DNA of 45,800 nt from Arcobacter sp. Lineage in GTDB: Bacteria > Acidobacteriota > Terriglobia > Bryobacterales > Bryobacteraceae. The stretch's first letter is position 1. Each line of letters starts with the position of its first letter. Shown in pieces: positions 1-45,800 of this stretch. Made by a program: the position numbers and the translations under genes. The stretch is taken from assembly GCA_020723085.1 (NCBI GenBank), contig DYJN01000005.1, positions 48,064 through 93,863 on the forward strand, written 5' to 3'. A model generated the notes under the pieces. The model saw only the letters and a program-made list of their open reading frames with translations. It was not told the origin of the DNA and searched no databases.

Positions 1-20
1 GCCGGCCGGAACGCGGCGGT

Positions 21-35
21 TTTGTTTGAAACAAA
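21..35. repeat. AT-rich hyphenated palindrome
   Basis: TTTGTTT, one central G, then AAACAAA form a perfect 7-bp inverted repeat in otherwise very GC-rich sequence. It lies about 100 bases upstream of the first gene. It could be an operator or a small hairpin. No function can be assigned from sequence alone. Confidence 0.4.
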
Positions 36-137
36 GATCGCCATGACTGTTTCCATCCGGCCGCCGGCGCGCGCGCCCTTGTGGCGTCCGGCCCTGCCGG
101 TCTGCTGAAATGGGAACAGCGGAGACCATTCCCCACC

Positions 138-854
138 GTGTCCACCCTCTATTTGATTCGCCATGGCCAAGCCGGGCTGCGCGACGACTACGACCGCCTC
201 TCGCCCCTCGGCCGGGAACAGGCGCGGCGCCTCGCCCAATGGTTCCTGCAGGAGGGGATCGCTTTCGAGCGCCTCCTTGCAGGCGGTCTTCGCCGGCAGC
301 AGGAGACGGCGGCAATCGTAGCTGAGGCCATGGCCGCCTCCGGCTCTGCGCCGCCGGAGGTGGAGACAGACCCTCGGTGGAGCGAATTCGATCTCGATCA
401 GGTGTTTGCGGGCATCGCGCCGCAAATCGCCGCCGAGGACGCGGCTTTCCGGGCGCAGTACGAAGAACTGCTCGCCCGCGTGCGTTCGGGCGAGGATGGC
501 ATCCACCGGCAATGGACCGCGGCCGACACCGCGGTCGTGCGCGCCTGGATCGAAGGCCGCTATCCGTTCGAAGGCGAGTCCTGGCCCGCGTTTCTCGACC
601 GTGTTCACTCCGCGTTCGCCGATGCGGCGCGTACGTCCGCCCGCCGCACGGCCGTATTCACCTCCGCGACGCCCGTGGCCATCAGCGTCGCGTCTCTGTT
701 TGGGAGCCGCGCGCCCGCGCACATCATGCGGCTTGCCGGCGCCGCCGTGAACACGAACTTCACGATTCTTGACCTCCGCGGCGGAGACGCCGCACTGGCC
801 TGCTTCAACGCCTTCCCGCATTTGCACGAGCCGCGCCTGCGCACGTTCCGGTGA
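138..854 (+). CDS. Histidine phosphatase family protein, atypical
   Basis: This is a 238-residue member of the histidine phosphatase (phosphoglycerate mutase-like) superfamily, presumably a soluble cytoplasmic phosphatase of unknown substrate. The phospho-accepting motif is seen as LYLIRHGQ at residues 5-11 (R8-H9-G10), followed by LSPLGREQARRLA. The distal motif, normally a VTHGG-like block carrying the second catalytic histidine, reads FTSATPVAI near residue 175, so that histidine is missing; activity may be altered. An in-frame GTG at 81 would add 19 residues. I prefer the GTG at 138 because members of the family begin immediately before the beta strand carrying RHG. Neither start has a clear ribosome binding site. 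The gene lies 67 bases upstream of the pseudouridine synthase gene on the same strand. Confidence 0.8.
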   Translation: MSTLYLIRHGQAGLRDDYDRLSPLGREQARRLAQWFLQEGIAFERLLAGGLRRQQETAAIVAEAMAASGSAPPEVETDPRWSEFDLDQVFAGIAPQIAAEDAAFRAQYEELLARVRSGEDGIHRQWTAADTAVVRAWIEGRYPFEGESWPAFLDRVHSAFADAARTSARRTAVFTSATPVAISVASLFGSRAPAHIMRLAGAAVNTNFTILDLRGGDAALACFNAFPHLHEPRLRTFR

Positions 855-908
855 ACCCGTCGGTCCGGAATTCCGCCCGCGGCTTCACGAACCGCCGCCG
901 GTCCGCGC

Positions 909-914
909 TACAAT
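909..914 (+). promoter_or_regulatory. -10-like hexamer TACAAT, leaderless start of the pseudouridine synthase
   Basis: TACAAT is followed by 7 bases and then the TTG start at 922, with no Shine-Dalgarno sequence between. A transcript starting about 7 bases after the hexamer would begin at the start codon. Confidence 0.5.
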
Positions 915-921
915 CCGAGTC

Positions 922-1749
922 TTGAAGCGGAGAGCCAAGGCAGCCGCCCCGAAGCAGGCGCCGCGGAAGCGGGTTCTCAAGACTCTCGACCGCGCGCTGT
1001 CCAAGCTCGGCTTCTGCTCGCGCACGGAAGCCGAAGGCTGGATCCGCGCCGGCCGCGTGCGCGTCAATGGCCGCGCACAGACCAACCCCGAAGCGTGGGT
1101 CGAACTCGGCCGCGACCGCATCGCCGTCGACAACAAGCCCCTGTTCGAAGGCCGAAAACGCTACCTGCTGCTGTACAAGCCCAGAGGCTACCTCACCACC
1201 TGGCGCGACCCGCAGGGCCGGCCCACCGTGTATGACCTTCTCGGCAAGACGTGCGAGTGGCTGTTCCCCGTCGGCCGCCTGGATCTGGACACCTCCGGGC
1301 TGCTTCTGATGACCAATGACAGCGAGTTCGCCGAACTGATCACAAACCCCGGATACCACGTCCCCAAGACGTATCTCGTCAAGACCTCCACGCTGCTCGG
1401 CGACGATCAGCTCGCCGCGCTGCGCCGCGGCATCGAGCTGAAAGACGGGCCCACGCGCCCCGCCGGGGTCGTCCGCCTGCGCGACAGCGGCGGCCGCACG
1501 TTTCTCGAAATCACGATTACGGAAGGCCGCAACCGCCAGGTGCGGCGGATGATGGAAGCCGCCGGCAGCCAGGTGCTGAAGCTCGTCCGCACGGCCATCG
1601 GTCCCGTCCGCATCGGGAGGCTGGAAATCGGTAAGTGGCGCGAGCTTACCGCGGAGGAAGTCCGCGCGCTCCGGCAATGCGCGCGGCGCCAAGCCAAGCG
1701 CGCCGCCAGAGCGGAGTCACGCCGCCGCGAGCCGCCCCAGCCGGTCTGA
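922..1749 (+). CDS. rluB: 23S rRNA pseudouridine synthase, RsuA/RluB family
   Basis: The enzyme isomerises a specific uridine to pseudouridine in large-subunit rRNA. The 275-residue product has a basic N-terminus, an S4 RNA-binding domain at about residues 20-68 (ALSKLGFCSRTEAEGWI), and the catalytic domain with GRLDLDTSGLLLMTND, where D121 is the expected catalytic aspartate. The later block EGRNRQVRRMMEA is typical of the RsuA/RluB/E/F branch. The tail is rich in arginine and alanine. The start is taken as TTG 922 because of the promoter hexamer just upstream and because the longer upstream reading frame overlaps the preceding gene with unrelated sequence. RluB versus RluE/RluF cannot be decided from sequence alone. 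The 3' end overlaps the convergent O-antigen-ligase-like gene by 33 bases. Confidence 0.88.
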   Translation: MKRRAKAAAPKQAPRKRVLKTLDRALSKLGFCSRTEAEGWIRAGRVRVNGRAQTNPEAWVELGRDRIAVDNKPLFEGRKRYLLLYKPRGYLTTWRDPQGRPTVYDLLGKTCEWLFPVGRLDLDTSGLLLMTNDSEFAELITNPGYHVPKTYLVKTSTLLGDDQLAALRRGIELKDGPTRPAGVVRLRDSGGRTFLEITITEGRNRQVRRMMEAAGSQVLKLVRTAIGPVRIGRLEIGKWRELTAEEVRALRQCARRQAKRAARAESRRREPPQPV

Positions 1750-2928
1750 CACCGCCGTCCAGCCCAGCGTCATCGCCAGCACTTCGCTGTCCCCCAGGTT
1801 GTATTCGAACAGTCCCGTCACGAGCACCGCGATGAGCACGCCCACCGCGCCGTGATGCACCCAGCGGAGTCCGGCGGGGCCGGAACGGGCCCGGCGCCAC
1901 GCCATCGCCATCTGCCAGAAGAAGAACATCACGGCAGCCAGCGCCGCCGGGGCCCCCCGTTCGGCGGCCCAATGCAGATAGATGTTGTGGAGGTGCGCAT
2001 AGTAGCCCGGAGGAAGCTCCGGCGGCAGGTCCGCGGGGACGTTCTCGCGGAAATGCGCGCCCACGCGCTCCGGCCCCACTCCGAACCACGGGCGCCGCCG
2101 GATCATCTCGACGCCCGTGCGCCAGGTGTAGATCCGGTGCAGGTTCGAGTCCGTCACCCCGCGCGGCTTCACGATGGAGACGGCCCTCTGCCGCACCTCC
2201 GCCGGTCCGGCGAGCACCGCCAGCACTGCCGCCGCCGGCAGCGCCGCCGCCGCCCAGCGCTTCCACTGCCACAGCAGATACAGTCCGCCGGCGAAGGCGC
2301 CGATCCAGACGCCGCGCGTCATCGCCAGCACCAGCGCCAGCGCCATCACGGCCAGACAGGCCGCTGCGACCCTTCGCGCCCGCCCCCGATCGAGCCCCCA
2401 CAGCGCCAGCGCCGCGCCGGCCAGCAGCGCGATCATGATCTGCCCGCTGAACGTCATCCAGTGGCTGTTGAAGCCCGTGATCCGCGCCCCGACGTAGGCT
2501 TCGTAGAAGTCCGCGCCCGCCCGCTGCGCCCCTGCATACTTCAGCGCGAACTGCCCGCATCCCCACAGCGCGGACGCCGCCCCGCCGGCCAGCCAGCCCC
2601 AGGCCAGCCAGCGCGCATGCCGCAATCCGCCCGCCGTCGAAAGCACAGCGAACACCATCAGCCACGCGTAGAACTTCTTCACCTGCGGCCAGCCCGCCGC
2701 CGGCGCGTCGCTCAGCGCCATCGCCGCCAGCGTCCACAGAAAAAACGCCAGCAACAGCGGCCACCCCTGCGGCAGCCGCCACTGCACCCGGGCAACCAGC
2801 ATGCACAGGAGCGCCGCGCCCAGCAGCAGTTGCGACGCGGCGATGGAAACCGCCGCCGCCCCCGCCGCCCCTACGGCGCACCGCAGCGCTCCTTCCTCCC
2901 AGAATTCCCTCTCCAGAAAGCCTGCCAT
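1717..2928 (-). CDS. O-antigen ligase / Wzy-type polymerase family membrane protein
   Basis: This 403-residue polytopic inner-membrane protein has about ten hydrophobic segments and a Wzy_C-type (O-antigen ligase/polymerase) core. Seen directly: a cytoplasmic-type start MAGFLEREFWEEG, alternating membrane helices, MTRGVWIGAFAGG, then the large periplasmic loop with RRPWFGVGPERVG and AHLHNIYLHWAAERG, a pattern (FGVGP, HN..L) typical of the family. Members join O-antigen to lipid A core or polymerise repeat units; which of these applies here is unknown. The start at ATG 2928 places a CATACT -10 element nine bases upstream. Upstream in-frame starts would run into the divergent sixA-like gene. 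The polysaccharide operon at 29659-33289 may belong to the same process, but the two are far apart. Confidence 0.82.
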   Translation of the reverse strand: MAGFLEREFWEEGALRCAVGAAGAAAVSIAASQLLLGAALLCMLVARVQWRLPQGWPLLLAFFLWTLAAMALSDAPAAGWPQVKKFYAWLMVFAVLSTAGGLRHARWLAWGWLAGGAASALWGCGQFALKYAGAQRAGADFYEAYVGARITGFNSHWMTFSGQIMIALLAGAALALWGLDRGRARRVAAACLAVMALALVLAMTRGVWIGAFAGGLYLLWQWKRWAAAALPAAAVLAVLAGPAEVRQRAVSIVKPRGVTDSNLHRIYTWRTGVEMIRRRPWFGVGPERVGAHFRENVPADLPPELPPGYYAHLHNIYLHWAAERGAPAALAAVMFFFWQMAMAWRRARSGPAGLRWVHHGAVGVLIAVLVTGLFEYNLGDSEVLAMTLGWTAVSDRLGRLAAA

Positions 2929-2936
2929 CTCCGGGG

Positions 2937-2949
2937 AGTATGACACAAT
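2937..2949. promoter_or_regulatory. Overlapping divergent extended -10 elements
   Basis: On the minus strand TGT-CATACT (hexamer 2942-2937) precedes the membrane protein start at 2928. On the plus strand TGA-CACAAT (hexamer 2944-2949) precedes the SixA-like start at 2969. Both have the TGN of extended -10 promoters. The two elements abut, so polymerase binding for the two genes should be mutually exclusive. Confidence 0.5.
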
Positions 2950-2968
2950 ACAGACAAGGGACCCCACC

Positions 2969-3448
2969 GTGGAGATCCTGCTGCTGCGCCATGGCATTGC
3001 AGCCGACGCGCGTCCGGGCCAGCCCGACGCGGAACGCGCCCTCACCGGCGAGGGTAAACAGAAACTGCGTGCCCTGTTGCGGCGCCTCCGCAAGGCGGGC
3101 GTACGGCCAGCGCTGATTCTCACCAGCCCTTACCTCCGGGCGCGCCAGACCGCCGAGATCGCCCGCGAGATGCTTGCGCCGGACGCCATCCTCGTTCCGG
3201 CGCGCGCCCTGGCGCCCGGCTCCGCCCCCGAGGAAGCCTGGAACGAGATCCGGCTTTACGCCAACCAGCCCTCCGTGCTGTGCTCCTCGCACGAGCCTCT
3301 GTGCAGCCAGCTCGCGGCATTCCTGCTGGGCGCCTCCGGACTCTCCGTGGATTTCAAGAAGGGCGCCCTGATGCGCATCGACGTCGAGAGCTCCTCGCCG
3401 CAGCCCCGCGGCACGCTCAGGTGGCTGGTGAGCCCAAAACTCGCCTGA
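2969..3448 (+). CDS. sixA: SixA-like phosphohistidine phosphatase
   Basis: This 159-residue single-domain histidine phosphatase matches the length of SixA, which removes phosphate from histidine in phosphotransfer proteins. Seen: ILLLRHGIAAD with the RHG at residues 7-9, LTGEGKQKLRALLRRLRKAG, the SPYLRARQTAEI block typical of SixA, and SSHEPLCSQLAAFLLG, which holds the second catalytic histidine. GTG 2969 is chosen because it begins directly before the RHG-bearing strand; longer in-frame starts lie inside the divergent gene. The physiological partner (Hpt, HPr-like or other) is not shown by context. The 3' end overlaps the convergent cca gene by 32 bases. Confidence 0.85.
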   Translation: MEILLLRHGIAADARPGQPDAERALTGEGKQKLRALLRRLRKAGVRPALILTSPYLRARQTAEIAREMLAPDAILVPARALAPGSAPEEAWNEIRLYANQPSVLCSSHEPLCSQLAAFLLGASGLSVDFKKGALMRIDVESSSPQPRGTLRWLVSPKLA

Positions 3449-4742
3449 TGAACTCTTCCGCCTCCCCGCGCGTTGCAATACGCCCCGACAGCTGCTCCTC
3501 CTCCAGCGCCTTTAACGCGCGAGAGAAATCCCTGCCCGGCGCATAGCCCATGGCGAGCAGGTCCCGGCCCCGCAGGAGCGGAGCAGGATGCAGCGCCTCC
3601 GGCGGCAATGCTTCCAGGCGCCTCCGCACCGCCTCGTAGACCGCCATGGGACGTCCGCTCGAAGCCAGGTCGATGCGGTACAGCTCCAGCAGCGTCTCGA
3701 ATCCCGGCTGCCGCACAAAGCGCTTGAAAGTCGCATCCGTCATCTTCTCCGCGTCCTTGAAGCGCATGTGCTGCGCCACCAGCCGAGCCACGCGCTCGGC
3801 CAGCTCCGTCGGATACCTGAGCCGTCCAAGAATCTTCCGCGCCAGCTCCGCTCCCGCCTTTTCGTGGCCGCTGAACCGGATGCGGTCTTCGAACGTTTGC
3901 GTCAGCGGCTTGCCAACGTCGTGCAGCAGGCAGCCCCAGGCAAGATCCAGCGGCGCCTGCCGCAACTCGCCCAGCATCAGGAGCGTGTGCGTCCAGACGT
4001 CGCCTTCCGGGTGGTGGTCCGGGGGCTGCTGGACGCCTTTCATGCGCGCCACCTCGGGCAGAATCTCGATCAGCAACCGGCTCGCGTCGAGCAGCTCAAA
4101 GCCCCGTTTCGGATTCGAACCCGTGAGGATGCGGCTCAGTTCCTCGCGGATCCGCTCGGCCGAGATGCGCAGGATCGCCGGCGCCAGCTCGACGATCGCC
4201 GCCATCGTCCGCGCCTCGATCTCGAAGCCCAGCTCCGCCGCGAGCCGCACCGCGCGCAGCATCCGCAGGTGGTCCTCGGCAAAGCGCTCGCGCGGCTCGC
4301 CGATGGCGCGGATCAGGCGGGCTTGGAGATCCGCCAGCCCGCCCACGTGGTCGATCACTTCGCCCGTGAACGGGTCTTCGAGCAATGCGTTGATCGTGAA
4401 GTCCCGCCGCCGCAGATCCGCCCGCACGTCTCTTTCGAAACGCACGGCGTCCGGGTGCCTTCCGTCGCGGTAGCTGGACTCGCTCCGGTAAGTCGCCACC
4501 TGGACTTCATCGCCGTTGCGCCGGACAAGCACGACGCCGAAATGCGCCCCCACTTCCCGCGCCTCCGGAAAGAGCCGCCGGAGCTCGCCCGGCGTGGCAT
4601 CGGTGGCCAGGTCCCGGTCGTGCACCGGCCGCCCGAGCAGCCGGTCCCGCACGCAGCCTCCCACCAGGAACGCTTCGTGACCCGCCTCGCGCAGTCTTGC
4701 GGCCACGTCGCGCGCCAGTTGCGCCCCGCGATCCTCGCCCAT
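3417..4742 (-). CDS. cca: CCA tRNA nucleotidyltransferase with HD domain
   Basis: This 441-residue enzyme adds or repairs the 3' CCA of tRNAs. The N-terminal nucleotidyltransferase domain shows LVGGCVRDRLLG, then HDRDLATDA with the metal-binding D42 and D44, RRRDFTINALLEDP near residue 111, and AEDHLRMLRAVRLAAELGF, all diagnostic of class II polynucleotide adenylyl/CCA transferases. An HD phosphohydrolase domain follows in the C-terminal half (CLLHDVGKPLTQTF), as in the long bacterial forms with tRNA phosphatase/phosphodiesterase activity. TACGAT lies six bases upstream of the ATG, with no ribosome binding site, so the mRNA may be leaderless. A CCA-only or A-only specialisation cannot be excluded. 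Confidence 0.93.
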   Translation of the reverse strand: MGEDRGAQLARDVAARLREAGHEAFLVGGCVRDRLLGRPVHDRDLATDATPGELRRLFPEAREVGAHFGVVLVRRNGDEVQVATYRSESSYRDGRHPDAVRFERDVRADLRRRDFTINALLEDPFTGEVIDHVGGLADLQARLIRAIGEPRERFAEDHLRMLRAVRLAAELGFEIEARTMAAIVELAPAILRISAERIREELSRILTGSNPKRGFELLDASRLLIEILPEVARMKGVQQPPDHHPEGDVWTHTLLMLGELRQAPLDLAWGCLLHDVGKPLTQTFEDRIRFSGHEKAGAELARKILGRLRYPTELAERVARLVAQHMRFKDAEKMTDATFKRFVRQPGFETLLELYRIDLASSGRPMAVYEAVRRRLEALPPEALHPAPLLRGRDLLAMGYAPGRDFSRALKALEEEQLSGRIATRGEAEEFIRRVLGSPAT

Positions 4743-4748
4743 GTCTTG

Positions 4749-4754
4749 ATCGTA
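4749..4754 (-). promoter_or_regulatory. -10-like hexamer TACGAT of cca
   Basis: TACGAT on the minus strand is separated from the ATG at 4742 by exactly six bases (CAAGAC). This is the same geometry as at 9863, 14664 and 31088 and fits a leaderless transcript. Confidence 0.45.
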
Positions 4755-4821
4755 GGAGAAAAAGGCCGCGCGCCGGAGGCTCGCTGAAAAAAACCGCGGC
4801 TGCTGTAATCCCCGCCGGAGG

Positions 4822-4850
4822 GCGCCGCGTCCTCGAGAGATAAGCGGCGC
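4822..4850. other. GC hairpin in the cca / DUF1549 intergenic region
   Basis: GCGCCGC (4822-4828) pairs with GCGGCGC (4844-4850) across a 15-base loop. The perfect palindrome GCGGTACCGC follows at 4861-4870. No T-run follows, so this is not a typical terminator. Apart from these hairpins, the cca promoter and the possible RNA element at 4913-4973, nothing is recognised in the 257-base gap. Confidence 0.3.
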
Positions 4851-4912
4851 GCCCCAGCCTGCGGTACCGCTGTGGCCAGGACGGTGCAGGCGGGACAGCC
4901 GTACAGGATGCA

Positions 4913-4973
4913 GTACTTTTGCAAACGCCGCTTGGGCGATTCCCCTGTTGGCAGGCGGAGATTGCGAAGGTAC
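4913..4973 (+). promoter_or_regulatory. Possible structured 5' leader of the DUF1549 gene
   Basis: GTACTTTTGCAA (4913-4924) can pair along its whole length with TTGCGAAGGTAC (4962-4973), giving 12 base pairs of which two are G-U. Two short hairpins sit inside: CGCC/GGCG (4926-4929 with 4935-4938) and CCTG/CAGG with a TTGG loop (4944-4955). The element ends 12 bases before the GGGGAGG ribosome binding site of the gene at 5000. It does not match a riboswitch class I can name. Confidence 0.35.
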
Positions 4974-4999
4974 ATTGGGATGAGCGGGGAGGGCCGAGG

Positions 5000-6919
5000 A
5001 TGCGTGTACTCAAGTGCTTCATGATTTCGGGCTGTCTTGCTGCCCTGGGATGGGCCTTGGCTCCGGCTCGGGAAGCGGCCCCGGAGGAGACCGCAAACTC
5101 TGGCCGGAACTGCACCTGGATCGCCGCGCCGGACGAGGTGCGGCAGCGCGGCCTGTTGGCTGGACGCGACGCCTACGAAAGGACGCTGGCTTTCACGCGC
5201 TCGCTGCCGAAGACGCGCGCGGCCACAGCCGTCCCTGCATCGGAGCTGCCGGTGCGGAACTTCATCGACGAAGAGATCTTCGCCCGGCTTCAGGCGGAGG
5301 GAGTGCCCGCTGCGCCGCTCGCCTCCGATGAGGAGTTTCTGCGCCGCGTGTCGCTCGATCTGACCGGGCGCATTCCGTCGGCGGAAGAGATCCGCGCCTT
5401 CGTGGCCGACCCGGATCCGGCCAAGCGCGACAACGTGATCGAGAAACTGCTGGCCAGCGAGGCGTTCTTCGACAAATGGTCGTTGTGGCTGGGGGATCTC
5501 CTGCAGAACGCCGCCTTCGCCCAGAACCGCAGCCAGCGGATCCAGGGGCGCAACGCGCTGTATCTCTGGATCCGCAACGCGCTGAAAGAGGACAAGAGCT
5601 GGCGCGACATCGCGGTCGAGATGCTGACGGTGAACGGCAACAACTACGATCCAGGGACCGCAGGGACGAATTTCATCCTGCGCGGCTTCGCGCCGATGGG
5701 TCCGGCGCAGGACACTTATGATCTCCTGCTCGTGAAAACCGCCACGACGTTCCTCGGCATGGGTCACTACGACTGCCTGCTGTGCCATGACGGCAAGTAC
5801 CACCTGGACAGCGTCTCGGCGTGGGGCGTGAAGGTGACGCGCATGGAGGCGCAGCAGATGGCGGCGCATTTCGCGCGCATCACGATGACAGCCCGGCGGA
5901 CCGCGGAGACGGACTTCTACTACCAGTCGGCCGACATCGGCGAGCGCGCCGGCGGCTTCTATGCCCTGAACACGAACTCGGGCAGCCGCCCCAACCGCGC
6001 CCCGGCGATAATCGGCGGCCTGGTGGTGACAAGCCTTGCGCCCGTCTACCGCGACGGCACTCCGGCGTCGGGCGGCTGGCGCGAGTCCTTCGTCCGCTCG
6101 ATGATCGCCGATCCGATGTTCGCGCGCAACTACGCCAACCGCCTGTGGAAGGCGATGTTCGGGCTGGCGCTGGCAGAGCCGGTGGACGGGCTGGATCCGG
6201 CGCGGCTGGATCCGCGGCAGGCGCCGCCGGAAGGCTGGAGCTGGCAGGCTTCGCACCCGTGGCTGCTGGAGCGGCTGGCCGAGTATGCGCGCTCCATGGA
6301 CTTCCACCTCCGGGACCTGCTGCGCCTGATGGCGCAGAGCACGGCGTACCAGCTGAGCTCGCGCTATGACGGCGAGTGGAACATGACGATGGCGCCGCTG
6401 TTCGCGCGGCGGATTCCTCGGCGGCTGGACGCGGAGGAAGTGCATGACGCTATCGTGAAGGCCGCTCAGTTGCCGCAGCCTTACACGGTGCAGGGCTTCG
6501 CCGAGCCGTTTCTCTGGGCAGCGCAATTGCCCGACACGAGCGAGCCGCGCAGCAACGGCGTGGCGCGCGCCTTCCTGGACGCCTTCAGCCGGGGCAACCG
6601 CGACACGCTCCCGCGGCGGCAGGACGGATCCATCCTGATGTGGCTTAATCTGATGAACTCGACGTTCACCGCCAGCCGCGCGCGCGCCACGGGCAAGAAC
6701 GCGTCGCCGTATCTGGCGGCGCTCGCGCGCAGCGGCTCCAACGAACAAATTGTCGAGGACATGTTCCTGACGTTCCTGTCCCGGACGCCCACAGACTACG
6801 AGCGGAGCGTGGCTCTGAAGGGGCTGGAGAAAGCGGCCACGCCGGCGGCGCGCGCCACGGCCATCGAAGACCTGGCGTGGGCGCTGATCAACAAGATCGA
6901 TTTCCTGTTCAGCTACTGA
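5000..6919 (+). CDS. Secreted DUF1549/DUF1553 domain protein (PSCyt2-type)
   Basis: This 639-residue protein belongs to the planctomycete/acidobacterial PSCyt2 (DUF1549) plus PSD1 (DUF1553) family, whose biochemical role is not established. A signal-like N-terminus (MRVLKCFMISGCLAALGWAL) is followed by the DUF1549 region around residues 85-270 (SLDLTGRIPSAEEI, then C259-L-L-C262-H263, a c-type-haem-like CxxCH followed by DGKYHLD) and the DUF1553 region at about 345-635 (FARNYANRLWKAMFG, RRLDAEEVHDAIV, FLTFLSRTPTDYE). ATG 5000 is chosen because GGGGAGG lies seven bases upstream. The next gene, a DUF1501 protein, starts 14 bases downstream; this two-gene pairing is common in these phyla and suggests a joint role outside the cytoplasm. 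Confidence 0.85.
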   Translation: MRVLKCFMISGCLAALGWALAPAREAAPEETANSGRNCTWIAAPDEVRQRGLLAGRDAYERTLAFTRSLPKTRAATAVPASELPVRNFIDEEIFARLQAEGVPAAPLASDEEFLRRVSLDLTGRIPSAEEIRAFVADPDPAKRDNVIEKLLASEAFFDKWSLWLGDLLQNAAFAQNRSQRIQGRNALYLWIRNALKEDKSWRDIAVEMLTVNGNNYDPGTAGTNFILRGFAPMGPAQDTYDLLLVKTATTFLGMGHYDCLLCHDGKYHLDSVSAWGVKVTRMEAQQMAAHFARITMTARRTAETDFYYQSADIGERAGGFYALNTNSGSRPNRAPAIIGGLVVTSLAPVYRDGTPASGGWRESFVRSMIADPMFARNYANRLWKAMFGLALAEPVDGLDPARLDPRQAPPEGWSWQASHPWLLERLAEYARSMDFHLRDLLRLMAQSTAYQLSSRYDGEWNMTMAPLFARRIPRRLDAEEVHDAIVKAAQLPQPYTVQGFAEPFLWAAQLPDTSEPRSNGVARAFLDAFSRGNRDTLPRRQDGSILMWLNLMNSTFTASRARATGKNASPYLAALARSGSNEQIVEDMFLTFLSRTPTDYERSVALKGLEKAATPAARATAIEDLAWALINKIDFLFSY

Positions 6920-6933
6920 GGGGAGGCCCAGCG

Positions 6934-8286
6934 ATGCACGAGCGCGTGCCCTTCGTTCCGTTCTGGCGCCGTCCGGCATTGGACCGGCGCGTCTTTTTCC
7001 GGCATCTGGGATCGGCCGTCGCCGGGAGCTTCTTCCTGCCCGGCCGCAGCCTTGAAACCGTGGCCCGCGGCGGCGCCGAGGTGAAAGGCACGGCCCGCTT
7101 CGCCGTGTTCGTCAACATGTCCGGCGCGCCGAGCCAGGTCGACACCTTCGACCTCAAGGAAGGAGCGTGGACGCCGCCCGCGATGGAGCCGGCGTCTTAC
7201 GGAGACATCCGCTGGCCGCGCGGCCTCCTGCCGAAGCTCGCCGGGCACATGGACTCGATCGCCCTGCTGCGCAGCGTGCGCACGCACGCCATTGTGCACG
7301 GCCTGATGCAGACCTGGATCCAGATCGGACGCAATCCCCTCTCCGGACTCTCGAAGATCGCCCCGCACATCGGCAGCGTCGTGGCGCGCGAACTCGGCGA
7401 CCCCAAGGCCGTGCTGCCGCCGTTCATCTCGCTGAACTCCGGCGGCGGGCCGAGCCGCGGCTACCTCGAGCCGTGGACCGAACCCTTCTACATCACGCCC
7501 GGCGGCCGAGGGCTGCCGAATTCCACCTCCCCGGTCGGCGCAGCCGGTTTCGACCGCCGCTACGGCCTGCTGCTCGAACTCGACGCCGAGACGCGGGCGC
7601 TCGAAGAGATCGGCCCGGTGGTGGGCGAATTCGAGCAGCTCAACCTGACGGCGCGCACGCTGATGTACAACGACGACGTCACGCGCGCGTTCACCTTCGA
7701 CACGGACGAAACCGCGCGCTACGGCAACAACGGCTTCGCCCGCGCCTGCCTGGCCGCCCGCAACCTGGTCCGCGCCGATTTAGGCGCGCGCTTCATTCAG
7801 ATCACGATGGGGGGGTGGGACAATCACTCGGGCATCTACACTGGAGCGCTGAATCCCACGAATCCGAACGGCCTGGCGCGGACGTTCGACCAGGCTCTGG
7901 GCGAAATGATCACGGACCTGAAGGAAAGCGGCCATCTGGACCGCACGCTCGTCGTCTGCATGGGCGAGTTCGGGCGCACCGTGGGCCCGCTGAACGGCCA
8001 GGGCGGCCGCGACCATTTCCAGCAGCAGGCCGTGCTGTTCGCCGGCGGAGGCGTGAAGGGCGGCGCGGCGATCGGCAAGACGAATGAAACCGGCGCTTTC
8101 ACTATGGACCCGGGATGGTCCAGGCAGCGCGATGTGCGCCCGGAGGACATCGAAGCCACCATCTACTCGGCGCTGGGCATCGACTACACCAAGGTCTACC
8201 GCGACGATCCGCTCGGCCGCGGGTTCGCTCTGGTTCCCTCGAATCAGGAAGAAGACTACGGCCCGGTCCACGAACTGTGGGGCTGA
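6934..8286 (+). CDS. DUF1501 family protein, probably Tat-exported
   Basis: This 450-residue DUF1501 protein is a relative of the alkaline phosphatase/sulfatase fold. The N-terminus carries LDRRVFFRHLGSAV at residues 17-30, a twin-arginine-like motif followed by a short hydrophobic stretch ending near FFLPG, so Tat export is likely. Family blocks seen are FVNMSGAPSQVDTFDLKEG, IGSVVARELGDPKAVLPPFI, QITMGGWDNHSGIY, VVCMGEFGRTVGPL and GRDHFQQQAVLFAGGGVKGG. The start is set by GAGGGGAGG nine bases upstream of ATG 6934. It is almost certainly co-transcribed with the DUF1549/1553 gene (14-base gap). The partners recur together in Planctomycetota and Acidobacteriota. Function remains unknown. Confidence 0.88.
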   Translation: MHERVPFVPFWRRPALDRRVFFRHLGSAVAGSFFLPGRSLETVARGGAEVKGTARFAVFVNMSGAPSQVDTFDLKEGAWTPPAMEPASYGDIRWPRGLLPKLAGHMDSIALLRSVRTHAIVHGLMQTWIQIGRNPLSGLSKIAPHIGSVVARELGDPKAVLPPFISLNSGGGPSRGYLEPWTEPFYITPGGRGLPNSTSPVGAAGFDRRYGLLLELDAETRALEEIGPVVGEFEQLNLTARTLMYNDDVTRAFTFDTDETARYGNNGFARACLAARNLVRADLGARFIQITMGGWDNHSGIYTGALNPTNPNGLARTFDQALGEMITDLKESGHLDRTLVVCMGEFGRTVGPLNGQGGRDHFQQQAVLFAGGGVKGGAAIGKTNETGAFTMDPGWSRQRDVRPEDIEATIYSALGIDYTKVYRDDPLGRGFALVPSNQEEDYGPVHELWG

Positions 8287-8314
8287 ACCCGCCGGATGGG
8301 ATTGCGCGCCCGTA

Positions 8315-8722
8315 TCAGCGCCGCCGCGCCGCCGGGTAGTACTGCATCAGCGAACCGGCGAACGCGCCCAGAGCGGCGAACGTCAGCCACGCCACCGCCT
8401 TCGCCTGGTCCGCCGAGTAGAAACGGTACACGGGGCTGACGAAGAAGCCGTACACCAACATCGCGAAACAGACGAACGTGAAGACCACCAGCAGCGGCTT
8501 CCATTTGCCGAGCAGGGCCAGGACGGCTGCCAGGGCGCCCACAAGCCCGGCGCACAACAGCAGGTACAGCACCGTCCCGCCTTTCACCCACGGCACCATG
8601 TCGAAACGGTAGTTCGACGCACCGCTGATCAGCAGCACCAAAGAGATGCCTGCAATGAAGAGACCGAAAACGAGGGAGAAAAGATAGCTGAAGAACCGTA
8701 GCAACATGGCGAGCAACTTCAC
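8315..8722 (-). CDS. Small four-helix membrane protein, unknown
   Basis: I do not recognise this protein. It has 135 residues with four hydrophobic segments at about residues 11-33, 48-70, 76-95 and 108-126, a short positively charged C-terminus (AARRR), and the loop SNYRFDMVPWVKGG between helices 1 and 2. The start is uncertain: GTG 8722 follows GGAGG by four bases, while ATG 8707 would be 15 bases farther in. The upstream ATG at 8770 precedes the predicted promoter (TGA-TAGAAT, 8766-8758) and is unlikely. The gene is 28 bases from the end of the convergent DUF1501 gene and follows the CDGSH-plsC operon on the same strand. Confidence 0.68.
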   Translation of the reverse strand: MKLLAMLLRFFSYLFSLVFGLFIAGISLVLLISGASNYRFDMVPWVKGGTVLYLLLCAGLVGALAAVLALLGKWKPLLVVFTFVCFAMLVYGFFVSPVYRFYSADQAKAVAWLTFAALGAFAGSLMQYYPAARRR

Positions 8723-8757
8723 ACTGCCTCCACAGGCCGCCGCGACGGCAAGCGTCC

Positions 8758-8763
8758 ATTCTA
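8758..8763 (-). promoter_or_regulatory. Extended -10 element TGA-TAGAAT
   Basis: TAGAAT on the minus strand with an upstream TGN fits an extended -10. It would give a leader of roughly 30 bases containing GGAGG for the small membrane protein gene. Confidence 0.5.
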
Positions 8764-8799
8764 TCAACATGCGCAGACCCTGCAACGGCCCCGGCGCGG

Positions 8800-9558
8800 T
8801 CACGCCCGCGGCGCGGCGTCCTCACCGGCGAGCAGCGCGCGCACGCGCTCTTCCAGCAGGCGCGTGAAGGCGCCGCGGTCGCGCAGCGTGAAGCCCGCCG
8901 GAGAGATCGGCGCGCCGATGCGGACCTCCACTTCGCCGGGCAGAATGCAGGAGTCCTTCGCGGGCAGCACGCGGTCCGTGCCGAGGATGGCCACGGGGAC
9001 GGCCTCGGCGCCGGATTCGATGGCGAGCCAGGCGGCGCCATCCTTGAACGGCTGCAGCGTGCCATCCGGGCTGCGGCGGCCTTCGGCGAAAATCAGAACC
9101 GAAAGAGAATGTTCCCGGATCAGGCGGGCCGCTTCGTTCAGGCTCTCAATGGACGGCCGCACGCTGCGCCGGTCGACCGTGAGATGCCCGGCGCGGCGCA
9201 GATACCAGCCGATGAACGGCACGCGCAGCAGCTCGCGCTTGGCCAGGAATTTGAAGGGCGCCGGAAGGGCATAGAGCATCACCGGCGTGTCGGCGAGAGA
9301 AAGGTGGTTCGAGACGAAGACGTAATGGCCCCGGGGCGAAAGGCGTTCGCCTCCGGAAACGCGGACGCGGGCGCCGAACAGGGCGAGCACGGCACGCGCC
9401 CAAAGGCGGGACAGCCATCTCTGCCAGGGACCCGCGGGAGCGAACGGAGAAGTCGCCACGGCCAGGGGGATGAGCACGGCGGTGACCACGCTGGCGGCGG
9501 GAATCGTCCAGAGCCACGAGCGGACGTAGCCGCTCCAGGGCCGCTTGCGGAGGTCCAT
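8800..9558 (-). CDS. plsC: 1-acyl-sn-glycerol-3-phosphate acyltransferase
   Basis: The product transfers an acyl chain to lysophosphatidic acid (or a related acceptor) at the inner face of the cytoplasmic membrane. The 252-residue protein has an N-terminal hydrophobic segment at about residues 12-36 and the PlsC domain. Motif I is seen as SNHLSLADTP, with the H85-x4-D90 catalytic pair. Block III is FAEGRRSPDG (E159-G160), followed by FKDGAAWLAIESGAEAVPVAI, the usual VP-containing block IV. ATG 9558 is used; an upstream in-frame start would overlap the CDGSH gene, which ends 19 bases upstream and is probably co-transcribed. Acyltransferase specificity cannot be read from sequence. Confidence 0.88.
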   Translation of the reverse strand: MDLRKRPWSGYVRSWLWTIPAASVVTAVLIPLAVATSPFAPAGPWQRWLSRLWARAVLALFGARVRVSGGERLSPRGHYVFVSNHLSLADTPVMLYALPAPFKFLAKRELLRVPFIGWYLRRAGHLTVDRRSVRPSIESLNEAARLIREHSLSVLIFAEGRRSPDGTLQPFKDGAAWLAIESGAEAVPVAILGTDRVLPAKDSCILPGEVEVRIGAPISPAGFTLRDRGAFTRLLEERVRALLAGEDAAPRA

Positions 9559-9577
9559 GGCGCTCCCCGGCGCCGGT

Positions 9578-9817
9578 TCAGGGCTTGGGAGCGGGCGGAG
9601 GCAGCTCGCGCGCCTCGCACACGCTCTGGAAGCCTTGCCGCCCATGTGTGCCGTCGCAGAAGGGCTTGTTGGCGCTCAGCCCGCACCGGCAGAGCGAGAT
9701 GACCCGCCGCCCGGCGAGCCCGAACTCCCTGCCCTGCGCGTCGCACACGGCGAACTCGCCGGGTTCGCCTTCAATCCGGATGGGGCCGTTGTTGATGACT
9801 GTCACTTTCACCGGCAT
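9578..9817 (-). CDS. CDGSH iron-sulfur domain protein
   Basis: This 79-residue protein has the CDGSH-type 2Fe-2S signature CRCGLSANKPFCDGTH; the predicted cluster ligands are C43, C45, C54 and H58. Proteins of this bacterial type are small soluble redox or iron-sulfur-transfer proteins of mostly unknown role. The N-terminal half (TVINNGPIRIEGE and FAVCDAQGREFGLAGRRVI) matches the beta-rich region that precedes the motif in the 'CDGSH plus nitrite-reductase-like' family. TGC-TATCAT lies ten bases upstream of the ATG, giving a very short leader without a ribosome binding site. It is the first gene of a probable operon with plsC. Confidence 0.88.
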   Translation of the reverse strand: MPVKVTVINNGPIRIEGEPGEFAVCDAQGREFGLAGRRVISLCRCGLSANKPFCDGTHGRQGFQSVCEARELPPPAPKP

Positions 9818-9827
9818 GGCAGAAGCG

Positions 9828-9833
9828 ATGATA
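9828..9833 (-). promoter_or_regulatory. Extended -10 element TGC-TATCAT of the CDGSH gene
   Basis: TATCAT on the minus strand with an upstream TGN, 10 bases from the ATG at 9817. It is divergent from TATACT at 9851-9856. Confidence 0.5.
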
Positions 9834-9850
9834 GCAGAGGCGGCTCTCCC

Positions 9851-9856
9851 TATACT
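9851..9856 (+). promoter_or_regulatory. -10-like hexamer TATACT, leaderless start at 9863
   Basis: A near-consensus TATACT is followed by TGAGAC and then ATG 9863. The six-base distance leaves no room for a ribosome binding site. Confidence 0.55.
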
Positions 9857-9862
9857 TGAGAC

Positions 9863-11128
9863 ATGAGGCGGGGGCTTGCGGCGTGCCTGTTCTGCTGCAT
9901 GGCGGCGGCGCAAGAGCCTTACGATTCGATGCAGCCGCTGAAGCCGGAGACGATCCTGCTGGCGCGGATCCGCAGCGTAGTGAGCGAAAACCTGGCTCAC
10001 CTGCCCAACTTCACCTGCCTGGAGACCATTGAGCGCTCTCAACGCCCGCCCGGCGCCAGGCGCTACCGTTTTCTCGACAACATCCGTCTGGAAGTGGCCC
10101 TGGTGGAAGGCAAGGAGCTCTACGCATGGCCCGGTTCGCCGAAGTTCGAAGAGCGCGAACTGCGGGACATGGTCGGCGGAGGGGCCATCGGCACCGGCGA
10201 CTTCGCGCTTCATGCCAAAAGCATTTACCTCGGCGATACCGCGCGATTCACCTATCAGGGCACGGAAGAGCTGCGCGGGCGCAAGGTCCATGTGTTCCAT
10301 TACAAAGTGCCCTTGGAAACCAGCCGCTACTTCATGCGGATCGAGAAAACGGAAGGGCCGGTGGGATACCAGGGGCGCGTGTATAACGACGCCGAGACGC
10401 TGGAAATCTCGCGGATCGAGATCCACATCGATGAAGTGCCTCCTTCCCTGCCGCTGCAAGAAGGGCACAAAGTGATCGACTACGCCCCGATGGACATCGG
10501 CGGCGTGCGGCACGTCCTTCCCGTTTCCATGGAGATGACTCTCGTAGACCTGAACGGAGGGGAGAACCGCAACCGCGCCGTCTTCAGCGGCTGCAGGCAG
10601 TATCTGGGTGAGAGCCGCCTGATCTTCGAGGATCCGCTTCCGGCGGCTCCGGCTCCGCAACAGCCCGTGGAATGGACCCTGCCGGAGGGGCTGGACGTCC
10701 GGCTGAAGCTGACCGGGACGCTGGATCTGTCGAAGTCCGCCATGGGCGATCCGGTGGTGTTCGAGGTGTCCCGCGACTCCGTGCGCGGAGGGCAGGTTTG
10801 GCTGCCGCGCGGCGCGAAGGTGAGGCTGCGGCTTGACCACATCGCCTGCCGCGACTTTCCCACTAGTCACTGCTTCTTTGCGCTCGCGCCGGGGCGGTTC
10901 GAGTTTCAGAACAAATCGGGCGAGTTCCGCGCCGAGCTGGTGCAGCCCGACCTGTGGCGCACGATGGAGATGCTTCTGCGCAACGTGCGGCCGCAGCTGC
11001 GCACGATTCCAGTGGAGATGGGACAGGCGCCGGAGGGCGCCGTCATCCTGCTGGTGGGCGGGCGGCGCGGGAAGCTGCCAAGCGGTTTCCAAACGGTTTG
11101 GCGTACCCTGAAAGCACGGGGAGAGTAA
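9863..11128 (+). CDS. Secreted protein of an acidobacterial family, unknown function
   Basis: I do not know a function for this 421-residue exported protein. It begins with a short signal peptide (MRRGLAACLFCCMAAAQEPY, cleavage probably near residue 16). The block LPNFTCLETIERS at about residues 48-60 is characteristic of a family often seen in Acidobacteriota genomes. The middle region is beta-rich (FTYQGTEELRGRKVHVFHYK). The C-terminal third (VKLRLTGTLDLSKSAMGDPV in general type; WLPRGAKVRLRLDHI) looks like a further beta domain seen in outer-membrane-stress-like proteins. The gene is five bases from the next one (GH88-like), suggesting co-transcription and perhaps a shared extracellular role. 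Confidence 0.75.
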   Translation: MRRGLAACLFCCMAAAQEPYDSMQPLKPETILLARIRSVVSENLAHLPNFTCLETIERSQRPPGARRYRFLDNIRLEVALVEGKELYAWPGSPKFEERELRDMVGGGAIGTGDFALHAKSIYLGDTARFTYQGTEELRGRKVHVFHYKVPLETSRYFMRIEKTEGPVGYQGRVYNDAETLEISRIEIHIDEVPPSLPLQEGHKVIDYAPMDIGGVRHVLPVSMEMTLVDLNGGENRNRAVFSGCRQYLGESRLIFEDPLPAAPAPQQPVEWTLPEGLDVRLKLTGTLDLSKSAMGDPVVFEVSRDSVRGGQVWLPRGAKVRLRLDHIACRDFPTSHCFFALAPGRFEFQNKSGEFRAELVQPDLWRTMEMLLRNVRPQLRTIPVEMGQAPEGAVILLVGGRRGKLPSGFQTVWRTLKARGE

Positions 11129-11133
11129 GAGCC

Positions 11134-12297
11134 GTGATTCAGTTTGGGCCGGAAATCGACCGCGGATTGATGGAGGAGACACTCGCTTTCGCCGAGCGTC
11201 AGGTGACGCGCCTCATCGAGAAGTATCCCGGGTATTACCCTGTCTACACAAAGGACGGCAAGTGGAAGCATGAAGGTCCGGCCTGGACCCACTGGTGCGA
11301 CGGCTTTCTGCCGGGCCTGATGTGGATCTTCCACCGCCGCAGCTCGGAAAACGGCGGCCGCGGCGCCTTCTGGATGGAAAAGGCGGTAGAGTACTCCCGG
11401 CCGCTGGAGCCACGCCAGTTCGACCGGGATGTGCACGACCTCGGCTTCATTTTCCTGTCGAGCTACTACCGCTGGTATCAGGCGAGCCGCGACCCGAAGC
11501 TGAACGAGGTGCTGATCCAGGCGGGCAGGACGCTGTCGCAGCGCTTCGTCGAGAAGGGCCAGTACCTGCGCAGTTTTGTCAGCGAGGACTCGCTGTTCAT
11601 CGACATCATGATGAATGTCGGGCTGATCTTCTACGCCTCGCGCGAAACGGGCGACCGGCGGCTGCGCGACATCGCCATCCGGCATGCCCTGACCACGAGG
11701 CGTTACCTGGTCCGCGGCGACGGCTCTACCGCGCACGAGGGCATCTTCGACGTCAAGACGGGCGAATTCCTGCGGCACTCGACGCAGCAGGGCTGGCGGG
11801 CGGACTCCTGCTGGTCGCGCGGTCTGACATGGGCGCTGTACGGCTTCGGCAGCTGCTACGAATACACGCGCGACCCCAGATTTCTCGACACCGCCGAGCG
11901 CTGCGCGGACTACTATCTCACGCACACCAACGCGGACGGGATTCCTCCTTGGGATTTCCAGGCGCCGGAAGACTCCCGCAAAATGGTGGACACCTCGGCG
12001 GCGGCGATCGCCGCCAGCGGGCTCCTGCGGCTCTGCCGCATGTTGCCCGACCCCGTTAAGGGCTTTTATTACTGGTCCAGCGCGCTGCATATTCTCAGAA
12101 ACCTCTGCGAGAAACACACGGCGCGAGACGATGAGCCGTGGGAGGGGATCCTCAAAGGCGGCGTGTATCACGTCCACAGGAACCTCGGCGTGAACGAGAG
12201 CGTCATGTGGGGCGACTACTTCTTCTGCGAAGCCCTGGAGAATGCCCTGCGGCACACGCTCTCCAACCAGGCGCGGAAAGCCAACGGCAGAGTTTGA
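11134..12297 (+). CDS. Glycoside hydrolase family 88-like (unsaturated glucuronyl hydrolase)
   Basis: GH88 enzymes cleave unsaturated uronic acid residues from oligosaccharides released by polysaccharide lyases. The 387-residue product has the expected all-alpha barrel size. Candidate catalytic acids are D102 in DRDVHDLGFIFLSSYY and D157 in SLFIDIMMNVGLIF, at a spacing like that of the two aspartates of the Bacillus unsaturated glucuronyl hydrolase. Further family blocks are HWCDGFLPGLMW and SCWSRGLTWALYGFG. The later DTSAAAIAASGLLRL matches the helical barrel. GTG 11134 is chosen because GGGGAGAG precedes it and the frame upstream belongs to the previous gene. No signal peptide is seen, so it should act on imported oligosaccharides. 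A GH105-type specificity is an alternative. Confidence 0.85.
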   Translation: MIQFGPEIDRGLMEETLAFAERQVTRLIEKYPGYYPVYTKDGKWKHEGPAWTHWCDGFLPGLMWIFHRRSSENGGRGAFWMEKAVEYSRPLEPRQFDRDVHDLGFIFLSSYYRWYQASRDPKLNEVLIQAGRTLSQRFVEKGQYLRSFVSEDSLFIDIMMNVGLIFYASRETGDRRLRDIAIRHALTTRRYLVRGDGSTAHEGIFDVKTGEFLRHSTQQGWRADSCWSRGLTWALYGFGSCYEYTRDPRFLDTAERCADYYLTHTNADGIPPWDFQAPEDSRKMVDTSAAAIAASGLLRLCRMLPDPVKGFYYWSSALHILRNLCEKHTARDDEPWEGILKGGVYHVHRNLGVNESVMWGDYFFCEALENALRHTLSNQARKANGRV

Positions 12298-12306
12298 GCC
12301 GCGGCG

Positions 12307-14664
12307 TCAGAACGATTCCCGCAGGCGCCCGCGCGTGGCGGCAACCGTGGCCATCGCCAGCACGTACAGCAGCGCCCCGGCCAGAAGCGTCAGGCGCAGC
12401 CCCAGCACGACCGCCAGGAACACGGCGGCGCAGGAGCCCAGCACGCTGGCGGCGGCGTTGATCGACCAGGCCCATTTCACCGCCTCGGGCTGCCAGCGGT
12501 TCAGCCGCAGCAGGCCGGCGGGCAAGGCCATGCCCATGAAGAAGGCCGGGGACGCAAGCAGCGCGGCCGTCGCCAGCATCTTCCACGGCAGCCCCCATCC
12601 CGCGCCCGCCTCGGAAAAGGGCCCAATCGCCACGGCTGCCGCCGCGATCAGCGCCGAAGACGCGCCCAGCGCGCCCATCAGCCTGCGGTCATCCCCTTGC
12701 ACGATGCGGCGGCTGAAAAAGCTCCCCAGGCCGCTCCACAGCAACATCGCGAAAATCACCACCGTCAGCGCGTAGGTCGGATGCCCGAGCAACATCACCA
12801 GCCGCTGGATCAGGCCCACCTGCACCGTCACGTAACCCGCCCCCAGGCAGATGAAATACGGCAGGAACAGGAGCACTCCCGGCGCCGGCGCCAGCCGGGC
12901 GCGGAACACGAGCGGAGGCAACGCCAGCGTCACGGCCGTCGCCGTCACGCTCACCGCCAGCAGCGCGAACAGGTTCAGAGCCGTCGATTCGCTCCGTGGA
13001 TCGGCCGGCAGTTCGGGCGCGCCGAGCAGTTGATCCAGGCGCCATGTGAAGAAGAAAAACGGCCTGTCGTCGGTGACGGGGCGGACGTCGTAGCGGTATG
13101 TCCGGAAGAAGCTGGAGGGATCCGGGCCCGCGAGCACCGCGGAAAATAGCGAATCCTGCGCCTGCCCGGGCATATAGAGAATCTCGAGGCCGCCGCGGAT
13201 GGCCTCCAGCGCGGCGCGCTCCAGATCGTCGACCGGAAACGGCGCCCGGCTGATGATCACGGTGTCCAGAGCCCCCTGCGCCGGCGGCTCGTCCTGCTGG
13301 CTTCGCAAAACGATGACGTGGCGCCAGGGCTCGCGTACCCCTGCGCCTTCCAGGGCGGCGCGCGCCAGCGCCGCCAGGCGGAGCGACTCCCGCGGCGGAT
13401 CGAATCCCCAGTGCGTGAAGGAAAGCAGTCCGTCGGGATTCAGCCGCCCCAGGTAATCCCGGAACGCCTCCACCGTGTAGATGCTGCTCTCATTGAGCGC
13501 GTGCGTTCCTGCCGCAGCCGGCGTGCGGGCGTCGACCAGCGTGCCCACGATCAGATCGAAACGCTCGCTCGTGCCCCGCACGAAGCTCCGCCCGTCTTCG
13601 ACAACCGCCCTCACTTCAGGCCGGCTGTACAGATCATGGCTCGCCTTCCGGAAGCGCCCCCTCAGGACCGCATCCACGATGATCGGATTGATCTCCACGG
13701 CGGTGATGCTGCGCGATCCGCCCGCCAGCGCCAGCGCGGCATCCCAGCCGCCGCCTGCGCCCAGAATCAGCGTGCGTCCGCCAGGCCGCAGACGGAACGC
13801 ATAGCCCGATCCCTGCATCAGCAGCCGCTCTCTCTGTTCCGGGCTGAGCGTCAGGGGATCGAACGTGGGAATCCGGCTGCTCGATGCCGCATCCACCAGG
13901 ATCAGCGGCGCCGCCGCGCCTTCCTCGATCACGCTCACCCGCGAGAAGCTGTTCCACTGCACGAACGTCTCCCGCCGCAGGTCCCGTCCCTTCGCCGCGG
14001 ATACGTCGATCAGCCGCGCGCTCTGATTGGCGACAATCAGGCCCACCAGGGCCAGCGCTGCCGCAGTGGCCACGGCCCGGCCCGCCCATGCGCCTGCCAG
14101 GCCGAACCACACGCCGGCGGCAGCGGCCAGCAGGACGGCCGCGCCCAGGATCGCCCCGGGACCGCCCATCACGTTCAGGAACGGAATCACCAGCAGGCAG
14201 CCCGCCGCGGCCCCCAGCAGGTCGAAGAAATAAATCCGGTCCACCCGGCTGATCGTCTCGGCGATCACCAGCGAGAGAATGATGCCCGTGCAGACAAACG
14301 GCGCCGCCGCGGCGAAATACACCGCCGCCAGCGTCCAGAACAGCGCGGGCCACGCTCCCGCCTGCACCGCCACCCCCAGCGCCGCCACCAGCGCCGCCGC
14401 ATTCAGGAGCGACAACCGGCCCAGCCTGTGGTGCAGCTCCGCGCCGCGGGCCGAAAACGCGTAGGAGAGCACCCCTCCCGCGCTCAGCCCGAACAGCGCG
14501 ATCGACACGGCGAGAAACGCAGAGTGGTAATGGAATACGACGGAGAAGATCCGCGTCAGAGCGATCTCCGTGATCAGGGCCGCGCCCGCCGTCAGCACCA
14601 CCGCCGCATAGAGAAAGGCCCAGGACGTTCTCTTTCCGGCTAACGGCGTGGAGACTACCGACAA
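12307..14664 (-). CDS. Membrane-embedded spermidine-synthase-like protein
   Basis: This 785-residue protein fuses a membrane part to a spermidine-synthase-like (aminopropyltransferase/methyltransferase fold) domain. Residues about 15-215 hold several helices, residues about 230-480 hold the Rossmann domain (LILGAGGGWDAALAL at 299-313, AVEINPIIVDAVL, LIVGTLVDAR), and about 550-780 hold another set of helices ending in LYVLAMATVAATRG. Similar fused proteins are widespread, but aminopropyl transfer has rarely been shown and the substrate is unknown. The start is a TTG at 14664, six bases after TATCAT, with no ribosome binding site. It converges on the GH88-like gene with a nine-base gap. Confidence 0.82.
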   Translation of the reverse strand: MSVVSTPLAGKRTSWAFLYAAVVLTAGAALITEIALTRIFSVVFHYHSAFLAVSIALFGLSAGGVLSYAFSARGAELHHRLGRLSLLNAAALVAALGVAVQAGAWPALFWTLAAVYFAAAAPFVCTGIILSLVIAETISRVDRIYFFDLLGAAAGCLLVIPFLNVMGGPGAILGAAVLLAAAAGVWFGLAGAWAGRAVATAAALALVGLIVANQSARLIDVSAAKGRDLRRETFVQWNSFSRVSVIEEGAAAPLILVDAASSSRIPTFDPLTLSPEQRERLLMQGSGYAFRLRPGGRTLILGAGGGWDAALALAGGSRSITAVEINPIIVDAVLRGRFRKASHDLYSRPEVRAVVEDGRSFVRGTSERFDLIVGTLVDARTPAAAGTHALNESSIYTVEAFRDYLGRLNPDGLLSFTHWGFDPPRESLRLAALARAALEGAGVREPWRHVIVLRSQQDEPPAQGALDTVIISRAPFPVDDLERAALEAIRGGLEILYMPGQAQDSLFSAVLAGPDPSSFFRTYRYDVRPVTDDRPFFFFTWRLDQLLGAPELPADPRSESTALNLFALLAVSVTATAVTLALPPLVFRARLAPAPGVLLFLPYFICLGAGYVTVQVGLIQRLVMLLGHPTYALTVVIFAMLLWSGLGSFFSRRIVQGDDRRLMGALGASSALIAAAAVAIGPFSEAGAGWGLPWKMLATAALLASPAFFMGMALPAGLLRLNRWQPEAVKWAWSINAAASVLGSCAAVFLAVVLGLRLTLLAGALLYVLAMATVAATRGRLRESF

Positions 14665-14670
14665 ACCACT

Positions 14671-14676
14671 ATGATA
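14671..14676 (-). promoter_or_regulatory. -10-like hexamer TATCAT, leaderless TTG start
   Basis: TATCAT on the minus strand is followed by AGTGGT and then the TTG at 14664. The six-base gap fits a leaderless transcript. Confidence 0.5.
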
Positions 14677-14691
14677 TCCGCTCGCCCTGCT

Positions 14692-14710
14692 TCCGCCCGA
14701 TGAGGGCGGA
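14692..14710 (-). terminator. Hairpin downstream of the OPT transporter
   Basis: TCCGCCC and GGGCGGA form a 7-bp stem around a five-base loop, 37 bases past the OPT stop codon. No T-run follows on the minus strand, so termination is uncertain. Confidence 0.35.
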
Positions 14711-14746
14711 GCGAAGCCGGAACAGCGGATGCCGGCGGCGCCGTCT

Positions 14747-16777
14747 CTACATGATCGCAGCAGGCGGCGCGGGCTCGTCCGGGCTGCCCGCCTTGGCCAG
14801 CGGCCAGCGGATCAGCAGCAGCGCCAGCAGAACCAGCATCGCCACGCCCGCCGCCATCGGAGGCCGGTCGAAGAAAGCGAAGATGGACGACAACGGCTTG
14901 TCTCCGATGGCGAAGCCCGCCTTCACCATGCCCATCAACGCCTCTCCGGCGATCAGTCCCGACGCGATCAGCACGGCCGCATTCTCGATGCGCGCCTTCT
15001 GCGGCTCGTTGAAGTCCCGCCTGTCGCGCGCCCGGTCCATCAGCCAGCGGATCACGCCGCCGGTGAAGATGGCGAACGTCGTTTCCAGCGGCAGGTACAT
15101 GCCCACGGCGAACAGCATCGGGCTGCGCACCTGCAGCAGCACCAGAGCCAGCCCCATGCAGATGCCCGTCAGCACCAGCGGCCACGCCATCGAGCCGCCC
15201 ACGATGCCCTGGCTCAGCATCGCCATCAGGCCCGCCTGCGGCGCCGACAGCTTGGCATCGCCAAAGCCGATGCCGCCCTCGCGGATGTTGCCTTCATGCA
15301 GCACCCACAGCGGAAAGTACAGCAGCAGCCCGCTGATCAGGATCCCGATCAGATCCCCGATCTGCATCGACCGCGGCGTGCCGCCCAGGATGTGGCCGAC
15401 CTTCAGGTCCTGCAGCATCTCGCCCGCCACCGCCGACGAGACGCACACCACGGCAGCCACTCCCAGCACGGCGGCCACGCCCGCAAGCCCCTTCACTCCG
15501 ATCGCCACCATCAGCAGCGCGGCCACGATCAGCGTGGACAGCGTCAGGCCCGAGATCGGGTTGTTCGACGAGCCGATGATGCCCACCAGGTTGCCTGACA
15601 CAGCCGCAAAAAAGAACCCGAGCACGATCATCACCACCGCCGCCACCACGGCGCCGCCAAGCGACTGCGCGAAGAAGTTGTACAGCACGATCATCGCCGC
15701 CAGCGTCGCGATCAGCCCCGGCAGAACCACCTTGAAGCTCAGATCCTGCTGCGTCCGGTCCACGGCCTCCGCCTGCCCGCTGGCTTTCTTCAGATCCGCC
15801 ACCGCCCGCTGCAGGCCGGCCGCCAGCGACTTCCGCATCCGGAACATCGTCGTCGCCGCGCCCACCAGCATGCCGCCGACCGCAATCGGCCTCACGATGT
15901 TCCGCCACACCTCGCTCGCAATGCCGTCCCAGGCCTCCTGCCCCGCCCCGGCAGGCAGTTTCTGCGCCAGCTCAGGCCCCAGGAAGTACACCAGCAGCGG
16001 CACCAGCAGCCCCCACGCCGTGAGCCCGCCGGCGAAGTTCAGCGCCCCTAACCGCGGCCCGATAATGAATCCGACGCCCAGATACGCCGGCGCCACCGCC
16101 GGCAGCGAAAACTTCGTCCACCCTCCCGCCGCCGCCTCGCCCGACGCGCCCAGCTTCACCGCGCTCCTGCCCAGCTCTCCCACTTTCAGCAGAAAGTCCC
16201 GGCTGGCGGAAAACAGCCGGAACTCGCCCAGCAGGTATACGAACGCGCCCACGCCCATCGCCTGAAACAGCGTCTTGGCGGCGTCCGCCCCGCGCTGGCC
16301 CGCCTTGTGAATCTCCGCCGCCGCTTTCGACTCCGGGAACGGCAGTTCCGGGTCTTCCACCATCACCCGCCGCAGCAGGGTCACGAACAGGATCCCCAGC
16401 GTGCCGCCCACCAGCATCAGCGCGCTCGACTGCCAGTAGGCTTCGAAAGTATCGAAACGCTGCCACGCGCCGGCGATGACAAAAGCCGGAATCGTGAAGA
16501 TCGCGCCGGCGGCCACGCTCTCCCCGATGCTGCCCACCGTGCGCGCCATGTTCTCTTCGAGAATCGAACCCCGGAACAGGCGCAGCACCGCCATGCCGAT
16601 CACCGCCGCCGGGTACGTGGCGGCGATCGTCTGCCCCGCTCGCAGCCCCAGATACGCATTGGCTGCGCCAAGGATGACGGTCATCACCAGCCCGAGCAGC
16701 ACCGCCCGGAGCGTGAACTCCGACATCTTCATGTCAACGGGGACGAACGGCTTGTAAGAATTCTGCTGGTTGGCCAT
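14747..16777 (-). CDS. OPT family oligopeptide/metal-chelate transporter
   Basis: This 676-residue inner-membrane protein has the length and repeated helix pattern of the OPT (oligopeptide transporter) superfamily, which imports peptides or metal-siderophore complexes by secondary transport. Seen: an N-terminal FVPVDMKMSEFTLRAVLLG followed by GAANAYLGLRAGQTIAATYP, a hallmark of bacterial OPT proteins, then PFPESKAAAEIHKAGQ, LGVGFIIGPRLGALNFAGG and many other hydrophobic segments. The start at ATG 16777 has GGAG nine bases upstream and TATGAT (16811-16806) as a likely -10. It is followed by the spermidine-synthase-like gene 82 bases downstream on the same strand, which has its own promoter. 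The substrate cannot be inferred. Confidence 0.87.
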   Translation of the reverse strand: MANQQNSYKPFVPVDMKMSEFTLRAVLLGLVMTVILGAANAYLGLRAGQTIAATYPAAVIGMAVLRLFRGSILEENMARTVGSIGESVAAGAIFTIPAFVIAGAWQRFDTFEAYWQSSALMLVGGTLGILFVTLLRRVMVEDPELPFPESKAAAEIHKAGQRGADAAKTLFQAMGVGAFVYLLGEFRLFSASRDFLLKVGELGRSAVKLGASGEAAAGGWTKFSLPAVAPAYLGVGFIIGPRLGALNFAGGLTAWGLLVPLLVYFLGPELAQKLPAGAGQEAWDGIASEVWRNIVRPIAVGGMLVGAATTMFRMRKSLAAGLQRAVADLKKASGQAEAVDRTQQDLSFKVVLPGLIATLAAMIVLYNFFAQSLGGAVVAAVVMIVLGFFFAAVSGNLVGIIGSSNNPISGLTLSTLIVAALLMVAIGVKGLAGVAAVLGVAAVVCVSSAVAGEMLQDLKVGHILGGTPRSMQIGDLIGILISGLLLYFPLWVLHEGNIREGGIGFGDAKLSAPQAGLMAMLSQGIVGGSMAWPLVLTGICMGLALVLLQVRSPMLFAVGMYLPLETTFAIFTGGVIRWLMDRARDRRDFNEPQKARIENAAVLIASGLIAGEALMGMVKAGFAIGDKPLSSIFAFFDRPPMAAGVAMLVLLALLLIRWPLAKAGSPDEPAPPAAIM

Positions 16778-16805
16778 GATGCTTTGCTCCGGACAATCGC
16801 CCTAG

Positions 16806-16811
16806 ATCATA
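16806..16811 (-). promoter_or_regulatory. -10-like hexamer TATGAT of the OPT gene
   Basis: TATGAT on the minus strand lies 28 bases before the ATG, leaving a leader that contains GGAG. Confidence 0.4.
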
Positions 16812-16967
16812 CCCGGTTCGGGGCAGTTTCCGCTAGTGCGCGATATGACCCACGCCCGCCGCAACCTCCAAACAGTGGTGGATCGCGCCGCGTTGAAAAT
16901 GGACGGTTTCTCCGCCCTCCGTCTTTGGCATACCGGTTGCAAGTCCATGGCCGGAGCTAAAATCCCC

Positions 16968-17219
16968 ATGGCATACGTCATCGTTGACACCTGCACCAAA
17001 GACAACCACTGCGTCGAGGCCTGTCCGGTGAATTGCATTCATCCCACCCAGGATGAACCCGGTTATGAGGAGGCGCCCCAGCTCTTCATCAACCCGGCGG
17101 AATGCATCGATTGCGGCGCCTGCGTACCGGTCTGCCCGACGAACTCGATCTACATCCTGGACGAGCTGCCGGCGGAGCTTGCCCATTTCGCCGAGAAGAA
17201 CGCGGCGTATTACAACTGA
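16968..17219 (+). CDS. Ferredoxin with two cluster motifs (FdxA-like)
   Basis: This 83-residue soluble electron carrier starts with MAYVIVDTC, as FdxA-type ferredoxins do. Cysteines C9, C15, C19 and C23 form a first motif with CVEACPVNC, and C46, C49, C52 and C56 form the second, classic motif CIDCGACVPVCP. The spacing in the first motif (C-x5-C-x3-C-x3-C) resembles 7Fe ferredoxins carrying one 3Fe-4S and one 4Fe-4S cluster. Two 4Fe-4S clusters are the alternative. ATG 16968 is set by homology of the N-terminus; GGAG at 16953-16956 is 11 bases upstream. A strong hairpin follows the gene. Redox partners are not indicated by the neighbours. Confidence 0.92.
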   Translation: MAYVIVDTCTKDNHCVEACPVNCIHPTQDEPGYEEAPQLFINPAECIDCGACVPVCPTNSIYILDELPAELAHFAEKNAAYYN

Positions 17220-17246
17220 TCTTGGTTCGTACCGCTCCTCCACACA

Positions 17247-17282
17247 GGCGCCGGGCGGCCTTCTCCTCCTCCGCCCGGCGCC
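17247..17282. terminator. Strong hairpin between convergent ferredoxin and thioesterase genes
   Basis: GGCGCCGGGCGG (17247-17258) and CCGCCCGGCGCC (17271-17282) form a perfect 12-bp stem with a 12-base pyrimidine-rich loop. On the plus strand GCCTCTTTCATT follows. Its place between two convergent genes makes a bidirectional terminator likely. Confidence 0.7.
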
Positions 17283-17289
17283 GCCTCTT

Positions 17290-17994
17290 TCATTCCGCTA
17301 GGCGATCCCGCCACCACTGCACAGAAACGCACAATCCCTTGGATCCGCTGATCCTCTGAATCACGCGGCGCCCCTGCTCCAGCTTCCAGGTCTCGATCGT
17401 GATCCTGTCCCCAAGCAACGCTTCTCCGATGTAGTCCGCCTGTAGCCGCAGCATCTTGTCCCACCCCGCCAATGTTTCGGCCCAGCCGATGTAGGCGGCA
17501 TTGTTGACGTGCTCGTTGATGTCCAGATCCTCTGCGGCCACTGCGCGGCGGTGCATTTCCGCCGGCGCCGGCGGCGCCTCGGGAATCGCCGTCAACCCGA
17601 TCCGCGTCTCCCGCGCGGGGAAGTCCAGCTCCAGCAGGAACCGCGGCAGGCGGACCGGCCGGCGGCGCTCGAGATCCACCATCAGCCACACTGTCGCCGC
17701 CTCCGCCAGCTTCTCGCCGGCCGCGGAGACGATTTCGAACTCGCGCCAGGCGCGCGCGCCCGCCGTACGGCGTGACGGCCAGGTGATCACTTCCAACGGT
17801 TCCTCAGGCTCGGGCCAGCGGCTCGCTGCCAGCCCGAACTGCGCCAGCATCCATGCACGGCCTTCGGCGCGCAGCGCCTCGATCCCCACCCCGAGCCTGG
17901 CCGCGTGAATTCCTGCAGCCTGCTCCAGAAGCCGCGCCATTGCTGCGGGTCCGCGCCCGTCCGCCCGGCACGCGATGCGGCAGGTCAGCTCCAC
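17290..17994 (-). CDS. Acyl-ACP thioesterase
   Basis: The enzyme hydrolyses acyl-acyl carrier protein to free fatty acid. The 234-residue product has the tandem hot-dog layout of the bacterial acyl-ACP thioesterase (FatA/FatB-like) family: an N-terminal hot-dog with AWMLAQFGLAASRWPEPEEP and VITWPSRRTAGARAWREFEI, and a C-terminal one holding DLDINEHVNNAAYIGWAE. H162 and N164 in that block correspond to the conserved catalytic-site motif. TIETWKLEQGRR near the end is also family-like. The ATG lies six bases downstream of the yqeY stop codon, so the two are probably one operon. Chain-length preference is unknown. Confidence 0.85.
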   Translation of the reverse strand: MELTCRIACRADGRGPAAMARLLEQAAGIHAARLGVGIEALRAEGRAWMLAQFGLAASRWPEPEEPLEVITWPSRRTAGARAWREFEIVSAAGEKLAEAATVWLMVDLERRRPVRLPRFLLELDFPARETRIGLTAIPEAPPAPAEMHRRAVAAEDLDINEHVNNAAYIGWAETLAGWDKMLRLQADYIGEALLGDRITIETWKLEQGRRVIQRISGSKGLCVSVQWWRDRLAE

Positions 17995-18000
17995 GGCCGT

Positions 18001-18447
18001 TCAGCCCAGCCGCGCCTTCACCAGGTCGCTGAGCCGCTTGCCGTCGATTCGCTTGCCCGCCAGCTTCGCCCGCGCCGCGGCGATCACCTGCCCCATCTGC
18101 TTCGCGCTCGCCGCCCCCGTCTCGCCGAGCGCCGCCGCCACCGCGGCGGCCATCTCTTCCTCGGTGGCCGGGGCCGGCATGTAGCCTTCGATCAGCTTCA
18201 TCTCGGCCTCTTCTTTCTCCGCCAGCTCAGGCCGCCCGCCCTGCCGGTACAGCTCGGCGGCGTCCTTCCGCTGCTTGATCAGAGAGTTCAGGACCTTCAA
18301 CTCGGCGGCCTCGTCGAGCGCCTTCATGGAGTCCACTTTCTCTTTCATCAGCGCCGCTTTCATCATCCGGAGCGTGGACAGCCGGGCCTCGTCGCGGGCT
18401 CTCATGGCCTCCGCCATGTCTTTTTGAAGCTGATCGAGAAGCGCCAT
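18001..18447 (-). CDS. yqeY: GatB/YqeY domain protein
   Basis: This 148-residue stand-alone YqeY protein is related to the tail domain of GatB, the amidotransferase that makes Gln-tRNA or Asn-tRNA. Its own role, perhaps tRNA binding, is not established. Seen: MALLDQLQKDMAEAMRARDEARLSTLRMM at the N-terminus (typical of the family), IKQRKDAAELYRQGGRPELA, EKEEAEMKLIEGYMP and the C-terminal GQVIAAARAKL with GKRIDGKRLSDLVK. The length is normal (about 150). A weak -10 (CAGGAT) ends seven bases before the ATG. It is the first gene of the pair with the thioesterase and is divergent from the aminotransferase gene (45 bases apart). Confidence 0.92.
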   Translation of the reverse strand: MALLDQLQKDMAEAMRARDEARLSTLRMMKAALMKEKVDSMKALDEAAELKVLNSLIKQRKDAAELYRQGGRPELAEKEEAEMKLIEGYMPAPATEEEMAAAVAAALGETGAASAKQMGQVIAAARAKLAGKRIDGKRLSDLVKARLG

Positions 18448-18460
18448 CTCTGGTATCCTG

Positions 18461-18466
18461 TAAACT
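18461..18466 (+). promoter_or_regulatory. -10-like hexamer TAAACT of the serine operon
   Basis: TAAACT lies 26 bases before ATG 18493, between the divergent yqeY and aminotransferase genes. Confidence 0.4.
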
Positions 18467-18492
18467 TATTTCTCCCTGATTTTCCCACAGCC

Positions 18493-19650
18493 ATGCATGT
18501 CAAGAAGCAACGACTCCTCACCCCAGGGCCGACGCCTCTGCTGCCTCGCGCCCTGCACGCCATGATGGCGTCCGACATTCATCATCGGACGCAGGACTTC
18601 ATCCAGTTATATCCGCGCGTGCTCGCCGGTCTCAAAGAGGTCTTCGGCACGCAGAACGATGTCCTCATCACCGTCAGCTCCGGCACCGGCGCGATGGAAG
18701 CCGCGGTCTCCAACTTCTTTAGTGAAGGCGACACGGTGGTCGTGCTGTCCGCCGGGAAGTTCGGCGAGCGTTGGGCGGAGCTGGCCAGAGCCTACCGCCT
18801 GAACGCTGTCGTGTTGACAGCCGAATACGGAGACGTCGTCAGCCCTGAGCGCGTCGCTCAGGCGCTCGAAGAAAATCCGGACGCCAAAGGCGTCTTCTTC
18901 CAGGCTTCGGAAACCTCCACCGGCGCCGCCCACGACGTACGCTCGATCGGCGGGATCGTCAAGCAGACCCAGGCGCTCTGCATCGTAGACGCGATCACCG
19001 GGCTCGGCACCATGCCTCTCGACATCGACGGCTGGGGGCTCGACGTCGTCATCGGCGGCTCGCAGAAAGCGTTCATGATCCCTCCCGGTCTCGCCTTCCT
19101 CAGCGTCAGCCCGAAAGCCTGGGCGCAGGGCGAAACCGCGCGGCTGCCGCGCATGTACTTCGACCTGAAACGCGAAAAGAAAATGGCCGCCAAGGGCGAA
19201 AGCGCCTGGACTCCCAACGTGAGCCATATCCTCGCCCTCGCCGAAGCTCTTGCCTACATCAAGCAGCTCGGCATGGCAAAGCTCATCGAAAACGCGCAGT
19301 CGCTGGCCCGCGCCACCCGCGCCGCCGCCGTCGAACTCGGCCTCGAACTGTTCGCTCCCGGCTCGCCGTCTTCTTCCGTCACCGCCATCAAGGCCCCCGC
19401 CGGCATGGATTCGGGCGAGATCGTCAAGGCGTTCCGCAACCAGTTCGGCTCGATCATCGCCAACGGCCAGGGCACGATGAAAGGCAGGATCTTCCGCATC
19501 GCGCACCTTGGCTACTTCGACTTCGCCGACCTGTTCGCCGTCGTCGCCGAACTCGAGCTCATCCTGCATCAGAAGGGACTGCCGGTCAGTCTCGGCCAGG
19601 GCGTGGCTGCCGTGCAGCGGACGTATCTGGAGGCCCTGAACGGGAAGTAG
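18493..19650 (+). CDS. Class V aminotransferase (alanine-glyoxylate / serine-pyruvate family)
   Basis: This 385-residue PLP-dependent enzyme is of the alanine:glyoxylate/serine:pyruvate aminotransferase type. Seen: LLTPGPTPLLPRAL at the N-terminus, TVSSGTGAMEAAVSNFF (cofactor phosphate-binding loop), IVDAITGLGTMPLDID with the conserved D166, and GGSQKAFMIPPGLAF, where K192 should bind PLP. It stops two bases before the serA start, so the genes are translationally close. The context indicates serine metabolism: it may serve as the phosphohydroxypyruvate transaminase in place of SerC, or use serine and glyoxylate. This is inference from the neighbour, not from active-site residues. Confidence 0.88.
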   Translation: MHVKKQRLLTPGPTPLLPRALHAMMASDIHHRTQDFIQLYPRVLAGLKEVFGTQNDVLITVSSGTGAMEAAVSNFFSEGDTVVVLSAGKFGERWAELARAYRLNAVVLTAEYGDVVSPERVAQALEENPDAKGVFFQASETSTGAAHDVRSIGGIVKQTQALCIVDAITGLGTMPLDIDGWGLDVVIGGSQKAFMIPPGLAFLSVSPKAWAQGETARLPRMYFDLKREKKMAAKGESAWTPNVSHILALAEALAYIKQLGMAKLIENAQSLARATRAAAVELGLELFAPGSPSSSVTAIKAPAGMDSGEIVKAFRNQFGSIIANGQGTMKGRIFRIAHLGYFDFADLFAVVAELELILHQKGLPVSLGQGVAAVQRTYLEALNGK

Positions 19651-19652
19651 CC

Positions 19653-21245
19653 ATGAAGATCCTCGTCGCCGAACCGATGTCGCCTGCGGCGCTCGATCTG
19701 CTGCGCCGCCAGCCGGGTTTCGAAGTGATCGAGTCCAATCCCAAAGAGTACGAGCAGCACCTCGGCGATTGCGAGGCCATGCTCGTGCGCAGCGCCGTCA
19801 AGGTCAAGGCGGAAACGCTCGCCAAGGCCCCCCGCCTCCGCGTGATCGGCCGCGCCGGCGTCGGCGTTGACAACGTCGACCTCGCCGCCGCCACCTCCGC
19901 CGGCGTGCTCGTCATGAACACCCCCGGCGGCAACGCCGTCAGCGTCGCCGAACACACCCTCGCGCTCATGCTCGCTCTTGCCCGCATGATCCCCGAGGCC
20001 AACGCCTCCACCCGCGCCGGCAAGTGGGAGAAGAAGAAATTCCTCGGCAACGAACTGCGCGGCAAGACGCTCGGCATCGTCGGCCTTGGCAACATCGGGC
20101 AGGAAGTGGTGCGCCGCGCGCGCGGTTTCGAGATGCGCGTCATCGCTTCGGACCCCTACGTCAATCCGGTCACCGCCGCCGATCTCGGCGTGGAGTTGCT
20201 GCCTTTCGATAAGCTCGCCGCCCAGTCCGACTACATCAGCCTCCATGTGGCTCTCACCCCCGAGACGCGCCGCATGATCAACGCCCAGTCGATCGCCCGC
20301 ATGAAACCCGGTGTCCGAATCATCAACTGCGCCCGCGGCGAGCTGATCGACCAGGACGCCCTCAGGGAGGCGCTTGTCTCCGGCAAAGTGGCCGGTGCGG
20401 GCCTCGACGTCTTCTCTCCCGAGCCCCTCCCGGAAGGCCATCCACTGCTCTCGGCGCCCAATCTGATCGCCACCCCGCACATCGCCGGCTCCACCGAAGA
20501 GGCGCAGGAGATCGTCGGCATCCGCATCGTCGAACAGCTTGTCGAGTACCTCCTGCACGGCATCGCCATCAATGCGGTCAACATGCCCGCCGTCGCGCCC
20601 GAGCAGTACCGCGCCATCAGCCCTTACATCGAACTCGCGGAACGGCTGGGCCGCTTCGCCGCCTTCGTCGCCCCGGACAACCCGCAGGCTGTGCGCATCA
20701 CCTACCGCGGGCGCATCGCCGATCTGAACACCAACCTGCTCCGCAACTCCGCCCTCGCCGGCGTGCTCAGCCGCAGCCTCGCCGCGCGAGCCAATCTCGT
20801 CAACGCCATGCAGCTCGCATCGCAGCGCAACCTCACCGTCACGGAAGCGCACCAGCCGCGCGGCGGCGCCACCGATTCCATCCAGATCGAGATCATCGCC
20901 CCTGCCAGCGCCACTTCCGTCACCGGCGGCGTCATCATGGACAAGCCGCGCCTGTTGTCCATCGACGGCATCCCGGTCGAGATCACGCTCGCCGGGCGCC
21001 TCATCTACATGCGCAACATCGACGTGCCCGGCGTCATCGGTCACGTCGGCGGCATCCTCGGCCGGAACCAGATCAACATCGCCAACTTCTCGCTTGGCCG
21101 CCAGGAGGCGCCCCCAGCACAGGGCAAGCCTCTGGAAGCTGTGGCCCTCGTCGAGGTCGACACCCCTGTCAGCGAGGCGGTCCTCAGCCAACTGTGCGGC
21201 CACCCCGCCGTTCGCCTCGCCGTGATCGTCGAGCCCGGCGGGTAG
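19653..21245 (+). CDS. serA: D-3-phosphoglycerate dehydrogenase
   Basis: SerA oxidises 3-phosphoglycerate to 3-phosphohydroxypyruvate with NAD, the first step of serine synthesis. The 530-residue product is the long bacterial form. An N-terminal substrate domain (MKILVAEPMSPAALDLL, IGRAGVGVDNVDLAAA) leads into a Rossmann fold (GIVGLGNIGQEV, residues 141-152), the catalytic INCARGELID and ATPHIAGSTEEAQE, an intervening domain (about 320-450), and a C-terminal ACT domain (VPGVIGHVGGILGRNQINIANFSLGR) that usually binds serine for feedback control. It follows the aminotransferase by two bases. A hairpin follows 25 bases after the stop codon. Confidence 0.95.
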   Translation: MKILVAEPMSPAALDLLRRQPGFEVIESNPKEYEQHLGDCEAMLVRSAVKVKAETLAKAPRLRVIGRAGVGVDNVDLAAATSAGVLVMNTPGGNAVSVAEHTLALMLALARMIPEANASTRAGKWEKKKFLGNELRGKTLGIVGLGNIGQEVVRRARGFEMRVIASDPYVNPVTAADLGVELLPFDKLAAQSDYISLHVALTPETRRMINAQSIARMKPGVRIINCARGELIDQDALREALVSGKVAGAGLDVFSPEPLPEGHPLLSAPNLIATPHIAGSTEEAQEIVGIRIVEQLVEYLLHGIAINAVNMPAVAPEQYRAISPYIELAERLGRFAAFVAPDNPQAVRITYRGRIADLNTNLLRNSALAGVLSRSLAARANLVNAMQLASQRNLTVTEAHQPRGGATDSIQIEIIAPASATSVTGGVIMDKPRLLSIDGIPVEITLAGRLIYMRNIDVPGVIGHVGGILGRNQINIANFSLGRQEAPPAQGKPLEAVALVEVDTPVSEAVLSQLCGHPAVRLAVIVEPGG

Positions 21246-21270
21246 GGCGGAACGCGGAGTTGCTCCCCGG

Positions 21271-21294
21271 GAGGGCGGATTTATTGCCGCCCTC
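21271..21294 (+). terminator. Hairpin after serA
   Basis: GAGGGCGG (21271-21278) pairs perfectly with CCGCCCTC (21287-21294) around the loop ATTTATTG. No T-run follows, so it is a terminator candidate only. Confidence 0.45.
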
Positions 21295-21307
21295 CGCGGC
21301 CTCGTGT

Positions 21308-21313
21308 TATTCT
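21308..21313 (+). promoter_or_regulatory. Extended -10 element TGT-TATTCT of the RRM gene
   Basis: TATTCT with TGN upstream (21305-21307) would start a leader of about 65 bases for the RRM protein at 21387. Confidence 0.45.
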
Positions 21314-21386
21314 GGAAATGCCTCGTGGACTGCGCTTCATCCATAGAATCAGTCCCAATACCCGACGGAGCTAGCTTCCCATCTCG

Positions 21387-21800
21387 ATGAGTTCAACCGT
21401 ATTCCTCGGTAATCTTCCGCCCTGGGTCACCGCCGACGATATCAAGGCGTGGCTCGAGGCGGAGAACCTGGTGGCCGATTCAGTCAAAGTGATCCGAAAC
21501 CCGGAGACACAGGAGTCCAAAGGCTTCGCCTTCATCGAAGCGCCGAACGAAGAGGAGATGCGCGCCATCATCAAACGTTTCGACCGCGCTCCCCTCGAAG
21601 ACCGCCTGCTGCGTGCCAATCAGGCGCAGCCGCCCAAGGCCAGAGGCGCCCGCCCCTCCGCTCCGCGCTCCCGGCAGAGCCAGGGCGCTCCCGGCGCTCA
21701 GGCTTCGCAGGAGCCCCGAAGGGCTCGAGGCGGCAGAAAGCACCGCAAGCCCAGCGGTCCGCCCAGCGCCTTCGCCGAAGAGCTCGCCAAGGCTCTCTGA
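21387..21800 (+). CDS. RNA-binding protein with one RRM domain
   Basis: The 137-residue protein has a single RNA recognition motif at residues 1-80 and a basic, low-complexity tail. RNP2 is VFLGNL (residues 5-10) and RNP1 is KGFAFIEA (45-52), both with the aromatic residues used for RNA contact. The tail (about 82-137) is rich in Ala, Pro, Arg, Ser and Gln and is probably disordered. Such small RRM proteins are common in cyanobacteria and several other phyla and often respond to cold or regulate mRNA. The leader of about 65 bases may matter for that, but no cold-shock element is evident. GACGGAG lies upstream of the ATG as a distant ribosome binding site. Confidence 0.9.
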   Translation: MSSTVFLGNLPPWVTADDIKAWLEAENLVADSVKVIRNPETQESKGFAFIEAPNEEEMRAIIKRFDRAPLEDRLLRANQAQPPKARGARPSAPRSRQSQGAPGAQASQEPRRARGGRKHRKPSGPPSAFAEELAKAL

Positions 21801-21817
21801 TCTTCCTCCGCCTCCGG

Positions 21818-21843
21818 CCGGCCTCGTTTCTGAACAGGCCCGG
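21818..21843 (+). terminator. Possible terminator after the RRM gene
   Basis: CCGGCCT (21818-21824) pairs with AGGCC-C-GG (21836-21843), with one bulged C. The pyrimidine-rich stretch TTTCCCTTCTTCGTTCTT follows closely. A modest candidate. Confidence 0.35.
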
Positions 21844-21888
21844 GGCGGTTTCCCTTCTTCGTTCTTCCCCCCTGCCCGGGTTCCTTGC

Positions 21889-21894
21889 TATCGT
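21889..21894 (+). promoter_or_regulatory. Extended -10 element TGC-TATCGT of the ROK gene
   Basis: TATCGT with an upstream TGN, 35 bases before the GTG start at 21930. The leader contains AAGGAG. Confidence 0.45.
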
Positions 21895-21929
21895 GGGAAT
21901 TTCCATTTTGCGCACAAGGAGTTCCAACC

Positions 21930-22952
21930 GTGATGCGAGTGGTTGCGGGCGTAGATCTCGGCGGCAATGCCGTCAATTACACTTTCCTGACGGCCGGCGA
22001 GAAGTTCCTCATCGAGTCCCTCTGCGAATATCCGTCCCGTTCTAAAGAAGGCCCGGCGGTCTGCCTCCAGCAGATCCTCGACGGGCTTCAGGTCGCGTTG
22101 AAACAGGCCTCCATCACGATGGATGATGTCGCCGTTGTCGGACTCGACACCCCTGGGCCGGCAAGCGCCGACGGCGTCCTGAGCGCTCGCGGCTCCACGA
22201 ATTTTGTCCACCCCGATTGGGCCGGCTTCGACATCCGCGCCGGTCTCGAGGCCAAAGTGGGCCGCCCTGTCATTTACTTGAACGACGGAAACGCCGGCGC
22301 CCTGTGGGGCCACTTCAACCTCTTCGGTGCGCATTCCGGCGCCACTTCCGTCTCCGCCATCATCGGCACCGGGCTCGGCGGCGGCGTCATCCTCGGTCAG
22401 ACCGTCGTCAAAGGACGCAAAGGGTTCGGCGGTGAACTCGGCCACGTCCTGATCCCTTATCAGAGCATCCCGTTCCTCCAGGGCCTTCACCCCCGCTGCA
22501 ACTGCGGCCGCACCGGAGACCTGGAATCGCTCTGCTCCCTCACCGCGATCGAGGTGAACTACCTGCCTTTCTTCCAGTCCAGATTCCCGGATCACGAACT
22601 CTACCGCATGGGAGACCTGCACAAGGCTGCCAAGCTCGTGCGCGGCCTGGCTGAGAACGGCGACGAACTCTCCCGAGAGATTTTCCGTGGCCAGGCCCAC
22701 GCTCTTGGCCTGTTCTTCGACGAGATGGTGAACACCTTCGACCCCGACGCCCTGATCGTCGGCGGCGGCGCCATCGAGACCGGACCGGAATTCCAGCAGT
22801 GGTTCCTCCGCGAGATCCGCGCCGGGATGCCCGAGCAGCGCGCCGAACAGGCTGACATCCCCATTCACATCATGCCCAACGGAGACACTGCCGGCGCCCG
22901 CGGCGCCGCCATCGAGGCGCTCCGCGTCGCCCGCGAACAGTCCCTTTTGTGA
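21930..22952 (+). CDS. ROK family sugar kinase (glucokinase-like)
   Basis: This 340-residue ROK protein probably phosphorylates glucose or a related sugar with ATP. Seen: VVAGVDLGGNAVNYTFL (phosphate-binding strand), GLDTPGPASADG, YLNDGNAGALWGHFN with the catalytic aspartate, IGTGLGGGVILG, and GGELGHVLIPY. The zinc motif, usually C-x-C-G-x-x-G-C-x-E, reads CNCGRTGDLES (C190-S200), so the third cysteine is Asp 197; a further Cys is at 202. The protein lacks a DNA-binding domain, so it is an enzyme rather than a ROK repressor. GTG 21930 has AAGGAG eight bases upstream; ATG 21933 is the alternative. Confidence 0.85.
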   Translation: MMRVVAGVDLGGNAVNYTFLTAGEKFLIESLCEYPSRSKEGPAVCLQQILDGLQVALKQASITMDDVAVVGLDTPGPASADGVLSARGSTNFVHPDWAGFDIRAGLEAKVGRPVIYLNDGNAGALWGHFNLFGAHSGATSVSAIIGTGLGGGVILGQTVVKGRKGFGGELGHVLIPYQSIPFLQGLHPRCNCGRTGDLESLCSLTAIEVNYLPFFQSRFPDHELYRMGDLHKAAKLVRGLAENGDELSREIFRGQAHALGLFFDEMVNTFDPDALIVGGGAIETGPEFQQWFLREIRAGMPEQRAEQADIPIHIMPNGDTAGARGAAIEALRVAREQSLL

Positions 22953-22984
22953 GCCGCTGGTAACTATTGCGCTGCCGCTTGCGC

Positions 22985-22990
22985 TATTCT
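22985..22990 (+). promoter_or_regulatory. -10-like hexamer TATTCT of the methyltransferase gene
   Basis: TATTCT lies 21 bases before ATG 23012, in the 59-base gap after the ROK gene. Confidence 0.4.
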
Positions 22991-23011
22991 TCAGGAACGG
23001 AAACTGCTGTC

Positions 23012-23602
23012 ATGCTGTCCACTGCCCGATCCCTCAGCCGCGTTGCCATTCTGGCCGTCCTCGCGCTCTCCTCCGCCTTGGCTCAGGCCCCCAAGCCCAA
23101 GCGCACGCCGGATGTCCCCTATGTCCCCACCACCGAGCCCGCCGTCGAGGCGATGCTCAGCTTGGCGAAGGTGACCAAAAACGACGTGGTGTATGACCTC
23201 GGCTGCGGCGACGGCCGCATCGTCGTCACCGCCGCCAGGAAATTCGGCGCCCGCGGCGTCGGCATCGACATCAATCCAGAGCGCATCGCCGAGGCGCGCG
23301 AGAACGCCAGGAAAAACGGCGTCGAGCACCTCGTCAAGTTCATCGAAGGCGATCTGTTCGAAGCCGACATCCACGAGGCTTCCGTTGTCACCCTCTTCCT
23401 GCTGTCCAGCGTCAACCTGAAACTCCGTCCCAAGCTTCTCGCCGAACTCAAGCCCGGCACACGCGTCGTCTCCAATACCTTTGACATGGGCGACTGGAAA
23501 CCGGACAAGGAATTCTCGCTGGACGACAACGGCGAAGGCTCCTACCTCAGCCACAAGTTCTATCTGTGGGTCATCCCGAAGGAGAAGCCGAACCTGAAGT
23601 AG
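23012..23602 (+). CDS. Exported SAM-dependent methyltransferase family protein
   Basis: The 196-residue product has a clear Sec signal peptide (LSRVAILAVLALSSALAQA, cleavage near residue 25), then VPYVPTTEPAVEAML, then a class I methyltransferase core: YDLGCGDGRIVVTAARKFG (SAM-binding loop, D62-G68), VGIDINPERIAEARENA, and FIEGDLFEADIHEASVV. The VPYVPT..VEAML lead-in is conserved in a family of this type, which supports the chosen frame. SAM is not expected outside the cytoplasm, so the substrate and even the activity are open. Only a signal-anchor with a cytoplasmic active site would easily reconcile the two, but the topology of such an N-terminus would place the domain outside. The next gene downstream is convergent. 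Confidence 0.8.
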   Translation: MLSTARSLSRVAILAVLALSSALAQAPKPKRTPDVPYVPTTEPAVEAMLSLAKVTKNDVVYDLGCGDGRIVVTAARKFGARGVGIDINPERIAEARENARKNGVEHLVKFIEGDLFEADIHEASVVTLFLLSSVNLKLRPKLLAELKPGTRVVSNTFDMGDWKPDKEFSLDDNGEGSYLSHKFYLWVIPKEKPNLK

Positions 23603-23724
23603 GCTCGCCGCGCGGTCTCGGCGACACCTGCCGGCCGGGCGCCCCTTCCGGCTGCATGGCGGCGTCCGCCGGATTTGCCCCGGACTCCGTTTCCGGTCGA
23701 ACCGCAGTGGCTCTCCTTCCGGCT

Positions 23725-26700
23725 TTACGGCGCGGCAGGAACGGTGAACGTGCCCATCAGCCTGCCGGAGCCGCAGGTCACCCGGTACCGGTATGTGCCG
23801 GGCGCCAGGCCGTCCAGCACGATCCGCCTCGTTCTGGGTCCGCCTCTATCGGCTTGGTCTCCGCTTTCATCGGACGTCGTAAAGTAGCTCGAAGTCACGG
23901 CGTACCGGCAGGCAGCCAGAGTGGGAGCCACATAGTGGATCTCCGCTTTGCCCGCCGAAACAAATACCTTCAGCCGGTACGGTTCAACCCGCGGAACCAG
24001 CGCATATCTCTGGTCAGTGGACCGGCGTTGAAGCCCGCTTCCCATCCCGATAGCCCGCTGATACGCCTCCAGCCCTGATCCCAGCAGCCCGTCCACGTCG
24101 TAGTATGTCGCCAGCGCATTCACCCAAAGATTCGGGTAGGTGTGCCCGGAGAGCGCATCCCCCATCGTCCTCCACTGTGTGCTTACGGCCGACGCAGTGG
24201 TGTGCGGCGCAGCCTGCGTACCCCAGATCCCACGCCCGCCGGGGCACACAGTCAAAGTGGTCGTCGATGTGCCCGCCGTGACCGTGCAAATTCGGATGAA
24301 CTCGTTGTCAATCTTGATCACCGAATCGCCGTAGCCGGACAGGGCGACGCAGCCGGTGGTTTGATTTTTGCAATTGATCGTCAACGACGTGGCTGACGAG
24401 GAGATGTCTGCTGTCAGCGCTACAGGCGGGTTCTGGGCATCAATCAATCGATCCCAGGTGGAGATGAGGCCCAGAAGATCCCCCGTCACGACTTGGTACT
24501 GCCCCCAGTGCAGAATCGGCTTCCTCGGATGCAGCATCCCATCCACGAAGAACCGCCCAAACCTTTCCCCGCTCTTCTCGAACAGGTAGCCGCTTCCCAC
24601 CGCCAGCGCCTTCGTCTGGCGCGCCCAGCCGACGTGCATGGCCCAGTAGCTCACCATCCACGGCGCCAGGCCAGAACCGCCGGTAATCCCGCCGTACGGT
24701 GCCAGTTGCCCGAGCCCCGTCAGTCCCAGGGGATTCGTCAGTCCCTGCACGGCGGAATATCCCTTGCACCACGGCGTGGCGCTGTACCCGTACTGCAAGT
24801 CCACCGCCAGGCTGTCTGTAGAACTGAGCGGTGTGCCAGACGCATCTTGGATAATCAAAGATGTTCCTGGTATCCAATACCACTGCTTCCCGGTTTCTTG
24901 TCCGTAAATGCCGACTGTCTGGGCCTGCCCATTCAGCGTGATGCTGTTGATTCCGTGCAAATTGACAAAGCCCGTCAGAGCGAAGATCTTCCTCTGTCCG
25001 TTCGGCGGGGACAATACATGACTGCTGTTCAATGTCTGGACATAGTGGTAGATGTAGCCCCCACGGCAGTCCGAGCTGACCTGGGACTGGTACAGCCCGT
25101 CGGTGATTCCAAACATCCCCTCATAGGCGGCGTCGCTGTTCTTCAGCTTGTTGGCTAGATAGTTGCGCTCCGGCGATTCCGGACTGAGAAGATAAGCCCA
25201 GATCGTTTCGCGCAAGAGCCGCGCCGGGATGCGCGGCTGATCGGGAGAGTGGAAAATCCCCCAGTCGTAGTGTCGGTTCCACCCGGGGTTGTCATACATC
25301 AGCCACCCGGCGGCTGACTGCTGCAGCGACATCAGATACGTCCAGCGCCCGGTGAGAATGTAGGGCAGGGAGAACAGCGATGGCCAGTGGGCGTGGTCGG
25401 CAATCCAGATGTGCGTGCGCGCCGGGCAGTTGGAGCAGATGTGCTGCGCTCCATACGAGCCGGATGTGTCGTACTGGCTGGAACGTGCATCCGGATGGGC
25501 GCTGATTGACTTGATGCGCCCGAAGGCTGGTGTCGTCTGATCGTTCGGCCAGTCGAGCCAGTTCCGTGTGTCTGGCGTGGCTCCGGTGATGCTTTCCCGG
25601 TAGTGGATAGGAATAGTGACGGCGGCGTCGCCTGACCCGATGATGAACTGGTCAAATGCCTGCTTCTTCGTGGCGACGCTGAACCGGCTGTCCCCCATCG
25701 CAAACAGGTAAAAGAGCTGGTATCGCGGAAGGATCCCGAAGTTGTCGCTGTCCCCGGTGCCCGACATGTCAGTCTTGATATACGCGCACGGGTTCTGTGT
25801 CGTGCAGCTCCGGGGGTCGGCTCTGGCGGCGTCATCCGTTCCCACATTCGCCGGCCACTTGCTTAAGTACGTCGACAGCGTGGCTGAGTCCAGTTGGATG
25901 TTCAGGTCGTACGGCGGGAGAATGCGGGTCGCTGCCAGGTACGGCAGGTTCCGGTCCGCCACCACGGCGCCCGGCTCGGTCCCGCTCCACCCGTAGTAGG
26001 AAGCAGCGGCTTTCTCATCGAGATCACAGTCCGTCTTCGAGTAGATGGCCGCCGCAGGATTGCCCGCCAGGAACTCCAGCTTGAGCTTCTGCCGCTGCAG
26101 CTTCCTCCACCACGAGTTCTCTACCCGGAAGCCCGTCTCCACGCCGTTCCAGCCGGGATAGAACGAGAGCTCGAACATCGGGTGGATGCTCTTGTAGGTG
26201 TCGCTCGACGGAGCTTGCCAGTTCGTACCATCCCACTGCCAGCCGAAGTCGTAGTCAAATCCGTTCTTGCGGGCGATGATCCGCGTCACCACCGGCCCGC
26301 GCAGCCAGTATTGCCAGTCGCCGTTGGCGATCATCGTCTTGGCATCCGCCCCGTACGTGATCGAATTGGCCGTGCCGCGGATCTGCGCGTTCCAGCCGCC
26401 GCCGAGAAAGTTCAGCATCCCGCCCTGATCCAGCGCCGCCGCCTCGCAGGCCGGCTGCCCGCCGAGATGGCAGGCACTCGGGTCCGGCACGAAATCGACC
26501 TTCACGCTGCCGTTGGCCGCCAGGGTCACAGGGAACGACACGAATGCCGACAGGATGCTGCCATCCGGCCACCGGCTCTTCACGTCCACTTGCCATGCAG
26601 GCGGCACAACACCGTCGATGCGCGGCTTCGGGAAGGCGCCGGAGGGGAACTCCCCCTGCATGAACAGCATCAGCACGGTGTAGGGCCGGTCCGTCTGCGC

Positions 26701-26790
26701 CGTTCCGGCAGCCTCGTAAATCCTGATGCTGTTGTCAAGCGCAAACAGCTGAGCCGCCGCCAGCAGCAGCCCGATGATTAGATTCCTCAT
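23725..26790 (-). CDS. Large secreted modular protein, RIFT-barrel-like, with tail-fibre-type and Fn3-like modules
   Basis: I do not know a function for this 1021-residue exported protein. After a signal peptide (MRNLIIGLLLAAAQLFA) comes a region at about 25-115 with FPKPRIDGVVPPAWQVDVKS and RWPDGSILSAFVSFPVTLAA, which resembles the RIFT-barrel domain of PcRGLX/YetA-like polysaccharide-active proteins. The middle (about 150-785) is tryptophan-rich and may contain an alpha-helical toroid (LLRETIWAYLLSPES). Residues 790-869 form a module seen in phage and adhesin proteins (IKIDNEFIRI, then GGRGIWGTQAAPHTTASAV). Residues about 932-1019 look Fn3-like (LDGLAPGTYRYRVTC). Many cysteines suggest disulfides. 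The ATG overlaps the upstream gene by four bases (ATGA), so translation is coupled. G+C is lower than in the flanks. Confidence 0.72.
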   Translation of the reverse strand: MRNLIIGLLLAAAQLFALDNSIRIYEAAGTAQTDRPYTVLMLFMQGEFPSGAFPKPRIDGVVPPAWQVDVKSRWPDGSILSAFVSFPVTLAANGSVKVDFVPDPSACHLGGQPACEAAALDQGGMLNFLGGGWNAQIRGTANSITYGADAKTMIANGDWQYWLRGPVVTRIIARKNGFDYDFGWQWDGTNWQAPSSDTYKSIHPMFELSFYPGWNGVETGFRVENSWWRKLQRQKLKLEFLAGNPAAAIYSKTDCDLDEKAAASYYGWSGTEPGAVVADRNLPYLAATRILPPYDLNIQLDSATLSTYLSKWPANVGTDDAARADPRSCTTQNPCAYIKTDMSGTGDSDNFGILPRYQLFYLFAMGDSRFSVATKKQAFDQFIIGSGDAAVTIPIHYRESITGATPDTRNWLDWPNDQTTPAFGRIKSISAHPDARSSQYDTSGSYGAQHICSNCPARTHIWIADHAHWPSLFSLPYILTGRWTYLMSLQQSAAGWLMYDNPGWNRHYDWGIFHSPDQPRIPARLLRETIWAYLLSPESPERNYLANKLKNSDAAYEGMFGITDGLYQSQVSSDCRGGYIYHYVQTLNSSHVLSPPNGQRKIFALTGFVNLHGINSITLNGQAQTVGIYGQETGKQWYWIPGTSLIIQDASGTPLSSTDSLAVDLQYGYSATPWCKGYSAVQGLTNPLGLTGLGQLAPYGGITGGSGLAPWMVSYWAMHVGWARQTKALAVGSGYLFEKSGERFGRFFVDGMLHPRKPILHWGQYQVVTGDLLGLISTWDRLIDAQNPPVALTADISSSATSLTINCKNQTTGCVALSGYGDSVIKIDNEFIRICTVTAGTSTTTLTVCPGGRGIWGTQAAPHTTASAVSTQWRTMGDALSGHTYPNLWVNALATYYDVDGLLGSGLEAYQRAIGMGSGLQRRSTDQRYALVPRVEPYRLKVFVSAGKAEIHYVAPTLAACRYAVTSSYFTTSDESGDQADRGGPRTRRIVLDGLAPGTYRYRVTCGSGRLMGTFTVPAAP

Positions 26791-27785
26791 CTAGCCCCCC
26801 AGTTCATCCAGAAGTACAGATGATCCAGTTCCACCATCTTTGCGGCCGCCTCGTCAGTCCTGATGCCGACAACAAAGGCTCTGGCCCAAAGATCCGCCAG
26901 GCCCGACGGCAATGTGATGTCGCAGCCGGATGGGCAAATGCTGCGCTCCGTGTCGTTGTCGACACGAATCCACATCTTGTATGGGATCGTGCCGTCGGAG
27001 CGGATCTTCAACGTGTGCCACGCTGTGCCGGGGGCCGCTCCGCTTGCCAGCGTCGTGCCCCAGGTGCCGCCGTCCGGATCCGCGTAATACACAAAGTTGG
27101 TGTCGGTTCCCCCGATATGCCGGATTCCGAAGCTGCGGTTCGGCACGCCGGCAAACGTGCCGCCCATTCCAAGGAAGAAAGTCGAATTCGTGGAATCCGT
27201 GGCTGCCGGAAACCGGAAGATGCACTGCAGTTCCCACTGCTTGTCGGTTTTGGCGTACAGGCTGTCGGCCGCAGAAGTGGCCGTAGCGAAGTGCGCGTAC
27301 CACGACTGCGTGTCGCCAGCGGTGGTTGAGGTCTGAATTCGGGTTGCACCGATTCTGTCGCTGGCGCTGGTGCTGTAGTTCAACTGCCCGGAGCCCGCCA
27401 TCCGGTAAAACGCAAAGTCTCCCAGGTACGCCGGCGAGTTCAGGCCGTAAGTGTTGCTGAACTCGCTCACCAGCGAAACATACTGCATCTGCGGCTTGCC
27501 GTCGTATCCTCCGCCGCCTTGCGCCTGCGTCCATGTGTTCGCCGCCGTGCAGAGATAGATGTTCTGCCCAGCCGCCGCGTCGGTCTTGAAGAAGGCCTGC
27601 CCGACGCTGCAGGTGGCAGGCAGCGATGCGCCTGTCTTTATCGGTGCTGTGGTAGCAGACGTCGAGAAGTCTACCACGTTAGCCCTCAGCGTCCCCAGTA
27701 TCTCCAGGCTGCCGTTCACCGTCACAGCCCACAGGATCGCCGCCGTCGAAAATGTCGCGGCCAGAATCCCCATCCATCTTCTCAT
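26787..27785 (-). CDS. Secreted lectin-like protein of the tail-fibre-type operon
   Basis: Unknown function. The 332-residue protein has a signal peptide (MRRWMGILAATFSTAAILWA), then the module LPATCSVGQAFFKTDAAAGQ with IYLCTAANTWTQ at about residues 55-90. A related module occurs in the next gene upstream (TCVAGEV with LYVCNSSGSWV). Residues about 95-332 are beta-rich and end in a likely jelly-roll (FGIRHIGGTDTNFVYYAD, WHTLKIRSDGTIPYKMWIRV, VELDHLYFWMNWG), similar in style to LamG/concanavalin lectins and phage tail proteins. GGGGGAG lies five bases before the ATG. The stop codon overlaps the start of the 1021-residue gene (ATGA), and the upstream gene ends 12 bases away. Sugar or surface binding is inference. 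Confidence 0.7.
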   Translation of the reverse strand: MRRWMGILAATFSTAAILWAVTVNGSLEILGTLRANVVDFSTSATTAPIKTGASLPATCSVGQAFFKTDAAAGQNIYLCTAANTWTQAQGGGGYDGKPQMQYVSLVSEFSNTYGLNSPAYLGDFAFYRMAGSGQLNYSTSASDRIGATRIQTSTTAGDTQSWYAHFATATSAADSLYAKTDKQWELQCIFRFPAATDSTNSTFFLGMGGTFAGVPNRSFGIRHIGGTDTNFVYYADPDGGTWGTTLASGAAPGTAWHTLKIRSDGTIPYKMWIRVDNDTERSICPSGCDITLPSGLADLWARAFVVGIRTDEAAAKMVELDHLYFWMNWGAR

Positions 27786-27797
27786 GATCGCTCCCCC

Positions 27798-29423
27798 TCA
27801 AAATCCGCGAACGATCCGGACGCTGTACGAAAGTCCGTCCGGGATGACCACGCTCGCCCCCGTCAGATTGCACAATCGGACCACTACCACATCTGTCCCG
27901 CTGTACATGCTCGCCAGCACTCCGGTTGGAAGGGATTCCGGAATCCCCGCCGCCAGCGTTTCCCCGCTTGCCGCCCCCGGCGCCGCAATGTTCAGCTCCG
28001 CGCAGCTCGCCGCCCCCAGCGTCCCAAAGCTCAGGCTCGCCGAATAGAACGTCTGGCTTGCCACGGCGCCTCCGCTTGCGATCCTCACCGGATCAGCCGC
28101 GGTCCCAGTCCCTTCCAGCCCCGCCCCAAAATACAGCGTCCCGCCGCACGGTCCGGAGGTCCCATCCGCCCTCACACAATCCGACGCCGTTCCGCTGACC
28201 ACGCCCAGCACTCCGTTCGTCAGCCGGGCGACGCCCGTCTCAGTGGCCCGTTTCAGCAGTTTGCCCGTCGCCCCTTGATACAGCGCCACCTCCCCGTCAG
28301 CAGCCCCCGCCGGTCCAGTCACATCGCCGCTGCCCGTTCCGCACGCCGCCCCCGCCGACACCAGGTTCCCGCTCGCGTCAAACTTCGCGCAGTCATCCGC
28401 CGCCGCCGTCCCGCTGAACAGTTGCAGCTTCGATCCATTCCCCTGCAACGCCGCCGGCGCTATCTGGCTCAGCGCCAATTGCCCGGCAATCTGGCTGAAA
28501 TCGTAGTCCCCTGCCTGCGCCGTCACCGCTCCCGTTCTTCCGAACACGGAACTTACCGCCCCGGAACCGGTGCCGCATGGCGCCCCCGCCGACACCAGGT
28601 TCCCGCTCGCGTCAAACTTCGCGCAGTCATCCGCCGCCGCCGTCCCGCTGAACAGTTGCAGCTTCGATCCATTCCCCTGCAACGCCGCCGGCGCTATCTG
28701 GCTCAGCGCCAATTGCCCGGCAATCTGGCTGAAATCGTAGTCCCCTGCCTGCGCCGTCACCGCTCCCGTTCTTCCGAACACGGAACTTACCGCCCCGGCG
28801 CCTCCGCCGCCTCCCGATGCATTCACCACGCACTTCCCTGACTGCGCCACCGCGAAATCCACTTGCACCCGGTTTTCATCCAGCACTCTGACCGCATCCG
28901 GTATCACCGCCTGCCCGCTCGTATCCGTGCATCCGATCAGCACACTTCTCGTCGCCAGATTGTGGCTCAGCGTCACCGACGTCGCAGCCGTGAAATCCAG
29001 GCTGAAGTTCGCGCCTGCGCCGCACGGCGCATTCGCCGACACCAGGTTCCCTTCGGCGTCGAATTGCGCGCAGTCGCCAGCCTGCACCGCCCCTCCCCCG
29101 AACGCCTGCAGCAACGCCCCTGTCCCGTTCTTGCCCGAGACCCCTGCCATTTCATTCAATGCGTGTCCGTGCGGCGCCGCCGCCACCCAGCTCCCCGAAC
29201 TGTTGCACACGTACAAACCCGCCCCGGCGCCTGCCACCGCCACCACTTCCCCCGCCACGCACGTTCCTGGCAGCGTGGTCACGATTCTCGCCGGCTTCGT
29301 CAGGGGAAACCCGCTGAAGTCCGCCTGCCGGCTCTGCGTCGGCAGGTGCACCGTGCTTTGCGCGAAACCCCATGCCATCCAACAGAGCGCCGCCCCTGTT
29401 CTCCAGATCGCTCTTCTCCGCAC
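27798..29423 (-). CDS. Secreted phage-tail-fibre-like protein with a duplicated 78-residue unit
   Basis: This 541-residue exported protein starts the operon. GTG 29423 follows AGGAGG by eight bases and encodes a signal peptide (MRRRAIWRTGAALCWMAWGF). A cysteine-bearing module (TCVAGEVV with LYVCNSSGSWVA) is followed by a beta domain typical of tail fibres (FTAATSVTLSHNLATRSVLI, then AVIPDAVRVLDENRVQVDFA). Two tandem copies of a 78-residue unit follow at residues 211-288 and 289-366, each starting AVSSVFGRTGAVTAQAGDYD, a phrase characteristic of phage tail-fibre proteins, and ending CGTGSG. A related half-unit (CAQFDAEGNLVSANAPCG) precedes them. The C-terminal part is again beta-rich. No phage structural gene is nearby, so this is a host-encoded adhesin-like protein rather than part of a prophage. 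Confidence 0.75.
   Translation of the reverse strand: MRRRAIWRTGAALCWMAWGFAQSTVHLPTQSRQADFSGFPLTKPARIVTTLPGTCVAGEVVAVAGAGAGLYVCNSSGSWVAAAPHGHALNEMAGVSGKNGTGALLQAFGGGAVQAGDCAQFDAEGNLVSANAPCGAGANFSLDFTAATSVTLSHNLATRSVLIGCTDTSGQAVIPDAVRVLDENRVQVDFAVAQSGKCVVNASGGGGGAGAVSSVFGRTGAVTAQAGDYDFSQIAGQLALSQIAPAALQGNGSKLQLFSGTAAADDCAKFDASGNLVSAGAPCGTGSGAVSSVFGRTGAVTAQAGDYDFSQIAGQLALSQIAPAALQGNGSKLQLFSGTAAADDCAKFDASGNLVSAGAACGTGSGDVTGPAGAADGEVALYQGATGKLLKRATETGVARLTNGVLGVVSGTASDCVRADGTSGPCGGTLYFGAGLEGTGTAADPVRIASGGAVASQTFYSASLSFGTLGAASCAELNIAAPGAASGETLAAGIPESLPTGVLASMYSGTDVVVVRLCNLTGASVVIPDGLSYSVRIVRGF
28347..28564. repeat. Tandem repeat copy A (218 bp)
   Basis: This 218-bp segment is identical, base for base as read by eye, to 28581-28798. 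The repeat period is 234 bp, i.e. 78 codons, so the reading frame of the tail-fibre-like gene is kept. It encodes the second of the two units in protein order. Confidence 0.92.
28581..28798. repeat. Tandem repeat copy B (218 bp)
   Basis: Identical to 28347-28564, from which it is separated by 16 diverged bases. It encodes the first unit (residues about 211-288). Perfect identity implies recent duplication or ongoing recombination. Confidence 0.92.
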
Positions 29424-29658
29424 TCTCTTTCCTCCTGCATCGCCGCCGGGCGGTATTCCCCGCGACCCGCATGAGAATTACCTGCCGCCCCTGCCCCTGC
29501 CCGGCTCCCTGCAACAGAATCCCTTCAAAATGAAGCGGAAACATTTTCCCCATCTCCTGTCACGCCTCCCCCTCCCGGCCCGCGCGCCTCTGTGTTACCC
29601 TCGGTTATACGGTGGGCTCCTGCGCCTCTGCGCCGCGCCCCCAAGGGAGGGGTTGTCT

Positions 29659-31056
29659 TTGACTGCCGACCCGCACCTTCAGTGCGGACACACGCTGCTG
29701 CCGGAGGATCCCGTCGGATCGCCGGCCATCCGTCTTCTCCTCATCGCCTACGCCTTCCCCCCCGTCGGCGGCATCATGGTGATGCGCGCCCTCAGCCTCG
29801 CCAAGTACCTCCCCGCTTGTGGCTTTCAGGTTCACGTCCTGTCCGCCGCCAATGCCGCCGCTCCGCTTCGCGATCCTGGTCTCCTCGCCCATGTGCCGCC
29901 GTCAGTGACCCTCCATCACGCCTTCACTCCGGAACTCCCCTTCCACTTCCGCAAACGCCTTTGGAATCTCGTCTCTGGACGCGGGGACGCCCCTCCGGCT
30001 CAGTCCCCCTCCGCGGCGCCACAGCCGGACTCCTGGCTCGCCAACCTCGCCCGCCGCATCTTCTCACCCGATCCTCAGGTCGCCTGGGTCCCCTTCGCCA
30101 CCTGGGCCGCCCGCCGCATCATCCGGCGCCATCGCATCCAGGCCGTCCTCGTCACCGCCCCGCCGTTTTCCACGTTCTTGATCGGCAACTCCCTCAAGTC
30201 CTCCTTGCCTCGTATCCGTCTCATCAGCGATTTCCGCGACGAGTGGCTCCGGTTCTACCTCACCGATTTCGACTTCCTCCGCAGCGATTTCACCCGGCGC
30301 CGAGCCGAGCAGATCGAGGCCCAAACCGTTTCTCTCTCCGATCTCGTCGTCGCCGTGACCGAGTCTTCTCTCCACGAAATCCGCTCCCGCTACCCCGGGC
30401 AGCCGGACGCCAAGTTCGCCCTCGTCCACAATGGCTACGACCCCGACGCCCTCCGCCCTCTCTTTGACAATCCTCCCATCCCCGCCGCCGGCCCCAAATC
30501 CAGGGTCGTCATCACCCACCTCGGCACCGCCTATCGCACCGCCTCCCCTTTGTATTTTCTGGACGCCATCCGGTCCCTCCCGGACGACATCCGCTCCCGC
30601 CTCGAGATCCGCTTCATCGGCCGCATCTCCGAGACCGAAGAGCGCCTCCTCGCTTCCTCCGGCCCCAACATCCGCGTCCTCGGCTTTCTGCCCCAGCAGC
30701 AGGCGCTCGCGTGGCTTGGCCGGACCGACTACCTCCTGCTCACCATGACCAATGAGTTCAGCCTGCCTGGCAAGCTCTTCGAGTACCTCGCCTCCGGGAA
30801 GCCCATCATCGCTCTCTCCCCCGAAAACGGCGAAGTCGCCCGCCTCATCGCCGAGGCCGGCGCCGGCTGGTGTGTCCCTCACGATCAGCCCGAAGCCATC
30901 CGCCGCGTCGTCGCCGGCGCCGTGCGCTGCGCCCTGGAAAACAACATCCCATTCCGCACCCGCCGCGAGGTCATCTCCCGCTTCGAGCGTCCCCGGCTGG
31001 TCGCCTCTTATGCCGCCCTCATCCGCGAACGCCTTTTCGCCGATGAAATACACTGA
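29659..31056 (+). CDS. Glycosyltransferase, GT4-like
   Basis: The 465-residue product is a GT-B fold glycosyltransferase that probably transfers a sugar to a lipid-linked glycan at the cytoplasmic side of the membrane. N-terminal blocks IRLLLIAYAFPPVGGIMVMR and ALSLAKYLPACGFQVHVLSA match the donor/acceptor Rossmann start of GT4 family members. The C-terminal domain has KFALVHNGYDPDALRPLF, LGFLPQQQALAWLGRTDYLL and NEFSLPGKLFEYLASGKPII, the usual nucleotide-sugar-binding end. The start is uncertain: TTG 29659 has GGGAGG eight bases upstream; TTG 29653 is also in frame. The next gene, a nucleotide-sugar dehydrogenase, begins 31 bases downstream. A 235-base region separates this gene from the divergent tail-fibre-like operon; it holds TTATAC at 29605-29610 as a possible -10 and nothing else I recognise. 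Confidence 0.83.
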   Translation: MTADPHLQCGHTLLPEDPVGSPAIRLLLIAYAFPPVGGIMVMRALSLAKYLPACGFQVHVLSAANAAAPLRDPGLLAHVPPSVTLHHAFTPELPFHFRKRLWNLVSGRGDAPPAQSPSAAPQPDSWLANLARRIFSPDPQVAWVPFATWAARRIIRRHRIQAVLVTAPPFSTFLIGNSLKSSLPRIRLISDFRDEWLRFYLTDFDFLRSDFTRRRAEQIEAQTVSLSDLVVAVTESSLHEIRSRYPGQPDAKFALVHNGYDPDALRPLFDNPPIPAAGPKSRVVITHLGTAYRTASPLYFLDAIRSLPDDIRSRLEIRFIGRISETEERLLASSGPNIRVLGFLPQQQALAWLGRTDYLLLTMTNEFSLPGKLFEYLASGKPIIALSPENGEVARLIAEAGAGWCVPHDQPEAIRRVVAGAVRCALENNIPFRTRREVISRFERPRLVASYAALIRERLFADEIH

Positions 31057-31075
31057 GGATTACCCCTGACATTCG

Positions 31076-31081
31076 CACAAT
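31076..31081 (+). promoter_or_regulatory. -10-like hexamer CACAAT before the nucleotide-sugar dehydrogenase
   Basis: CACAAT is followed by GACGTT and ATG 31088, the same six-base geometry as at other putative leaderless starts. It suggests an internal promoter in the polysaccharide operon. Confidence 0.4.
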
Positions 31082-31087
31082 GACGTT

Positions 31088-32410
31088 ATGACCGGACAGA
31101 ACTCCACCGCCCCCCATCGCGAACTGCTGCTCGAAAAGATCCGTTCCCGCAACGCCCGTGTCGGGGTCGTCGGCCTCGGCTACGTCGGCCTCCCTCTTGC
31201 CGTCGAGTTCGCCGGGGCGGGCTTCCACGTCACCGGCATCGACGTCTCTTCCCGCAAGGTCGACCAGATCAATACCGGCCTCAGCTACGTCCAGGACATC
31301 CCTTCCTCCGAGGTGCGCCGCCTCGTGGACAAGGGCCTGCTCCACGCCACCACCGAGTTCTCCGCCATCTCGGAACTCGACACCATCAACATCGCCGTCC
31401 CCACGCCGCTGCGCAAAACCAAGGACCCCGACATGAGCTTCGTGGTTGCCGCCGCCCAGGCTGTCGCCCGGCACATCCACCCGGGTCTCCTTGTCATTCT
31501 CGAATCCACCACCTACCCCGGCACCACCGAGGAGCTCCTGCTCCCCATGTTCGAAGCCTCCGGCCTCAAGGCAGGCCGCGACTTCTTCCTCTGTTTCTCC
31601 CCGGAGCGCGTCGATCCAGGAAACCCCAAGTTCCACACCCGTAACATCCCCAAGGTCGTCGGCGGCCTCACGCCCGCCTGCACGGAAGTCGGCGCCGCCT
31701 TCTACTCCATGGCCCTCGAAACCGTCGTCGCTGTCAGCAATACAGTCGTCGCCGAGATGGTCAAGCTCCTCGAGAACACTTTCCGCATGATCAACATCGG
31801 CCTCGTCAACGAGCTCGCCGTCATGTGCCACCGCATGAACATCAACGTCTGGGAGGTCATAGACGCCGCCGCCACCAAGCCTTTCGGCTTCATGCCCTTC
31901 TACCCCGGGCCCGGTCTCGGCGGCCATTGCATCCCCATCGACCCCTTCTACCTCTCATGGAAGTCGAAACAGGCCGGCATCGAGGCCCGCTTCATCGAGC
32001 TCGCCGGCCACATCAACGGCGACATGCCCCGCTATGTCGTCTCCCGCATCCAGGACGCCCTCAACGATCAGGCCAAGTCTCTCAAAAACTCCCGCATTCA
32101 TGTCCTCGGCGTCGCCTACAAGCGCGACATCGACGACGTCCGCGAATCCCCTGCCCTCGATGTCATCCACCTCCTCCTCCAGCGCGGTGCATCCGTCTCG
32201 TACTCCGATCCTTACGTCCCGGAACTGCGCCTCGACTCAGTCGCGCTCCAGGCGCAGCCCCTCAGCGCCGCTGCCTCCTGCGATTGCGCCGTCATCCTCA
32301 CCGACCACCGCGCCTTCGATTACGACGCGCTCGTCCGCACCGCCCCCCTCATCTTCGATACCCGCAACGCCCTCCGCGGGCGCACCGACTCCCACATCCT
32401 CCGCCTCTAG
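31088..32410 (+). CDS. wbpA: UDP-N-acetylglucosamine 6-dehydrogenase-type nucleotide-sugar dehydrogenase
   Basis: The enzyme oxidises the C6 of a UDP-sugar to a uronic acid with two NAD. The 440-residue product has RVGVVGLGYVGLPLAVEFAG (residues 24-43, with the GxGxxG of the NAD site), NIAVPTPLRKTKDPDMSFV, ILESTTYPGTTEELL, CFSPERVDPGN, KVVGGLTP and GPGLGGHCIPIDPFYL, where C281 is the catalytic cysteine. VAYKRDIDDVRESPALDVI near the end is also typical. The SPERVDPGN and GGHCIPIDP forms favour the WbpA/WecC-like branch (UDP-GlcNAc or UDP-ManNAc) over UDP-glucose dehydrogenase. The precise sugar is not certain. The deacetylase gene starts three bases after the stop codon. Confidence 0.85.
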   Translation: MTGQNSTAPHRELLLEKIRSRNARVGVVGLGYVGLPLAVEFAGAGFHVTGIDVSSRKVDQINTGLSYVQDIPSSEVRRLVDKGLLHATTEFSAISELDTINIAVPTPLRKTKDPDMSFVVAAAQAVARHIHPGLLVILESTTYPGTTEELLLPMFEASGLKAGRDFFLCFSPERVDPGNPKFHTRNIPKVVGGLTPACTEVGAAFYSMALETVVAVSNTVVAEMVKLLENTFRMINIGLVNELAVMCHRMNINVWEVIDAAATKPFGFMPFYPGPGLGGHCIPIDPFYLSWKSKQAGIEARFIELAGHINGDMPRYVVSRIQDALNDQAKSLKNSRIHVLGVAYKRDIDDVRESPALDVIHLLLQRGASVSYSDPYVPELRLDSVALQAQPLSAAASCDCAVILTDHRAFDYDALVRTAPLIFDTRNALRGRTDSHILRL

Positions 32411-32413
32411 CTC

Positions 32414-33289
32414 ATGACCAACATCCTCACCGTCGACGTCGAGGACTACTTCCATCCCACGGAAGTCCAGCGATCGGTCGACGCCTCTTCCTGGGATTCC
32501 CTCCCCTCCCGCGTCGTCCAGGCCACTTCCATCGTCCTTGATCTGCTCGGCGAAGCCCGCGTCTGCGCCACCTTCTTCGTCCTCGGTTGGGTCGCCCGGC
32601 GCCACCCCGCACTCGTCCGCCGCATCGCCGGCAGCGGCCATGAAGTCGCCTGCCACAGCTTCTCTCACCCGCTCGTCTATTCCCTCACTCCCCAGCAGTT
32701 CCGCGAGGACACCCGCACCGCCGCCGACGCCATCGCCCAGGCCGCCGGCTCAGCTCCCCGCGCCTATCGCGCTCCCAGCTTCTCCATCACGGCGCAGTCG
32801 CTCTGGGCGCTCGAAATCCTGCTGGAGTGCGGGTTCTCCACTGATTCCAGCATCTACCCCGTCCGCCACGACCGGTACGGCATCCCAGGCCGGCCCGCCT
32901 TCCCCCATCTCATCCCGACGCCCTCCGGCCCCATCCTCGAAATCCCTCCTGCCGCCGTCCCCCTTACCGCGCGCATCCATGCGCCCGCCGGCGGCGGCGC
33001 CTATCTGCGCCTCCTGCCCTTCGCCTACCTCTCATCCGCCATTCGGCTCCTGAACGAGTGCCATCAGGCGCCCGCCTGCATCTATGTCCACCCTTGGGAA
33101 TTCGACCCCGCCCAGCCTCGCATCGCCTCCGGCGCCCTCTCCCGCCTGCGGACCTATCTCGGTCTTCGCTCCATGTCGCGCAAACTCGTCCGCCTCCTCC
33201 ACGCCTTCCCGTTCGATTCGATGGCGCGCGTCTGCCCTCCCGGTGCAGCCTATCCCGCCGCCCCGATCCGCTCCTCTCCCCGAGCTTAG
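32414..33289 (+). CDS. Polysaccharide deacetylase with DUF3473-like end
   Basis: This 291-residue carbohydrate esterase 4 (NodB-like) protein is of the type found in exopolysaccharide/exosortase loci. Seen: ILTVDVEDYFHPTEV, with the metal/catalytic D8, TFFVLGWVARRHPALVRRIA, HEVACHSFSHPLVYSLTP with the metal ligands H81 and H85, YRAPSFSITAQSLWALEILL and STDSSIYPVRHDRYG. The C-terminal region with IYVHPWEFDPAQPRI matches the DUF3473 extension. It probably removes acetyl groups from an N-acetylated sugar in the polysaccharide made by this operon. No signal peptide is evident. Its stop overlaps the stop of the convergent beta-barrel gene by four bases. Confidence 0.86.
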   Translation: MTNILTVDVEDYFHPTEVQRSVDASSWDSLPSRVVQATSIVLDLLGEARVCATFFVLGWVARRHPALVRRIAGSGHEVACHSFSHPLVYSLTPQQFREDTRTAADAIAQAAGSAPRAYRAPSFSITAQSLWALEILLECGFSTDSSIYPVRHDRYGIPGRPAFPHLIPTPSGPILEIPPAAVPLTARIHAPAGGGAYLRLLPFAYLSSAIRLLNECHQAPACIYVHPWEFDPAQPRIASGALSRLRTYLGLRSMSRKLVRLLHAFPFDSMARVCPPGAAYPAAPIRSSPRA

Positions 33290-34674
33290 AACCGGAACGC
33301 CGCCAGGCTCGGCGTCCACGTCAGGTTCGCCGAGACGAACCGCTGCCATCTCCTCGGAGCCGCCGCCGTCTCGTAGAACGAATACCCCCCGTTGATCCCG
33401 AAATGCAGGTCCCCAACCACGCGCAAGCCGGTCGTCGCCGCCACTGAGCCGCTGTCCAGCGTCGTTTTCTCAAGCAACCCGCTCCACCGGTAGTAGCCGC
33501 CGAACAGTCCCACGCTGAATCGCCCGAAACTCCTGCCGGCAGACCCGAAAACGCTGTCCCGCCTTGATGCCAGGATCACTCCATTGCCCGGATTCAGTCC
33601 GTGGACGTAGCCCAGCGACACTCCCCACTCCTGCCACCGCCGGTGGATCGCCGCCTCCCCCGACCAGCCCGAGTACGATCTCTTCTGGATTTCAAGCTGC
33701 CTCTGCACTCCCAGCAGTTCCGCCACTGCCGGATCTACTTCCACCGTGCCCAGGAAAGTCGTGTTCATCCGGTAAACCCCGCCTCCCAGAGACACCGACG
33801 TAGTCGGCGTCAACTGGTGGGACACTTGCAGGCTGGCAAATTGCGCCCGGTTTTCGCCAAACACCTTTGGGTAGGAAAACTGGCTGAAGCCGTAACTCAC
33901 GCTCACCGCCGTCCGCGGTCCCGGCTGGTATGCCGCCCCCCCGAAGACTCCCGCGGAGTTCAGATCCCTCAGCCCCGATCCGCGCCGTCTCACAAATCCT
34001 GCCTGCGCTCCTCCTCCGAACGACCACCGCACGCTGGGCCGGAAATTCACCCCGCCTGATGTCCCGTAAAAGTTCACGCGCGTCCCGAAAATCTCGTTGT
34101 CCACCAGCCCGTTGCCCCCCAGATCCGTCAGTTGACTGCCGGCCAGCCCCGCCAGCGGCGCCATCGCCGCGCCCGTCACGCCCCAGCCCCCGAAGGCGCC
34201 CGCCGGCGCCCCGTATCCGAATCCGCCCAGGCTCGATCCCGCGAATTGGGTCGCATACACCCCCACCCTCTGCGTGGCTTGGTGGCTCACCGAAAAACCC
34301 ACCACCTGGCTCATCCCCGATATGCCTCCCCTCCCGGACCACCGCTGGTAACTTGCCGTGTAGAAGCCTCCAAGCGAGGTCCGCTCCCAGCTTTTGGCGC
34401 CGCTCACGCCCGCCGCCCCGCCATACCCGTAAAAGTCCCGGCTCCCTCCTGCCAGGCTCTGCTGCCCCACGGTCTCCGTGTAACTCCCCTGCGCGGACAG
34501 CCACGGCCGGAACGCAATCCGCGACGGCGGCGTGCTGCCACTGTCGATCCCGGCGCCTCCGGCCCCCAGGATGCCTCCCAGGCCCCACTGCCCCCATGCA
34601 CCTCCGCACCCGCACGTCACCAGCAGAACCAGAATCTGCCAGCCCTTCCCGGCAGCGATCATCGTCCTTCTCAT
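33286..34674 (-). CDS. Predicted outer-membrane beta-barrel protein
   Basis: I do not recognise a named family. The 462-residue product has a signal peptide (GWQILVLLVTCGCGGAWG, after a basic start) and then about 400 residues of amphipathic strands with alternating Gly and aromatics (RIAFRPWLSAQGSYTET, GVYRMNTTFLGTVEV, VGLFGGYYRWSGLLEK). The last residue is Phe after SLAAFRF, the usual signal for barrel assembly by BamA. Together these support an integral outer-membrane protein. GGAGG lies six bases upstream of ATG 34674; an upstream in-frame start at 34710 is less likely. It converges on the polysaccharide operon, and such barrels often accompany exopolysaccharide export, so that role is plausible but not shown. 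Confidence 0.72.
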   Translation of the reverse strand: MRRTMIAAGKGWQILVLLVTCGCGGAWGQWGLGGILGAGGAGIDSGSTPPSRIAFRPWLSAQGSYTETVGQQSLAGGSRDFYGYGGAAGVSGAKSWERTSLGGFYTASYQRWSGRGGISGMSQVVGFSVSHQATQRVGVYATQFAGSSLGGFGYGAPAGAFGGWGVTGAAMAPLAGLAGSQLTDLGGNGLVDNEIFGTRVNFYGTSGGVNFRPSVRWSFGGGAQAGFVRRRGSGLRDLNSAGVFGGAAYQPGPRTAVSVSYGFSQFSYPKVFGENRAQFASLQVSHQLTPTTSVSLGGGVYRMNTTFLGTVEVDPAVAELLGVQRQLEIQKRSYSGWSGEAAIHRRWQEWGVSLGYVHGLNPGNGVILASRRDSVFGSAGRSFGRFSVGLFGGYYRWSGLLEKTTLDSGSVAATTGLRVVGDLHFGINGGYSFYETAAAPRRWQRFVSANLTWTPSLAAFRF

Positions 34675-34735
34675 TCCCGTCCTCCTTCGGAAACCGCGGG
34701 GCGCACGCATCCCGCTGTCGCAGCGTGCTTTCCCA

Positions 34736-34741
34736 ATTCTA
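34736..34741 (-). promoter_or_regulatory. -10-like hexamer TAGAAT of the beta-barrel gene
   Basis: TAGAAT on the minus strand would give a leader of roughly 55 bases with GGAGG before ATG 34674. Confidence 0.4.
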
Positions 34742-34848
34742 CGCCGTTATTGCCGCTGGATTCCCGCTGATAGTACTGATCCGCTTTCTGGCCAGGCAGT
34801 TCTATTGGCAGGTTCTGGACCTGATTCCGACAGACTTCCGGCATCCGC

Positions 34849-34854
34849 TACACT
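34849..34854 (+). promoter_or_regulatory. -10-like hexamer TACACT of the TPR gene
   Basis: TACACT lies 14 bases before ATG 34869, leaving a very short leader with no ribosome binding site. Confidence 0.42.
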
Positions 34855-34868
34855 GGAATCAGACGCGA

Positions 34869-36365
34869 ATGTCTTCGGCGGCCTTCCTGCGCACTCTCAT
34901 CCCCGCTGCCCTCCTCCTTGCTCCAGCCCTCTCCGCGCAAGAGCCTGCCGGCCAGCTCGACGCCTCCCCGGCTCTCTTCACCATCATGGCGGCTCTGAAC
35001 GCCTCCGGCTATAGCGAAGGCCTCCAGTCTCCCAATACGCACCCCCTGCGCCGCCAGATGATCGCATGGGTCGAGCAGCGCAAGCCCCCCTCGCTCGACA
35101 AGATCCGCGATTTCATCACCGAGCGCCGCGCCGATAACCCCTCTACCGAACTCGCCCGCTACGTCACCCTCGCCCTCAGCACCACCGGTCCCCCCAACTT
35201 CAAGCCCCGTTTCGACGCCAACCTCATGCCCCCGGAGACCCTCCCCCTCGAAGGGCTCCTCCCTCTGCTCGCCCGCTTCCACCGCGAAGCAGAACTCGAT
35301 GAGGCTTTCCAGCGCGCCCAGCCCTGGTTCGAACAGGCCATCGCCCAGTACCATCAGCCCGTCACCGAAGCTGTCCTCGAGGCCAATTCCTATCTCCGCA
35401 ATCCCACTTCCGGCCTCCGCGGACGCCGCTTCCAGATCTTCGTGGAACTGCTCGCGCCCCCCAACTTCGTCATCTCCCGCCTCCTCGGCGACGAGTTCTT
35501 CGTCATCGTCACCCCTTCGCCTCGCCCGCGCGTCCGCGACATCCGCCACGCCTACCTCGACTATCTGATCGACCCCCTCGCCATCCGTTACGGCTCCGCT
35601 CTCGACACGAAGAAGCCCCTCGCCGACCTCGCCCTCGGCTCGCCCCTGCTGGCAGAGGAGTACAAGAACGATTTCTCCCGCCTCGCCGCCAAGAGCGCCG
35701 TGTATGCCGTCGAAGCCCGCCTGGCCCGCGCACAGGACTCGGCCCTCGTCCAGCAGGCCATGCGCGAGGGCTTCATCCTCACCGCCGCTTTCTACGATGC
35801 CCTTGCCGGTTACGAAAAACAGGAAGAATCGTTTGCCCTCTACTTCCGCAAAATGATCGAGTCCATCGATCTCGCCCGCGAAGACCGCCGCATCGCTCAA
35901 ATCGACTTCGCCTCGGCTCCCGCCGTCCGCAAGGTGGACACGCCCTCGCCTCCTCCCCAAAGCCCCGCGGAGAAGGACCTCGAGCAGGCCGAAAAGCTTT
36001 ACGAAGCGCGCGACTTCGAAGCCGCCGCCGTCCTCTTCCGGCGCCTCTACGCCTCCGATGCCGCCCCGCCCCTGAAGGCCCGCGCCACTTACGGCCTCGG
36101 CCGCATCGCCGCCCAGCAGAAAAATCTCGAACTCTCCCAGCAATGGTTTGAGCGTACGCTCGAACTCAACCCGGAACCCTTTGAACGCGCCTGGACCCTC
36201 GTCTATCTCGGCCGGCTCGCCCGCGCCGCGCGCGATCCCGAGCTCGCCATCCGCCATTACAAGGCAGCCCTCGCTGTCGAAGGCTCCAGCGAGGCGGCCC
36301 GAAAGGCCGCCCAGTCCGAGCTTGCCCAGGTTGCCGCTCAGTTACAGCCTCCACAGGCCCCATGA
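34869..36365 (+). CDS. Secreted TPR protein, unknown function
   Basis: This 498-residue exported protein has a signal peptide (FLRTLIPAALLLAPALSAQE) and no recognised catalytic motif. Residues about 25-340 form an alpha-helical region (RYVTLALSTTGPPNFKPRFD, YRNPTS-like turns, DFSRLAAKSAVYAVEARLAR). Residues about 365-490 carry tetratricopeptide-like repeats (EQAEKLYEARDFEAAAVLFR, YGLGRIAAQQKNLELSQQWF, AWTLVYLGRLARAARDPELA), which usually mediate protein contacts. The start at ATG 34869 is set by the signal peptide and the hexamer upstream. The next gene, another exported helical repeat protein, starts 24 bases downstream; the two are likely one unit with rnc. The assembly role is inference. 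Confidence 0.75.
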   Translation: MSSAAFLRTLIPAALLLAPALSAQEPAGQLDASPALFTIMAALNASGYSEGLQSPNTHPLRRQMIAWVEQRKPPSLDKIRDFITERRADNPSTELARYVTLALSTTGPPNFKPRFDANLMPPETLPLEGLLPLLARFHREAELDEAFQRAQPWFEQAIAQYHQPVTEAVLEANSYLRNPTSGLRGRRFQIFVELLAPPNFVISRLLGDEFFVIVTPSPRPRVRDIRHAYLDYLIDPLAIRYGSALDTKKPLADLALGSPLLAEEYKNDFSRLAAKSAVYAVEARLARAQDSALVQQAMREGFILTAAFYDALAGYEKQEESFALYFRKMIESIDLAREDRRIAQIDFASAPAVRKVDTPSPPPQSPAEKDLEQAEKLYEARDFEAAAVLFRRLYASDAAPPLKARATYGLGRIAAQQKNLELSQQWFERTLELNPEPFERAWTLVYLGRLARAARDPELAIRHYKAALAVEGSSEAARKAAQSELAQVAAQLQPPQAP

Positions 36366-36389
36366 TGTCTTAGCAAGGACCCAATCGAT

Positions 36390-37166
36390 ATGACCCGTCC
36401 CCTGATTCACACCATCCTCGTTTCTGCGCTGGCCGCTTCCTTCGCCCTGGCGCAATCCGCCAACCCCAAGCAGCCTCAGCCCAAGAGCCAGAAAGAGCTC
36501 GAAGCCGTCCAGGCCATCTTCCAGGCCCCCGATCCCGATGCCCGCATCGCCGCCGCCAAGGAACTCGTCACCAAGTTCGCGGAGACCGAGTTCAAAGCCA
36601 CGGCCTTCTACATCGGCGCCTTCTCATATCAACAGAAGGGCGATCTGGAGAACGCTATCGCCTGGGCTGAGCAGGCTCTCGACGCCGACCCCAAGTTCTA
36701 CGCCGCCCAGCTCATGATCGCCAACGCGCTCGCCCTCCGCACCAGGGAGTTCGACCTCGACCGCGAAGAAAAGCTCGGCCGCGCCGAAAAGCTCGCCAAA
36801 GACGCCATCGCTGCCATCAGCTCCGCTCCCAAGCCCCGCCCCGACATCACCGACGAGCAGTGGGAAGCCGCAAAAAAGGACTTCACCGCCCAGGCCCACG
36901 AAGCCCTCGGCCTCGCCGCCCTCGTGCGCAAGAAGTATGACGTCTGCACCTCGGAGTTCTCCACCGCCTTCTCCCTCGCCTCCCAGCAGGATCCGGCGCT
37001 CATGGTCCGCCTCGCCAATTGCCAGCTTCAGTCCGGCAAGCCCGACGAGGCTATCGGCGTCCTCGACAAGGTCCTTGGCGACCCCAACGTCCCCGGCCAG
37101 ATCAAGTCCGTCGCCGCCCAGCTCAAGGCCGACGCCAACAAGAAGAAGGCTGCCGCCGCCAAGTAG
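36390..37166 (+). CDS. Secreted TPR-like protein, unknown function
   Basis: This 258-residue exported protein starts with MTRPLIHTILVSALAASFALA (signal peptide) and then a basic stretch. The rest is helical with TPR-like blocks: AFYIGAFSYQQKGDLENAIA, WAEQALDADPKFYAAQLMIA, EALGLAALVRKKYDVCTSEF and RLANCQLQSGKPDEAIGVLD. The C-terminus is rich in lysine and alanine (ANKKKAAAAK). No function can be assigned. It sits between another secreted TPR gene (24 bases upstream) and rnc (seven bases downstream); the tight spacing suggests co-transcription. Confidence 0.78.
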   Translation: MTRPLIHTILVSALAASFALAQSANPKQPQPKSQKELEAVQAIFQAPDPDARIAAAKELVTKFAETEFKATAFYIGAFSYQQKGDLENAIAWAEQALDADPKFYAAQLMIANALALRTREFDLDREEKLGRAEKLAKDAIAAISSAPKPRPDITDEQWEAAKKDFTAQAHEALGLAALVRKKYDVCTSEFSTAFSLASQQDPALMVRLANCQLQSGKPDEAIGVLDKVLGDPNVPGQIKSVAAQLKADANKKKAAAAK

Positions 37167-37173
37167 CCGCCCG

Positions 37174-37923
37174 ATGACTGCGCCGCCGGAGGAGCTGGAA
37201 TCCCTGCTCGGCTACCGCTTCCGCGACCGGGAACTGCTCCTCCGCGCGCTCACCCACAAGTCCCTCCGCGCCGAGTCCTCCGCCGACATCCAGCACAACG
37301 AGCTGCTCGAGTTCCTCGGCGACTCCATCCTCGGCTTCCTCGCCTCCGAGTTCGTCTTCCGCCTCGCCCCCGGCGCCCGCGAAGGCGACCTCTCCCGCCT
37401 CAAGGCCCACCTCGTCAGCGCAACCCGCCTCCATGGCGTCGCTGCGGCTCTCGGCCTCGGCCGATTCCTCCGCCTCGGCAAGGGCGAGGAGCAGAGCGGC
37501 GGCCGCAACAAAAAGGCCCTCCTCGCCGACGCCGTGGAGGCCCTCCTCGCCGCCATCTACCTCGACGCCGGCCCGCCCGCCGGCCTCGACGTCTGCCGCC
37601 GCCTCCTCGAACGCCTCCTCTGGCCCGCCGTCGAAACCGCGCCCGCCGAGCCCGCCTCGATCCCCGTCGATCCCAAGAACGCCCTCCAGGAGTTCGCCCA
37701 GGCCCGCAAGCTCCCCCTGCCCCGCTACTGCCTCATCGCACAGTCCGGCCCCGAACACGCCAAGCTCTTCACCATCGAGGTCCGCCTCGGCCCCGGCCGC
37801 TCCGCCGCCGCCCAGGCCAGTTCCAAGAAAGCCGCCTCCCAGAGAGCCGCCGCCCTCCTCCTCGATCAGCTCCGTCAGGAACTCGCCCAGTCCGGCGGCC
37901 CGCCGCCTGAATCGTTACTTTAG
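37174..37923 (+). CDS. rnc: Ribonuclease III
   Basis: RNase III cuts double-stranded RNA in rRNA maturation and mRNA decay. The 249-residue product has the catalytic domain signature HNELLEFLGDSILGFLASEF (E46 and D50 as metal ligands) and the second acidic pair in KALLADAVEALLAAIYLDAG (D119, E122). The C-terminal double-stranded RNA-binding domain covers about residues 170-236 (DPKNALQEFAQARKLPLPRY, FTIEVRLGPG, SSKKAASQRAAALLLDQL). Length and order are normal for bacterial Rnc. It is the last of three closely spaced genes after two secreted TPR genes. An adjacent era gene, common in other bacteria, is absent here. Confidence 0.95.
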   Translation: MTAPPEELESLLGYRFRDRELLLRALTHKSLRAESSADIQHNELLEFLGDSILGFLASEFVFRLAPGAREGDLSRLKAHLVSATRLHGVAAALGLGRFLRLGKGEEQSGGRNKKALLADAVEALLAAIYLDAGPPAGLDVCRRLLERLLWPAVETAPAEPASIPVDPKNALQEFAQARKLPLPRYCLIAQSGPEHAKLFTIEVRLGPGRSAAAQASSKKAASQRAAALLLDQLRQELAQSGGPPPESLL

Positions 37924-37986
37924 GACTATTCTCTGAATATCAGCCCCCCCGGCTGGAGTACGCTGGAAGGAGGAGTCATCGCATCC

Positions 37987-38892
37987 ATGTCTGATCGCGC
38001 TTCCACCCTCCGCGCCGCCCTCATGCGCCGCCAGGCCCTTGTCGTCCCTGGCTGCCACGATGCACTGAGCGCGCGCATCATCGAATCCGCCGGCTTCCAG
38101 GCCATCCAGGTGTCTGGCTTCGGCCTCGCCGGCTCCCTCCTCGCCCTCCCAGACGTCGGACTCGTCGAGATGAAGGATGTCCTCGACATCACCGGCCACA
38201 TCGTCCGCGCCGTCCGGATCCCCGTCATGGCCGACATCGACACCGGCGGCGGCAACGCCCTCAACGCCGCCCGCATCACCGAACGCCTCATTGAGATGGG
38301 CGCCGCCGGCGTCAACATCGAAGACCAGGTCTTCCCCAAGCGCTGCGGCCACATGGAAGGCAAGCAGGTCATCTCCGCCGAAGAGATGGCCGGCAAGGTC
38401 CGCGCCATGGCGGATGTCCGCTCGCGCTCCGGCCGCGATCTCGTCATCAACGCCCGCACCGACGCCTACTCCGTGCTCGGCCTCGACGAGGCCATCCGCC
38501 GCGCCAACCTCTATCTCGATTCGGGGGCTGACATGGCCTTCATCGACGGCATCGGCACCCGCGCCGACATCGAGCGCGCCGTCCGCGAAATCCACGGGCT
38601 GTTCTCGGTCAACCTCATGGATGCCGTCACCGGCGTCAAGACCGAACTTATCTCCATCCCCGAACTCGCCGCCATGGGCGTCGCCCGCGTCTCCATCCCC
38701 GTGGCTTCCATCCTGGTCATGCACCGCGCCCTCACCGATTTCTTCTGCGACCTCCGCAACTCTCCCACCGGCATCCTCGCCGGCGAAATCCACCGCCTCG
38801 CCTCCTTCCGCGACTACACCAACTTCGTCGGCTTGCCCGCATACCGGGAAATGGAAAACACGTATCTGCCCCCGCGGTCCAGCGCCTGCTGA
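37987..38892 (+). CDS. Isocitrate lyase / PEP mutase superfamily lyase
   Basis: This 301-residue TIM-barrel enzyme of the isocitrate lyase/PEP mutase superfamily should cleave (or hydrolyse or decarboxylate) a carbon-carbon bond in a 2-hydroxy-di- or tricarboxylate using Mg. Seen: LVVPGCHDALSARIIESAGF, VSGFGLAGSLLALPDVGLVE, PVMADIDTGGGNALNAARIT (metal ligands D83, D85), GVNIEDQVFPKRCGHMEGKQ with the catalytic loop cysteine C120 in KRCGH, and LVINARTDAYSVLGLDEAIR. The form is close to methylisocitrate lyase, 2,3-dimethylmalate lyase and oxaloacetate decarboxylase-type members; I cannot separate them. GGAGGAG lies ten bases upstream of the ATG. It heads the four-gene operon with aconitase-family subunits and a dehydrogenase. 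Confidence 0.88.
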   Translation: MSDRASTLRAALMRRQALVVPGCHDALSARIIESAGFQAIQVSGFGLAGSLLALPDVGLVEMKDVLDITGHIVRAVRIPVMADIDTGGGNALNAARITERLIEMGAAGVNIEDQVFPKRCGHMEGKQVISAEEMAGKVRAMADVRSRSGRDLVINARTDAYSVLGLDEAIRRANLYLDSGADMAFIDGIGTRADIERAVREIHGLFSVNLMDAVTGVKTELISIPELAAMGVARVSIPVASILVMHRALTDFFCDLRNSPTGILAGEIHRLASFRDYTNFVGLPAYREMENTYLPPRSSAC

Positions 38893-38905
38893 GGAGGCTC
38901 CGCTC

Positions 38906-40138
38906 ATGACGCTCGCCGAAAAAATCCTTGCCCGCGCCTCCGGGCGGTCCCGCGTCGAACCTGACGAGATCGTCGTCGCCGGCGTTGATCTCGCCATGAG
39001 CCACGAGAACGCCGACCTCGTCCGCAAGGCCTTCCTCGAGATCGGCGTCCCGCGCGTCTGGGACCCCGGCAAAATCGTCATCATCTTCGACCACCGCATC
39101 CCCGCCGAGAGCGAGAAGACCGCCGCCACCCATAAAGCCGTCCGCGAGTTCGTCGAGCAGCAGGGCATCCGCCACTTCTACGACGTCGGCCGCGGCGGCA
39201 TCTGCCATCAGGTGCTCGCCGATAACGGCCATGTCCGCCCCGGCATGGTCGTCGTCGGCACGGACTCCCACACCACCACCCACGGCGCCTTCGGCGCCTT
39301 CGCCACCGGCATCGGCGCCACCGAGATGGCCGGCGTGTGGGTGGAAGGCAGGCTGTGGTTCAAGGTCCCGTCCACGATCCGCATCGAAGTGGAGGGCGCG
39401 TTCGCCCCGTGGGTCTCCGCCAAGGACCTCATCCTCTGGATCATCGGCAGACTCGGCGCCGCCGGCGCCGACTACCGCGCCGTCGAGTTCGATGGCAGCG
39501 CCATCCGCCGCATGACCGTCGCCTCCCGCATGGTTCTCTGCAACCTCTCCATGGAAATGGGCGCCAAGGTCGCCTTCACTCCCGTCATGGAGATCGCCCC
39601 GGACGCCGATGCCGCCTACGAGCGCACCATCCACGTCAACCTCGATTACGACATCCCCGAGCCCCAGGTCGCCTGCCCCCACTCCGTTGACAATGTCAAG
39701 CCGGTGTCCGCGCTTCCGGAAGTCCCCGTTCACCAGGCCGTCCTCGGCTCCTGCACCAACGGCCGCCTCGAGGATCTCGAGGCCGCCGCCGCCATCCTCC
39801 GCGGCCGCCGCGTCCACCCCCGCACCCGCCTCATCATCATCCCCGCTTCCCAGCGCGTCTTCCTCGACGCCCTGCGCCTCGGCTGCATCGAGACCCTCGT
39901 CGAGGCCGGCGCCATCGTCAACCCGCCCGGCTGCGGCCCCTGCGTCGGCGTCCACCAGGGCATCCTCGCCGCCGGCGAAGTCTGCATCTCTTCCACTAAC
40001 CGCAACTTCATCGGCCGCATGGGCAGCAAGGACTCCTTCGTCTACCTCGCCAGCCCCGCCGTCGTCGCCGCTTCCGCCGTCGCCGGCCGCATCATCCATC
40101 CCGAGATCGTCATGGCCAGGGAGAACGCCCATGTCTGA
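38906..40138 (+). CDS. Aconitase-family hydro-lyase, large subunit
   Basis: The large subunit of a two-subunit aconitase-superfamily enzyme (LeuC, homoaconitase or dimethylmaleate hydratase type) carries a 4Fe-4S cluster. The 410-residue protein has VGTDSHTTTHGAFGAFATGI, the cluster ligands C283 in LGSCTNGRLEDL and C343 and C346 in PPGCGPCVGVHQG, and SSTNRNFIGRMGSKDSFVYL, all conserved. The size matches LeuC/HacA-type proteins. GAGGAGG lies eight bases upstream of ATG 38906, 13 bases after the lyase stop. The reading frame overlaps the small subunit gene by eight bases. Which substrate is isomerised cannot be read from this subunit. Confidence 0.9.
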   Translation: MTLAEKILARASGRSRVEPDEIVVAGVDLAMSHENADLVRKAFLEIGVPRVWDPGKIVIIFDHRIPAESEKTAATHKAVREFVEQQGIRHFYDVGRGGICHQVLADNGHVRPGMVVVGTDSHTTTHGAFGAFATGIGATEMAGVWVEGRLWFKVPSTIRIEVEGAFAPWVSAKDLILWIIGRLGAAGADYRAVEFDGSAIRRMTVASRMVLCNLSMEMGAKVAFTPVMEIAPDADAAYERTIHVNLDYDIPEPQVACPHSVDNVKPVSALPEVPVHQAVLGSCTNGRLEDLEAAAAILRGRRVHPRTRLIIIPASQRVFLDALRLGCIETLVEAGAIVNPPGCGPCVGVHQGILAAGEVCISSTNRNFIGRMGSKDSFVYLASPAVVAASAVAGRIIHPEIVMARENAHV

Positions 40139-40658
40139 AGCTGTTTCCATCCTCCGCGGCCGGGTCGCCGCCGTGCTCGGCGGCAACATCGACACCGACA
40201 TCATCTACCCCGGCCGGTATCTCAACATCACCGACCGCGAGAAGACCGCCGAGCACCTCTTCGAACTCGCCTACCCCGGGATCCGCCCGAAAATGCAGCC
40301 CGGCGACTTCATCGTCGCCGCCGCCAACTTCGGGTGCGGCTCCAGCCGCGAGCAGGCAGCCGCAGCCCTCAAGTTCTCCGGCTGCGGCGCCGTCATCGCC
40401 GCCGGCTTCGCCCGCATCTTCTTCCGCAATTCGATCAACCTCGGCCTGCCTGCCATCGTCAGCCCCTCGGCCCACGCCGAATGCAACGAAGGCGACGAAC
40501 TCGAAATCGACCTCGCCGCCGGCGTCATCCGCAACCTCTCGCGCAACCTCTCCATCGCCGCCGCGCCGCTCGATCCGCGCGCCATTGAGCTGATCCGCTC
40601 CGGCGGGCTCATCCCCTATCTCAAGGCCAGATACGCCTCCGCGCCCGCGGCAGGCTGA
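40131..40658 (+). CDS. Aconitase-family hydro-lyase, small subunit
   Basis: The 175-residue swivel-domain partner of the preceding protein has NIDTDIIYPGRYLNITD at residues 19-35, GDFIVAAANFGCGSSREQAA, and FARIFFRNSINLGLPAIVSP. The stretch after PGRY is the loop used to tell substrates apart: isopropylmalate isomerases usually read YLVY or YLVM and methanogen homoaconitase YLRT, whereas this protein reads YLNI. It therefore fits neither rule. The start ATG 40131 overlaps the large subunit by eight bases. The next gene, a dehydrogenase, is 21 bases away. Confidence 0.88.
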   Translation: MSEAVSILRGRVAAVLGGNIDTDIIYPGRYLNITDREKTAEHLFELAYPGIRPKMQPGDFIVAAANFGCGSSREQAAAALKFSGCGAVIAAGFARIFFRNSINLGLPAIVSPSAHAECNEGDELEIDLAAGVIRNLSRNLSIAAAPLDPRAIELIRSGGLIPYLKARYASAPAAG

Positions 40659-40679
40659 CCTTGCAGGAGGCTGTATCCC

Positions 40680-41786
40680 ATGGCCAGACACCAGATCGCT
40701 TGGCTCCCCGGCGACGGCATCGGCGTCGAAGTCGCCCAAGCCGCCCGCCTCGTCCTCGACGCGGCCGGCTATGAAGCCGATTACCATCCCGGCGACATCG
40801 GCTGGCATTTCTGGGTCGCCGAAGGCGACGCGCTGCCCCAGCGAACCCTCGACCTTCTGGCCCGCACCGAGTGCGCCTTCTTCGGCGCCATCACCTCCAA
40901 GCCCGCCGCCGAAGCCGCCCGCGAACTCGCGCCCCATCTCCAGGGCCGCGGCCTCGCCTACCGCAGCCCCATCGTCCGCATGCGCCAGCTGCTCGATCTT
41001 TACATCTGCCAGCGCCCCTGCCGCGCCCTGCCGGGCAACCCGCTCAACTACCGCGACGGCATCGACGTCGTCGTCTTCCGCGAGAACACCGAAGGCATGT
41101 ACATCGGCGTCGAGTTCCCCCAGGTGCCCGAGTCCTTCTACGCCGAAAAGGCGATGAGCCGCATCCCGCACGACGCCGCCGTCTCCATCCGCTCCATCAC
41201 GGCCAAAGCCTCCTACCGCATTGCCAAAGCGGCCTTCGAATTCGCCCGCCGCCACGGCCGCCGCAAGGTCACCGCCGTCCACAAGGCCAACGTCCTGCGC
41301 GCCACCTGCGGCCTCTTCCTCGAGCAGGCCACCAAAGTCGCCGCCCTCTACCCCGACATCGAGTTCGACGCCGCCAACGTCGACGCCATCTGCATGTGGC
41401 TGTTGAAAAACCCCCAGAACTACGACGTCATCGTGACGACAAACCTTTTCGGCGACATCCTCTCCGACCTGTGCGCCCAGTTGGTCGGCGGCATGGGTTT
41501 CGCATACAGCGGCAACATCGGCGACAAATACGCGCTCTTCGAGCCGACCCACGGGTCCGCTCCCAAATACGCGGGCCTGAACAAGGTGAACCCCATCGCC
41601 TCCATCCTCGCCGCCGCCATGATGGCCGGCTGGACCGGCGAGAAGGAGATCGAGGCCTCCATCCACAAGGCCGTCGCAGAGGTCGTGCGCCGCGGCGAGG
41701 TCCGCACCTACGACATGGGCGGATCCTCCACCACAATGCAGATGGCCGAAGCCATCGCCGCCCATGCCGCCCGCCTCCGCCCCTGA
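40680..41786 (+). CDS. Isocitrate/isopropylmalate dehydrogenase family protein
   Basis: This 368-residue beta-decarboxylating dehydrogenase oxidises a 3-substituted malate and releases CO2 with NAD(P). Seen: IAWLPGDGIGVEVAQAARLV, the substrate-loop YRSPIVRMRQLLDLYICQRP, VVVFRENTEGMYIGVEFPQV, NLFGDILSDLCAQLVGGMG and FEPTHGSAPKYAGLNKVNPI. In E. coli isocitrate dehydrogenase the loop reads RSLNVALR. Here it is RSPIVRMR: S96 is kept but the isocitrate-contacting Asn is I98. The substrate is therefore likely not plain isocitrate, though that is inference. GGAGG lies before the ATG. It is the last gene of the operon and converges on the Kgd gene (46 bases). Confidence 0.88.
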   Translation: MARHQIAWLPGDGIGVEVAQAARLVLDAAGYEADYHPGDIGWHFWVAEGDALPQRTLDLLARTECAFFGAITSKPAAEAARELAPHLQGRGLAYRSPIVRMRQLLDLYICQRPCRALPGNPLNYRDGIDVVVFRENTEGMYIGVEFPQVPESFYAEKAMSRIPHDAAVSIRSITAKASYRIAKAAFEFARRHGRRKVTAVHKANVLRATCGLFLEQATKVAALYPDIEFDAANVDAICMWLLKNPQNYDVIVTTNLFGDILSDLCAQLVGGMGFAYSGNIGDKYALFEPTHGSAPKYAGLNKVNPIASILAAAMMAGWTGEKEIEASIHKAVAEVVRRGEVRTYDMGGSSTTMQMAEAIAAHAARLRP

Positions 41787-41832
41787 GAACCGGAACCCGC
41801 GCCCCCGCTGCAGCCGCCGCAGCCGGCGCCGC

Positions 41833-44800
41833 TCAGGCGTCCGGCCGCGCCCCCTCCAGTGAGGCGTTCCGGCGCTTCTCCACCACGCGGTACCGCCGCG
41901 GGCGCAGCGGGCTGCCCCCGCTGAAGGCGTCTTCGAGCACCGCCGCCTGCTCCTGCGCGTGGCGCTTCGCCGATCCCGTGCTCGGCGAAGCGGCCTCCGG
42001 CCGGCCTGCGTACCGCAGCGTGCGCCGCGTCTGCGCCAGCATCGCCTCCAGCCGGTCCCGCACGAACAGGAATGCGCCCTGATTCCGCGGCTCCTCCTGC
42101 ACCCACACGATCTCCGCCGTCGAAGGGTGCCGCCACAGCGCCGCTTCCACTTCCTGCTCGGGCCACGGATACAGCTGTTCCAGCCGCACCAGCGCCGTGT
42201 TCCATGCGCCCCGCTTCTCCCGCTCCGCCAGCAGCTCGTAATAGATCTTCCCGGAGCAGAACAGCACCTGCACCACCCGGTCCGGCTGCACGGAAGAAAC
42301 GTCCGACAGCACCGGCTCGAAAAAGCCGCGCGTCAGATCGCCGAGCGTGCTGACGCACTTCGGATGGCGCAGCAGGCTCTTCGGCGTGAACACCACCAGC
42401 GGCTTGCGCAGCCCGCGGCGGTCGTGCCCGCCGTACATCTGCCGGCGCAGCAGGTGGAAATACTGCGCCGGCGTCGTCGCGTTGCACACCTGCAGGTTGT
42501 TCTCCGCCGCCAGTTGCAGGAACCGCTCGATGCGCGCGCTCGAGTGCTCGGGTCCCTGCCCTTCATAACTGTGCGGCAACAGCAGCACCAGCCCCGAAGG
42601 CTGGCCCCACTTCGCTTCGCCCGCGGCGATGAATTGGTCGATCAGGATCTGCGCCCCGTTGGCGAAGTCGCCGAACTGCGCCTCCCACAGCGTCAGCGTC
42701 AGCGGATTTCCCAGCGAATAGCCGTACTCGAAGCCCATCACCGCGTATTCGCTCAGGCTGCTGTCATACACTTCGAACCGCGCCTGCCGCGGATCCAGGT
42801 GCTGCAGCGGCGTGTACGGCTCGCCCGTGTTGTAGTCGAAATACTCCAGATGCCGCTGTGAGAACGTCCCCCGCCCGCTGTCCTGTCCGCTCAGCCGCAC
42901 CGGCGTGCCTTCCAGCGCCAGCGTGCCGAAGGCGAGAGCCTCCGCCGCCGCCCAGTCGATCGGCCCGCCTCTCAGAATCTCCCGCCGCCGGTCGATGAAC
43001 CCCTTCAACTTCGGATGCAGTGTGAAACCCGCGGGGAACGTCGTGATGCCTTCTATCACCGTTCTGAGCAGCCCCTCGTCCGCCGCCGTCCGCGGGCAGA
43101 TCTGCGGAATCGTGGCCTCTTCGTATTCGGTCACCTCCTGTAGCTCCCACTTTTCGCCCTTGCGCACAGCTTCTTCATGCGCCGCGTTCAGCGCGTCCTG
43201 AATCTGGCGCCGGATGCGGTCCACGGACTCTTTTGTCACCACCCCTTCGCGCAGCAGCCGCTGCGTGTACAGCGTGCCAGGCGGCTCCTTCGCCTTGATC
43301 GTGCGGTACATCACCGGCTGCGTGTAGCTCGGATCGTCGCCTTCGTTGTGACCGTACTTGCGGTAGCAGACCAGATCGATGACCACATCTTTCCGGAACT
43401 TCATCCGGTAGTCGAGCGCAATCTGCATGGCGCGCGCGCAGGCTTCCGGGTCGTCCCCGTTCACGTGCAGGATCGGCGCCTGCACCATCCGCGCCACGTC
43501 CGTGCAGTACGTCGAGGACCGGCTCTCCTCTGCCGTCGCCGTGAAGCCGATCTGATTGTTGATCACCAGATGAATCGTGCCGCCCGTCGTGTAGCCGTTC
43601 AGCAGCGACAGGTTCAGCGTCTCCGCCACCACGCCCTGCCCGGCGAACGCCGCGTCCCCATGCACCAGCACGGGCAGCACCTTCTCGCGCTTCTCGTCCC
43701 CCATGAAGGTCTGCTTGGCGCGGACGATCCCTTCCACCACCGGGTTCACCGCCTCCAGATGGCTCGGATTCGGCGAAAGAGACACCTTGATCTCGCGTCC
43801 CGAAGACGTGCGCTGCACGCCGCTCGCGCCCAGATGGTACTTCACGTCGCCCGACCCCTGCGCCATGTCCGGATCCACCACGCCTTCAAATTCTCCGAAC
43901 ACCTGCGCCATCGACTTGCCCACCAGATTGGCGAGCACCGTCAGCCGCCCGCGGTGCGCCATGCCGATGACGATCTCCTGCACGCCCGCCTCCGCGGCTC
44001 GCTCCAGGCACTCGTCGAGCACCACCATCGCGCTCTCCCCGCCTTCCAGCGAAAACCGCTTCTGCCCCACAAACCGCGTGTGAAGGAATTTCTCGAACCC
44101 CTCCGCCTGCAGCAGCCGCAGCAGAATCCGCCGCCGCGTCGTGTCGTCGAGCGGCCAGTTGTTCGCCTGCGGCTCCATCCGCTCCTGCAGCCACCGCTTC
44201 TCTTCCGGGTGCTGGATGTGCATGTACTCGCACCCCAGCCGCCCGCAGTAGGTCTGCCGGAGTTGCTCGATGATCTCCCGCAGCCGCGCCAGCTTCAGGT
44301 CGCCCGGAACCGCCAGGCTCCCCGTCATGAACTGCCGGTCGAAATCCCAGATCGTCAGCCCGTAGTTCGCCGGATCCAGTTCGGGATGGTACGAGGGCTT
44401 CACTCCCAGAGGGTTGAGATCCGCAATCAGATGTCCGCGGACGCGGTAGGCGTTGATCAGTTGCAGCACCGCCGCCTGCTTGGCGATCTCGTCCATCCGT
44501 TGGGGCGCGCCGAATCCCGCCGCTGCGGAGCCCCGGTCCACCTCCCAGCGGAACGGCTGGTACGGCATCCCGGTCTGCTCGAAAATCTCCTCGTAGAAGC
44601 GGTCTCCCCCTTCGAGCAGATCCTGCATCCTGCCCAGAAAAGCGCCGCTCTCCGCCCCCTGAATGATCCGGTGATCGTACGTGCACGTGATCGTCATCAC
44701 CTTGCACAGGCCGAGCGCGGCGCGCAGCTCGTCGCTCACCCCCTGGAAGCCCGCCGGCCAGTCAATCGCGCCCGTGGCGATGATGGCGCCCTGTCCGGGC

Positions 44801-45552
44801 AACAGCCGCGGAACGCTGCCCACCGTCCCCACCGTGCCGGGGTTGGTCAGCGATATCGTCGTGCCGAGAAAATCGTCCGGCGCGAGCTTGCCCCGGCGCG
44901 CCCGCTCCACCATGTCGTCAAAAGCGCGCATGAATTCGTAAAAGCTCATCCCGCCGGCGTTCTTGATCGACGGCACCAGCAGCGAACGGCGCCCGTCCTT
45001 GCCCGCCACATCCACCGCGATCCCGATGTTCACCTGCCGGCGGACGATCCGGTGCGGCTGCCCGTCCACCTCCGCGTACGCGTCGTTGATCACCGGCACG
45101 TGCCGCAGCGCGCGGACGACAGCCCAGGCGATCAGGTGCGTGTAGCTGATCTTCGAGTGCCCGTGCAACGAACGCCAGTGGTTCAGCAGCCGGCGGTTCT
45201 CGTCGATCACCTTCACCGGAATCGCCCGCTGGCTCGTCGCCGTGGGCACCGCCAGGCTCGCCGTCATGTTCTCGGCGATCCGCGCCGGCGCCCCCTTCAG
45301 CGGCGCCAGCTGCTCGCTCGGGCTGAGCGTCAGCGCCGGCGCCATCACGGGAGCGGCGGCTTTCGCCGGCTCCGGCTCGGGCAGCACCACGGTCTGGCTC
45401 ACCGGCGGCGGCGTGACCTCGACGGGCGGCTCGGATGCGAACCGCTGCTGCCAGCTCTCGTCCACCTGCCCCGGGCGGTTGACAAACTCCTGGTACAGCT
45501 CCTCTTCCAGCCACGAGTTCACGGTGGGTCTTCGTTTCGGTTCAATCGCCAT
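41833..45552 (-). CDS. kgd: Multifunctional 2-oxoglutarate decarboxylase/dehydrogenase (Kgd-type)
   Basis: The 1239-residue protein matches the mycobacterial/acidobacterial Kgd layout: a short N-terminal region (SWLEEELYQEFVNRPGQVDE), a linker rich in Pro and Ala (about 45-85), an E2-like acyltransferase domain at about 105-330 (SYTHLIAWAVVRALR, GRRSLLVPSIKNAGGMSFYE, TYDHRIIQGAESGAFLG with H294), and the thiamine-dependent E1 domain from about 355 onward (GMAHRGRLTVLANLVGKSMA, GDAAFAGQGVVAETLNLSLL, VCYRKYGHNEGDDPSYTQP). No lipoyl domain is seen at the N-terminus, as in Kgd, so it would act with a separate lipoylated partner. It converts 2-oxoglutarate towards succinyl-CoA or succinic semialdehyde. 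TGA-TACACT (45603-45595) is the likely -10. Confidence 0.95.
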   Translation of the reverse strand: MAIEPKRRPTVNSWLEEELYQEFVNRPGQVDESWQQRFASEPPVEVTPPPVSQTVVLPEPEPAKAAAPVMAPALTLSPSEQLAPLKGAPARIAENMTASLAVPTATSQRAIPVKVIDENRRLLNHWRSLHGHSKISYTHLIAWAVVRALRHVPVINDAYAEVDGQPHRIVRRQVNIGIAVDVAGKDGRRSLLVPSIKNAGGMSFYEFMRAFDDMVERARRGKLAPDDFLGTTISLTNPGTVGTVGSVPRLLPGQGAIIATGAIDWPAGFQGVSDELRAALGLCKVMTITCTYDHRIIQGAESGAFLGRMQDLLEGGDRFYEEIFEQTGMPYQPFRWEVDRGSAAAGFGAPQRMDEIAKQAAVLQLINAYRVRGHLIADLNPLGVKPSYHPELDPANYGLTIWDFDRQFMTGSLAVPGDLKLARLREIIEQLRQTYCGRLGCEYMHIQHPEEKRWLQERMEPQANNWPLDDTTRRRILLRLLQAEGFEKFLHTRFVGQKRFSLEGGESAMVVLDECLERAAEAGVQEIVIGMAHRGRLTVLANLVGKSMAQVFGEFEGVVDPDMAQGSGDVKYHLGASGVQRTSSGREIKVSLSPNPSHLEAVNPVVEGIVRAKQTFMGDEKREKVLPVLVHGDAAFAGQGVVAETLNLSLLNGYTTGGTIHLVINNQIGFTATAEESRSSTYCTDVARMVQAPILHVNGDDPEACARAMQIALDYRMKFRKDVVIDLVCYRKYGHNEGDDPSYTQPVMYRTIKAKEPPGTLYTQRLLREGVVTKESVDRIRRQIQDALNAAHEEAVRKGEKWELQEVTEYEEATIPQICPRTAADEGLLRTVIEGITTFPAGFTLHPKLKGFIDRRREILRGGPIDWAAAEALAFGTLALEGTPVRLSGQDSGRGTFSQRHLEYFDYNTGEPYTPLQHLDPRQARFEVYDSSLSEYAVMGFEYGYSLGNPLTLTLWEAQFGDFANGAQILIDQFIAAGEAKWGQPSGLVLLLPHSYEGQGPEHSSARIERFLQLAAENNLQVCNATTPAQYFHLLRRQMYGGHDRRGLRKPLVVFTPKSLLRHPKCVSTLGDLTRGFFEPVLSDVSSVQPDRVVQVLFCSGKIYYELLAEREKRGAWNTALVRLEQLYPWPEQEVEAALWRHPSTAEIVWVQEEPRNQGAFLFVRDRLEAMLAQTRRTLRYAGRPEAASPSTGSAKRHAQEQAAVLEDAFSGGSPLRPRRYRVVEKRRNASLEGARPDA

Positions 45553-45586
45553 GACTGTTTACGGATCGGGTAGAACGCCCCCCCTT

Positions 45587-45604
45587 CTGATTTCAGTGTA
45601 TCAG
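45587..45604. promoter_or_regulatory. Extended -10 of kgd inside a small inverted repeat
   Basis: On the minus strand TGA-TACACT (hexamer 45600-45595) precedes the kgd ATG by 42 bases. CTGAT (45587-45591) and ATCAG (45600-45604) form an inverted repeat spanning it, so a repressor site is possible but unproven. Confidence 0.35.
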
Positions 45605-45693
45605 CGGCCTGTGCGCTACTCCTTTCGACGCGCTTCGCGCCCCGTCCGATTCCTTCCTTGCTCCCATTCTGCCTTCCTGGAATGGAAAGGGCC

Positions 45694-45800
45694 ATGCGCA
45701 TTCTCGTCTTTTCCGACATCCACGGCGACCGGGCGGCTCTCGAGACCCTGATGGACCGCGACGCCGACCTCTACATCGCCGCCGGCGATCTCGTCTCCTG
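45694..45800 (+). CDS. Metallophosphoesterase, N-terminal fragment (window end)
   Basis: The gene runs off the window; 35 residues are visible. MRILVFSDIHGDRAALETLM shows the metal-binding DIHG of calcineurin-like phosphoesterases, and AAGDLVS holds the second GD motif. The start is ATG 45694, with GGAAAGG a few bases upstream; ATG 45682 is also in frame. It is divergent from kgd with a 141-base gap. Substrate and full domain layout cannot be seen. Confidence 0.75.
   Translation, partial: MRILVFSDIHGDRAALETLMDRDADLYIAAGDLVS

Follow-up and report, generated by a model that had tools for sequence, protein, structure and literature searches.

An operon for apparently secreted and glycan-directed proteins with phage-type modules has relatives in bacterial exopolysaccharide neighbourhoods and in phage records

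The phage depolymerases of exopolysaccharide (EPS) that are known are mostly virion-bound spikes. The nearest precedent of the operon described here is a bacterial enzyme, WceF of Pantoea stewartii, a stewartan hydrolase of an EPS cluster with a phage tailspike-like fold (PMC7949094). The other systems with which the operon has to be compared are the PL26 exo-rhamnogalacturonan lyases (PDB 5XQ3 group; Pfam PcRGLX), the XrtA/PEP-CTERM exopolysaccharide system (PMC1569441; TIGR03006, 03019, 03097, 03108), and the phage-borne GH32 levan fructotransferases (PMC4595243). A term search of the main text of PMC1569441 did not return the word 'lyase', and among the matches listed from the open PMC literature there was no paper naming the genes described here or a signal-peptide-bearing phage EPS operon.

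The operon lies in the window, by which we mean the whole stretch of 45,800 nucleotides that was analysed, and its three ORFs are on the minus strand with the coordinates and lengths that had been given in the original prediction. Gene 1 (27798..29423) has a GTG start and codes for a tail-fibre-like repeat protein of 541 amino acids with a conserved C-terminal domain, gene 2 (26787..27785) codes for a protein of 332 amino acids with an N-terminal LPATCSVGQAFFKTD...CTAANTWTQ module and a C-terminal domain, for which a jelly-roll-like fold had been proposed, and gene 3 (23725..26790) codes for a putative exported polysaccharide lyase or hydrolase of 1021 amino acids. The spacing of 12 nucleotides between genes 1 and 2 and the ATGA overlap of genes 2 and 3, both noted earlier, were read directly from the sequence, and GGGGGAG precedes the ATG of gene 2. 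All three frames are intact, and the pN/pS of the three genes against the sister species is 0.23-0.54, with synonymous sites near saturation. Inside gene 1 there are two 234-nucleotide tandem copies (28333..28800, minus strand) that are 97% identical. The tail-fibre phrases that had been read in gene 1 were followed up in PHROGs, where the gene matched a virion structural protein family (2.2e-9) and a tail fibre family (7.9e-7), the best family (2.4e-14) being one of unknown function. A match of gene 1 to PF25599 (Ephrin) was under the cut-off of that family and was discarded. Homologues of gene 1 and of gene 2 are present in relatives and in viral contigs. On the plus strand the operon has as its divergent neighbour a UDP-glucose/GDP-mannose dehydrogenase (31088..32410), and an XrtA-system polysaccharide deacetylase (32414..33289; TIGR03006, above cut-off) is on the same strand. 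The plus-strand ORF at 28927..31056 holds a GT4-type glycosyltransferase, and because this ORF as listed overlaps gene 1 antisense, its real start is probably near 29.6-29.7 kb.

Each of the three genes had been predicted to carry a Sec signal peptide. Genes 2 and 3 pass the crude home-made Sec rule by which signal peptides were scored here but gene 1 fails it. The start of gene 1, MRRRAIWRTGAALCWMAWGFAQS, resembles a signal peptide by eye. A PEP-CTERM tail is absent from all three proteins, the C-termini of which, read by eye, are VRIVRGF, MNWGAR, and TFTVPAAP.

Gene 3 had no match over threshold in Pfam, NCBIfam, or PDB sequences. Its members did not reach the Pfam gathering score for PL26 (PcRGLX), and PcRGLX_1st (PF19501) was matched below threshold by 3/16 and 2/18 of them with a best E of 0.02-0.03. 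It belongs to an unannotated family, and the N-terminal half of the protein models as PL26-like with a RIFT barrel and helices. The RIFT-barrel-like region that had been proposed (residues 20-290; 25921..26733, minus strand) has 10-residue pLDDT means of 64-93 and is supported by the fold, since both Foldseek (E 3e-5) and VIA (Z 9.8) matched it to PL26. The 13 top matches to the model of the gene 3 core in a Foldseek search of the PDB were without exception chains of PL26 exo-rhamnogalacturonan lyases, at E 3e-5 to 5e-4 and with low TM-scores of 0.20-0.22 of the query, the match covering part of the protein. In VIA the alignment of the core with PL26 had an rmsd of 4.6 over 413 residues at 9-10% identity and the next group had a Z of 6.2, a ranking that holds for the PDB families on the VIA list. 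For the (alpha/alpha) toroid catalytic domain of PL26 there is this 413-residue extent of the alignment, but the helical half of the gene 3 model is of low quality, with a pLDDT that averages 64.8 and is 44-65 over the five models. An earlier model of the full-length protein was also poor (pLDDT 57) and its VIA list was filled by the Fn3 end. In BFVD there were three matches at 0.001 or better, all to uncharacterised phage proteins, and no convincing match to the whole core.

Residues 300-596 (25003..25893, minus strand) are the initial portion of a helical region that is toroid-like; the evidence for it is conservation, and the model has low confidence there. Residues G424, S428, H468, G481, R506, R520, E557, and G558 are invariant in all 24 rows of the family, and the invariance of S428, H468, R506, R520, and E557 is as expected of an active site. 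The helical core continues at residues 669-786 (24433..24786, minus strand), and two phage-tail-type modules are inserted in the core. Insert 1 (residues 597-668; 24787..25002, minus strand), present in 7 of the 24 rows, is common to tail-region proteins of Paenibacillus and Caldicoprobacter, the only two proteins sharing it that were returned by a scan of genome contigs. The upstream neighbours of these two proteins are tape-measure proteins, and the two proteins themselves match no PHROGs family. Insert 2 (residues 787-878; 24157..24432, minus strand) is the GGRGIWGTQAAPH module of the original prediction and is of the phage tail/baseplate type, as both PHROGs (phrog_7578, 5e-6; phrog_1101, 2e-4) and structure matches indicate; it is present in 13/24 rows, including 7/7 viral rows. 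The C-terminal domain (residues 931-1021; 23728..24000, minus strand) is Fn3-like, as had been suspected, by a structure match with a Z of about 10.

The gene order recurs, and such recurrence had been named as support for the original prediction. By reading of the maps, 15 of the 20 bacterial gene 3 loci have a homologue of an XrtA-system gene no more than about 10 kb away and the other five have no such gene nearby. A match of at least 182 bits to the TIGR03097 ligase was found in 13/13 genomes with gene 3 (G037, in which insert 2 alone matched, was excluded from this count) and in 4/88 others, and by genus in 9/9 and 4/74 (p 2e-9), the 182-bit limit having been chosen after the scores were seen; at the looser limit of 1e-20 the counts were 13/13 and 21/88 (p 1e-7). 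An exosortase is also present in all 13 genomes, yet it is found in 63 of the 101 genomes overall and therefore its presence says little. The genome from which the window comes has the operon on contig C33, but its TIGR03097 gene is on C41 and its exosortase gene on C45. That the three genes move as one unit was considered and not upheld, because in a Mantel test of pairwise similarities over 13 loci those of genes 2 and 3 were uncorrelated (rho 0.02; 1967/5000 permutations as high), so the genes of the operon have not always moved together. The corresponding values were 0.36 (257/5000) for genes 1 and 3 and 0.55 (37/5000) for genes 1 and 2, and when three sister species were left out they were -0.14 (3679) for genes 2 and 3, 0.20 (906) for genes 1 and 3, and 0.37 (426) for genes 1 and 2; all these values are weakened by shortened rows, namely, a 237 amino acid gene 3 at a contig end and two gene 2 rows of 196 amino acids.

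Gene 3 was also found on eight distinct IMG/VR contigs, seven with capsid, packaging, or tail genes and the eighth with an integrase. Ten viral records have gene 3, but L103 and L104 were left out of this number as having the same match statistics as L102, the comparison being made on these statistics; L101 contains only the first 236 residues of gene 3. Gene 2 is directly upstream of gene 3 in six of the eight records, with a 4-nucleotide overlap in four. A signal-peptide-like start by the crude rule is present in 8/8 viral copies of gene 3 and in 21/175 other genes of the same records, a control set which omits three further genes beside gene 3. Two of these three are in L100 and the third is in L120, and each passes the rule. 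By the same rule 5/7 viral copies of gene 1 and 5/7 of gene 2 pass, some of the misses coming from uncertain starts. To our knowledge virion proteins lack an export signal, and the absence of such a signal that would be expected of a virion tail fibre or tailspike was, by this crude rule, seen in none of the eight viral gene 3 proteins. Among named phages there was no match for the window's gene 3 at 1e-5 or for its gene 2 at 1e-3, gene 1 had one 48-residue match, and the gene 3 core matched EBPR siphovirus 1 only. Its gp39 is a distant homologue of gene 3, with which it has the helical core in common (317 columns at an hhalign E of 6e-32). It has no signal-peptide-like start and therefore other phages may use a gene-3-type enzyme on the virion.

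Phage and bacterial copies of gene 3 interleave in the tree, and a single clade of the seven IMG/VR rows was rejected (p-AU 1.3e-44). In a first tree L099 was beside the window's genus with weak support (77/53), and in a tree with outgroups it nests inside this genus (97/93), the two outgroup rows being long branches that meet. The bacterial copy of G015 nests within viral copies. Phage structural genes just outside the window, which had been named as a sign against the original prediction, were not found there, but related genes are in eight distinct viral records with phage genes, and the operon can no longer be regarded as something apart from phages. The earlier picture of an operon whose products are apparently secreted and directed at glycans, and which has phage-type parts, is supported. 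By the tree, however, the core seems to be an enzyme of bacterial EPS clusters that has passed into and out of phages and not something simply recruited from phage parts, as the original prediction had it.

From the order and homology of the genes, their neighbourhoods, their co-occurrence with TIGR03097, their carriage by phages, the interleaved tree, and the fold similarity of the N-terminal half of gene 3, we infer that the operon probably codes for an exported enzyme set that trims EPS and is exchanged between hosts and phages. In this proposal gene 3 would be a PL26-like polysaccharide lyase or hydrolase, exported by Sec, that cuts the XrtA/PEP-CTERM-type EPS of the producing bacteria, genes 1 and 2 together with the phage modules in gene 3 would supply multimerisation and glycan-binding surfaces like those of phage tails, and the proteins would form a complex. 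The bacterial set would trim or remodel the polymer of its own cell, in the manner proposed for WceF. A related set in phages, with its signal-peptide-like starts kept, would be exported from the infected cell and would loosen the host EPS in trans, which would be its role in the phage cycle. There would have been more than one exchange of the set between phages and host loci. Against this proposal stand the missing over-threshold sequence matches, the partial fold match with low TM-scores, the poor model of the helical half, the uncorrelated similarities of genes 2 and 3, the five loci with no XrtA gene nearby, the separate contigs in the window's genome, the viral copies of genes 1 and 2 that fail the signal-peptide rule, and the start of gp39.

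The three proteins could instead be a non-catalytic surface scaffold that binds EPS and tethers or cross-links it, the PL26-like domain being a lectin. This would account for the several binding-type modules in the operon proteins, and WceF shows lectin-like agglutination of its polymer (PMC7949094), but the polar residues that are invariant in 24/24 rows argue against it, as does the position of gp39 of EBPR siphovirus 1 next to gp40, which is annotated as 'glycoyl hydrolase'. We consider a scaffold unlikely. Since the nearest solved fold is that of a pectin-active PL26 enzyme, the operon could also degrade a foreign plant or fungal rhamnogalacturonan-like polymer as food, and none of the neighbours listed for a homologue on a Skermanella plasmid, in a gene table that is incomplete, is an EPS gene. 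This is quite improbable because gene 3 co-occurs with the ligase family of the XrtA system and most loci are among EPS assembly genes, and a Pfam scan of ten window neighbours found no sugar-import gene.

In some viral contigs, L099 and L101 among them, related cassettes are next to a tail or an endolysin gene. This and the nesting of the G015 copy within viral copies would fit a receptor-binding cassette that remained after the decay of a prophage. However, when 31 other ORFs of the window (a set without three small called ORFs) were scanned with PHROGs at E 1e-5, 15 families were matched, of which none is named as structural and 10 are unnamed, in agreement with the earlier judgement that a prophage remnant is unlikely. 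Moreover, the PF04860 portal is absent from the window's assembly, the frames are intact with pN/pS below 0.55, and in members of the genus with both flanks visible the operon is at the same position between the same neighbours. A prophage remnant is thus very improbable and already largely refuted. In temperate phages the operon could serve for lysogenic conversion or superinfection exclusion, whereby the EPS of the lysogen is altered and competing phages lose their receptor. Integrases are in L102 and L120, the two records in which a candidate was tested, signal peptides would allow export from the lysogen, and the faster divergence of genes 2 and 3 than of most flanking genes fits an arms race. 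On the other hand, L099 has gp32-like, gp59-like, and sheath genes, which we take to be of the kind known from lytic T4-like phages, and in L101 an endolysin gene is about 1 kb upstream, a position at which expression is usually late; we find lysogenic conversion rather doubtful.

The preferred reading, that of an exported EPS-trimming set, can be extended, tentatively and with less confidence, to phages of EPS-coated bacteria. Such phages may carry an exported multi-gene EPS operon that acts in trans from the infected cell by opening the slime for progeny or by altering it against rivals; hosts may have taken this operon back into their chromosomes and phages may have retaken it, so that one mobile set serves both sides. 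If phages do have a gene set with signal peptides, the implication would be that its products act from the infected cell and outside the virion, and the view of how slime-coated bacteria are infected would change. The operon would also provide a putative EPS-cutting family that is tied to the XrtA system and has no over-threshold match in Pfam, NCBIfam, or PDB sequences, and it would be a clear example of genes moving in both directions between phages and the chromosomes of their hosts.

Compared with the known systems, gene 3 is like the PL26 lyases in that a RIFT barrel with a helical region after it is predicted but differs from them in its low identity, in reaching no family threshold, in its two phage-type inserts, and in its genomic context. 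It is linked to the XrtA/PEP-CTERM system by its location mostly near genes of that system and by the strong TIGR03097 match in all 13 genomes, whereas the three operon proteins are without the PEP-CTERM tail. Like phage tailspikes and EPS depolymerases it can be phage-encoded, and gp39 has its helical core, but the signal-peptide-like start of all eight viral copies is not found in gp39; phage structural or packaging genes, which would be expected alongside a virion tail fibre or tailspike, accompany seven of the eight viral copies and not the copy in the window. The GH32 levan fructotransferases are likewise phage-encoded and are predicted to be secreted and to act on EPS, but they are described as being without a signal peptide and belong to another enzyme family (PMC4595243). 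WceF (PMC7949094) is an enzyme with an export signal in an EPS cluster, has a phage-like structure, and is thought to trim or reorganise the cell's own polymer. It is, however, a trimeric beta-helix protein, whereas the gene 3 core models as a RIFT barrel with helices and not as a parallel beta-helix tailspike, and it belongs to an operon of three genes that is found in phage records too.

The three genes g1 (27798-29423, a 541-residue tail-fibre-like repeat protein), g2 (26787-27785, 332 residues) and g3 (23725-26790, 1021 residues, a putative exported polysaccharide lyase/hydrolase) are genuine neighbours, all on the minus strand, and reading the sequence gave the spacing first described, 12 bases and then an ATGA overlap. 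Among 31 other ORFs of the window, none matched a named phage structural family (E 1e-5), and the portal family PF04860 had no match anywhere in the assembly. The divergent plus-strand neighbours of the operon code for a glycosyltransferase, a UDP-glucose/GDP-mannose dehydrogenase and a polysaccharide deacetylase, the last scoring above cut-off as TIGR03006 of the XrtA exopolysaccharide (EPS) system. A 474-aa protein (33286-34710, minus strand), without a Pfam, NCBIfam or PHROGs match, is kept alongside the deacetylase across the genus and is also found in G006 (contig C81) close to a deacetylase homologue. The operon is under constraint: pN/pS was 0.23-0.31 for g1, 0.40-0.54 for g2 and 0.24-0.41 for g3, and 0.05-0.36 for four flanking genes, in a comparison where synonymous sites are near saturation. 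Divergence of g2 and g3 is faster than that of most neighbouring genes. Within g1, a near-perfect 234-nt tandem duplication (28333-28800) suggests a recent change of repeat number in a fibre-like protein.

Matches to g3 were found in 14 of 101 genomes (the window's own and relatives), of which 13 were counted because the match in G037 is to insert 2 of g3 only. Within the genus, G001, G002 and G004 hold all three genes flanked by the same neighbours, and in G003 the locus is interrupted by a contig end. Outside the genus, g1 and g2 adjoin g3 at some loci: the order is g1-g3-g2 in G050, two other called genes separate g2 from g3 in G015 (contig C222), and g1 adjoins g3 in G057 (contig C96), while at the remaining mapped loci g3 occurs without both g1 and g2. 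Among 396 genomes sampled evenly across the phylum, at least three had g3 at a cut-off of 1e-8 (that of the window, G392 and G394), and since two candidates were scored per genome, 3/396 is a lower bound. A distant homologue of the g3 core, annotated as a calcium-binding protein, adjoins partition genes on the Skermanella rosea plasmid pSR-1 (L130:14713-17319).

The bacterial copies lie mostly near EPS assembly genes. Among g3 neighbours, the XrtA-type O-ligase TIGR03097 (4/4 members scanned), FemAB TIGR03019 and deacetylase TIGR03006 scored over cut-off, and amidotransferase TIGR03108 and tyrosine kinase TIGR03018 below it; only representatives were scanned and the rest were assigned as homologues by BLAST. 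At least one XrtA-system homologue or exosortase lies within about 10 kb at 15/20 bacterial loci, a count from our own reading of locus maps, the exosortase list and the G001 deacetylase (tblastn, 74% over 281 residues); the other five are G003 (contig end), G054 contig C309, G057 contig C67, G006 contig C72 (4-kb) and G394. TIGR03097 reached 182 bits, a limit chosen post hoc with the scores already seen, in 13/13 g3 genomes vs 4/88 others; because members of the same genus are not independent samples, we used the count by genus, 9/9 vs 4/74 (Fisher p 2e-9). At 1e-20 it was 13/13 vs 21/88 (p 1e-7). Exosortase TIGR02602 occurs in 63/101 genomes, including 13/13 with g3, although in G026 the match is partial, scores below cut-off and lies close to the end of a contig. 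In G050 an exosortase by position (L086:5285-6169; G050:C7:87332-88039) lies about 2 kb or less from the g1-g3-g2 cluster, where FemAB-like and O-ligase genes are present too.

In IMG/VR, g3 was detected in ten viral records, eight of them distinct. These carry a tail sheath stabiliser, a gp32-like SSB and a tail fibre (L099), terminase, portal and major head (L109, and L111 of the L102 record), major head and endolysin with terminase (L101 and L113, one record), a head-protein homologue 62% identical to that of L101 (L116), terminase (L114 of the L100 record), a terminase domain barely over cut-off (L105, 22.1 bits vs 22) and an integrase (L120). g2 is directly upstream of g3 in 6/8, with the 4-nt overlap in L099, L105, L109 and L116, and a g1-like gene is upstream in 7/8, that of L105 having weak similarity (E 8e-11) and being separated from g3 by some genes; in L116 g1 and g2 are separated by a called 145-aa ORF. 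For L099, contamination or misassembly is unlikely because its operon has the low GC of its contig (0.37-0.38, GC3 0.18-0.22) and not that of the window (0.61-0.67, GC3 0.77-0.79). The G015 contig (L077:6290-6943) and a phage record (L100:5425-6006) have another gene in common near g3, with 67% identity, so they share more than g1, g2 and g3. The L105 record has two further tail-fibre-like genes (L112:15562-19274).

In a 28-row tree of g3 the earliest branches are bacterial copies, mostly from EPS clusters, with several forks modestly supported; the root is the weakest part because both outgroup rows, EBPR siphovirus 1 and the Skermanella plasmid protein, are long branches. A 16-row clade (98/97) brings together 7 viral rows with 9 bacterial ones, L099 lies within the window's genus (97/93), the G015 copy lies among viruses (100/100), and a single grouping of the 7 IMG/VR rows was rejected (p-AU 1.3e-44). 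These placements point to exchange of g3 in both directions between bacteria and phages.

In a 24-row alignment, two inserts split the g3 core (residues 20-590, 669-785 and 879-925 of the window protein). Insert 1 (7/24 rows, four from the genus and three viral) matches proteins adjoining tail tape-measure genes in Paenibacillus and Caldicoprobacter. Insert 2, scored present at 77 residues or more (13/24 rows, 7/7 viral and 6/17 bacterial), matches phrog_7578 (unknown) and tail family phrog_1101. Its structural matches, with middling Z-scores of 8.9-9.2, are to a Klebsiella K1 capsule lyase, the JBD30 baseplate and a Vibrio phage capsid chain. The modelled N-terminal half is identifiable as a PL26-like (exo-rhamnogalacturonan lyase) fold: the first 13 Foldseek matches were all PL26 chains, and by VIA four PL26 entries scored Z 9.6-9.8 over about 400 residues, followed by GH38 (6.2) and GH127 (6.1). 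We did not assign g3 to PL26 because identity was 9-10%, Foldseek TM-scores were low and Pfam and PDB sequence searches gave nothing reaching threshold.

We consider it fairly probable that the operon codes for a putative exported EPS-processing enzyme set exchanged between hosts and phages. That phages carry it to act in trans, and that hosts took it back and phages retook it, is possible, though somewhat less likely than not. Counted against the reading are the divergence of the three genes, which is not matched across loci, the poor model of the helical half of g3, and the location of TIGR03097 and exosortase genes in the window genome on contigs other than that of the operon. Confidence in both readings is slightly reduced for two reasons: the bit limit for co-occurrence was chosen post hoc, and some viral g1 and g2 fail our Sec rule. 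Enzyme activity, substrate, export and assembly of the three products are putative.

By this home-made rule, which tries start codons across the first 60 codons, viral g1 and g2 each pass in 5/7, and viral g3 in 8/8 vs 21/175 other genes of the same records; some of the 21 are operon neighbours, and a further three genes next to g3 that also pass are in neither count. The tail-fibre-like gene at L112:17340-19274 passes, and its companion is signal-like by eye only. The signal-peptide-like start of all eight IMG/VR copies is in contrast to EBPR siphovirus 1 gp39, whose core matches g3 by profile comparison (E 6e-32) and which fails the rule. Judged by these starts, the g3 family in phages has forms both with and without a predicted export signal.
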